Part shown: piece by piece, positions 1 to 39,772 of the stretch
Layout: each line of letters opens with the position of its first letter
How positions within the stretch are numbered: the stretch's first letter is position 1
DNA from: a virus
Strand: one strand, 5' to 3'
Virus record (IMG/VR): IMGVR_UViG_3300032157_000030
Span: 1 to 39,772 of that record
Length of the DNA stretch: 39,772 nt
The notes under the pieces: model-generated
The model's database searches: none
Told to the model about the DNA's origin: nothing
The model's input: only the letters and a program-made list of their open reading frames with translations
Made by a program: the position numbers and the translations under genes

Positions 1-39
1 GCCGACACGGCCGACCTGCAACACATCCCCCGGCATCGC

Positions 40-67
40 TTGACTCCTCCCCCGCCGGGGCTAACTT
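40..67 (+). promoter_or_regulatory. Probable ssrA promoter
   Basis: A TTGACT hexamer at 40-45 and a TAACTT hexamer at 62-67 are separated by 16 bases, giving a sigma-70-like promoter whose start would fall near 74. That is about 16 bases before the mature tmRNA 5' end, which fits RNase P trimming of a short leader. This is read from the sequence only. Confidence 0.6.
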
Positions 68-89
68 GCCTTCTGCAAAGGAGATTTTT

Positions 90-438
<349 letters not shown>

Positions 439-474
439 CTTTTCTAGCTGTTTTGATGCTTGGTCCTAGAGTCG

Positions 475-524
475 TCTCAGTCCGTTGCCGTCAGGTTGCC
501 GTTGCAGCCTGGGCCGGACTGAGA
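475..524. promoter_or_regulatory. 10-bp inverted repeat over the integrase 3' end
   Basis: TCTCAGTCCG (475-484) is exactly complementary to CGGACTGAGA (515-524). The repeat spans the integrase stop codon at 491-493 and lies between that gene and attL. It may be an integrase arm-binding site or a weak terminator; no T-run follows on either side, so I favour neither. Confidence 0.4.
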
Positions 525-1600
525 TGAGTGGACCTGTCCTCGAGCAGCGCGATGGCCCGCCGGGTCTCCCCGGGGGCCAGGTGCATGTAGCGGAGCGTGG
601 TGGTGAGATCCTTGTGCCCCGCCAGCTCCATGATGGCCTTGGCCGTCGCTCCGCGCATTGCCAAGTGTGAGCAGAAGCTGTGCCTCAAGATGTGCACGTT
701 GCCGTTCACTTCGAGCCGTGCCCGTTTCTGCACCTTCATCAGCAGGCGCCGGAGAGCCTTGGGCGTGAACATCTCGCCCTTGCTGTCCGTGTACAGCACC
801 CGGTCTCCCTGTAGATGCTGGTGCCTCTTTAACGCCTGGTAGAGCCGCTCGGTCAAGGGCACGACTCGCGTGGTGCGACCCTTGGTGTCGTCTAGGCTGC
901 GCTCGCCTTTGATGACGACCTCTGCCTCCTCGATGGTGACGAGCCGGCGCCGTAGGTCACAGGCGGACCAGAGGAGCGGGAACATCTCGCTCCGCCGGAG
1001 CCCAGCCTCACCACCGAGCAACACGATGACTTCCGCCGTCGTGCTCACTTTGCGGGCGGCTTCGACCAACCACTCGAATTGATCGAAGTCATAGAAAGGC
1101 CGGCTCTTGTCCTGGCGGTCGTAGAGGCGGAATTTGTGGGGGACATGCGGGATGGACCCCAGCTCCGCCGCGACTTGGAGCAGGGAGTTCAGCGCCGTCG
1201 CGCTGTTGTTGTACGTGCTCCGGGACTTCCCTTCGAACCGCTTGCGCAACTTCACTTGGTCCCTGGGATCGAAGCTGTCGAGTCGACGGTCCCCAAAGAG
1301 CGGGACCAGATGAGCGCGGAGCACGCTCTCTTTGCTCTCGATGCCGGAAGCCTTGTGCCGCTCGCCCTTGCACCAGTCGATGAACTGGGACTCGAACTGG
1401 CAGAGCGTCGGGATGTCTGATGCCGCCTCCTTTCCGTGGGTGCCATCGAGCAGGGCTTGGCGGATCTGCCGCTCATACGCCTCTGCTCCCCGGCGCGTTT
1501 GGACGGGGGACGTCTTGCGGATCCTCTCGGCGCGCCCGTCCGCGTGCACGAAGTCTATATCCACGATCCACTTCTCTCGGTTGTTCTGTCTGACCGTCAT
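491..1600 (-). CDS. int: Tyrosine-family phage integrase
   Basis: This 369-residue site-specific recombinase most likely integrates and excises this prophage at ssrA. An N-terminal arm-type domain (residues 1-60) and a SAM-like core-binding domain (about 65-150) precede the catalytic domain (about 170-350). The catalytic set is complete: Arg202 in GLRRSE, Lys240 in DDTKGR, His303 and Arg306 in HILRHSF, His329 in AGHKDL and Tyr338 in TLRYMH. Length is normal for the family. It overlaps the upstream excisionase-like gene by 4 bases (ATGA), so the two are translationally coupled. It faces ssrA, as is usual for ssrA-specific integrases. Confidence 0.95.
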   Translation of the reverse strand: MTVRQNNREKWIVDIDFVHADGRAERIRKTSPVQTRRGAEAYERQIRQALLDGTHGKEAASDIPTLCQFESQFIDWCKGERHKASGIESKESVLRAHLVPLFGDRRLDSFDPRDQVKLRKRFEGKSRSTYNNSATALNSLLQVAAELGSIPHVPHKFRLYDRQDKSRPFYDFDQFEWLVEAARKVSTTAEVIVLLGGEAGLRRSEMFPLLWSACDLRRRLVTIEEAEVVIKGERSLDDTKGRTTRVVPLTERLYQALKRHQHLQGDRVLYTDSKGEMFTPKALRRLLMKVQKRARLEVNGNVHILRHSFCSHLAMRGATAKAIMELAGHKDLTTTLRYMHLAPGETRRAIALLEDRSTHLSPAQAATAT

Positions 1601-1854
1601 CGCCTGCCCTTTCGGGTTTGCGAGACGGGGACTTGGCCAGTAGAGAGCCAGGCTAGCACGGTGGGCCCGTGGATCCGTATAGAGCGACCCAGCTTCACGG
1701 CGCCGGGGAGCTGACCGTCCTGAATCAGGCCATAGAGAGTCTTGCGGTTGATCTTCAGCAGCGCGGCCAGCTCGTCGACAGTCAGGGCCGGGGAGCTGAA
1801 GCCGGGTGCGGAATCGGGTTCCGCTGCGTCCGTTGTCGAGGTGTCCTGTACCAT
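1597..1854 (-). CDS. xis: Excisionase-like HTH protein
   Basis: This 85-residue protein has a MerR/excisionase-type winged-helix DNA-binding domain at about residues 22-72: LTVDELAALLKINRKTLYGL, then a LPGAVKLGRSIRI wing and the typical AWLSTG end. A disordered acidic leader precedes it. It lies directly upstream of the integrase and overlaps it by 4 bases, so a role as recombination directionality factor is likely. It could also be a regulator of the integrase operon. The region upstream holds three TTTAGGG-type motifs that probably control it. Confidence 0.85.
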   Translation of the reverse strand: MVQDTSTTDAAEPDSAPGFSSPALTVDELAALLKINRKTLYGLIQDGQLPGAVKLGRSIRIHGPTVLAWLSTGQVPVSQTRKGRR

Positions 1855-1874
1855 CCCGGCAGTTACCCCGGCGC

Positions 1875-2029
1875 GAATTTAGGGCCGCTCACCGAGGGCG
1901 ACGAGTTTAGGGCGCGCTTCTCTCCGATGAGAAATCCAGCAGGAAAACCCGTCCCGAATCAACGGTTCGAGAACGCCTCCCCCCTAAAAAGGGAGGCGTT
2001 GGTTTTTCTGGAGTCATCGAGTTTAGGGC
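1875..2029. promoter_or_regulatory. Three TTTAGGGC-type putative operators
   Basis: Directional motifs GAATTTAGGGC (1875-1885), GAGTTTAGGGC (1903-1913) and GAGTTTAGGGC (2019-2029) lie in the gap between the divergent xis (minus) and membrane-protein (plus) genes. The first pair is 28 bases apart and sits just upstream of the xis start. On the minus strand the first motif lies roughly at the -35 position relative to a TAACTG hexamer. The same motif recurs in the 36.2-kb promoter region, so a common DNA-binding regulator is inferred. The rest of the 1855-2138 gap holds a terminator-like hairpin and no convincing gene. Confidence 0.55.
1972..2007 (+). terminator. Strong intrinsic terminator without an obvious upstream gene
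   Basis: AACGCCTCCC (1972-1981) pairs perfectly with GGGAGGCGTT (1991-2000) around a 9-base loop, and GGTTTTT follows at 2001-2007. It is oriented plus, yet the upstream genes run minus. It may end a short untranslated RNA starting in 1855-1970, or attenuate transcription toward the gene at 2139. Confidence 0.75.
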
Positions 2030-2112
2030 AGTGTGTTTTTAGAGAGCACGCCCGTCCCATCTGGGAACACTAAAGTAGAGGGTCTACCGGTATAGAGAGC
2101 GGCGCGACCCTG

Positions 2113-2137
2113 GAAATGGAGCTACCCCGTCCATTTC
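2113..2137 (+). promoter_or_regulatory. Hairpin next to the start codon, arms shared with the capsid leader
   Basis: GAAATGGA (2113-2120) and TCCATTTC (2130-2137) form an 8-bp hairpin ending one base before the ATG at 2139. It contains the region where a ribosome-binding site should lie. The same two arms occur in the capsid leader hairpin at 5318-5337 with a 4-base loop instead of 9. Confidence 0.5.
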
Positions 2138-2138
2138 T

Positions 2139-2768
2139 ATGGCTCTCTGGATCCTCGCTGTGTGTCTCGTCGGGTTGCTCCTGCTCCGCGCCTATCGCCG
2201 TCGTCGAGCAGAGGCACGCTTGGTGGTGCAGTCCCGAGCGTTCACCCGTGCGGACCACTCTGTCATGGTCGACATGGAGAGGACGCTGGCGCAGCTGCCC
2301 TCGGCTCGTAGCCATCAGATCATGAGGGCGGAGCTGGACGGTGCGCTCCAGCAACGGGCGGAGAGACGGTTCCGCGCGGCTGTCCGCGAGTACCTCCAGG
2401 GGGACGAGACGGCGCTGCAGGCGCTCGAGATGGAGCTGGACCAAGGGGACCTCCCCGAGCAGCGGGCGGGCGAGATCATCGACGAGGAGAACGGGTGCGG
2501 GAGGGTTCCCCAGCGGGCCAAGCCGGGGTTCATGACGACGGTCAAAGCAGCCGGGCTCGTCCTCTTGGGCTGCGCCGTACTCGCTCCGGTTGCCATCTAC
2601 GTCGACGACGCCCGGGCCCAGGAGCGGTCCCGTGCGGCCGGCATCGAGCGCGCCCAGGCAAAGGGTCGATACAGTGCATCGACCCCTGTCGAGGTGCCCG
2701 CCAAGCCCAAGGGTGAGTATTCGGCACCCACCCCCGTCGAGCTTCCGGCTGGCGCGGTCGAGCTGTGA
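2139..2768 (+). CDS. Membrane protein of unknown function, two transmembrane segments
   Basis: I do not recognise this 209-residue protein. It opens with a hydrophobic segment (about residues 3-17, LWILAVCLVGLLLL) followed by an arginine cluster (RAYRRRR), an alpha-helical charged middle part, a second hydrophobic segment (about 132-152) and a C-terminal tail with two similar units (YSASTPVEVP and YSAPTPVELP). The arginines predict a cytoplasmic middle region with both termini outside. It is the first plus-strand gene after the integrase promoter region. Superinfection exclusion or another lysogeny-related envelope role is possible but unsupported. Confidence 0.65.
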   Translation: MALWILAVCLVGLLLLRAYRRRRAEARLVVQSRAFTRADHSVMVDMERTLAQLPSARSHQIMRAELDGALQQRAERRFRAAVREYLQGDETALQALEMELDQGDLPEQRAGEIIDEENGCGRVPQRAKPGFMTTVKAAGLVLLGCAVLAPVAIYVDDARAQERSRAAGIERAQAKGRYSASTPVEVPAKPKGEYSAPTPVELPAGAVEL

Positions 2769-2912
2769 GCACAAGGCAGAATCCCCAGCGGTTTCGACAT
2801 TGCAGACGAGCATCTGCAGTGCAGCCGCGCCGTCAGGATTGAGCAATCCATACGTTATAGACGATCGTCTGTGACGCAGCCGATGTAGCTCGCCGGGCTA
2901 CGACGCCCTGAG

Positions 2913-3698
2913 TCAGTAGATGGGATCGTCGGCCAGGTCCGACTTGATGTCTGGGATCGACTTGTAGCCGAATCGATCCAGCGTGGCGCGCACGGTGCGC
3001 TGGAACGACGCGGACCCCAGGGGCGAGATGTAGACGGCTTCGATCAGCTTCTCCACGTCGACGGGGATCGCAAGCCCACCGTCACTGATCTCGAAATTCG
3101 CCTTCGCCGCGTCGACAGCCGCCTGGGCGCCTTCCGTAATCATCGCCACTGCCCGGACCTCCCGTTCATGCTGAAAGGCGTGCCGCTTGTGGAGGTAGGG
3201 AAAGTAGATGTTGTAGGGTGGAAGCGTCGCTGTCTTGTAGTCGATGTATTCGACGTGGCCGATGTTGATGCCCCAGTTGTCGGTGCTGCCTCGAGGCAGC
3301 GTCTTGGGGGGCAGCGCCTCTGCCAGTCGCCCGACGGTGGTCTTGATCGCGACCCCCTCCCCGGTAAGACCGTACAGGGACCACATGGCCTCCGACTCGT
3401 GAATGGCTCGGTGCCAGCAACTGATCGCGATGATGTTGCGGATGCGGACGCGCTCCTTGCGGTAGTTCTCGTAGGACTCGGGCGACATGGTCCGGGCCGC
3501 GTACTCGCGCATGTGATCGTCGAGTCGCTTTGGCACCGATCCCTCGAACCGGTCCTTGAAGTTGCGTGCGCGGCAGAAAAAGAGCCGCCGGGTGTCGAGC
3601 AGCGAGATGAGTTTTGGGAGCGTGTGATAGCGCCAGAGGATGGTATCCGCGGGCGGAATCTTGAAAGCTTCGTGATGCTCGGGGCAGTAGTAGTACAC
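2913..3698 (-). CDS. DUF2971-like protein
   Basis: The 261-residue protein has the pattern of DUF2971 proteins: an N-terminal WRYHTLPKLISLL, then LFFCRARNFKDRFEG (the 'F.D.FEG' motif), AISCWHRAIHESEAMWSLYGLTGEGVAIK in the middle, and a FQHEREVRAVA motif near residue 180. Two N-terminal residues (Cys5, His8) might form part of a metal site. The family has no settled function but often occurs in mobile and defence-rich regions. The start is GTG at 3698. It is flanked by unrelated genes on both sides and is likely a lysogenic accessory gene. Confidence 0.8.
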   Translation of the reverse strand: MYYYCPEHHEAFKIPPADTILWRYHTLPKLISLLDTRRLFFCRARNFKDRFEGSVPKRLDDHMREYAARTMSPESYENYRKERVRIRNIIAISCWHRAIHESEAMWSLYGLTGEGVAIKTTVGRLAEALPPKTLPRGSTDNWGINIGHVEYIDYKTATLPPYNIYFPYLHKRHAFQHEREVRAVAMITEGAQAAVDAAKANFEISDGGLAIPVDVEKLIEAVYISPLGSASFQRTVRATLDRFGYKSIPDIKSDLADDPIY

Positions 3699-3802
3699 GG
3701 CGCAACTCTCCAGGGGCGGCCTGACCCCAACGCCGCCAGCGTAGCACGGCTCGTCGTCAGTGTAGCGGCTTTGGTCTCAGGGGCTCGAATCCCTTTGGCT
3801 AG

Positions 3803-4042
3803 CTAACAAAGCCTCCGAATGCTTGTTGCGAAAACTGTCTGGAAGCTGCTGCGCGTGGGCCTCACCAAGTCGTCGCCAAGAGCAAACCAGCGCTCCATGC
3901 GGAGACGGGGCGGGGTCGTCTCGTCCGGGTCCTTGCCCAACTTGACCATCAAGAGGCAGGGCTTCTTGGGATCACCATCGTTGGCCACGACGTACCACTC
4001 CTCGTCCCCATTGATGAGCAGAGTCATGCCCGGTTCGTACAC
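3803..4042 (-). CDS. Small hypothetical protein
   Basis: A 79-residue protein of unknown function. It begins with a GTG at 4042 (an ATG five codons in is also possible). The residue pattern (GMTLLINGDEEWYVVAND, PCLLMVKLG, MERWFALGDDLV) suggests a small beta-rich fold. It lies between the small-terminase-like gene and the DUF2971-like gene on the same strand, so all three may be co-transcribed. Confidence 0.55.
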   Translation of the reverse strand: MYEPGMTLLINGDEEWYVVANDGDPKKPCLLMVKLGKDPDETTPPRLRMERWFALGDDLVRPTRSSFQTVFATSIRRLC

Positions 4043-4110
4043 CCGCGAGTAGACGGCAGTAGCTACCAGCCATTCAGTGCCTATCGTTGATAGTCTTGAC
4101 TAGGGATTCT

Positions 4111-4776
4111 TTAGACCTGACGAGGCGGGGGCCCCGTGCGAGCCATTCCCACCGAGCGCACCGGTCCCGTCGTAGTCGGTAACTGAGGCCCAGGCGGCCC
4201 GCCCTTGGGAAGTAGGAACCCGGCTGCCTTGGCTGCGTCTCTCTGCTCGGGAGAGAGCGAGGCCAGGATCTCGAGCGCTTTCTGCCGACGAGCGGGGTCG
4301 CTCTCCGGGGCAAACATGGCGACGGCGCTAACGCCCAAGCCGTTCCACAATAGCCCGAACCGAGTTTGTAGAAGCCACTTGGCCTCGGCCACATTGGGCC
4401 TGGGCATCGGGTGGCCGTGCTCGTCGAGACGAATACGGGGACGTCGCCCCAATGCGGCGTCGAGGACGACGTTCAACAGGTCCTGGCTCAGCTCCGCCTC
4501 GATGGCCAGGAACTCCGCCGCAAACGTCTTGTAGGGTTCGATCGCGTACTCGTCGAGCCCCTTGCGTAGGTACGTCTTGAGGGAGTCCGGAGACAGACCG
4601 CACTTGATCGCGGTCATCTGAGGCCAGTCCCCCTCTCGGTGCGCGTCGAGCAGCCGGCGACTCATGAGAGGAGTCAGCGTCGTAGAGTGCCCGTTGGCGT
4701 CGAGCACCCACTCGATGACGCTGCGTTTCCTCCTCGAGTGGCGTTTCTTTGGTGGCGCGGGGACGGAATCGGGCAT
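4111..4776 (-). CDS. Putative terminase small subunit
   Basis: The 221-residue protein shows the layout of HTH small terminases: a basic leader (KKRHSRRKR), a helix-turn-helix (about residues 45-70, MTAIKCGLSPDSLKTYLRKG), a central helical part (about 78-110) and a conserved EAKWLLQTRFGLLWNG motif at about 130-145, like the 'WLLERRFP..WG' end of many small terminases. The small subunit binds the packaging start site. It sits about 20 kb from the large subunit on the prophage map and on the minus strand, so the link is by motif, not by neighbourhood. A different HTH regulator is the alternative. Confidence 0.6.
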   Translation of the reverse strand: MPDSVPAPPKKRHSRRKRSVIEWVLDANGHSTTLTPLMSRRLLDAHREGDWPQMTAIKCGLSPDSLKTYLRKGLDEYAIEPYKTFAAEFLAIEAELSQDLLNVVLDAALGRRPRIRLDEHGHPMPRPNVAEAKWLLQTRFGLLWNGLGVSAVAMFAPESDPARRQKALEILASLSPEQRDAAKAAGFLLPKGGPPGPQLPTTTGPVRSVGMARTGPPPRQV

Positions 4777-4835
4777 GCAGAAAAGGCCGGCTAATCAAAG
4801 CAAACGACGTGCTGGGCTTTTGGCTGGTCTCGAGA

Positions 4836-4846
4836 AATCCACTGAT
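4836..4846 (+). promoter_or_regulatory. AATCCA-type leader motif before the receiver gene
   Basis: AATCCACTGAT begins 25 bases before the GTG at 4861. It is one of a family of motifs found at the same distance from start codons of several phage genes. Confidence 0.5.
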
Positions 4847-4860
4847 GCGCCGCTGTAGGT

Positions 4861-5184
4861 GTGAGGATCCTCATCGTCGATGATGAGCCGCTCGTGGGGA
4901 GAGCGATGCGGCGTCTACTCCACGACCACGACGTGTTGATTGCAGAGCGCGGCATCGACGGCCTGGCTCTCTGGGAGCCGAGCGTGGACGTGGCGCTCAT
5001 CGACTACTCTCTCAACGTCGACATGACCGGGCTCCAAGTAGCGGCGTACTTGCGAGCGAAGGATCCCCGGCTCCGCATCGTGGTGATGGGGGGCGACCTC
5101 CCCGACGTGCTCCCGTATCCGCGCCTCGACAAGCCGTTCAGTACGGATCAGCTCCGGGCGGCCATCTCGGATTTCCGGCTGTGA
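4861..5184 (+). CDS. Stand-alone response-regulator receiver domain protein
   Basis: This 107-residue protein is a single CheY-like receiver domain with no output domain. The acidic pair is Asp7-Asp8 (ILIVDDEP), the phospho-acceptor is Asp48 (VALIDYSL) and the conserved lysine is Lys91 (LDKPFS). The usual Ser/Thr after beta-4 is replaced by Gly77 (VVMGGD), so the signal-induced switch may differ from CheY. It starts at GTG 4861 and is preceded by an AATCCA-type leader motif. It lies just upstream of the capsid leader and on the same strand. It could intercept a host phosphorelay or control late genes; both are inference. Confidence 0.85.
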   Translation: MRILIVDDEPLVGRAMRRLLHDHDVLIAERGIDGLALWEPSVDVALIDYSLNVDMTGLQVAAYLRAKDPRLRIVVMGGDLPDVLPYPRLDKPFSTDQLRAAISDFRL

Positions 5185-5271
5185 GCGCGCGCAAAAATCC
5201 GTGCGACCCGTTGCACGTGAAACCACAACTTGCCCAGTTGCACGCTGGGACACGTGAAAGCCGCGCATATC

Positions 5272-5297
5272 GCATTGGCTTAGCTCAAAGCCAATGC
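5272..5297 (+). promoter_or_regulatory. Perfect 10-bp hairpin in the capsid leader
   Basis: GCATTGGCTT (5272-5281) pairs with AAGCCAATGC (5288-5297) around the loop AGCTCA. No T-run follows, so it is more likely an RNA structural element or an operator than a terminator. Confidence 0.6.
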
Positions 5298-5315
5298 ACG
5301 GGGCTTGCTCGTTGC

Positions 5316-5339
5316 CCGAAATGGAGTCATCCATTTCGG
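5316..5339 (+). promoter_or_regulatory. Second perfect hairpin in the capsid leader
   Basis: CCGAAATGGA (5316-5325) pairs with TCCATTTCGG (5330-5339) around the tetraloop GTCA. Its inner 8 bp equal the arms of the hairpin at 2113-2137. Confidence 0.6.
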
Positions 5340-5355
5340 ACGCCTCACCCGGAGG

Positions 5356-5455
5356 GCGGGAAAAACAAGCCGGTGCGACCGAGGCAGTAGGTCAGACAAT
5401 CTGCCCAGCAACTGTGAGCTGTAAGGCCAGGCGCTCCACCCGCGGAGCAGAAAGC
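5356..5455 (+). ncRNA. Cobalamin-riboswitch-like segment (tentative)
   Basis: Three blocks occur in the order expected for the class: GGGAA, then CCGGTGCGACCG (compare GGTGCGAxTCC), then CCCAGCAACTGTGA (compare CCCGCAACTGTGA). GCCAGG follows near 5427. A side hairpin GGCAG/CTGCC lies between the second and third blocks. The typical 3' box (GAAGACC-type) is not clear and the downstream gene is a capsid gene, not a B12 gene, so this may be chance or a diverged relative. A covariance-model search would decide. Confidence 0.25.
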
Positions 5456-5467
5456 GGAGGAAACCTC

Positions 5468-5608
5468 ATGAAAAACAGGACTCCGCTCCATGTCTCAACC
5501 CTTTCAGCAATTGCTGAAGCGCAAGTACTCGACCCAAGAGAAGGTCGACAACATCGGTCTCGTCAAGACGACGTTCACCAAGGACGTCCCCAAGAAAGTC
5601 GATCCTGA
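5468..5608 (+). CDS. Possible leader peptide overlapping the capsid start
   Basis: An ATG at 5468 has the best Shine-Dalgarno sequence of the area (GGAGGAAACCTC before it) but opens a different frame from the capsid gene. It would encode 46 residues (MKNRTPLHVSTLSA...), ending inside the capsid gene at 5608. It might couple or tune capsid translation. The second half is strongly basic and looks like shadow sequence of the capsid frame, so confidence is low. Confidence 0.22.
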   Translation: MKNRTPLHVSTLSAIAEAQVLDPREGRQHRSRQDDVHQGRPQESRS

Positions 5609-6797
5609 GGGGGAGAGCTACACCTCATTCCTGACCGTCTCCGGTGGTCAGGCTTGGTCCGGTACCCGTGCGGGTGCCAGGGCCATCAGCGGTCAGGGCA
5701 ACGGTCGCGGCAACGGCGACTGGATCCAGATCACCAACAAGCACGGCTCCATCAAGGGCGAGGTGCGTTGGGACGAGCTGGACATCAAGCGCGCCAACAG
5801 TGGCTCCGCCTCTGCAATGCGCGCCGTGCTCGCTCACACGGACGGGCACCTTGCCAACTTCGGTCAGTTCCATGAGGGCTACATCCTCAACCACCGAGGC
5901 GGCTACCTCTGCACTGGGACCGTAGACGGCTCCGGTCTCGTCACGATCACGAGCAACGCAGAGCACGTCACCCGCATTCGCAAGCACATGATCCTCGTGG
6001 CGAGCGCTGCCAACGGGACGAGCGGCTCCCTCTTGGGCGCACCGAGCCTGGGCTATGTCATCTCCACCAGTCGCACCGGCGCCACGACGACGTTCACCGT
6101 CTCGACGACGAGCGGTGGATCCGCTGGGACCCCCGCCTCGTGGACGGGAACCATGTACTTTTTCATCTACGAGTCATGGTACGGCGCCAACGGCGGGGCG
6201 TGCACCGACGGCGGGACAGACGCATCATTCCTCATCGACAGCATCGACAGCTGGTGCCCGTCGACGGCGCCGGGTGCCACGCCGTTCAAGGGCGTCGTCC
6301 GCAACACGGACGACCTGCTCGGTGGCTTGCGGCTGACTTCTACGGAAGTCGCGGGCAAGAACACGCTCGAGCGTCTCCAGCTCCTGGCCGTGACCGGTGA
6401 GAGCCGATTCGGTTGGGAGAAGCGCAAGCGCAAGGTCTATCTCCACCCGACCCGGTTCCTCGAGGCGAGCATCCTGCTCCAGTCGACGGACATGCGGGAA
6501 CGTGGCTTCAAGGGCGACAGCACCGCGGGCGTTGGCTACGACGGCATCGTCGTCAAGTGCACCGGCGCGGAATTCGAGCTGATCTCGACGCCCCTCATGG
6601 ACCCGGACACGGCATGGATGCTGGTGCCGGAACTGTGGCTCCTCCACAGCCACGCTGGCTGGCCCGGGGTCATCGACGACGACGGTCTCCGTTTCGTCCG
6701 CATCGACGGTGAGGACGCTTTCGCCCTCCAGTACACGGCCTATGGCTCGCTCCGCACCGAGAACCCGGCCGAGGTCGCTCGCTGCCCGCTCAACTGA
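5490..6797 (+). CDS. Putative major capsid protein
   Basis: This 435-residue protein forms the head shell in my reading. The N-terminal part (LVKTTFTKDVPK, then YTSFLTVSGGQAWSGTRAGARA, residues about 20-65) and the central helical stretch (GSASAMRAVLAHTDGHLANFGQFHEGYIL) follow the pattern of HK97-fold coat proteins of short-tailed phages. There a 'GR.A...A......' strand precedes a long helix that distributes subunits. A Thr/Ser/Gly-rich beta insert (about 150-215) could be a surface domain. ATG 5490 has AGGA at 5477-5480. Position first in a short, separately terminated operon, typical for the most abundant protein, supports the call. No homology search was possible. Confidence 0.72.
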   Translation: MSQPFQQLLKRKYSTQEKVDNIGLVKTTFTKDVPKKVDPEGESYTSFLTVSGGQAWSGTRAGARAISGQGNGRGNGDWIQITNKHGSIKGEVRWDELDIKRANSGSASAMRAVLAHTDGHLANFGQFHEGYILNHRGGYLCTGTVDGSGLVTITSNAEHVTRIRKHMILVASAANGTSGSLLGAPSLGYVISTSRTGATTTFTVSTTSGGSAGTPASWTGTMYFFIYESWYGANGGACTDGGTDASFLIDSIDSWCPSTAPGATPFKGVVRNTDDLLGGLRLTSTEVAGKNTLERLQLLAVTGESRFGWEKRKRKVYLHPTRFLEASILLQSTDMRERGFKGDSTAGVGYDGIVVKCTGAEFELISTPLMDPDTAWMLVPELWLLHSHAGWPGVIDDDGLRFVRIDGEDAFALQYTAYGSLRTENPAEVARCPLN

Positions 6798-6806
6798 GGT
6801 GATGCC

Positions 6807-7202
6807 ATGGCTACCCAATTTGCCGGCATCAACAAGCAGGGAGCAGGTCCGGTCGTCAGCGGCTGGGTCAACCCTGTCACCATGGTTCTACAAGCAACCG
6901 TCGCCTCCGATGAGTCGGACGGCGATGTAGTGATCGACTCCGCGGCGTCGTCCCCAGGACAGACGATCACGGGGACGGCCACCACGGGCCAGTATTCGAT
7001 CACCTTTCCCAATGCGAAGCGGTTCCACTTCGTAAGCGGCAAGGTGCTGCTGGCCGAGTCGCTGGGGTCGGAGCTGTACATCGAAAGCTACGACGCCAAC
7101 GCGGGGACGGCGACTTTCGAGGCAGCCACCACCCCCGGCACGGCGGCAGATCCCGCCGCTAGCTCCCGGCTGTTCATCACGTACATGTTGGAGCGTGGCT
7201 AA
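6807..7202 (+). CDS. Small structural protein next to capsid
   Basis: A 131-residue, Thr/Ala/Gly-rich beta-type protein of unknown family. It starts 9 bases after the capsid stop with GAGGTG before the ATG, and its stop overlaps the next start (TAATG). Location directly after the major capsid gene and before a terminator suggests a head decoration or accessory virion protein made in large amounts. No catalytic motif is visible. Confidence 0.7.
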   Translation: MATQFAGINKQGAGPVVSGWVNPVTMVLQATVASDESDGDVVIDSAASSPGQTITGTATTGQYSITFPNAKRFHFVSGKVLLAESLGSELYIESYDANAGTATFEAATTPGTAADPAASSRLFITYMLERG

Positions 7203-7441
7203 TGGCCAAAGGAGGCAAGGGCCTGCTGATGCTCCTCGGTGGTCCGCCCAAGGGCAAGGCAGCAGAGGACGACGACGAGATGGACATGGATGACGACTAC
7301 CCGGAGGACACCGAGTCTGAGGGGGAGTCGGATCTCCCGGCGGGTTTCTCTGCACATGCAGAGGAGGCACTAGGGACTGCGGACCCCGCACGGATCCGCG
7401 CGCTCTACGACGCCTTCAAGGCCTGCCAAGAGATGGAGTGA
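7202..7441 (+). CDS. Small acidic protein of the capsid operon
   Basis: The 79-residue protein has a basic, hydrophobic start (MAKGGKGLLMLLGGPPKGK), an Asp/Glu-rich middle (EDDDEMDMDDDYPEDTESEGE, split here only by reading) and a helical end (AEEALGTADPARIRALYDAFKACQEME). The two genes overlap at TAATG. It is the last gene before a strong terminator. A scaffold-like or capsid-accessory role is plausible, but I do not recognise it. Confidence 0.65.
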   Translation: MAKGGKGLLMLLGGPPKGKAAEDDDEMDMDDDYPEDTESEGESDLPAGFSAHAEEALGTADPARIRALYDAFKACQEME

Positions 7442-7449
7442 GAAATCCA

Positions 7450-7482
7450 CCCCCAGCGGGTTTAGGCCCGCTGGGGGTTCTC
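7450..7482 (+). terminator. Intrinsic terminator of the capsid operon
   Basis: CCCCCAGCGGG (7450-7460) pairs with CCCGCTGGGGG (7467-7477) around TTTAGG, followed by TTCTCT. It separates the capsid cassette from the connector and tail genes. Confidence 0.88.
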
Positions 7483-7530
7483 TGTCCTCGCCCTCGCACG
7501 CTTTGAAAGCATCGTAGTTGAAACCCGCTC

Positions 7531-7623
7531 CTGACGATCCGGACTGTCGGAGACCTCACTGACGACCTTCGATTGACACCCGAGCCGCCGCTCTACTCCC
7601 GCCTCGCGCGGGCGTCCAGATAA
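7531..7623 (+). pseudogene. Duplicated 5' fragment of the connector gene
   Basis: The frame from 7531 reads LTIRTVGDLTDDLR and then 16 unrelated residues before TAA at 7621-7623. The gene starting at 7648 begins MTTRTVGDLTDDLR. About 40 bases are near-identical at a distance of 117 bases. There is no ATG/GTG/TTG, only CTG, and a stop (TGA) lies four codons upstream. It looks like a remnant of a tandem duplication. Confidence 0.65.
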
Positions 7624-7632
7624 TCCATTTGT
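7622..7632 (+). promoter_or_regulatory. AATCCA-type leader motif before the connector gene
   Basis: AATCCATTTGT begins 26 bases before ATG 7648 and overlaps the stop of the upstream remnant. No clear Shine-Dalgarno sequence lies between it and the start. Confidence 0.55.
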
Positions 7633-7647
7633 CGCGCCGCACGGGTC

Positions 7648-8352
7648 ATGACGACCCGGACTGTCGGCGACTTGACGGACGACTTGAGAAATCGAGCCGA
7701 CGTCCGCGGCATGCACATCCGGCACCCGGACGCGGATCTCCGGCGGCTGCTGACTCAATCGCTCCGGGGCGTCCGCAACATGCTGACGAGGAGCGGTGGG
7801 GACTTCTTTTTAGCCTCGACGACGCCCACGGCGCTCCCTACAGCTCCCCCCACCAACGAGACATTCCTAGAGGTGGCGTGGCCCTCGACGGCCATCGCTA
7901 TCCACGGGTTCGACGTCTTGAGTGGAACCAAGTGGTACCCGCTCGACCCGATCCACAAGGGCGCGCTCCGGGACTATCAAAACTGCACCGGCATCCCGCG
8001 CGCGTTCCACGTGAACACGCTGCCTAAAGAGACACCGGCCACGACCCTCACGGCGGGCGTGATTCAAGTCGTCCCGCTCAACACTCAAGGGCTGACCTAT
8101 CGGATCTGGTACCTCCCCGAGTTGCCGGAGCTGGAGGACCCGACGCACGTCGTCCAGGGTTGGGATGGAGACTGGCTCGAGTGGGCCCTCTGGGACGCCA
8201 CCATCAAGCTGTGTGCAGAGGACGATGACTGCCAGAACGTAGACCAAATCGCCGTCCGTGAACGCGGCATCGTCCAAGAGCGCATCACGCAAAACCTCCA
8301 GCGGGTTCAGCACGTCGCTCCGATCCAGCCGAGGCGCGCGCGGGGGTACTGA
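7648..8352 (+). CDS. Putative head-tail connector protein
   Basis: The 234-residue protein starts with a helical region of the kind seen in podoviral tail-tube/adaptor proteins (MTTRTVGDLTDDLRNRADV, then DADLRRLLTQSLRGVRNML). A beta-rich part (about 60-150) and a C-terminal helical part with WDGDWLEWALWDATIKLCAEDDD follow. That order (helix, beta domain, long helix ending near GY) fits adaptors such as P22 gp4 or T7 gp11-like proteins. It stands first in the tail operon and is followed by the fibre gene with adjacent stop and start. Confidence 0.6.
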   Translation: MTTRTVGDLTDDLRNRADVRGMHIRHPDADLRRLLTQSLRGVRNMLTRSGGDFFLASTTPTALPTAPPTNETFLEVAWPSTAIAIHGFDVLSGTKWYPLDPIHKGALRDYQNCTGIPRAFHVNTLPKETPATTLTAGVIQVVPLNTQGLTYRIWYLPELPELEDPTHVVQGWDGDWLEWALWDATIKLCAEDDDCQNVDQIAVRERGIVQERITQNLQRVQHVAPIQPRRARGY

Positions 8353-10041
8353 GTGCCACCGCTGCCATGTGATCACCCACGAGCGTCGCTCGTTCTGCCC
8401 CCGACGAGGCCGGGACGGCCCGGGTGGCAACCCCCGAGCGTCATCCCGGGGCTCCCTCCCGAGGCCCAGCGCGTTCTCCGTGAAGCGCTCCAGGGGATCT
8501 ACGACGAGTTTGCTCGCACTCAGGCCACGCCCAACGTCGTCCCCCTCCTGGAGGACGTCGTCTACGCCCAGCCCGGGCAGACGATCACGGGGGTTGGCGA
8601 CGGGCAAACCATCGTCCTCCCGCCTGCCGTCGACGGGCAGACGGTCAGCGTCGTCCTCGACGCCATCAAGAACCCGGTCACCATCGTGGGCCCGGACGGC
8701 ACGACTCAAGTCGTCAGCGTCCCGGGCGTCGTCAACTGGGTAGCGAGCGGGAGCGGCTACGAGACGGACCCCGCCACGACGATAGCGAGCGGCGTCCCCA
8801 CGGACCGTCTACTCGGCAGAGACACCGCCGGGACCGGGGCCATCGAGTTCATCTCCACCACCGGGGGCCTGGAGTTCAGCGGCTCTCAGTCGATCCGCAT
8901 CGCCAACGATGGAGTCACCAACGCGCTCCTCGCCAACATGGCGACCCCTCGGCTCAAGGGGCGCACCACCGCGAGCACGGGGGATCCCGAGGACCTCACC
9001 CTCGTCAACTCCACCAGCATCACGTGGAACACGAGCACTGGAGGATCGGTCTCTTTAGAGCGTGCGGCTCTCACCGGAGACGTGACCGCTCCTGCAAACA
9101 GCAATGCGACCACGATCGCCAATAGCGCGGTCACCAACGCCAAGCTCGCCAACATCAGCCCCGGCCGTGTGAAGGGCTTGCAAATCGATGCAGCGGGCGC
9201 CGCTGCTCCCGTCGATCTCACCGGGGCAGAGGTGGGGGAACTCCTCCGGCTCGCGTTCCTCGACGATGCCGCGGGCTCTGTCGGAACCATCGACGATTTC
9301 CCTCTCGATGCCCGCACCAACGTCGTCCGCATCAATCCAGGAGTCCTCGGTGGCAACGTTGCAATCACCGGCTTTTCTCTCAACGGCGGTGGCTCGAGCA
9401 ACAACGCCGGTGGGTTCTTCGTGTTGGTCAAGCAGGGCTCGACCAACACGATCACGCTCCGACATGCGACCGGGAGCACCGGGAACAACCAGCTGATACT
9501 CCCCAACGCGCGCGACTACGTCATGCGCACCGAGAATGAGTGCCTCGTCCTGCACTATTGGGGCGGGCGCTGGCAACTCCTAGGGCCCACCCGGCCTCTG
9601 ATCGGATCGACGCTCGGGGAGGTGCTACAGCACGACGGCACCGAGTGGCAGGCGACGACGACGCCCACGTTCACGGGTCGAGTCACGTTTGGCGCGCAGC
9701 TCAACTTTACGGGCACGATCAGCCCGACGCAGCTCACGGCCAGCGTCAACAACTACAACCCCACGGGTTGGAGCACGGCCAACGTCGTCCGCCTCACGAA
9801 TGACGGCGGCCTCTATACGATCACGGGTGCAGCCGCCGGCACGGCGGGTGAACTCAAGTGGCTGGTCAACGTCAGCTCTCAAACGATCGTCATCTCCCAC
9901 GAGGACGGTGCGTCGACCGCTGCAAATCGGTTCTCTTGCGCCCAGCTCTCCTCGTTCGGGCTGCTCCAGCTCGGTGTAATCGGCATCCTGTACGACGGCA
10001 CGTCGTCTCGCTGGCGCCCCATCAAGTACAGCAACGCATGA
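8353..10041 (+). CDS. Putative tail fibre or appendage protein
   Basis: A 562-residue structural protein with start GTG 8353 directly after the upstream stop. The first 45 residues are proline-rich, followed by a helix (AQRVLREALQGIYDEF). Beta-strand repeats rich in Asn, Thr and Ser follow, with two TNALLANM/TNAKLANI units near residues 195 and 260, a signature of phage fibre shafts. The C-terminal half ends in a beta domain with TGTISPTQLTAS. It probably attaches through its N-terminus to the neck or tail and binds a host surface. The next gene overlaps it by 4 bases. Confidence 0.75.
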   Translation: MPPLPCDHPRASLVLPPTRPGRPGWQPPSVIPGLPPEAQRVLREALQGIYDEFARTQATPNVVPLLEDVVYAQPGQTITGVGDGQTIVLPPAVDGQTVSVVLDAIKNPVTIVGPDGTTQVVSVPGVVNWVASGSGYETDPATTIASGVPTDRLLGRDTAGTGAIEFISTTGGLEFSGSQSIRIANDGVTNALLANMATPRLKGRTTASTGDPEDLTLVNSTSITWNTSTGGSVSLERAALTGDVTAPANSNATTIANSAVTNAKLANISPGRVKGLQIDAAGAAAPVDLTGAEVGELLRLAFLDDAAGSVGTIDDFPLDARTNVVRINPGVLGGNVAITGFSLNGGGSSNNAGGFFVLVKQGSTNTITLRHATGSTGNNQLILPNARDYVMRTENECLVLHYWGGRWQLLGPTRPLIGSTLGEVLQHDGTEWQATTTPTFTGRVTFGAQLNFTGTISPTQLTASVNNYNPTGWSTANVVRLTNDGGLYTITGAAAGTAGELKWLVNVSSQTIVISHEDGASTAANRFSCAQLSSFGLLQLGVIGILYDGTSSRWRPIKYSNA

Positions 10042-10679
10042 GGGCGGTCATCACGATCCCCGTCCGGGACCAAGTCAACGGCGCGCTTCGATCGGCTCTC
10101 GAGGGTGCTGGACTCCCGTGGCTCCCGGTCTATGGAATGAGCGACTTGCCGCGCGCCCGTTCGGTGCTGCTCACGCTGGCCCTGAGAGACAGCAACGCGG
10201 ACCGGATCCTGTGCATCGATGCCGATATCGTCCCGACGGTCGAGCAGATCCATCGGCTGGCGCAGCATCCCCGCGTGGACGAGCAAGGGGCGGTCACGGG
10301 TCTCTACTCGCTCAGGAGCGGCAAGGGCTGGGCTTGCTACGCTCCTGAGGAAATCCCCAACGATGCCGGCATTGTCAACGAGCGTTTACCATGGGACGGC
10401 TGTCGGCGGGCTGAGGGTGCCGGGCTCGGCTTTGCCTGCATTTCTCGAGCGAGCCTGCTCCGGGTGCGGGACATGCTGCCCCGTCTCGTGGACCCTGAGC
10501 TTACTTGGTGGCCGTTCTGCGTTCCGTTCATCGAGCAGAGCAACGGCACTCCCGAATACCGCGCTGACGACTGGTCCCTTTGGCGCCGGCTCGCCACGAG
10601 CGGGACTCAACTCTGGGCAGACCCCGCGCTCGTCGTCGGGCATCAGGCCTTGGTCACGCTGATGCAACCCACGGTGTAG
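10038..10679 (+). CDS. GT-A-type glycosyltransferase-like protein
   Basis: This 213-residue protein resembles phage and bacterial family-2-like glycosyltransferases. It begins with RAVITIPVRDQV and carries a DxD-type motif (ILCIDADIVP, Asp61-Ala-Asp63) that would bind metal and nucleotide sugar. It also has GAGLGFACISRASLL, and a late RADDWSLWRRLATSGTQLWADPALVVGH block like the acceptor-side end of this group. Start ATG 10038 overlaps the fibre gene stop. Its place in the tail operon suggests modification of a virion protein or of host surface sugars; the substrate is unknown. Confidence 0.75.
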   Translation: MRAVITIPVRDQVNGALRSALEGAGLPWLPVYGMSDLPRARSVLLTLALRDSNADRILCIDADIVPTVEQIHRLAQHPRVDEQGAVTGLYSLRSGKGWACYAPEEIPNDAGIVNERLPWDGCRRAEGAGLGFACISRASLLRVRDMLPRLVDPELTWWPFCVPFIEQSNGTPEYRADDWSLWRRLATSGTQLWADPALVVGHQALVTLMQPTV

Positions 10680-10687
10680 AGCCGGGG

Positions 10688-10897
10688 ATGAGAACCATTC
10701 GCGCAATTCAGATCCAAGCCGTCGGCAACCTACCGATCACCGTTGCCCCCATCGTCGACTTGTCAGGCGAGCCAGAGGCCTTGCACCTCTATCGTAGAGA
10801 CATGGACCCTCGGTTCCACGTCGATCAGCTGTTCAATCTCGAGGAGGCGCGCCAGCTCCACGCGGCCCTGAGCGAATTGCTCAAGTCATCGAGCTGA
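10688..10897 (+). CDS. Small hypothetical protein in the tail operon
   Basis: A 69-residue protein starting at ATG 10688, with GGGG just before the ATG. It has a beta-rich first half (MRTIRAIQIQAVGNLPITVAPIV) and an amphipathic C-terminal helix (NLEEARQLHAALSELLKSS). I do not recognise it. It sits between the glycosyltransferase and the long tail protein. Confidence 0.6.
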   Translation: MRTIRAIQIQAVGNLPITVAPIVDLSGEPEALHLYRRDMDPRFHVDQLFNLEEARQLHAALSELLKSSS

Positions 10898-10899
10898 CG

Positions 10900-10910
10900 A
10901 ATCCATCGAT
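10900..10910 (+). promoter_or_regulatory. AATCCA-type leader motif before the tail hub gene
   Basis: AATCCATCGAT begins 26 bases before ATG 10926, two bases after the previous stop codon. Confidence 0.55.
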
Positions 10911-10925
10911 GGCCCGGCTCTGCCG

Positions 10926-13904
10926 ATGGCCAGCGCGACTGAACTCATCACCATCCCGCTCAATGCGGGCCAGCGGGAGGACATCAACCCCAAGGTCCTC
11001 CCGCAAGGGCTGCTCAGGAGCGCGGTCAACGTGCGGCTCCGCAAGGGCGGAGAGATCGGTGTCCGGCATGGCTTCACGAGCCTGAGCATGGCGACGACCG
11101 ACGGCGGGACGCTTACCGCCTTTGATGTCGTCAGCCACAACGACACCCTCCTAGCCTTTGGCACGACGCGGGGAGCGAGCGGCCCGGACAAGGTATTCAC
11201 GTGGAACGAGGGCGCCGGCAAGTGGCGCGGGGAAACCCACGGCTCCCGCCCTCGCTCGTTCTCTGCCATCAGCAGGGTCCGGCAAGCGTACCGCCCTCCC
11301 TATACGCTCACCGACGAGGATCAAAAGTACGACCTTGCTTACGCGGGCGGCTACCTCTGCCTCGTCTACGAGGACGCCTCGGACGCCAACGTCTACGTCC
11401 ACGTATTCGAGCCCAGCACCGGCGCCGTCCTCTACGAGACCGTAGCCGCTGCCCGTTCCACGCCCCGAGTCGTGGGCGTTGGCTCCCTATTCGTCATTGC
11501 TTGGCAGGACACGAGCGACGACGTCCGGTGCCTCACGTTCACGCCCAGCACGCTGACCCTCTCGAGTGAGACCGTGGTCCACAACACGGGCACGGTCGGA
11601 ACGGGGATCGACCTGTGTGCAGTCGAGGGCGCGTCCGAGGCCATGCTCCTCGTCATCCGGAGCGACAACAACACGGGCACCGTCTATCGGCTCAACACGA
11701 GCCTCACGACTCTCGACTCTGTTGCGCTGAACCGAACCGACGTCGTCCGGGGGAGTGTCGAGTCCAAGAGCGGGGGCACGACCAACGTGGCTTACGTCCG
11801 CACGGGCGGAGCCTACGAGCTGGAGTCTTTCGACACCGCGACTCTCACTCACCAGACGGGACCGACGGCGCTCTTTGGCGGCTCGACGGGCACCCACCCG
11901 CCGACCCTCGTCCGGCGCGGAGCGTCCACTCTGGTCATCGCGGCGGCCATCGCGGACACGATGGAGCTGCAGACCAAGACCGACGTCCGGAGCGATGCGA
12001 CGCACACGCTCTCCACGAGCTACACGGCGCGGGAGGTCGGCATCAGCTCCAAGCTGTTCCTCTCCCCGGACGACCTCTTTGCGGGTGCGCTCTCCGTGTA
12101 CGGGGAGGACACCCTCGTCAACTTCACGGGCATCTACGACGTCGAGGGCGGACGCGGCTACGAGACGAGCGTCCACCGAGGCTACAGCGTCCCCCCGCAT
12201 GCGGACTGGCTGGGCTCGGTCACGACGGACGGCACGAAGTATTGGGCCGTCTTTCAGATCACCGATCTCGCCTGTCATCACTCGGCCGTCGTCGTCGAGT
12301 TTAAGGCCAACGCTCCCGAGCGACGGCAGACGGCGAGTTTAGGAGGCATCCTCCATGTAGCCGGCGGCTTTCTAGGGGCGTGGGATGGCCAGCGTCTAGT
12401 AGAGACCGGCTACCTCGACGCTCCCATCATAGAGAGCGTCACGCCCTCCAACGGCGCCGGCACGCTGACGCCCAGCGCTACCTACTCCTGGGTTGCCGTC
12501 CGGGAGTGGTTCGATGCTCCAGGAAATCGGCATCTTTCCGCGCCGAGCGACCCGGTCACCGTCGTCATGGGCGCAAGCGATGACACGGCCACGGTCGTCG
12601 TCTCCAGCAGCCACAGCGTCCGCCGAATCCAGGGCAGCGACCAAGGCGGACAGACCGTTCTCTACAGAACGCTCGCCGCGCCGGACCGATTCTATCGACG
12701 GACGGTCTCTACTTCGGAGTCTAGTGCCTTCGCTCAGGCACTCTCTATAGTTGATCTCAACAGCGACACCGACATCCGCACTCAAGAGGTCGTCTACACT
12801 CAAGGGTCGCGCGGCTCGCTCTCCGGAACCCTACAGCACGACGGCGCCTACCCGTGCGAGTTCCTGACGGCCAAGCGCTCTCGGCTTCTCTTGGGAGGCC
12901 TCCCGGATCGGAGTCAATGGCAGCAGTCTAAAGAGGAGTTCCCGGGCGAACCGATCACGTTCAGCATCAGCCCGGGCCATTTCGGGGACGTAAAGGCGGG
13001 GATCACCGGAGTCGCGACGCAGGACGACCTCGACTACGTCTTTACTCGAGATCAGATCTTCATCCTGGGTGGCCAGGGTCCCGACGACGCGGGCGGCTCG
13101 AGCGAGTTCTCTAAACCAAGGGAGCTACCCGGGGACAAAGTAGGGTGCACCGAGCCGCGGAGCATCGTGGCCAGCTCCAAGGGCGTCTGGTTCCTCGCCA
13201 GCCCCGACCGCTTGATGCTCATCCCCCGCGGCGGTGGTGAAGCCGCACAATGGGAGGGACAGCCGGTGCGAGATACGCTCGCCGCGTTCCCGGTCGTCAC
13301 GAGCGCCACCGTGGTGAGCCAAGACAACACCATCGTCTGGGCCGTCGAGAACGAGGAGGGCGACGAGGGACGGCTCATTGTCTACGATACCCGCTCCGGG
13401 GACTGGTACGTCGACAACCTCGTCGAGTACGACTCCGTTCCCGTACAGGCAGCGTGCGAGCACATGGGGCGGCTCGTCCTCGTCATCGACGGCGAAATCC
13501 ACTACCAGAACACGGGCTTTGTCGCCGATGTGTTCATCCCCTACGAGTTCCAAACGGCGGCCATTGCCATTGGTCAGGGCACGGAGGGCTGGGGCAAGCT
13601 GGTCAGCTTCACCGCCACGAATAGCGGCTACGGTGACTGCACCGTCGACGGGCTCATCAGCTACGAGGACGGCGGAGACGAGACGAGCACGCTCGAGGAG
13701 CCCTACGTCGTCGAGGGTCTCACCGATGGCGAGAACGTGGGCGGGCTCCAATTCTGGCCGTGGCGACGCAAGGGAGAGCGCGTCTCTCTGAAATTCCGAG
13801 TCGACGGTGATGAGCCCAGCGCCGGGGTCACGTTCTCCGCGCTGACGCTCGAGGTGCAACGGCAACGCAAGACGGGCCGCAAGCGGAACGCTCTCCGCAA
13901 GTAA
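10926..13904 (+). CDS. Putative tail hub / DNA-stabilisation protein
   Basis: A 992-residue, almost wholly beta-rich protein. The start (LNAGQREDINPKVLPQGLLRSAVNVRLRKGGEIGVRHGF) matches the opening of podoviral tail hub proteins such as P22 gp10 and T7 gp12-like proteins: a list of values with 'NV...KGGE...R.GF'. Many short strands with regular spacing suggest a beta-propeller. The C-terminus is basic (KTGRKRNALRK). In such phages the protein plugs the portal channel and closes the tail after DNA packaging. The assignment rests on pattern, size and position. Confidence 0.65.
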   Translation: MASATELITIPLNAGQREDINPKVLPQGLLRSAVNVRLRKGGEIGVRHGFTSLSMATTDGGTLTAFDVVSHNDTLLAFGTTRGASGPDKVFTWNEGAGKWRGETHGSRPRSFSAISRVRQAYRPPYTLTDEDQKYDLAYAGGYLCLVYEDASDANVYVHVFEPSTGAVLYETVAAARSTPRVVGVGSLFVIAWQDTSDDVRCLTFTPSTLTLSSETVVHNTGTVGTGIDLCAVEGASEAMLLVIRSDNNTGTVYRLNTSLTTLDSVALNRTDVVRGSVESKSGGTTNVAYVRTGGAYELESFDTATLTHQTGPTALFGGSTGTHPPTLVRRGASTLVIAAAIADTMELQTKTDVRSDATHTLSTSYTAREVGISSKLFLSPDDLFAGALSVYGEDTLVNFTGIYDVEGGRGYETSVHRGYSVPPHADWLGSVTTDGTKYWAVFQITDLACHHSAVVVEFKANAPERRQTASLGGILHVAGGFLGAWDGQRLVETGYLDAPIIESVTPSNGAGTLTPSATYSWVAVREWFDAPGNRHLSAPSDPVTVVMGASDDTATVVVSSSHSVRRIQGSDQGGQTVLYRTLAAPDRFYRRTVSTSESSAFAQALSIVDLNSDTDIRTQEVVYTQGSRGSLSGTLQHDGAYPCEFLTAKRSRLLLGGLPDRSQWQQSKEEFPGEPITFSISPGHFGDVKAGITGVATQDDLDYVFTRDQIFILGGQGPDDAGGSSEFSKPRELPGDKVGCTEPRSIVASSKGVWFLASPDRLMLIPRGGGEAAQWEGQPVRDTLAAFPVVTSATVVSQDNTIVWAVENEEGDEGRLIVYDTRSGDWYVDNLVEYDSVPVQAACEHMGRLVLVIDGEIHYQNTGFVADVFIPYEFQTAAIAIGQGTEGWGKLVSFTATNSGYGDCTVDGLISYEDGGDETSTLEEPYVVEGLTDGENVGGLQFWPWRRKGERVSLKFRVDGDEPSAGVTFSALTLEVQRQRKTGRKRNALRK

Positions 13905-13913
13905 TCCATCGAT
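13903..13913 (+). promoter_or_regulatory. AATCCA-type leader motif before the S74-domain gene
   Basis: AATCCATCGAT begins 26 bases before ATG 13929 and shares its first bases with the stop codon of the hub gene. Confidence 0.55.
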
Positions 13914-13928
13914 AGCCGCGCCACAGGC

Positions 13929-16097
13929 ATGGGCGGCTTTCTCAGCACTAATCCCTTTACCAAGCTTGGGGAGACCCTCAAGACCGCGCTGAACTCCGAC
14001 GAGTTCAAGCAGCAGAAACAGGCCTACGACGAGCAGCGTGCGGCGAGCATCGCCGACAACACGCCTCCCTCGATTGGCGCCACCCTCCGGGGCATCGAGG
14101 ACACGAGACAGGAAGTGCTCGGTGCCGGGCAAGGCGTCCGCAACACGACGGGGGCACAGGCCAACAACTTGATGAGTCAGGCTGGGCAGAGCATTTTCTC
14201 TGCTCCGAGCATCACCAAGGCTCCGGCGACAGGACTCTTGGCTGGCTTCAACCCGACGTTGCCAATCCGATCCGCGGGCGCAGCCCCCGCCCCTGCTGCC
14301 TCGGGAAACGGCCCTCACATCGTTCAGCCCACGACGAGCGTGGGGGGAACGATTCAAACGGTCCCAAACATCAACCAGCTGATAGCGAGCGGCGGCTACC
14401 AGTCGGGGGGAACCAGCAACGGCTACCAGCAACTCCCCGCGTCGCTTCTCAACAACCGCCCGAATCTCATGGCTCGACAAGAGCCGGCTCCGTTTCAGGT
14501 CGGGCAACAACTCGCTCGTCCCCAGCTCTCTGCTCCTCCCGCAACGATTGCCAATCGCCTGGGTGCGGCTCCCGCTCAGCAGACGGCCATGTCGATCGCC
14601 GAACGTCTCGGGGCGGCTCCGACGGTGGGGAGCGTCAACGACGTCCAGATGGGAGCCGCTCCCGGGGACGTAGCGGGACGGCTGGGCAACATGGGCCAGG
14701 CCAACGCTGGCCAACAGAATTTCCTCTCGAGGATCGAGGGATTCCTCGACGCGCCCGAGGGCCCCAGCGTGGCCGAGGCCCAGCTCCGCCAAGCCCAGGC
14801 CGACAATATGGGCAACCTGCTCGGTGCGGCTCGTTCCGGACGCGGTGGAGCGGGTGCACAAGCCCAAGCCCTCCGGGGGGCCATCAGTGAGGGCGCCGCT
14901 CTGTCGAGTGACACCGCCGGGCAGATGGCCACGCTCCGTGCCCAGGAGCAGGACATGCGTCAGGGGCGCAACCTCCAAGCCATGGGGCTCGGGAGCGACC
15001 TCTCGACGGCCCAGCGCGCCGGGGATCTCAGCTTCCGGGGTCAGGATCTCTCTGCACTCCAGGGGGACCAGTCGACGTCGCTCGGTGCTCGGGGCCAGGA
15101 CCTCTCTGCTGCTCAGGGCAATCAATCGACGCAGCTGGGGCTCCAGCAACTCTCCGCTCAGACGGCCCTGGGGGCCAGGGGACAGGACCTCTCTGCTCTC
15201 CAAGGAGATCAAGGCGCGTACACCCAAATGGCCGGCATCAACGCTCAGACGGCACTGGGCGCACGGGGACAGGACCTCGGTGCTCTCCAGTCCGATCAGT
15301 CGACGTCGCTGGGAGCACGGGGCCAGGACCTCGAGGGCAACATCGCCTATCGAGGCCAGGACGTTCAGACGCGGGATCAAGACAGGCAGGCGCTCACCGA
15401 CGACGCCAACCGTTCGGTCGCCACCAACGAGCTGAATCTACGTAGAGAGCTGGGCCTCACTGACTTGGGGCTACAGGCACAGGGCCAGGGCCTTGCTTAC
15501 GACCAAGCCATGCAGGGCTACGGGCTCGGTGCCTTGGGCATGGCCACCGACTACAACAACAACGAGCACAATCGCGCCGTCCAGCTGTCGCTGGGCAACC
15601 AAGCCATCGACTCTCAAATGCAGATGCAGCGGAACGAGATCAACTCTCGTCCCTCGTATTGGGAGCAACTCGGTCTATCGCTCGCCGGCAACGTCCCCCA
15701 GGGCGCGGGCATGGCGCTCGGTGGCTACCTGGGCAGCGACGAGCGAGCCAAGACGGACATCTCCCCGCTCGACAAGCTCGAGGCGTTTGCAGATTCGCCC
15801 GCCAACGAACTCGTCCGGAAGTCTCCGGGCTACAGCTACCGATACACGGACGGCGCCTCCCGCTCGCTCGGTGAGGACCCGAGCGTCGAGCACTGGGGCC
15901 CGATGGCTCAGGACCTCGAGAAGTCCAAGATCGGGCGCTCTCTCGTCCGCCAGGGAAAGGACGGCATCAAGCGCGTCGACGTGGGCCGCCTGGCTCTCAC
16001 CGACCACGCGGCGCTCCATACGATGCGGAGAGAGCTGGACACCGTCCGGGAGATCCTCGGGCCTCTCTCTAGGTTCCTCCAGGACGGCGCTGCCTGA
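13929..16097 (+). CDS. Virion protein with C-terminal S74 chaperone domain
   Basis: The 722-residue protein is Gly/Ala/Gln-rich. Its middle (about residues 370-480) carries six RGQDL/V units, mostly spaced 18-30 residues. The end is an intramolecular chaperone of the endosialidase/S74 type: Ser603 in GSDERAKTDISPLD, then YSYRYTDG, HWGPMAQDLE and a final helix (ALHTMRRELDTVREIL). S74 domains help trimeric fibres fold and usually cut themselves off before the Ser of the SDxRxK motif. The next gene overlaps at TGATG. It is either a second fibre or an internal protein; the neighbouring ejection-type genes favour the latter. Confidence 0.75.
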   Translation: MGGFLSTNPFTKLGETLKTALNSDEFKQQKQAYDEQRAASIADNTPPSIGATLRGIEDTRQEVLGAGQGVRNTTGAQANNLMSQAGQSIFSAPSITKAPATGLLAGFNPTLPIRSAGAAPAPAASGNGPHIVQPTTSVGGTIQTVPNINQLIASGGYQSGGTSNGYQQLPASLLNNRPNLMARQEPAPFQVGQQLARPQLSAPPATIANRLGAAPAQQTAMSIAERLGAAPTVGSVNDVQMGAAPGDVAGRLGNMGQANAGQQNFLSRIEGFLDAPEGPSVAEAQLRQAQADNMGNLLGAARSGRGGAGAQAQALRGAISEGAALSSDTAGQMATLRAQEQDMRQGRNLQAMGLGSDLSTAQRAGDLSFRGQDLSALQGDQSTSLGARGQDLSAAQGNQSTQLGLQQLSAQTALGARGQDLSALQGDQGAYTQMAGINAQTALGARGQDLGALQSDQSTSLGARGQDLEGNIAYRGQDVQTRDQDRQALTDDANRSVATNELNLRRELGLTDLGLQAQGQGLAYDQAMQGYGLGALGMATDYNNNEHNRAVQLSLGNQAIDSQMQMQRNEINSRPSYWEQLGLSLAGNVPQGAGMALGGYLGSDERAKTDISPLDKLEAFADSPANELVRKSPGYSYRYTDGASRSLGEDPSVEHWGPMAQDLEKSKIGRSLVRQGKDGIKRVDVGRLALTDHAALHTMRRELDTVREILGPLSRFLQDGAA
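15036..15370 (+). repeat. Imperfect repeats coding for RGQDL units
   Basis: Six related segments encode RGQDL(S/G)A.Q..QS or RGQDV, mostly 54-90 bases apart. They suggest a rod-like coiled or helical shaft and possible length variation by recombination. Confidence 0.6.
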
Positions 16098-18478
16098 TGG
16101 CTTCCCCGGTTGGCTTCAGGCAGGACCCAGCGGAGCAGGAATTTGGCTGGGGCCAATTCCACTACGACGATGGCACGTCGATGTATGGGTATGAGCCCGA
16201 CCTCGCCAAGGAGATCGGCGAATACAAGCCGCCGGGGTTCGAGCACGTGGCCTCTGCCCCGGCACCGCTGCCTGACTCTCGACTGGCCGCCAACGAGGCA
16301 GCGCTCACCCTCGAGCAGCAACACAAGCTCCTCCGGGACTTCACGGGGGAGACCGAGGGCGCGCGCTCCGACTTCGATGGTCTCACCGTCTCCACCAAGC
16401 CCGACCCCAAGCCACCGAGCACAGACAAGAGCAAGGCGGCAGAGCCGAGCACCAAGCCCGAGGCGAGCACCAAGCCGGAGAAGAGCACGACGCCTCAGGC
16501 CACAGTGGCCGAGCACGCTGATGGCCTCGACGCGGACAAGCTCAACCGAGTCATCGGATTCGAGACGAAAGGAACATGGGACCCCAGCATCCCGAATCCC
16601 AACGGCGTTCACGCGGGTCTGATCCAATTCTCCAAGGAACTGTGGCCGGGGGTAGCCAAGGCAGCAGGCAAGCCAGAGGTCACGTGGGACCAGATGAGGC
16701 AGATGTCCGTTGCCGAGCAGATGCCTTTCGTTACGTCCTATTTCAAGGAGAAGGGCATCACCAAGGACTCGAGCCTCGGTGACTACTACATGGCCGTGGC
16801 AGCGCCCGGGCTCATCGATGCCCCGGACGACAGAGTTGCCTACGGTCCAGGCAGCAAGGGCGTCAAACAAAACCCCTCGTGGGACCTCGACAAGGACGGG
16901 CAGATCACAGCGGGGGAGCTACGCAACGTGCTGCCAGAGGGCTCCGGTCGTTTCGACATGCAGGCGGACGCCCGTCGCAACGGGGCTCCAGGTTCGGGTG
17001 GTTACCTCCCGGCCTCCTATGCCGGTGCTGCTCCGGCTGCAGCTCCCTCCGGTGGTGCTCCTCCCGGCCTTGCACCGTCCAAGTATGCAGTCGTGGGGCA
17101 GCCGCTCTCTCCGGGGCAAATCCAGGAGCGTCAGCAGAACGTCTACCAGCAGACGATGGGGGCGATGGCCGCCAACCAGCAAGGCGGCCAGGCCCGGCTC
17201 GACGCGCTCGCACAGAAGAAAGCGGAGCTAGAGAAGCAAGCCTCTGACCGGGAGAAAGACGAGCGCGCACAGAGGGAGGCCGCTCTCAAGATCGACCGCG
17301 ACGTCAAGAAACCAATCGCGGACATCGACCCCGGTCGGTTTATCAAGAACATGTCCACCGGGCACAAGGTCCTGGGTGCGATTGCGATCCTGCTCTCCAC
17401 CATCGGGCAGTCGATGACGGAGGTGGCGACCAAGCGGCCCTCCAGGAACGGGGCTCTCGATATCCTGCTCAAGGCCATCGACGACGACATCGACGCGCAA
17501 AAGGAGAACAAGCGCGGAGCCATCACTCGTTGGGAGCGTCTCCTAGGCGACAAGCGAGCAGCGGAGCAGGCGGCAAAATATGAGGCCACCGAGGCCGCTC
17601 GACTCCGCCTTGCTTCCCACGACGTGTCTCAAGAGTCGGCCGAGGTTCAGCGGCAAGTCGCGCTCGCCGACCAAGCCCTCCAGGAAAAGGGCCAGAAAGA
17701 ACTCGACGCCCTCCAGGAGAGCGAGGCCGGCAAGATCCGCCTCGAATACGAGGCCCCTCCCGCGGGCAAGCCGCTCACGTATCAGCAAATGCTGGAGGAG
17801 CAACGAGCCAAGCGCGCTCTCGAGGGAGCGAGCGAGGGTGCCGCTCCCGAGGTCGCTCCGGTCGGAGACGAGGACCAGAGTCCCGAGGCGCGCGCCACCA
17901 TCGCCAACCAGTTCAACTCCGAGAACACGGCGCACAAGGGACAGATGAGCGCCCTCGGAAAAGAGATGCAGCAGATCTCCAAGCTCGAGGAAAACCTCGC
18001 CACGATGGAGGAGACGTACAAGGTCAGCCCCGACGAGAACGGCAACTATCCCGCCTACAAGGGCAACGAGTCCAAGTACTCGAGCAACGCTACCGGGCCC
18101 TGGTACAACGTAGCGGACGCGCTCGACCCCGACGAGCCAGAGGATCGGACCCTCAAGGACGCCTGGCTCCAAGTCGAGACCGGAACCCGAGAGGGCTGGA
18201 AAACGGAGCCCAACGGTGAGGTCAAGCAAGTCGAGCTTTCTGGCATCGACAAGGCCAAGAGAGACGAGGACGTGCCCGAAAAGCTGAAAGACCTCCGGCA
18301 AGAAATTGCCCGCCGCAAGGAGGCGATCATGAGCAGCACGGTGGCTCCGGTGCGCGCGGCATGGAAGCTACAGAACCGATACCCGCTCGCCACGGACAAG
18401 CCCGCCCGCATCGTCAACACCAAGGTCCAGACGGACGGTGATGAGGACGGGGACGGCCTGCTGGATTACGAGAGGTAG
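16097..18478 (+). CDS. Virion-associated lytic transglycosylase-like protein
   Basis: A 793-residue protein. After a Pro/Lys/Thr-rich linker (about 90-140), residues about 145-260 resemble a lysozyme/SLT domain: Glu156 in VIGFETKGTWDPS, then NPNGVHAGLIQF, a pattern found around the catalytic Glu of lytic transglycosylases. An EF-hand-like loop (DLDKDGQITAGEL, 263-275) follows directly, and a second Asp-rich loop (DGDEDGDGLLDYE) ends the protein. Long coiled-coil stretches lie at about 350-430 and 470-590. It probably cuts peptidoglycan locally during DNA entry. It overlaps its upstream neighbour by one base. Confidence 0.75.
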   Translation: MASPVGFRQDPAEQEFGWGQFHYDDGTSMYGYEPDLAKEIGEYKPPGFEHVASAPAPLPDSRLAANEAALTLEQQHKLLRDFTGETEGARSDFDGLTVSTKPDPKPPSTDKSKAAEPSTKPEASTKPEKSTTPQATVAEHADGLDADKLNRVIGFETKGTWDPSIPNPNGVHAGLIQFSKELWPGVAKAAGKPEVTWDQMRQMSVAEQMPFVTSYFKEKGITKDSSLGDYYMAVAAPGLIDAPDDRVAYGPGSKGVKQNPSWDLDKDGQITAGELRNVLPEGSGRFDMQADARRNGAPGSGGYLPASYAGAAPAAAPSGGAPPGLAPSKYAVVGQPLSPGQIQERQQNVYQQTMGAMAANQQGGQARLDALAQKKAELEKQASDREKDERAQREAALKIDRDVKKPIADIDPGRFIKNMSTGHKVLGAIAILLSTIGQSMTEVATKRPSRNGALDILLKAIDDDIDAQKENKRGAITRWERLLGDKRAAEQAAKYEATEAARLRLASHDVSQESAEVQRQVALADQALQEKGQKELDALQESEAGKIRLEYEAPPAGKPLTYQQMLEEQRAKRALEGASEGAAPEVAPVGDEDQSPEARATIANQFNSENTAHKGQMSALGKEMQQISKLEENLATMEETYKVSPDENGNYPAYKGNESKYSSNATGPWYNVADALDPDEPEDRTLKDAWLQVETGTREGWKTEPNGEVKQVELSGIDKAKRDEDVPEKLKDLRQEIARRKEAIMSSTVAPVRAAWKLQNRYPLATDKPARIVNTKVQTDGDEDGDGLLDYER

Positions 18479-18481
18479 CGA

Positions 18482-21397
18482 GTGGCGCTCTACGTTGATG
18501 ACAGGGGCTCCCTCTGGGAGGTCGGTAGCGATGCCGAGGCCCAGCGTCGGGGGCTCCGGCCTGCAACCAAAGAGGACAAGCAGCGGCACAACGACGCGAT
18601 CGATCATGCTGCCAAGGTAAAGGCAGCAGAGGGCGACAACTGGCAGACGACCGGGGAGGAGATCCAGCGCGTTGGGGCGGGTGCGCTCGAGCTGGCCTCC
18701 AAGGTGCCCGGGCTTGGCTCCATCTTTGATGCCCCGAGTAAAGAGTTGCTCCCCTATGAGGGCGCGACCGAGGCCCTCGGTGACCGGTCCAACATCACGG
18801 CGGGTCGGGAGTTCTCCGACGCCGCGATGATTCGGCGGGAGGCCAACCCGGGCATGGCCGCGCTCGGGGACGTCGTGGCTACGGCTCCGCTCGCTGGCTT
18901 GGCCGGAGCCGCCGCGGGAGCGGGGGCCGTGGGGCTCGGAGCCGGTGCCCTCACAGCGACGGGGGCCACCATCGCCGGAGAAAGCCTCATCTCCGGTGTC
19001 ACGACCGAGTACACGGACGCTTGGCTCGAAAAGCGGGACATGGAGCTGGGCAACGTCGTCCGCAACACGGCGATGGCCGCCGTTGGCGACCTGTTCCTCC
19101 GTGGCCTCTTCCATGCGGGAGGCAAGGCCGTCTCGAAGCTGAGAGGCACGACGCCCGAGGTCCCCGCTCCGGGGGAGGGCGGCATCTTCGAGGGCAACAC
19201 CATCGGCAGAGCGGCGGCCAAGGCGCGTCGAGAAGCCAAGAGCGCGGGTGCGGCGGCTGCCTCCAAGAAAGCGCTCGACGCGGACACGGACGCGCTCGAG
19301 GGGCTCATGCCTCAGATCCGGGACGGTAAATTCGACAAGACCGTTGCGCTCGTCGACACCTATCGCGACGACTTTACGAGGCTCGCAGCGGACGGCATCG
19401 CCGACAGCCTGGAGTATGTGAGCGAGGAGGGCCTCGATACCCTCCGGAAAGCCAAGTATCAGAATTGGCGCCGGGGAGCCGAGGACTGGACCAAGAAGAA
19501 TCTCTTGGCTCAGGACGAGGGCATCGAGGCGATCATCAACCAACGCGGCGATCAGATCATCGAGCAGATCAAGAAAGCCGCAACCGAAGTAGAGGGCATC
19601 AAGGGGCGGGACTTCAAAGGGTTCGAGCAAGAGATCCCCGAGTACATCGTCCGGAGTCGGCGAGCCATCACAGCGGCCGAGGGGGCCGAGCGGAACGAGC
19701 TAGTCGACCAATTCAAGAAGGGGCTCGACAACTACGTCAATCGCATCAACGCGAGCCGCTCCCTCTCGGAGTCCGACCAACAGTTCCTCACGGAGCTACT
19801 CTTTAAGGACGAGAAGATCGGTTGGAACAACGAGGTCCGCAAGTTCCTGGAGGATGAGGCCGCCTGGGCCAACAACGCGGTCATCCAGCGGGACGTCAAT
19901 CAGGAGTGGCACAAACTCATCAATCCCCTCAACGTCATGCGGCGCCGGATCATGGAGATCACGGGGCGCACCTTTGGCGAGCGGGGAGCGGCGGCCGTCG
20001 AGAGGCAAGCCAACTACGCGGCCATCAAGAGTCTACTCCAGAGGGACAACCTCTCCAACGTCAGCGACTACCGGGCATGGTCACAGGCGCTCGAGGGTAT
20101 CGACGGCATCGCTCGCACCTACGAGAACCACGGGATCCAGATCCCGTCGAACCTCTCGACGATCCGCGAGTCCGTCGCCAAGATCGGCGACAACGCGAAC
20201 CGCGCCCAGCTCTACAGCGTCATCGCCAAGCGGGCGGAGAACGTAAAGAAGGATCCGAGCCTCTGGACTGCCATCTCTAGTGCGGTCAATCAGATCCCCG
20301 TCATCGGCAAGGGCGCTCAGGCCGTCGACGTCGGCAAGAACATCCGCGACTACATCACGCGGAGAGGCGGAGCCAAGGCGCTCAAGGCCGAGTCCCCCGC
20401 CCTCTATGATATCTTGGACAAGGCGCTCATCGACGCAGCCAAGAGCCCGAACCTCCAGAACCCGGCCATCTCGAGCGAGTACAGCCGCACGGTCATCAAC
20501 TGGATCAAGCAACACGGGCGGGACCTGGGCGTAAAGATCCCCGCCGGCATTGGCGCCGTCGGGGCGGCCTCGCTCTTCGCAACCGACGCGGACGCCAAAG
20601 AGCCCGACGCGATGACGCTAGAAGGTGCCTACGGTCAGGCGCTCAAAGACATCGCCACGAGCGGGGATGGCAAGACGAGCAAGCGAGCGCGCGAGTTCAT
20701 CCAGGGCGACAAGCCCAAGGCCAAGAACGGGCCGCTCTCCCTGTTCCAAGGTAAGTCCAAGAGCCTCTCGGAGGCGCTCGAGGACAAGCGCAACCTCCTC
20801 GACGGAATGGACCCCGAGACGTTGATCGACGGACTCGGGCGCGCCACGGGCCAGCTCGCTCAGACGCACCCGGGCGTCTACGGCGCCGTCACCGGGCAGG
20901 TCTTGAAGATCGCGGCCTACCTCCAGGCGGAGATGCCCAAGGTGGAGGGCAAGACGCCCCTCAACCCCAAGGGCAACGCGGTCCCGCTGGAGGAGCAAAT
21001 CCAGTATGCCCTCAAGTGGACGGGCGCGACGAGCCCGGAGCAAACGTTCCTCGATATCGCCCGGGGCAGAGCGCTGCCTCAGCAAGTGGCCGCCGTGAAA
21101 GCCAACTGGGGCGACGAGTACAACAATTTCCGCCTCTACATGATGGGGCAATTGGAATTGCTCGGTGAGCGCGGCAAGGTCCTCCCGACCGAGAGGATGC
21201 GACAGCTCGACACTCTCTTGGACCTCGACGGGGTCGCGACTCCCGGGCTCGGGTGGAAGGTAGCCGACAGCATCGAGGCAGCCCGCGCCGCTCAGGAGCA
21301 AGCCAAGCAGCCCCCGCCCGCGACCAAGGCCCCCAACCTCTCCGACCACTTCCGTTCACTGTCTCAGGCCCAAGCCGATTTGCGGATGAATGCCTGA
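18482..21397 (+). CDS. Putative internal virion (ejection) protein
   Basis: A 971-residue protein starting at GTG 18482, three bases after the preceding stop. Residues about 120-165 are a Gly/Ala-rich hydrophobic segment (ATAPLAGLAGAAAGAGAVGL and more) and a second short one lies near 690 (IPAGIGAVGAASLFA). The rest is helical and charged. Large size, glycine-rich membrane-active segments and position after the virion lysozyme match podoviral ejection proteins, which leave the head first and build a channel through the envelope. No enzymatic motif is seen. Confidence 0.68.
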   Translation: MALYVDDRGSLWEVGSDAEAQRRGLRPATKEDKQRHNDAIDHAAKVKAAEGDNWQTTGEEIQRVGAGALELASKVPGLGSIFDAPSKELLPYEGATEALGDRSNITAGREFSDAAMIRREANPGMAALGDVVATAPLAGLAGAAAGAGAVGLGAGALTATGATIAGESLISGVTTEYTDAWLEKRDMELGNVVRNTAMAAVGDLFLRGLFHAGGKAVSKLRGTTPEVPAPGEGGIFEGNTIGRAAAKARREAKSAGAAAASKKALDADTDALEGLMPQIRDGKFDKTVALVDTYRDDFTRLAADGIADSLEYVSEEGLDTLRKAKYQNWRRGAEDWTKKNLLAQDEGIEAIINQRGDQIIEQIKKAATEVEGIKGRDFKGFEQEIPEYIVRSRRAITAAEGAERNELVDQFKKGLDNYVNRINASRSLSESDQQFLTELLFKDEKIGWNNEVRKFLEDEAAWANNAVIQRDVNQEWHKLINPLNVMRRRIMEITGRTFGERGAAAVERQANYAAIKSLLQRDNLSNVSDYRAWSQALEGIDGIARTYENHGIQIPSNLSTIRESVAKIGDNANRAQLYSVIAKRAENVKKDPSLWTAISSAVNQIPVIGKGAQAVDVGKNIRDYITRRGGAKALKAESPALYDILDKALIDAAKSPNLQNPAISSEYSRTVINWIKQHGRDLGVKIPAGIGAVGAASLFATDADAKEPDAMTLEGAYGQALKDIATSGDGKTSKRAREFIQGDKPKAKNGPLSLFQGKSKSLSEALEDKRNLLDGMDPETLIDGLGRATGQLAQTHPGVYGAVTGQVLKIAAYLQAEMPKVEGKTPLNPKGNAVPLEEQIQYALKWTGATSPEQTFLDIARGRALPQQVAAVKANWGDEYNNFRLYMMGQLELLGERGKVLPTERMRQLDTLLDLDGVATPGLGWKVADSIEAARAAQEQAKQPPPATKAPNLSDHFRSLSQAQADLRMNA

Positions 21398-21427
21398 CTA
21401 ATTCTTTGATGGCCTCGCTCCGGGGCC

Positions 21428-21751
21428 ATGTCGACCGTCCCCGCCATTGGTGGCCTCTCCCCGACGCACGCTCGTTCCTATACGAGCTTTGGCGCCAACA
21501 TCGCCCTCACCACGGTGAGCGGATGCCCCAAACATCCCGCCCAGCGTCTCGAGGTGCACAACGACGCCACGACCACTCAGGACATCGTCCTCACTGGTTT
21601 TGACGGCACCAACTTCACGGTCGAGATCCCCGCCGACTCGGTGAGGTTCATCGATTGCGCGGTCACCGGGATCGTGGCGAGCGGGACGGAAACGATCTCC
21701 AGCGTTGTTGCCTACTGGTGGAGCAGCGGCGCGCACCGGCTCAACCCATAA
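21428..21751 (+). CDS. Small beta-rich structural protein
   Basis: A 107-residue protein, unknown family. Alternating Thr/Val/Ile strands (LEVHNDATTTQDIVLTG, NFTVEIPADSV) suggest a beta-sandwich like small phage decoration proteins. The leader region has a diverged AATTCTTTGAT motif about 28 bases before the ATG and GGGGCC just before it. Confidence 0.65.
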   Translation: MSTVPAIGGLSPTHARSYTSFGANIALTTVSGCPKHPAQRLEVHNDATTTQDIVLTGFDGTNFTVEIPADSVRFIDCAVTGIVASGTETISSVVAYWWSSGAHRLNP

Positions 21752-21769
21752 ACACAGGAACTCCAAGCA

Positions 21770-22600
21770 ATGACGCTCGCTGCTAGCACGCCACAGGTCC
21801 CCGGCATCACCGGGGAGATCCAGGCCGCCAAGGCCAAATTCGACTCCGCGGATCTCGCTACGATCGCCCGGGTCCTCCAGTTTCCGCAGGTCAGCAACAT
21901 TGCGACGACGACCACCAACGACACCGGCAAGATCATCGGCCTCACCGAGCAGGGGTTCACGTTCCAAGCCTCGAACCTCTACCGGGTGCGCTGGAGGCAC
22001 TGGGCAGAGACGGACAACGACCGCTACTACCAGGAACTCGAGCAGCACGTCCTGGGTGGCACCACACCGGTCCTCATGGCTGGTGGCGTGGTCCCGACCT
22101 TTGCCTATGGTGTCATCAACGGCACCGTCGTCCGGTACGGACGGACCCGCCTCTCCGCCTCCTACGCGGTCAACACGGCCACCGTGAACACGACGCACAC
22201 CAGCTCCGGTCACTCCATCGGTGACACGACCTCGGGTGTCGCGACGATCACTCACCCCATCGCTCGCTCTGCCAAATGCATCAGCATCAACTGCAGCACC
22301 GACGTGTCGCTGAACACCGAGCACCGGTATGGCGCCGTGACCCCCGGCGTATCGAGCACCACGATGGAGCTATCGATGATGGCCGAGGGCATCACGACGG
22401 CCACCGGTGTCGTTGCGAGCTTTGCCGACGTGGGCTTTGTCGACGCGGAGTTCGAGGTCCTCCCGCTCACCTACTCGTTCCTCTCGATGAACTCGACCGC
22501 GGTGGAGCTGCATGTCGCCGGCATCACCTCCGATGAGGTCAAGCACACGGTCCACGTGTTCATCGACAACCCCGTCGACTCGCCGTTCTACGGATCCTGA
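21770..22600 (+). CDS. Hypothetical structural protein
   Basis: A 276-residue protein that I cannot assign. It has an N-terminal helical part (GEIQAAKAKFDSADLATIARVLQF) and a long beta-rich part with many Thr/Val alternations. Start ATG 21770 has AGGAA at about 21757-21761. It sits among small virion genes between the ejection protein and the coiled-coil gene and overlaps the latter at TGATG. A minor capsid or appendage protein is likely. Confidence 0.65.
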   Translation: MTLAASTPQVPGITGEIQAAKAKFDSADLATIARVLQFPQVSNIATTTTNDTGKIIGLTEQGFTFQASNLYRVRWRHWAETDNDRYYQELEQHVLGGTTPVLMAGGVVPTFAYGVINGTVVRYGRTRLSASYAVNTATVNTTHTSSGHSIGDTTSGVATITHPIARSAKCISINCSTDVSLNTEHRYGAVTPGVSSTTMELSMMAEGITTATGVVASFADVGFVDAEFEVLPLTYSFLSMNSTAVELHVAGITSDEVKHTVHVFIDNPVDSPFYGS

Positions 22601-23148
22601 TGGCCGCACCCCGCATCGCTACCACCGGGCCCGCCAAGCAGCTCGAGGACCCCTCTCGAGCTGCGGAACTCATCACGGCCTACCAGCTGGAGAGCCAGGC
22701 CGCGATCAAGGCCATCAACGACAAGACCCTCGTCGAGATCCAAAAGCTGGCCACGAGGGTCGGGCAACTCGCCGACCTCGTCGTCAACCTCGAGTCCCGG
22801 GTGGACCAGATCCAGCGCTCGTTCTCCGACTACGAGTTCCGGTTCGGGCAGTCTCTCAAGGAGGCGGGCGAGATCCTCCGGACGAGCGTGACGCACAGCG
22901 AGTCCGCCAAGAAGCGCGTGGACGTATTCGAGAAGCTCGCCGAAAAGCAGGGCAACGGCGAGCGGCGGGACATCAGCGCTCTTCAGGTGTCCGTGGGCCA
23001 GCTCCGGGACGCCCTGGCTCAGATGGACCAGCGACAGAACCAGCTCCAGGGCTATGTCTCGGAAACGCTCACACAGGCGGGACTCGTCCACGAGTACGTC
23101 AACAGCAGGGCCCTCCAGCACCGACCCGCCGGTGTAGTCGACGACTGA
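22600..23148 (+). CDS. Coiled-coil protein
   Basis: The 182-residue protein is mostly heptad-type helix (residues about 20-160, for example IQKLATRVGQLADLVVNLES and QMDQRQNQLQGYVSETL). It overlaps both neighbours by one base (TGATG), so it is translated as part of the operon. A structural or regulatory role cannot be told apart. A spanin-like or late assembly factor is possible, but there is no signal or membrane segment. Confidence 0.65.
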   Translation: MAAPRIATTGPAKQLEDPSRAAELITAYQLESQAAIKAINDKTLVEIQKLATRVGQLADLVVNLESRVDQIQRSFSDYEFRFGQSLKEAGEILRTSVTHSESAKKRVDVFEKLAEKQGNGERRDISALQVSVGQLRDALAQMDQRQNQLQGYVSETLTQAGLVHEYVNSRALQHRPAGVVDD

Positions 23149-23471
23149 TGCCTACTGCGGAGCACGACGAGCAAGTCCAGGCCTGGATCCGGCGCGGCCT
23201 CGCCGTCGATGCTCCCGAGCCCTGTGGCGCCAGTGTGTGGATCGCCCGGGCCGGGTCCTGGAGGCTCTACTCCGAGCCCGTCACGTTCACGGAGGCAGAG
23301 ATCGCTCGAGCCGAGCGGATATTCCGCGAGCAGTGCAAGCTCCCGCTCCCCGCCCTGCTCGCTCCCCGACCTGAGTCGTGGGGCGACCGAACGATCCCAC
23401 TGGATGAGCCCCAGCCCCCGGAGCCCGTCGAGCCGCGCACGCTGTGGGATTTCCTCGACGACGCGGTGTAA
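23148..23471 (+). CDS. Hypothetical late protein
   Basis: A 107-residue protein starting at ATG 23148, overlapping the stop before it. It has an acidic, proline-rich end (LDEPQPPEPVEPRTLWDFLDDAV). The sequence is not recognised. Its stop overlaps the next start (TAATG), which makes the frame convincing. Confidence 0.6.
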   Translation: MPTAEHDEQVQAWIRRGLAVDAPEPCGASVWIARAGSWRLYSEPVTFTEAEIARAERIFREQCKLPLPALLAPRPESWGDRTIPLDEPQPPEPVEPRTLWDFLDDAV

Positions 23472-23878
23472 TGGCTCTCCCGGAGAGGACCGACGAGGAG
23501 CTGTTCCGAAGCCGCATCCTGGAGAGCGCACGGAACGTCGACCCCGTCCTCAAGGCTTGCCTCGAGCTGGCCGTGCCCCTCTGGGTCGAGCGTCACCAGA
23601 CGACGTCTCCCGAGGCGAGGGAGAAACGCGCTCAGGAGCTGGTGGAGATCACGGCGTTCAGTCCAGGCATCGCCAAGATGACCGAACCTCGGCTCCGCCC
23701 CGGCAAGCAGCGCAAGGGCCAGACGATGGCCGAGGCCTTCAACGCCGTAGCCGAGGGCCTGGGTCTGCTCGCCTACTGCCCGGGTGGGGTGACCTGGGGC
23801 GGCTGCCATTGGGAGGTGGTCCCTGTCACAGAGGACCTGTTGGTGCGGGAGACCGCTCCGGATCCGGTCGCACTATAA
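23471..23878 (+). CDS. Hypothetical late protein
   Basis: A 135-residue protein starting at ATG 23471 that overlaps its predecessor (TAATG). The first half is helical (DEELFRSRILESARNVDPVLKA) and the second has a compact Gly/Trp/Cys segment (YCPGGVTWGGCHWEVV). No known family is evident. Position at the end of the late operon would allow a lysis or regulatory role; nothing in the sequence shows it. Confidence 0.6.
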   Translation: MALPERTDEELFRSRILESARNVDPVLKACLELAVPLWVERHQTTSPEAREKRAQELVEITAFSPGIAKMTEPRLRPGKQRKGQTMAEAFNAVAEGLGLLAYCPGGVTWGGCHWEVVPVTEDLLVRETAPDPVAL

Positions 23879-23924
23879 ACGCGCCGGGACGTGCGGCGAT
23901 CCCGCCTGCATCCGCGCCGGCATC

Positions 23925-24233
23925 ATGGAGGGGGCCAGTGCCCTGGCCTGGTACCGAGAGCGTTTCGACGCCCGTCGCGTCGAGCTACTCCGAGAGGGAG
24001 TGCGGCATCGGTTCACACACCACCGGGCAGAGGCGCTCGAGACGCTCCGGCGCAATCTCAAGCCCAAGTACCCGGGCCCGACGCAGGCCACAGTCAAGCG
24101 CGCGTTCTCGCTCCGGCGCCGGGGACTCAGCCAAGAGCGGATCGGTTTCATGCTCGGAGTGAGCCAAACCACGGTGGGCCGCTGGCTTCGTGGTGAAGTC
24201 AGAGCCACCGCTCGGTGTAGCTCGCCGGGGTGA
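23925..24233 (+). CDS. HTH DNA-binding protein
   Basis: A 102-residue protein with a clear C-terminal helix-turn-helix (about residues 60-90: AFSLRRRGLSQERIGFMLGVSQTTVGRWLRG), of the resolvase/sigma-region-4-like type. The N-terminal half is basic and helical. It is near the end of the late operon, 46 bases after the preceding gene. It could switch off or tune late transcription, or act in packaging. A GTGA overlap joins it to a small membrane-protein frame. Confidence 0.7.
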   Translation: MEGASALAWYRERFDARRVELLREGVRHRFTHHRAEALETLRRNLKPKYPGPTQATVKRAFSLRRRGLSQERIGFMLGVSQTTVGRWLRGEVRATARCSSPG

Positions 24234-24319
24234 GGACAAACCCCAACCTACTTGGTCTGCTCGTTGCGAGCGGACTGCTGGTATTGAGTGCGCTGCTCTG
24301 GTGGTGGGCGCAGCCTTGA
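24230..24319 (+). CDS. 29-residue single-span membrane peptide
   Basis: GTG 24230 overlaps the stop of the HTH gene (GTGA). The short frame encodes MRTNPNLLGLL, then VASGLLVLSALLWWWAQP. It has one hydrophobic segment of about 19 residues after a positive N-terminus, so it would lie N-in. It stands last before two terminators, where lysis genes often occur. A small holin-like role is possible. It is very short, so confidence is limited. Confidence 0.45.
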   Translation: MRTNPNLLGLLVASGLLVLSALLWWWAQP

Positions 24320-24367
24320 GGGCACACGTCTCCCGATCCCGAGCAGCGACCCCGGGTTCACCTGTCC

Positions 24368-24401
24368 CTCACTCAGTGCTAGTTTCCTGGCACTGAGTGA
24401 G
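24368..24401 (+). terminator. 12-bp perfect hairpin after the late operon
   Basis: CTCACTCAGTGC (24368-24379) pairs with GCACTGAGTGAG (24390-24401) around a 10-base loop. It has no strong T-run (TTTCAAGCTTCTCT follows). Its place directly after the last late gene supports a terminator or RNA 3' end. Confidence 0.65.
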
Positions 24402-24417
24402 TTTCAAGCTTCTCTAC

Positions 24418-24597
24418 TCAACCGAAAGCACCTGCTTTCCCGAGCAACACGACGAGAAGCATGAACAGGATGATGAACCACCACTGTTGTCTGAAGAGAC
24501 TCAGCAGCAAGGTGTGATTCTTATCAATCCTAGAGACTCTCGTCTTTTTGCTGGTCTCTTTGACTTTCTGGTTTATATTGTAATTACGATTAAGCAT
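24418..24597 (-). CDS. Possible small membrane protein in an AT-rich island
   Basis: From ATG 24597 the minus strand encodes 59 residues: a basic start (NQKVKETSKKTRVSRIDKN) and a hydrophobic end (LFRQQWWFIILFMLLVVLLGKAGAFG), giving one membrane segment. A longer frame from 24750 exists but its extra part looks non-coding. There is no clear ribosome-binding site. The segment is visibly richer in A+T than the flanks, suggesting a recent arrival. It could be a lysis or exclusion peptide. The whole 24320-24871 gap otherwise holds hairpins and one operator-like motif. Confidence 0.38.
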   Translation of the reverse strand: MLNRNYNINQKVKETSKKTRVSRIDKNHTLLLSLFRQQWWFIILFMLLVVLLGKAGAFG

Positions 24598-24653
24598 TCC
24601 GATTCGTTGTTTCTGGGAACCACCTAGAGAACACCAACGAGAGAAGGGAAAGG

Positions 24654-24690
24654 GCTCATCTGGCTGGCACCGGATGAGCTTTATCTCTTT
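24654..24690 (+). terminator. Second terminator behind the late operon
   Basis: GCTCATCTGG (24654-24663) pairs with CCGGATGAGC (24670-24679), with one T-G pair, around CTGGCA. TTTATCTCTTT follows. It backs up the hairpin at 24368 and protects the convergent terminase gene from read-through. Confidence 0.7.
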
Positions 24691-24783
24691 GGGGAGCCTG
24701 ATGGGGTCCCCCACAAAAGGCTCGCGGCTAGCATAGCACCGGTGGCACACCCGTGCAACGCGAGGGTCGGCGGCTCCATGCGT

Positions 24784-24793
24784 CCCTAAATTC
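24784..24793 (-). promoter_or_regulatory. TTTAGGG-type motif before the AT-rich island
   Basis: On the minus strand this reads GAATTTAGGG, the same core as the motifs near the integrase. It lies between the terminase stop and the small membrane frame. A small hairpin (AAATTC/GAATTT) overlaps it. Confidence 0.35.
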
Positions 24794-24871
24794 TAAAACT
24801 GAATTTGCAAGGGGCCCTCGACTCGCGCGGACGCGGCTCGAGTCTAGGACTCGACTGTATACAGCTCGAGC

Positions 24872-26446
24872 CTAGGCAACCCGACGTCCCCCGCGCCGCT
24901 GCTGGTGCTGCTTGATCCGCCTCCCTTGGCGAATCGAGGCCTCTAACTCCCGCTTTTCCTGCTCCGCGCGCCACTGCTCGGAGCCCGGCTTGGGCCGCGT
25001 CGGCGGGGGTACGTAGAGTTGAGACAGCGGATAGACACTATGGAGCACGGCATCCGTGACGTCGTCGGGAACACCCTCTCGATGAGTCTGTCGATCCTTG
25101 CTCCATGAGAGAGTGATCCATTCCGTGAGTAGATCCACACAATGCTCGCGGCGCATCTTGAGATTGCCGTTCTCGAGCAAGCTTCTCAGATATTCAATGC
25201 GAGGCTTCTTGCGAGCACCCTTCGCAACACGCTGTGCCCACACACCATAGTTGCCCAAGTCCTCCAGACGTTGGTCGCCGACACCGCCCGTATCTACGTA
25301 GATTTCCCCAGCTCCCCAGAATGCCCGTAGCTTCTTGATCTCCCCCGCTATCTGCTCGGTGTTCAGTTCTGGGACACGGTAGGCCTCGAGCAGGATCACT
25401 TCCGGGGACTCGAGACACTTGGCCGCTACGGCAAAGCCGTTGCCATCGCTCCAGCCTACGTCGACCCCGATGATCTTGCGCCAGACCCGGCGGGGGTCCA
25501 GCTGGTAGGATTCGGGGACGAGGTTCCGCTCCGTGTGCGGGTAGACCCTGGACTCGTTGTCCCGGACCCAGAGGGCGAGGATCTCCCGCCGGAACGCGGC
25601 CGACAGCTTGGCTCGGAGCCGGGTCCAGTCCTCGTTGTCGTTGGCGGGGACGTCCCGGAGGCGGAGTAGCTCTGCGACGATCTCCTCCGGCGGAGTGTCG
25701 TCGAGAATGTGCGAGCCGGCTTCTAGGTCCTCGAGCAGCGCGGTGGCCGCGTCGATGTAGGGATTGTCGAGCGCGGTCCAGTGATGCGTCGACCATTGGG
25801 GTTTGGGCTTGCCCTGGTGATCGCGCCCCGTGGAGCATTCAAAGAAGTAGCCGATGGGATCCAGCCCCGGGCTGCCCACGAGGGCGAGCTGGCCACCGCC
25901 CAGGTGGACGGTGTCCATGAATTGCTTCACGAGGACGTCGTTGATCAGATACTTGAATTGGTCGTCGTGCCCTTGGAACGAGCCAGCCTCATCGATGACG
26001 GCACGCCGGAGGCCGTTGGCGAAACCGCGGAACCTCTCGATCTGGACCTTGTCGGACGCCCCCGCTAACCGAATCTGGTAGCCGTTGGGCAGCGTTGCCG
26101 TCTGCTCGCCGTTGTTGAACGTGATGCCGAGCCCATACTTGGCATCGAATTTGAGCAGGGTGGGCCAGATGATCCGCTTGGCGTGATCCTGGCTGAGCGC
26201 AATGAACAGGGAGAGGTGGCCGCCCCACTCTTGCCAGTTTTCTAGGAGCCAGGCAGCGATGCCGTGAGAGCCGCCCGCGCGCCGTCCTTTGAGCGCCACC
26301 TTGCGTGGGCTCGGGTCCTCGACGAAGGCCCGCTGCTTGGGATGCAGGTCCGCGAGGATGCGGCTCCAGGAGTCCGCGCCGACGTTGTCGACGTGGAGCG
26401 AGGCGAGGATGTCCGCTAGCTCGTAGTGGTCGGGCTCGACGATCAC
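24872..26446 (-). CDS. terL: Terminase large subunit
   Basis: The 524-residue ATPase-nuclease packages DNA into the head through the portal. Motifs: adenine-binding LHPKQRAF (34-41), a deviant Walker A KGRRAGGS (53-60) with the lysine at the front, Walker B AVIDEA (149-154; Asp152, Glu153), a VGSPG coupling motif (190-194), and the C-terminal RNase H-like nuclease acids Asp329 (IIGVDVGW), Asp385 (IYVDTGG) and an Asp near 476 (DDVTDAV). The start is GTG 26446. It is divergent from the portal gene, 42 bases apart, which is unusual because the two normally run together. Confidence 0.93.
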   Translation of the reverse strand: MIVEPDHYELADILASLHVDNVGADSWSRILADLHPKQRAFVEDPSPRKVALKGRRAGGSHGIAAWLLENWQEWGGHLSLFIALSQDHAKRIIWPTLLKFDAKYGLGITFNNGEQTATLPNGYQIRLAGASDKVQIERFRGFANGLRRAVIDEAGSFQGHDDQFKYLINDVLVKQFMDTVHLGGGQLALVGSPGLDPIGYFFECSTGRDHQGKPKPQWSTHHWTALDNPYIDAATALLEDLEAGSHILDDTPPEEIVAELLRLRDVPANDNEDWTRLRAKLSAAFRREILALWVRDNESRVYPHTERNLVPESYQLDPRRVWRKIIGVDVGWSDGNGFAVAAKCLESPEVILLEAYRVPELNTEQIAGEIKKLRAFWGAGEIYVDTGGVGDQRLEDLGNYGVWAQRVAKGARKKPRIEYLRSLLENGNLKMRREHCVDLLTEWITLSWSKDRQTHREGVPDDVTDAVLHSVYPLSQLYVPPPTRPKPGSEQWRAEQEKRELEASIRQGRRIKQHQQRRGGRRVA

Positions 26447-26462
26447 TCACGAGAAAGTCGAT

Positions 26463-26473
26463 AAAGCTTTTGT
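26463..26473 (+). promoter_or_regulatory. Weak AATCCA-type leader motif before the portal gene
   Basis: AAAGCTTTTGT starts 26 bases before ATG 26489. It keeps the TTTGT part of the motif at the usual distance but not the AATCCA part. It lies in the short gap between the divergent terminase and portal genes. Confidence 0.35.
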
Positions 26474-26488
26474 GCGGGCGCTCTGCCA

Positions 26489-28447
26489 ATGCGTCCGCGC
26501 GAGCAATGGCACCAACTTGAGGATGAGCAGGCAGCGGGAGCGGCCCTCGTCTCTGTCGCCAAGAAGTATCAAGAGCGCTGCACCTCCAGGAAATCCCGCG
26601 CCACCTCTCTGCTCTCCCTCTACGAGGGTCAGAGCCTCGGCTCTTTTGGTGCGAGTGCCTACGACGACGCAGAGCCGTTCACGTATGCCCCCGCCGGCAA
26701 CGGCAACACGGCGGAGCCGCCCGGTCCACCCGTCGATCAGATCTGGAATCTCGGCGCGTCCATCATGGACGCGATCGACGCCAAGCTTTTCCAGCAGCGC
26801 ACCAAGACGGCTTTCGTCACCACCAATGGCGGGTGGGAAGCCAAGAGAGCCGCCGTCCTCGCTGGGCGTTTCGTCGAGGGCATCCAGTCCGAGCCCCAAG
26901 GGATTTTTCAGGACTCCTGGGCCATGTGGAGGCACGGGGCCCGCATCGCCACCACCAGCACGGGCGGGTGCATGGTCTGGTTCTGGAGCGATCCAGACGA
27001 GGGCAAGATCGTCATGGAGTTGGACGACACCCTCTCGACGTGGGTGGAGACGAGCGGCCTTGCCTACGACGGCATCAGCGCGATCGGGCGCATCACCTAT
27101 TGGGACCCCGAAAAGCTCGCCGCGAAATACCCGCAGTTCGAGGCCCAGATCTTCAGCGCCGTCGACCGAGCGGAGAACGACCTCCGAGACATCACCAACT
27201 TTGACGACGAGCTGGGCCCCGACGAGGTGAAGCGCGTCCCGCTCGTCCAAGGCTTTCGGATGAAAGCCCCGGGCGTCAAGGGCGTGAAGTTGATCGCGAT
27301 CCCCGGCGCGACCCTAGAGAGAGACGAGTACGACTACGACTACCCGCCGTGCGTCCACTTCTGCCCGATGAGGCAGATCGCCGGCTACTGGGGCAAGCCT
27401 CTACTCGAGCGCATCGCCAAACCACTCGAGTACATGAACCAACTCGTCGCGGGCATGTGCGACGCAGAGCGACTCACACCCAAAGGCGCGGTCATCTACA
27501 ACCCTACGGTGACGCCCCCAGCGTCGCTCGCTGAAATCAAGAACGTCGTTCTCATCCCTCATGCGGGGCCACCGGAGATGGCTCCCCGCTACGAGGCACC
27601 GCAACCGTGGAACCCCGCCGTCCGGCAGTGGCTCTTTGACTTCAAGCAGATTTGTTACGACCTGGCTGGCATGACCGAGGCCGCGGTCACGGCTGGACGT
27701 GAAAAAGGCCTCTCGAGCGGTGTAGCCATCCGCTTGGTTCAGGAGCAGACCCACGAGCGCTTTGCTCCCGTGGAAGAGGAGTTTGCTCGCTGCGTTGGTC
27801 CGGAGAGCGCCAAGCAGATCATCCGGTGCGCCCAAGAGATCGAAAGAAGGGGCAAGTTCACGGCCGCGTGGAAAAGCGGAGAGGAGAACGGGTTCCTCAC
27901 CGAGATCCCGGCTGACGTGTTCAATGTGCTCGACGACTATAAGTACAAGGTCGAGCCTCAAGTCGTCAGCGGCAACGTCAACACGCCTGCCGATCGCATC
28001 GAGCTAGCCGAGGAGCTGATGTCCGCCGGCATCATCACCGGGCAGAGCTACGCCGCAATCGTGACTCACTACGACACTCCCGGCTCCACGGGCTCCGACA
28101 TCAACGCGGCCGAGGAACAGTTCACGGAGCGCCAGATCGACAACTGGCTCTATGCCGAGGAGGACGATCTCGAAGAGAGCTACCAGGGCCCGGAGAAGTG
28201 GTTCCAGCAAGACCAAAGGCTCCTTCAAGTCGGCGCTGCCCTGCTCCACGCCAAGATGCAGCAGTGCCCACCGGAGCGGCTCCTCTACTTCATGCGATTC
28301 ATGGCGGAGCTGCAGCTCCAGATCGAGCAGAAGCAAAACCGGCAAGTTCAGCTCCAGGCCGCTGCCTCCGGGCAAGGTCCCGCCCCCGCTCCCACGGCTG
28401 CACCCGAGCAAGCCGCACCACCACCGGCGCCCGCGATGGCCGCCTGA
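26489..28447 (+). CDS. Portal protein
   Basis: A 652-residue podoviral-type portal. The layout is typical: an N-terminal helical wing, an alpha/beta part (about 160-300), the conserved middle region with GYWGKPLLERIAKPLEYMNQLVAGMCD (a 'G......P...N' helix), the loop with MTEAAVTAGREKGLSSGVAIRLV, and a long helical C-terminus with Gln-rich and Pro/Ala-rich ends (residues about 590-652). It forms the dodecamer through which DNA passes. Size fits the P22/epsilon15 range. The scaffold gene follows after 17 bases. Confidence 0.85.
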   Translation: MRPREQWHQLEDEQAAGAALVSVAKKYQERCTSRKSRATSLLSLYEGQSLGSFGASAYDDAEPFTYAPAGNGNTAEPPGPPVDQIWNLGASIMDAIDAKLFQQRTKTAFVTTNGGWEAKRAAVLAGRFVEGIQSEPQGIFQDSWAMWRHGARIATTSTGGCMVWFWSDPDEGKIVMELDDTLSTWVETSGLAYDGISAIGRITYWDPEKLAAKYPQFEAQIFSAVDRAENDLRDITNFDDELGPDEVKRVPLVQGFRMKAPGVKGVKLIAIPGATLERDEYDYDYPPCVHFCPMRQIAGYWGKPLLERIAKPLEYMNQLVAGMCDAERLTPKGAVIYNPTVTPPASLAEIKNVVLIPHAGPPEMAPRYEAPQPWNPAVRQWLFDFKQICYDLAGMTEAAVTAGREKGLSSGVAIRLVQEQTHERFAPVEEEFARCVGPESAKQIIRCAQEIERRGKFTAAWKSGEENGFLTEIPADVFNVLDDYKYKVEPQVVSGNVNTPADRIELAEELMSAGIITGQSYAAIVTHYDTPGSTGSDINAAEEQFTERQIDNWLYAEEDDLEESYQGPEKWFQQDQRLLQVGAALLHAKMQQCPPERLLYFMRFMAELQLQIEQKQNRQVQLQAAASGQGPAPAPTAAPEQAAPPPAPAMAA

Positions 28448-28464
28448 ACGAGGTCGACGAGTAG

Positions 28465-29667
28465 ATGCCTCACGAGGATACCGCGGCACCAGCCGCTCCA
28501 GCACCCGCACCGTCCAAAGTCGAGTCGGACGACGAAATCATTGCGTCCATCACCAAAGAGATCGCGGACACCAAGGACGACAAGCTCGCCGCGGAACTCG
28601 ACGACGACGACGAGCCCAAGGCCAAGGGGAAACCCAAGCCCGAGGCGGACGACGACGAGGACGACACCGTCGACTCCGACGCGGACGACGACGAGGAGGA
28701 AACGGCCGAGGACGACGACGAGCGAGATCGGCGGGAGACCGAGCCCGACCTCCCGGAGAACAAGCGCCTCAAGAAGGCCAACGCCCTGCTCGAGGAGGGC
28801 GATCTAGAGGGCGCGCTCAAACTCGCTTTCGGGAAGGACTCCGCCTTTTTCAAAATCGACGGGGCGAAGTGGAGCAACTACCGCGACCAAGTGAAGCGCG
28901 ACAAGCAAGCTCTCCGCGCGCGGGAAGCCCAGCTCGACGCCAGGCTTCAGGAGCTACAGGCCGAATATCACCAGACCGTGGACCAGCTCCGCCCGGCTGC
29001 CAAATTGTTCAAGCTGCAGAGCGAGTTTGCCCAGAACCGGGACTATGCCGCGCTCATCCAGCTGTGTGAGGGCATCACCGGCGAGCAGTGGGACACCATC
29101 AACAAGAATTGCCTCAAGGGTGCCAAGCGCTCCCCGGAGGCCCTCCGACTCCAGCAGCAAATCGACAAGCTCCAAGCGGATATCGCCAAGCGGGAGGAGG
29201 CTGCCCAGCAGCAAAAGCAGCAACTCACCCAGGAGCAGGTCTACGCCAAGGACCTCGAGACGATCCGCTCTCAGTTGGGCAAGCACGCCGTCCGCAAAGT
29301 GCCCAACTTCGAGAGGCGCGTTTACAACGTCCTCATCAAGACCAAGGACCCTCACCTGGGGCTGACCCTATCGATGGAGGAGGCCGCTGCTCGCGTCATC
29401 CGTGGGGAAAAGAAGCGCGTCGAGCAGAGCAAGTGGCTGCTGGAGGGTAAGAAAACCAAGGCACCCGAGGTCGAGCCCGACGAGGTAGAGGAGCCCAAAA
29501 GCGCCAAGGGTAAGCCCGGCGTAAAGAAGGCCGGGACCACTCTGCTGCGTAGAGACTCGCAAGCCAACGGCGCCACGAGCAAGGAGGAGAGCGACGACGA
29601 GATCATCCGCGACCTCCAGCGGCAGATCAGCCGGGGCAAGGTGGCCGCGAGAAAGAAGGCCTCGTGA
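28465..29667 (+). CDS. Scaffolding protein
   Basis: The 400-residue protein has the typical composition of a procapsid scaffold: a long acidic region (residues about 45-95, runs of Asp and Glu), a coiled-coil middle (about 140-190 and 230-270) and a basic C-terminus (RDLQRQISRGKVAARKKAS) of the kind that contacts coat protein. It follows the portal gene, the usual place. It overlaps the next gene by 4 bases (GTGA). In most phages the capsid gene would follow; here it is about 20 kb away in the prophage. Confidence 0.78.
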   Translation: MPHEDTAAPAAPAPAPSKVESDDEIIASITKEIADTKDDKLAAELDDDDEPKAKGKPKPEADDDEDDTVDSDADDDEEETAEDDDERDRRETEPDLPENKRLKKANALLEEGDLEGALKLAFGKDSAFFKIDGAKWSNYRDQVKRDKQALRAREAQLDARLQELQAEYHQTVDQLRPAAKLFKLQSEFAQNRDYAALIQLCEGITGEQWDTINKNCLKGAKRSPEALRLQQQIDKLQADIAKREEAAQQQKQQLTQEQVYAKDLETIRSQLGKHAVRKVPNFERRVYNVLIKTKDPHLGLTLSMEEAAARVIRGEKKRVEQSKWLLEGKKTKAPEVEPDEVEEPKSAKGKPGVKKAGTTLLRRDSQANGATSKEESDDEIIRDLQRQISRGKVAARKKAS

Positions 29668-30356
29668 GGCGGCTGCGCTCCGAATACATCCTCTGTGTAG
29701 AGGATGAGGAGCTGGACCGCTCGAGCCGGAGCAGCGGGGGCATCATCGCGCCGGTGATGTACACGCTGAAAGGCAAAGACAAGGACCAGCTGTTCATGGC
29801 TCGGGTCGTTCAGACCGGGCCCGGCAAGCTCGATGCGTCAGTGGGGGAGCGCCGTCCCGTGTGCGTCAGCAAGGGCGACATGCTGATGATGCTCCAAAAC
29901 AACGTCAGCTACCGCGTCACCCTCCAACAGCGGCCGCACTACGTCGTCCAGAATCGTTTCGTTGGCGGCGTGCTCTCAGAGGATCTCGAAGTGACCCCCA
30001 AACAACACTACATCTTGGTGAAGTCCGACCCGGAGAAAGCCCGGCTCGCCACCATCGGCAAGGGCATCCTCCATTTGGCCAGCGTCGAGATCGACACCGA
30101 TGACATCCGGCGCCGGAGCGGCATCCAGGCGGAGTATGGCGTCGTCGTCTCCAAGGGACCGGGGGCCTGGATCGACGGCAACTGGCTCGAGCCGGAGTGT
30201 GAAGTCGGCGACCTCATCCTCTACGACAAGTCGCACAGCACGATCCCGGTGATGATCCGCGGGCAGACGGGCTACACGCTCGTCCCCTCCGACATGCTCA
30301 TCATGGGGGACGATCTCGCCGACCTGCTCGGTGAGGAGCAGCGCGCAGCTAGCTAA
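29664..30356 (+). CDS. Tandem GroES-like co-chaperonin
   Basis: The 230-residue protein looks like two Cpn10/GroES folds in one chain. Repeat 1 (about 6-105) has a mobile-loop-like SSGGIIAP (23-30), RVVQTGPGKLD (47-57) and VSKGDMLMM (68-76). Repeat 2 (about 114-216) has HYILVKSDPEK, a loop with GKGILHL (132-138), YGVVVSKGPG (158-167), CEVGDLILYDK (179-189) and GYTLVPSDMLIM. These match 'VLVK', 'GGIIIP', 'VVAVGPG', 'VKVGDRVLF' and 'YLI....DILA' of GroES. It probably works with host GroEL to fold the capsid or scaffold protein, as T4 gp31 does. Start GTG 29664. Confidence 0.75.
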   Translation: MRRLRSEYILCVEDEELDRSSRSSGGIIAPVMYTLKGKDKDQLFMARVVQTGPGKLDASVGERRPVCVSKGDMLMMLQNNVSYRVTLQQRPHYVVQNRFVGGVLSEDLEVTPKQHYILVKSDPEKARLATIGKGILHLASVEIDTDDIRRRSGIQAEYGVVVSKGPGAWIDGNWLEPECEVGDLILYDKSHSTIPVMIRGQTGYTLVPSDMLIMGDDLADLLGEEQRAAS

Positions 30357-30365
30357 TCCACTTGT
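30355..30365 (+). promoter_or_regulatory. AATCCA-type leader motif
   Basis: AATCCACTTGT begins 25 bases before ATG 30380 and overlaps the stop codon of the GroES-like gene. Confidence 0.55.
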
Positions 30366-30379
30366 GGGGCGTGGTGGCC

Positions 30380-30769
30380 ATGGCCATCACGCTCACCACC
30401 GGGGCACGCAACGCGGCATGCAACGCTATCGTAGACTTGGTCGACGTTGGCGCGGCTGCCAACGGTACCATCGTCATCTACTCCGGCGGGGTCGGCGGAA
30501 CGACGCTGGCTACGTTCACGACGGCCGGCACGGCATTTGGCAACGCCTCCACGGGAACGGCAACCCTACAGTCGACTCCCATCAGCGCGACCGCTGCAGC
30601 GACGGGGACCGTCAATGCCTTCACGCTCCGGGATCAGGACAACGCAGAGGTCCTGAGAGGTAGCGTGACGGCGACCGGTGGAGGCGGGGATATCACGGTC
30701 GACAACACCAGCATCACGAGCGGGCAGACCGTCAACATCACCAGCTTTACTTTCACCGTCCCCGCGTAA
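30380..30769 (+). CDS. Conserved-type phage structural protein
   Basis: A 129-residue protein (MAITLTTGARNAACNAIVDLVDVG...) of a type common in tailed phages: a helical 'ARNAACNAIVDLVD' start, then beta strands with GTIVIYSGG, ATFTTAGTAFGNAS and a final TVNITSFTFTVPA. Its function is unknown; it is likely a small head or appendage protein. I chose ATG 30380 over a TTG 18 bases earlier because of the spacing to the leader motif. Confidence 0.72.
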   Translation: MAITLTTGARNAACNAIVDLVDVGAAANGTIVIYSGGVGGTTLATFTTAGTAFGNASTGTATLQSTPISATAAATGTVNAFTLRDQDNAEVLRGSVTATGGGGDITVDNTSITSGQTVNITSFTFTVPA

Positions 30770-30779
30770 AGGCCCCTGG

Positions 30780-31754
30780 ATGGCCGCAGCCTACGTCAGC
30801 CATACCACCGGCGTAGCCTCGAGATCGGTCACGGTCCCCGCCGGCACGGACCGGCTGCTCGTGGCGATCGCTCTATCGACCGCGTCCACGGGCGCGCGAA
30901 CCGCCACCTACGGCGGGGTCAGCATGTCCGTGGCCACGACGGCCAACGGCTGGGCTCAGATCTTCTACATGCTGTCACCCCCGGCGGGAGCAGCGACCTT
31001 GGCCGTCAGCGGGGCCAACGTCAGCACGGTCATCGCTGCGCACTACACGGGGATTGGCTCGTTTCAGACGAGCAGCGGGCAACAAGGCTCGGTCGCTAGC
31101 GCTAGCTTCACGCCCACGACGGCGGGTCTCATCGTCTTTGGGCTGGTGGCGAGCACCACCAGCCATACCCCCGTAGCGAGCACGAATGAGCGCTACGACA
31201 CCGGGGGAGACTACTACGCCGATCGGCTCGTCTCGAGCGGCGGAGCGGTCACGGTGGGGGTCTCCGCTGCCACTGACCCGGACTATGCCGGCGCGATTTT
31301 CTGGGAACCGATCAGCGCCACGGGCTCCCCCAGCTCGAGCGTTTGCACGGCGAGCGGCACACTGCAGACCTCTGCGTTCATTGGTGCAGCCACTTCCAGC
31401 GTTTCCACGGCGAGCGGAACCGCCACCGTCGTGGTCAGCGCCACGGGGGCACCCTCGAAGTCTGCCGCTACGACGAGCGGCACTGCCACGGTCACGGTCG
31501 CTGCCACGGGCTCCCCCAGCTCCACGGCGGCCACCACGAGCGGCACCGTGGGGGTCGTGGTCAGCGCCTCTGGGGCGGTCACCACGGGCAGCGCCACCGC
31601 TTCGGGGACCGCTGTGCTGATACCTCCGGTGGGCGGAACCATCGAGCTGACGAGCACGCTCGCTCAACGGGTGAGGGCACGGAGCCAGCTCCGGGACGTG
31701 GTCCTGTCCTCGAGCGAGCTGGTCCAGCGGGTGAGAGCCCGGCACGCCCTCTAG
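30780..31754 (+). CDS. Repeat-containing appendage protein
   Basis: The 324-residue protein has a beta-rich N-terminal domain (about 1-180) and then five Ser/Thr/Ala/Gly repeats of about 24 residues (such as TASGTATVVVSATGAPS; 31321-31620). The C-terminus carries two LAQRVRAR/LVQRVRAR units. The first domain looks like a jelly-roll or lectin-type structural module. Repeats of this sort are typical for phage surface decoration or fibre stalks. It follows the preceding gene by 10 bases. Confidence 0.68.
   Translation: MAAAYVSHTTGVASRSVTVPAGTDRLLVAIALSTASTGARTATYGGVSMSVATTANGWAQIFYMLSPPAGAATLAVSGANVSTVIAAHYTGIGSFQTSSGQQGSVASASFTPTTAGLIVFGLVASTTSHTPVASTNERYDTGGDYYADRLVSSGGAVTVGVSAATDPDYAGAIFWEPISATGSPSSSVCTASGTLQTSAFIGAATSSVSTASGTATVVVSATGAPSKSAATTSGTATVTVAATGSPSSTAATTSGTVGVVVSASGAVTTGSATASGTAVLIPPVGGTIELTSTLAQRVRARSQLRDVVLSSSELVQRVRARHAL
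31321..31620 (+). repeat. Tandem repeats in the appendage gene
   Basis: About five imperfect 72-base units encode SGTAxVxVSATGxPS-type sequence. Because of their similarity they could change in number by slippage. Confidence 0.65.
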
Positions 31755-31784
31755 CCAATAGTTCGCTTGTCGACGCCCCCAGAC

Positions 31785-32090
31785 ATGGACGTCTACGACA
31801 TCGGCGACATGCCCCGGTTCTCCGCCGCGTTTGCGGTGGCTGGTGTCGCGACCAATCCAGGAGCCGTCAAATTCAAGTGGCGCACCCCCGCCGGTGTCGA
31901 GACGACGTACGTCTACGCCACTGACCCCGAAGTCGTCCGCGCTTCCACGGGCAATTACTACGTCGACCTGCTCTTGGATGAGCCGGGAACGTGGACGATT
32001 CGTTGGGTCAGCGCGGGGACGTGCACCTCAGCCGATGAGGTCCGGGTGCGGGTAGAGACGTCCGCGTTCACGACCCCGCTCGCCACCTAA
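31785..32090 (+). CDS. Small phage structural protein
   Basis: A 101-residue protein from ATG 31785 (a TTG six codons earlier is possible). The pattern FSAAFAVAGVATNPGAVKFKW, then GNYYVDLLLDEPGTWTIRW resembles a small beta-sandwich family widespread in phages ('DP..V...v..P.G......Y......G.Y...l....G.W..RW'). It lies between the repeat protein and the LamG-like protein. A CTTGT motif lies 19 bases before the ATG. Confidence 0.65.
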   Translation: MDVYDIGDMPRFSAAFAVAGVATNPGAVKFKWRTPAGVETTYVYATDPEVVRASTGNYYVDLLLDEPGTWTIRWVSAGTCTSADEVRVRVETSAFTTPLAT

Positions 32091-32099
32091 TCCACTTGT
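32089..32099 (+). promoter_or_regulatory. AATCCA-type leader motif
   Basis: AATCCACTTGT begins 25 bases before ATG 32114 and overlaps the preceding stop codon. Confidence 0.55.
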
Positions 32100-32113
32100 G
32101 AGCGGCCCCCGGC

Positions 32114-32905
32114 ATGAGCCGGATTTGGGCACCGAACAAGTACCACTCGACGATCTCGCCGACTTTCAGCCCGGCGCAAGTTCCGTCGGTCACCACGTGG
32201 CTCCGGTTGGGGGTGTCGAGTCAGAGCGGCGGCCAGTGGACGAGCATCACGGACGCCCTCAATTCCAACCCGGCGACGTTCAACGCCGCACGCCAAACGG
32301 ACGTGGCTACGACCGCCAACAGTCTACCGGTTCAGACATTCATCGCGACGCGGCCGAGTGCCATGGTCTGGCCGCTCATCGCGGCGAACAACCAAACCGC
32401 TCAATGGGGGATCGGGTTCTGGTTCAAGCCAGCGACCGTCAGTAACAGCGTCAACCAGACCCTGCTCATCGCGAGCCCGTCCGTGACCAACGGCACGTCG
32501 TCTCCCGGAAAATTCAATCTCTATCAGTTCAACGCCACCCTCAACATCATCGTGACGACTGCAGCTGGCGGGTCGCGTCAGTTGCAGATCTCGACGTTGA
32601 CGGCGAACACCTGGGTCTGGTGCCGGTGGAGCTGGGACAGTGCGAGATCGGGCGATGATCGCATGCGCGTCTACATCAACGGCACCAATGTGTCGTCCTC
32701 CGGAAGCTACAGTGACTTGGGAAGCGGGGCAGCGTTCCCCACCAATCTCAACGCGCCCACCGGCAACATCATCGGCGGGCACTTTGGGGACAACGGCACG
32801 GGCAACGGGCTGGGTGCCGACATCGGACCCAACATCTACACGTTCAACGCCGACCCCACCGCGGCGGAAGAGACGGCGATCATGAACTACGAGAAGCCCA
32901 CGTGA
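32114..32905 (+). CDS. LamG/concanavalin-like appendage protein
   Basis: The 263-residue protein resembles a LamG-like jelly-roll: WGIGFWFKPATVSNS, FNLYQFNATLNIIVTTAA, LTANTWVWCRWSWDSARSGDDRMRVYINGTNV and a final NPTA-like ADPTAAEETAIMNY segment. Such domains bind carbohydrate or protein on cell surfaces and are common in phage appendages. It is the last gene of the plus-strand structural block, and accessory genes start behind it. Confidence 0.72.
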   Translation: MSRIWAPNKYHSTISPTFSPAQVPSVTTWLRLGVSSQSGGQWTSITDALNSNPATFNAARQTDVATTANSLPVQTFIATRPSAMVWPLIAANNQTAQWGIGFWFKPATVSNSVNQTLLIASPSVTNGTSSPGKFNLYQFNATLNIIVTTAAGGSRQLQISTLTANTWVWCRWSWDSARSGDDRMRVYINGTNVSSSGSYSDLGSGAAFPTNLNAPTGNIIGGHFGDNGTGNGLGADIGPNIYTFNADPTAAEETAIMNYEKPT

Positions 32906-32925
32906 GACAGACGCTACCATAGGCC

Positions 32926-32946
32926 GACTTAGTCTAGTGTTTGGAC
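32926..32946 (+). repeat. 21-bp element, copy 1, before an accessory gene
   Basis: The bases share 19 of 21 positions with 33644-33664; the common core is TAGTCTAGTGTTTGG. It lies about 33 bases before the next gene. It is likely a promoter or operator for single accessory genes. Confidence 0.6.
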
Positions 32947-32978
32947 ATTAAGGAAAGTATAGGTCCGCCGTTGCCGTC

Positions 32979-33629
32979 GTGATGGGGACGGACGGTACAC
33001 CTCACGCCTTGGGAAAAGTCGGCCGCCGCGAGCACATGTACTCGCTCTATACGAAAGGGATCGTCTACATGAGCCGCATCTCCGCGTTTGCCAAGATGGA
33101 AGGCAATGTACGCGGCGATCGAAACGAGGGCCTCTTCGCGTACTTCTCTGGCTCCAACTCAACGCTCAAGGTCACCGTCAAGACGGACACGATGTCGATG
33201 GAACTTCCCATCGTCTCATCGAGCATACAGGGCGCGATACGGGACCACGCGGCCTACTGCATGTATGCCGTCCCGCTCACAGAAGACCTCAGAGTCGTCG
33301 AGTCGGCGCTGCGCCCGTTGGCCCATGATTCGAGGATCAGAGAGTTCGGCGATCTCTTGGTGCTGATCACCGACACGGAGGAATTTGCGCGGCGTCTGGT
33401 GAAGGCAGCCAAGGTGGCCGGCTACGGACTGGCGGGGAGGCTCGTCGACTACGTCAGCCAGGACTACTGCGGCGACATGGGCCCGTTTCGCAAACTCGAC
33501 AACTACAAGTACCAGTCGGAGTGGCGGGCTGTAACCAGGGCGCCGATCCCCGACAAGCCGTTAATTCTCGAGCTGGGGAGCCTGACGGACATTGCCATGC
33601 CGATCGACCTCAGAACGGCTTCCGGATAG
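32979..33629 (+). CDS. Accessory protein, possibly distantly DUF2971-like
   Basis: A 216-residue protein of unknown function (GTG 32979, or ATG 32982). Three features recall the DUF2971 type: an early strand (LYTKGIVYMS), a GDRNEG motif near residue 47, and a late YKYQSEWRAVTRAP motif (about residues 179-191) like the 'Y..E.E.R' motif of that family. It ends LELGSLTDIAMPIDL. It is transcribed alone, behind the copy-1 element, and is probably expressed from the prophage independently of the late genes. Confidence 0.6.
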   Translation: MMGTDGTPHALGKVGRREHMYSLYTKGIVYMSRISAFAKMEGNVRGDRNEGLFAYFSGSNSTLKVTVKTDTMSMELPIVSSSIQGAIRDHAAYCMYAVPLTEDLRVVESALRPLAHDSRIREFGDLLVLITDTEEFARRLVKAAKVAGYGLAGRLVDYVSQDYCGDMGPFRKLDNYKYQSEWRAVTRAPIPDKPLILELGSLTDIAMPIDLRTASG

Positions 33630-33643
33630 AACCGGCAAGCCCT

Positions 33644-33664
33644 GACCTAGTCTAGTGTTTGGTC
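33644..33664 (+). repeat. 21-bp element, copy 2, before the truncated SIR2 gene
   Basis: The same element as at 32926, ending 26 bases before ATG 33691. Presence in front of two neighbouring unrelated genes suggests a common regulator or a duplicated promoter. Confidence 0.6.
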
Positions 33665-33690
33665 GGGTGAGCTGATACCGTCCGCCGATC

Positions 33691-34167
33691 ATGGCGGGTA
33701 ACAAGCGGGTGGCCTGGATTCTAGGAGCAGGGTTCAGCGTCCCGCTCGGAGGGCCGCTCTTTAGGGAACTCATCTCCGACGAGATGTTGCGCCGTCTGAT
33801 CCAGTGGGACGAGTACACGCAAGCCAAATGGATGGCGCAGTGTCCGCACGGGGACGGGTGGAACGGACTTCAGTTGAACGCGGGTGTGTCGGCTCGGATT
33901 GTCGCTTGGCTCTATGAGGCAGGGCTAGGTAAGGAGGGCACTGCCAAGCTGTGGGAGGATGCAGAGCAGTTTCTCGAGCGCCTCGAGATCGCGGCGAGCG
34001 GCTCACTACTCGTCGGGGCCCGGGTGGTATCCAGCCCTCAGCAGTTCATGACGGGCTATTTCGGGCCCAACATCTTTGGGCTGGGCGCCAAGATGCCCGG
34101 CGCGACCCAAGGTCTGCTCACGACCCCGGCTCGAGCTGCGCTGATGGCTTACGATCAGCCGACTTGA
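33691..34167 (+). CDS. Truncated SIR2-like protein
   Basis: A 158-residue protein whose first 95 residues resemble the N-terminus of the full-length SIR2-like protein at 35010-36194: VAWILGAGFSVPLGGPLFRELIS here against IAWVFGAGFSVPLGGPPFKDLIS there, and KLWEDAEQFLERLEIA against ALWSDAEQFIEVLDIA. The GAGFS nucleotide-binding loop (12-16) is present but the FNHD and HLHGH parts needed for NAD hydrolysis are absent. The end is unrelated. It may be a decayed copy or a regulatory partner of the full-length enzyme. Confidence 0.75.
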   Translation: MAGNKRVAWILGAGFSVPLGGPLFRELISDEMLRRLIQWDEYTQAKWMAQCPHGDGWNGLQLNAGVSARIVAWLYEAGLGKEGTAKLWEDAEQFLERLEIAASGSLLVGARVVSSPQQFMTGYFGPNIFGLGAKMPGATQGLLTTPARAALMAYDQPT

Positions 34168-34171
34168 TCCC

Positions 34172-34996
34172 TTAGCGGCGGACCGCGTCCTGGGCCTCGA
34201 ATACGCCCTCGTAGGAGAGGACCGTGCTCGTCAACGAGCCAGCAAGCTCGCCCAGCTTCCGGAGGTTCAGCGGCGGGATCTCGATATGCCAGGTCCCATC
34301 GAGTGCGCACGGATACCGGAAGGCATCGCCGTCCTCGTCCCACGCCCCGAGCAGATCGCAAATGCCCTCTAGATCCGCCACGCTGAGGGGGTCTCCTACT
34401 CCGCTCATCTGACTGTGCGCCCGAGCGTCGTAGCTATAGGTGTCGACCATGAGCTTGGCTTTCTTCCACAGGTCCCGCAGATCGTGGCCACGGAGCGGAA
34501 CGGGCCAGGCGATGGAGAGGTGTCTCCAGTCCAGTTTGCCGCGGGACAGAAACTCTTGAGCGTACGTCTCTCCGATCTCCACCGTCCGCGTCGCTGGATA
34601 CTTGAGGCCCGCCTTCACGTTCCGCATCACACAGAGCGCCTCCACGAGGGCCTTTTGCTTGTTGGGCGAGTTGCCGCACTCGGCCGCCTCGAATAGGTCC
34701 TCGAGCTTCTGACTCTTACGACTGGCCAGGACGACGTCGTCGATGATCGACCGTTGAAGGAGATACTTCAGCCACAGCTCTAGCCCATGACGGATGGAGT
34801 AGAGAGCGCCAAAGACGGCAAAGTCATGTGACCTCACGTCCTCACACATGTTTTGCGCGTTGTCGAAGTAGGCGTGTGCATGCGCCTCGAACGCACCCAG
34901 CCCGGGGTAGACGCTCGGCACGGCAATATCGCCGCCGTCTCCGCCCGTCAGGCGGTCCAGCATGTCCTCTGCACCTTCCGTCAGCTCTGTCCCCAT
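34172..34996 (-). CDS. HEPN-like helical protein, partner of the SIR2 gene
   Basis: The 274-residue protein is largely helical and shows motifs of HEPN-like families: ALYSIRHGLELWLKYLL (residues 64-80; compare 'RH.LE..LK.LL') and LRGHDLRDLWKKAKLMV (168-184; compare 'GHDL..L'). A typical Rx4-6H RNase motif is not seen, so it may be a non-catalytic relative. The start lies 13 bases after the SIR2 gene stop on the same strand, so the two form an operon. As HEPN-like proteins often act as effector, sensor or inhibitor in defence pairs, it probably works with SIR2. Residue positions are counted from the sequence. Confidence 0.62.
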   Translation of the reverse strand: MGTELTEGAEDMLDRLTGGDGGDIAVPSVYPGLGAFEAHAHAYFDNAQNMCEDVRSHDFAVFGALYSIRHGLELWLKYLLQRSIIDDVVLASRKSQKLEDLFEAAECGNSPNKQKALVEALCVMRNVKAGLKYPATRTVEIGETYAQEFLSRGKLDWRHLSIAWPVPLRGHDLRDLWKKAKLMVDTYSYDARAHSQMSGVGDPLSVADLEGICDLLGAWDEDGDAFRYPCALDGTWHIEIPPLNLRKLGELAGSLTSTVLSYEGVFEAQDAVRR

Positions 34997-35009
34997 GACC
35001 TATAGACGG

Positions 35010-36194
35010 CTAGAAGCGATTGCGGTCGAATACGGAAAAGAAGTCCTCGGCCCACATGGGCAGGACTTTGGCCTCTGCATGGGTGTGCCTGCCCGTCGAA
35101 TCGATCATGCCCTGGAGTCGAGGAGCATCAGGGCTGCCGGGGCCGAGCACGATGCGGATTCGGGCAGATGGATTGGCAGCCAGGGCGTCGTGGAGCCGGG
35201 CCTTGGCCATGTTGTCGGTCGGCGGGAATCTATAGCCGACAAAGGCAACGACGTGGGCTTGGCCAATCGCGGCGATGGCTCGGTCCCATTGGGCTTTGAG
35301 GAGCGTGGCCGGGAGATTGAGCTTGTGCTCGCCGGGCACCCCCATAACGGCGCGCTCGGGGTACTTGTGCGCGCGCGGCAAGTGGAGATGAAACCCGCTC
35401 GGGTCGGCTGGCCCTGGGTCGATGCCATTGCCGTCGTCGGTGCGCAGCCAGCCGACGTGACCATGCAGATGGTACATGGGAACGCACGTCGGGAGCAGCG
35501 CGTCGAAATGCTCGAGCGTGGTGTCCACCGGCGTGATGAGTAGGTCCCTCTTGGGCTTCACGCGCCGGAGGTGGTCGGCGAGGATATCGAGGCCCCTGTC
35601 GTGGTTGAATGAGATCAGGGTATCCAGGCCGGGCTTCAACTGGACGACCCAGCGCCTATAGGGATGCCACAACTCGGTGTGGTCGACGATCTTGGGGTTC
35701 TCCGCGCGCAGCAGGAACGTGCTGCAGATGCCGGCGATGAAACGCACGGCCTCGTTGTGCAGCGCTTGGATGTCGCGCTCCAGCCATTGGAACGTGGACC
35801 ACAAGGGGTCATCCGCGCCTGTAAACGACTGCTTCTCTTTCCAGGCCGCCTCCCGGGCTTTCGCGGCCGTGGCTTCCACCTGGTTAGCCACCACATGATC
35901 CTGGCGGGCGATGTCCAGGACTTCGATGAATTGCTCTGCGTCGGACCAAAGGGCAAAGGCCTGGGTCCGGTCGCCCTTGCCCGCGTGATAGACGCGGCAC
36001 AGCACCTCGGCTGCCAGGGTTGGCTTGTAGCCGCCCGGCAACGTCTTTGCGTCGTAGTCGGGCCAGCTCCGGAGGTTCCGGAGCGCACCCTCCGAGATCA
36101 AGTCCTTGAACGGCGGGCCCCCGAGCGGCACGGAGAATCCGGCGCCAAAAACCCAAGCGATCTTCTTTTCGGTATTTTTGACAGGTGGTGGCAC
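35010..36194 (-). CDS. SIR2-like NADase-type defence protein
   Basis: The 394-residue protein carries a complete SIR2-like core: GAGFS (17-21) for NAD binding, SFNHD (195-199), HLHGH (242-246, holding the candidate catalytic His) and FVGYRFPPTD (318-327). This is the pattern of SIR2 proteins in anti-phage systems, which deplete NAD after infection. Residues about 60-180 are helical and may sense a trigger. It heads a two-gene minus operon with the HEPN-like gene. Its promoter region holds TTTAGGGC-type motifs, one centred at the -35 position. Confidence 0.82.
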   Translation of the reverse strand: MPPPVKNTEKKIAWVFGAGFSVPLGGPPFKDLISEGALRNLRSWPDYDAKTLPGGYKPTLAAEVLCRVYHAGKGDRTQAFALWSDAEQFIEVLDIARQDHVVANQVEATAAKAREAAWKEKQSFTGADDPLWSTFQWLERDIQALHNEAVRFIAGICSTFLLRAENPKIVDHTELWHPYRRWVVQLKPGLDTLISFNHDRGLDILADHLRRVKPKRDLLITPVDTTLEHFDALLPTCVPMYHLHGHVGWLRTDDGNGIDPGPADPSGFHLHLPRAHKYPERAVMGVPGEHKLNLPATLLKAQWDRAIAAIGQAHVVAFVGYRFPPTDNMAKARLHDALAANPSARIRIVLGPGSPDAPRLQGMIDSTGRHTHAEAKVLPMWAEDFFSVFDRNRF

Positions 36195-36207
36195 GGTGTG
36201 ATCGGCG

Positions 36208-36295
36208 AGTATACACCCACCCTCGAGTTTAGGGCCTAAAGAGAGCCTAGATGGACGCCACGATCGCTGGCCCTAAAGAGCGGGATTGGTATGAT
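36208..36295. promoter_or_regulatory. Divergent promoter region with TTTAGGGC motifs
   Basis: For the minus strand a TATACT box lies at 36213-36208 and the palindrome TTTAGGGCCTAAA (36228-36240) covers its -35 position. For the plus strand an extended -10 (TGGTATGAT, hexamer 36290-36295) lies about 12 bases after GCCCTAAAGAG (36270-36280). So both the SIR2-HEPN operon and the small gene at 36322 have the motif just upstream of the -10. The same motif occurs three times before integrase/excisionase. Confidence 0.6.
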
Positions 36296-36321
36296 GCGTC
36301 GAGCTGAAAGGGGAATGAAGC

Positions 36322-36747
36322 ATGACGAAAGACGAACCGACGGGTCCTGGACGTTACGGCAAATACTATTGGGGGCTGCACGCACCCGATCGACCGCTCC
36401 GATACTTTCACGCTGACAAGGTGGAAGTCACAGAATCTGGAGCACTCCTGTTTCACGGCAAGACGGGTGTCAACGTCGCGTTCTCGGCGGGTAATTGGAC
36501 AGAAGTATTTGCAGCCAGCCAGCTCGACGGCCACGCGATCGCAGAGGAAGCTGACAAGACGCCAGAACCAGTGCCTAAGGGGTGGCGATCGATAGGCACG
36601 GGCCCGGGCAGATTAGTTGTGCCCGAATCACTCACCGTGGCCGAGTGGGAGAAGGCGCTGGAATCGGCGCGAGACGAATCGGGCAACGTGGACACGGCAA
36701 AGATGGACGAGGAGATTCGGCGCATCTTAGCGACACGCGACAACTAA
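36322..36747 (+). CDS. Small hypothetical protein divergent from the SIR2 operon
   Basis: A 141-residue protein with a strong ribosome-binding site (AAAGGGGA at 36307-36314). The first half is beta-rich (KYYWGLHAPDRPLRYFHADKVEV, GALLFHGKTGVNVAFSAGNWTEV) and the second is a helical, acidic end (DTAKMDEEIRRILATRDN). It is not recognised. Sharing the operator region with the SIR2-HEPN operon suggests common regulation. Confidence 0.7.
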   Translation: MTKDEPTGPGRYGKYYWGLHAPDRPLRYFHADKVEVTESGALLFHGKTGVNVAFSAGNWTEVFAASQLDGHAIAEEADKTPEPVPKGWRSIGTGPGRLVVPESLTVAEWEKALESARDESGNVDTAKMDEEIRRILATRDN

Positions 36748-36760
36748 CCCCCTACTCTGA

Positions 36761-36864
36761 GGCAGCGGCAGGGATCGAACCCGCGTCTCCACGGCGGCTG
36801 GCGTGACTCAAGAGGAAAGGGGCAAGCCGTCGATAGAGGTTTTTCCGGGCTAAACTACGCTGCC
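36761..36864 (-). tRNA. tRNA-like element with abnormal anticodon region
   Basis: On the minus strand a 7-bp acceptor (GGCAGCG/CGCTGCC, an eighth G-T pair possible), a D arm (GTTT, loop AGCCCGGAA, AAAC) and a T arm (GCGGG, loop TTCGATC, CCTGC) are all well formed. Between them lie 54 bases instead of about 23 (or 35 in class II), with no 5-bp/7-base anticodon arm. They can form a long hairpin (CGACGGCT with AGCCGCCG, one mismatch, 25-base loop). It may be a tRNA with an insertion or a tRNA-like RNA. It follows two small minus genes and lies 14 bases past the 36322 gene. Confidence 0.5.
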
Positions 36865-36871
36865 CTTGAAT

Positions 36872-37033
36872 CTAGGCCTTGGCTCCCTTCTCGGCAGCGC
36901 GCCGCATGGCTCGATTGCTCGTCGTCGTAGAGAGCCACTTGGCTTCCGGCTGAGGCTCGGGTTTCGCGGGCTCCGGATCACGGGGAGCCCGGGGGCCCTT
37001 CGCTTGTTTGCGTGCGGCTCGGGGGGATTTCAT
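36872..37033 (-). CDS. 53-residue basic protein
   Basis: From ATG 37033 the minus strand encodes a small Lys/Arg/Pro-rich protein (MKSPRAARKQAKGPRAPRD..., ending RAMRRAAEKGAKA). GGAGG lies 8 bases before the ATG, and the start overlaps the stop of the ribbon-helix-helix gene (ATGA). It may bind nucleic acid. It is too short for firm assignment. Confidence 0.55.
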   Translation of the reverse strand: MKSPRAARKQAKGPRAPRDPEPAKPEPQPEAKWLSTTTSNRAMRRAAEKGAKA

Positions 37034-37203
37034 GGCTTGGCCTCCGGCGCCGTCCAGTCCTTGCGCTCGTCGAGGCCCAGGCGCGCGTACTCGCGGGCGA
37101 TCAGCTCGATGACGAGGGTCGGCATGGAGATCTCTCGGTAGGCGGAGAGGATGCGGAGCTGTCGCCCGGACTCCGGGGGCAGCGTGATGCGGGTGTTGTT
37201 CAT
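37030..37203 (-). CDS. Ribbon-helix-helix-type small regulator
   Basis: A 57-residue protein from ATG 37203: NNTRITLPPESGRQLRIL, then SAYREISMPTLVIELIAREYARLGL. The pattern is that of Arc/CopG repressors: one beta strand (TRITLP) that reads DNA, followed by two helices with the hydrophobic core positions kept. It overlaps the next gene by 4 bases. Small Arc-like proteins often repress phage or plasmid promoters, so this is one candidate for the factor that binds the TTTAGGGC motifs. The start has no obvious ribosome-binding site. Confidence 0.68.
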   Translation of the reverse strand: MNNTRITLPPESGRQLRILSAYREISMPTLVIELIAREYARLGLDERKDWTAPEAKP

Positions 37204-37522
37204 CACTGGCGTTACACCGGCTGGAGAGGCTGCTGGCTCTGTAGACTCTTGCAGACCGCACAGAAATAGAACGGGCGGCCCTCAGGTACAGCCGAGCCGG
37301 GCCGCCCGGTGCGACGCACACCAGCGTGCGCCGCAAGTGAGCAGGTCAAACGAAAGGTTCGCGCTGGGAGCCTCTACGACTCGTCCACGTCCCCGAGGTC
37401 GTCCGGGAGCTGTCGACGCAAGGGCGGGCCCCCAGCGCGTCGGCACGTGGCCATTTCGTGGGGCATCGACGAGGGGCCCGGCGCGCGCGGGCGGGGTCGT
37501 TAGATCCGTATCTGCTCAGCGT

Positions 37523-37539
37523 GCTCGGCTTCGCCGAGC
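37523..37539. repeat. Perfect palindrome, 7-bp arms, TTC loop
   Basis: GCTCGGC and GCCGAGC around TTC. It is the first of a series of similar elements in this region. Confidence 0.6.
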
Positions 37540-37563
37540 CTACGCTTCGCTCCGGATTTTCCC

Positions 37564-37581
37564 CGAGAGAGCTTGCTCTCG
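37564..37581. repeat. Perfect palindrome, 6-bp arms
   Basis: CGAGAG and CTCTCG around AGCTTG. Part of the same series. Confidence 0.5.
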
Positions 37582-37594
37582 TTCTGCTCCGGTC

Positions 37595-37615
37595 GTTGGC
37601 GGCGCAGCCGCCAAC
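37595..37615. repeat. Perfect palindrome, 9-bp arms, GCA loop
   Basis: GTTGGCGGC and GCCGCCAAC around GCA. Its arms resemble those of the palindrome at 37713-37733. Confidence 0.65.
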
Positions 37616-37635
37616 CCCCTGCGAAGCAAACAAAC

Positions 37636-37845
37636 TAGGTACATTAAGAGTGTTAGATCAGAGATCTGATTGAGCGTTACTCGTCATGGCGCTCCGAAGC
37701 TGCAGCTGTCTCGTTGGCAGCTTCGCTGCCAACCACAACCGTTACCCTCCATGATCCGTTACTGCTCCCCTCTCTGATAACCAGATCTCTTATTGGATCC
37801 CAGTAACGCTCCGCTCTCTCCGATCTAACACTCTTAATGTACCTA
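37636..37845. repeat. Large inverted repeat element
   Basis: Bases 37636-37659 are perfectly complementary to 37822-37845 (24 bp). Further in, GAGCGTTACT (37672-37681) matches AGTAACGCTC (37802-37811). The arms are A+T-rich and the 120-base centre carries the hairpin at 37713-37733. The whole 210-base unit would fold into one long hairpin, or be the remnant of a small non-autonomous element. No target duplication is seen. Confidence 0.7.
37713..37733. repeat. Perfect palindrome, 9-bp arms, TTC loop
   Basis: GTTGGCAGC and GCTGCCAAC around TTC. It lies in the centre of the large inverted repeat. Confidence 0.65.
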
Positions 37846-38003
37846 CTTTTTCTCTCTTCTCTGGGATCCGGAGTTACTTCACTGATCGTTAGATCGGAGT
37901 AGGAGTAGAGCGGCGCGTAACGGCGCGCGAATCACTGAGCGTTACGTGCACACGGACCGGCGGAGCGGCAGATCGATTTCTCTTGATTTAGGGAAGTGTT
38001 CCA

Positions 38004-38219
38004 TTGTCGGTCTTGTGCATGCCCAAGCCCAAGGTGCCGCTGCAGATGGCCATCGATCCGACGGACAAGGCTCTGATCCGACAGCTTGCGCGCAGTGAAG
38101 GCCGGACCATGACGCGCTTCGTGCTGCGTCTCGTGGAGGCTGAGGCCGCGCGAATCGAGGCGGGCGGCATCCCCGTCCCATCGCGGCCTTGGGAGCACAA
38201 ATCAGGGCCACAACCATGA
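38004..38219 (+). CDS. Ribbon-helix-helix-type protein
   Basis: A 71-residue protein. The part KVPLQMAIDPTDKALIRQLARSEGRTMTRFVLRLVEAEAARIE has one strand (VPLQMAID) and two helices, as in CopG/MobC-like ribbon-helix-helix proteins. TTG 38004 has AGGGAAG 7 bases upstream; ATG 38019 is an alternative without a good ribosome site. It lies just behind the repeat-rich region and may bind it. Confidence 0.65.
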   Translation: MSVLCMPKPKVPLQMAIDPTDKALIRQLARSEGRTMTRFVLRLVEAEAARIEAGGIPVPSRPWEHKSGPQP

Positions 38220-38240
38220 CCGAACCCATGGAAGCCGAAA

Positions 38241-38260
38241 GCCGCCCCTGCCAGGGCGGC
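38241..38260 (+). promoter_or_regulatory. Hairpin between two regulator genes
   Basis: GCCGCCC (38241-38247) pairs with GGGCGGC (38254-38260) around CTGCCA. There is no T-run. It may affect translation of the gene at 38292. Confidence 0.4.
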
Positions 38261-38291
38261 CTCGGTGTCCCCAGCCAAGGAGACCTCTCAG

Positions 38292-38900
38292 ATGTCCGAG
38301 TCGGAGTCTACACCGGCGAAGGTGTGCGTGCAGCTCTGGGTGACCCCCGAGCAGCGCGAAAAAATCCGTAGGCAGGCCCAGGCGCGGCGGTCCAACATGA
38401 CCGCCTACCTGCTCGAGCTGGCCGAGGCCGACGGGGAGCGTCCGCTGCTCCCGCCACCGCGGCCCCAGAAGATCATCCGGCGATTCCGTCCCGAGCCCCT
38501 GCTCGTGGAGGACCAGCTGGGTGCCTTCCTCCGTGCCATCGAGGCCATCCCTACCGGCGGAGCCCTCGAGTGGCCTCGATGGCATCACCTCCATCGACTG
38601 TTCTGGGGCCTCGATGAGGCAGACAGGCGCGCGCATTGGCACGGGCTCACTCGCTGGCAGAAGCACGGCAAGATCCCGCTCGGCCATAGCGAGCTGGTGA
38701 TCCGTGCCTTCGACCGCTTTGCGCGCCTACGCCAGCAAGCGCGGGACGTCTGGGTCGCCAATACAGGTTATCGCAAGCCAGACCCCACCAACGCAGAGAG
38801 GCAGCGTCGATACCGCAAGAGAGTCGCAGATGACCGGCATGCCGTCTGGGCGCGATTCGAGTCGGAGCACGTTACGGGACCCGAGGAGCTGGACTCATGA
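38292..38900 (+). CDS. Ribbon-helix-helix (MobC-like) N-terminus with unknown C-terminal domain
   Basis: A 202-residue protein from ATG 38292 (AAGGAG 9 bases upstream; a GTG at 38265 is in frame). Residues about 8-45 (AKVCVQLWVTPEQREKIRRQ, then AQARRSNMTAYLLELAE) are a ribbon-helix-helix of the kind in MobC relaxosome proteins. The rest is Trp/Arg-rich and helical, ending in a basic EARQRRYRKR-like stretch (NAERQRRYRKRVADD), unknown to me. It overlaps the next gene by 4 bases (ATGA). A regulator or DNA-processing role is likely. Confidence 0.62.
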   Translation: MSESESTPAKVCVQLWVTPEQREKIRRQAQARRSNMTAYLLELAEADGERPLLPPPRPQKIIRRFRPEPLLVEDQLGAFLRAIEAIPTGGALEWPRWHHLHRLFWGLDEADRRAHWHGLTRWQKHGKIPLGHSELVIRAFDRFARLRQQARDVWVANTGYRKPDPTNAERQRRYRKRVADDRHAVWARFESEHVTGPEELDS

Positions 38901-39301
38901 TGCGGTGTCGCACCGGCGGGAGTTTACTCCACGAGGTCGCGACCCTCTTGGGATCTCGACGACTCGACCGCGACTACCTGACTCGCCAAGTCCTCCACTA
39001 CATGCGGCACGCCCCGAGGGGAGATGACCGGGAGGACCTGGCTATCTACCTCGCTACCTGCATCGAGCCGAACCTCCTCGATTTCGAGGAGGAGGATGAT
39101 GACGAGGAACTCGAAGTGGAGGACGAGGGCGAGCAGGAATCGGCGCAGCCCAGCAACGTCGCCTACCTCCAGGAACACTACGCGGAGATCAACGAGTACT
39201 ACTACGCGGACATCTACTCGTGTTCCTCGTGCGGCATCCGGGTCGATGCGGACGCGCAGCAATGCGGCAATTGCGACTGGACGATTCAGCAGAGCGCGTA
39301 G
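38897..39301 (+). CDS. Zinc-ribbon protein with acidic linker
   Basis: A 134-residue protein that overlaps its upstream neighbour (ATGA). It has a helical N-terminal part, an acidic linker (DFEEEDDDEELEVEDEGEQE, residues about 62-81) and a C-terminal zinc ribbon with CSSCGIRVDADAQQCGNC (two CxxC pairs). Zinc ribbons of this form bind nucleic acid or protein. The operon partner suggests a regulatory pair. Confidence 0.62.
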   Translation: MMRCRTGGSLLHEVATLLGSRRLDRDYLTRQVLHYMRHAPRGDDREDLAIYLATCIEPNLLDFEEEDDDEELEVEDEGEQESAQPSNVAYLQEHYAEINEYYYADIYSCSSCGIRVDADAQQCGNCDWTIQQSA

Positions 39302-39335
39302 CGTGGTGTAACCCCAGCGAGGACTAGGGATGGAC

Positions 39336-39370
39336 AGCCCCCGAGAGGTCGGTTCAACCTCTCGGGGGCT
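39336..39370. terminator. Strong bidirectional terminator
   Basis: A perfect 14-bp stem (39336-39349 with 39357-39370; arms AGCCCCCGAGAGGT and its complement) has a 7-base loop, with TCGCTTTC behind it on the plus strand. It lies between the convergent zinc-ribbon and coiled-coil genes. Confidence 0.82.
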
Positions 39371-39379
39371 TCGCTTTCA

Positions 39380-39610
39380 CTAACGACGGCGCCTGGGGAG
39401 CCGTGATCGCCCCGGCAACCCGAGAACGACCTTCTTGCGTGGTGGAGGCTGTCGCAACTCCGCAACGATAGCGCGCAGACGCGCACCGAGTTCCTCTCGG
39501 AGTTCCCGCTCCAGCTCGAGCAAGTCGTCGTGGATTTCGAGGCGCTCTCCCTCGAGCGCCTTTGCTAGATGCACGAGCGCTCCGACCATGCGATCGATGC
39601 CATCCGGCAA
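39380..39610 (-). CDS. Small coiled-coil protein
   Basis: A 76-residue protein from ATG 39610, with GGGAG 8 bases upstream. It has a heptad-type helix (LVHLAKALEGERLEIHDDLL, then ELERELREELGARLRAIVAEL) and a basic tail (PPPRKKVVLGLPGRSRLPRRRR) that may bind nucleic acid. It is convergent with the zinc-ribbon gene and not recognised. Confidence 0.6.
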   Translation of the reverse strand: MPDGIDRMVGALVHLAKALEGERLEIHDDLLELERELREELGARLRAIVAELRQPPPRKKVVLGLPGRSRLPRRRR

Positions 39611-39710
39611 GCTCCCGAGGTGGTAACGTCGGCCCGGGGAGGGACGCTCTCACCAGCGCCACGATCCCCGATGGCTTTCCGAGTGTTCCTGAGCACGGTA
39701 GCTGAGGGGA

Positions 39711-39759
39711 CAAAGCGAAGCCCCCTCGGATAACTTGCCCATCAAGCCTCCGAGAGGGC
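39711..39759 (-). terminator. Probable minus-strand terminator at the right edge
   Basis: On the minus strand GCCCTCTCGG and CCGAGGGGGC pair (39759-39750 with 39729-39720) around 20 bases, followed by TTCGCTTTG. The 3' arm and tail copy the end of the terminator at 39336. It would end a minus gene outside the window. The last 160 bases hold no gene that I can see. Confidence 0.55.
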
Positions 39760-39772
39760 TGCCTCCGGCTGT

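Follow-up and report, generated by a model that had tools for sequence, protein, structure and literature searches.

A tandem GroES-like co-chaperonin gene beside the portal and scaffold genes of an uncultured podovirus-type phage

The window analysed here comprises an entire IMG/VR record (39,772 bases), in which an open reading frame on the plus strand, beginning with GTG, encodes a chain of 230 residues with two GroES-like domains. This gene closes a unit whose other members, a portal gene and a scaffold-type gene, lie directly upstream. The identities of the head genes rest on homologues that follow the order TerL-portal-scaffold-capsid in many related contigs, and the features of the locus are as follows:

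5490-6797 (+): major capsid protein, 435 aa, a possible client, assigned from capsid homologues
24872-26446 (-): terminase large subunit, 524 aa, divergent from the portal gene, assigned from terminase homologues
26489-28447 (+): portal protein, 652 aa, a possible client, assigned from homologues in the gene order TerL-portal-scaffold-MCP
28465-29667 (+): scaffold-type protein, 400 aa, assigned from its position, its composition and its homologue in the related contigs L024 and L118
29664-29667 (+): GTGA overlap of the scaffold stop and the co-chaperonin start (ATGA in L024), read from the sequence
29664-30356 (+): tandem (two-domain) GroES-like co-chaperonin, 230 aa, assigned from Pfam, PHROG, our own GroES profile, profile-profile comparison and the homologues in L024 and L117
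29664-29984 (+): N-terminal GroES domain, residues 1-107, assigned from the GroES profile, Pfam, profile-profile comparison and a model of the N half
29985-30323 (+): C-terminal GroES domain, residues 108-220, assigned from the GroES profile, Pfam, profile-profile comparison and a structure match

The GTGA overlap between the scaffold and co-chaperonin genes likely reflects translational coupling. A first-pass annotation of this DNA had placed the gene in a head operon, between scaffold and structural genes, which holds only in part: portal and scaffold do adjoin it upstream, but the major capsid gene is found ahead of the tail genes, at a distance of about 23 kb, and the terminase gene is on the opposite strand. 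The split between the capsid gene (5490-6797) and the terminase-portal-scaffold block (24872-29667) is shared with L024, while these genes are contiguous in most relatives. No GroEL gene was found in the 39,772-base record, and neither portal nor terminase had a match among 50,697 phage records.

Three profile searches each aligned to two stretches of the 230-residue chain, as expected from the earlier claim that two GroES-type halves are joined in it: Pfam PF00166 (Cpn10; 30 bits, E = 5.3e-7, curated cut-off 21.1 bits), the PHROGs family phrog_3188 "co-chaperonin GroES" (E = 3.6e-9) and our own profile combining E. coli GroES with six GroES sequences from phages, which gave 32.9 bits over two non-overlapping domains, far above the maximum of 7.7 bits reached by 2,000 shuffles of the same residues. 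Taken singly, the halves score 16.9 and 17.3 bits against Pfam Cpn10, below the cut-off, and the domains are therefore divergent. When the window/L024 pair was aligned to GroES profile against profile, the match was clearer for the C half (95%, E = 2.6e-8) than for the N half (74%, E = 2.7e-5). Because the direct comparison of N half and C half in this pair is weak by itself (E = 0.034), the evidence for an internal repeat lies in the GroES match of each half. At the level of sequence profiles, these results confirm the window protein as a member of the GroES/Cpn10 co-chaperonin superfamily with two domains arranged head to tail.

Structure prediction of the halves, suggested in the same annotation, matched Cpn10 folds for both of them and thus points to a GroES beta-barrel in the window protein, in models of low confidence. 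The whole-chain AlphaFold model, built on a two-sequence alignment, has a mean pLDDT of 54 and a pTM of 0.55, and its best PDB match is chain Q of 7ekq, Chaperonin 23 (222 alignment columns, E = 8e-5); chain R of 7ekq is likewise among the best matches, followed by Cpn10 structures of bacterial and mitochondrial origin. The C half aligns to Thermus Cpn10 (1wnr) over 73 residues with a Z-score of 9.8 and an rmsd of 3.7 (VIA-align). A separate AlphaFold model of the N half (pLDDT 65) returned co-chaperonins as all of its first 16 entries (Z 4.7-6.0), the best at Z 6.0 and rmsd 4.2 over 75 aligned residues, with a best Foldseek E-value of 1e-4; this model is supporting rather than independent evidence because its alignment included rows from the C half.

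The segments of low pLDDT in the whole-chain model, residues 16-42 and 131-153, fall where GroES mobile loops are expected, and residues 54-66, also of low confidence, lie at the expected position of the roof. The two loops are:

29697-29798 (+): N-domain loop, residues 12-45, with GGIIAP, the presumed GroEL-docking mobile loop, from profile alignments and the low pLDDT of residues 16-42
30021-30137 (+): C-domain loop, residues 120-158, with GKGILH, a presumed second mobile loop that is poorly conserved, from alignment and the low pLDDT of residues 131-153

Both have a glycine followed by a hydrophobic tripeptide (GGIIA and GKGIL), which at the level of the motif is the docking pattern of GroES mobile loops. 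Counted on GroES alignments from the first strand to the strand after the loop, the N-half loop spans 34 residues and the C-half loop 39, compared with 24 in E. coli GroES.

Relatives of this phage were reached solely through terminase and capsid alignments, the former yielding 80 related viral contigs; pattern scans of viral and genome contigs with the single protein gave no match. Among these 80 is L024, a contig of 40,242 bases whose terminase is 53% and whose capsid protein is 55-56% identical to those of the window. It shares the gene layout, including a distant capsid gene, and encodes a tandem homologue of 234 residues (41% identity) after its scaffold gene, with an ATGA overlap. This protein scores 30.7 bits against Pfam Cpn10, and its halves match separately (E = 2e-13 and 9.6e-9) when searched with a GroES alignment that includes the halves of the window protein. 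Identity between the two proteins is 47-73% in barrel segments and 18-29% in the roof and C loop, the distribution that two folded GroES barrels would lead one to expect. The capsid alignment led to L117, a more distant contig with a tandem GroES gene between terminase and portal:

L117, 2387-3124: tandem GroES, 245 aa, with two Cpn10 stretches

Its product matches Pfam Cpn10 over these two stretches (41.6 bits, E = 1.3e-10), has canonical mobile loops in both halves (GGLILP and GGIYMP) and consists of halves related to each other (E-values of 5e-7 and 2e-5). A loop glycine followed by a hydrophobic stretch is present in every half of the three tandem proteins, six in all. In a small and poorly resolved domain tree that contained no plastid sequences, the two L117 halves grouped together with a support of 0.54. 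The tandem co-chaperonin is real and conserved within a small set of uncultured phages of podovirus type.

About 80 other related contigs gave no GroES match in the stretches fetched near their head genes, so that this phage group does not seem to need a co-chaperonin in general. The 23 whole records searched yielded nothing beyond the tandem gene of L024, one single-domain GroES gene remote from the head genes and one match below the threshold. The record search with PF00166 missed the window itself, a false negative, and the negatives are backed by a GroES alignment that does recover the window. A related phage record (G215, contig L108) carries at 1498-1809 a single-domain GroES gene of 103 aa with a GGIILPG loop, at a distance from its head genes.

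Most of the GroES genes known from phages encode one domain. Xanthomonas phage PBR31, Shewanella phage 1/44 and Vibrio phage 1.055.O resemble the window in carrying GroES among head or tail genes, and PBR31 has it just before terminase, portal, scaffold and capsid, but these proteins consist of one domain of 91-107 aa. T4 gp31 and its relatives are, like the window protein, made by the phage, have longer loops than E. coli GroES and presumably fold a head protein. Gp31 is, however, a single domain of about 110 aa, and the two-domain window protein does not belong to this type; its match to the gp31 fold (1g31) reaches Z 5.9, and that of its N half Z 5.5, weaker than to Cpn10.

Other public phage records hold genes annotated as GroES that would accommodate two domains. 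Such genes, of 180-200 aa and close to terminase, are annotated in Cellulophaga and Flavobacterium podophages: Cellulophaga phages of the Pachyviridae encode a 200-aa "co-chaperonin GroES" separated from terminase by one gene, and Elemovirus phages a 180-aa "co-chaperonin GroES/cpn10" directly before terminase. A Manatee Spring podovirus has a 187-aa homologue. These proteins share with the window protein a two-domain size and a place near terminase, either immediately ahead of it or with one gene in between. In Cellulophaga phi18:3 gp096, the C half alone passes Pfam Cpn10 and the other half is weak in profile-profile comparison; no homology to the window protein is detectable beyond the GroES motif. 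Over most of the window chain, the phi18:3 protein ranks with two viral proteins of 183 and 304 aa among the best fold matches from viruses. Phage phi18:3 (L104) has two GroES-annotated genes, at 31108-31362 (84 aa) and, near terminase, at 41458-42060 (200 aa), and the longer of the two is possibly tandem as well. The 180-200-aa phage "co-chaperonins" near terminase are probably two-domain proteins as well, and two-domain phage co-chaperonins beside terminase probably constitute a recurring, unremarked type; the collection of papers searched held none on phage tandem co-chaperonins. A tandem form unique to the window phage is ruled out by L024, L117 and these two-domain-size genes.

The likeness to chloroplast Cpn20 that had been noted from the sequence is borne out by the sequence profiles, by models matching Cpn10 and the tandem chains of 7ekq, and by the homologues in L024 and L117. 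Members of the Cpn20 family (plant Cpn20/21, Chlamydomonas CPN20 and CPN23, and Plasmodium cpn20) join, like the window protein, a pair of head-to-tail GroES domains within a single chain of ca. 21-24 kDa and bring an even number of domains to a seven-fold partner; the window protein differs in being encoded by a phage within a terminase-portal-scaffold neighbourhood. Its sequence is no more similar to Cpn20 than to single-domain Cpn10 (chain Q of 7ekq is matched by sequence at E = 0.13), and such comparison gives no evidence that the phage fusion and the plastid fusion are of common origin. Even-numbered tandem co-chaperonins do function with seven-fold GroEL: plastid Cpn20 assembles into tetramers or combines with Cpn10 so that seven domains are reached, and concatemers of six or eight domains still work with GroEL (PMC5780408, PMC4242682). 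Rings that mix tandem with single-domain subunits are formed in plastids (PMC4242682), and Plasmodium cpn20 is reported to substitute for GroES in E. coli (PMC3542282). T4 gp31, in turn, provides together with GroEL a larger chamber for the capsid protein gp23 (PMC5780408).

By analogy with Cpn20 and gp31, and given the coupling to portal and scaffold genes, the window gene probably encodes a Cpn20-like phage co-chaperonin that, alone or together with host GroES, acts as a lid on host GroEL in the folding of a head protein. Each domain would form a small beta-barrel with a flexible loop, and the hydrophobic tripeptide in this loop (IIA for the N domain, ILH for the C domain) would make the contact with the GroEL apical domains. 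Side by side, the chains could build a GroES-like dome either from four chains with one domain left out or from three chains and one host GroES subunit, which would make seven. Loops longer than those of E. coli GroES would perhaps give a roomier chamber, as in the case of gp31, and the overlapping start and stop codons would tie its synthesis to that of portal and scaffold. The binding to GroEL, the composition of the ring and the client are what we infer from these analogies; the client would be a morphogenesis protein, most likely the major capsid protein or the portal. Weighing against this reading are the low confidence of the models, the poorly conserved C loop, the lack of a GroEL gene in the record, the relatives that show no co-chaperonin beside the corresponding genes and the distance to the capsid gene. 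More doubtful is a stricter version with an obligate mixed lid, in which, since an even count of domains does not fill a seven-fold ring, three tandem chains and one host GroES would form an asymmetric, enlarged dome for the head protein and the fusion would have arisen more than once in podophages, convergently with chloroplasts.

The chief rival, which we consider unlikely, is that the protein keeps the GroES fold but no longer cooperates with GroEL, and that it takes part in head assembly itself or is a minor component of the virion, e.g., at the portal or with the scaffold. The start/stop coupling and placement with scaffold and portal would suit this role, as would the weak conservation of the C-half loop and the pattern GDMLMM..NVSYR..PH[FY]VVQNR, which goes beyond shared GroES features and is kept only in the window/L024 pair. 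Yet the N-half loop retains GGI[IL]xP in both of these proteins and L117 is canonical in both halves, which would be needless for a structural protein; related phages also assemble without any tandem protein, and PBR31-like phages put an ordinary single-domain GroES before the same gene block. The divergence of the C-half loop, which is 25% identical between window and L024 and has no GGI motif in the latter, could also mean that the C half is a decaying copy and that the N domain alone acts as an ordinary gp31-like co-chaperonin. This we regard as the least probable reading, since the C-half barrel is 47-60% identical between the same two proteins, the C half beats the N half in profile comparison with GroES, and in L117 it is the more canonical half.

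It is similarly improbable that the protein is a decoy or inhibitor that enters the host GroES ring or caps another ring such as ClpP and thereby alters host proteostasis during infection. The mixed rings of plastid tandem proteins (PMC4242682) offer a precedent for such interference, and the top structural match, 7ekq, is a co-chaperonin on the chloroplast ClpP complex, but this match reflects the shared tandem GroES fold and does not indicate a partner. A further point against it is that window and L024 both couple the gene to late head genes, and that in L117 it lies in the same late block.

Tandem co-chaperonins have been described from plastids and their relatives, and how an even count of GroES domains meets seven-fold GroEL is a standing puzzle. 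The window protein is new as a described variant, falling within the known phage co-chaperonins and parallel to Cpn20. A phage tandem form recurring beside terminase, portal or scaffold offers a small, testable system for asymmetric lids and bears on mixed lids with host subunits and on which head protein needs a custom folding chamber.

The remainder of the record holds several further features. A complete tmRNA gene at 90-438 (+) (Rfam RF00023, 133.8 bits, tag ANDNALALAA) adjoins genes for a tyrosine integrase and an HTH_17 protein (491-1600 (-) and 1597-1854 (-)), and this arrangement likely reflects integration at the ssrA 3' end. Within the window, none of the exact repeats of 12 or more bases that 300-490 could supply recurs, and the second attachment site may thus lie outside it. 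A Myxococcota host, raised by one terminase match in Anaeromyxobacter, was not supported: neither the tandem protein nor a capsid relative appeared in the sampled genome sets, which had no positive control, and the tmRNA matched mainly in its conserved 3' end. A 158-aa open reading frame at 33691-34167 starts with a glycine motif, GAGFS, that resembles one in SIR2-like proteins, and has no match in Pfam or PADLOC. The gene at 2913-3698 (-) matches the PADLOC candidate defence family PDC-S31 (E = 1.8e-18) and, weakly, DUF2971, and the protein encoded at 13929-16097 ends in a C-terminal Peptidase_S74 (endosialidase chaperone) domain (E = 2.3e-8).
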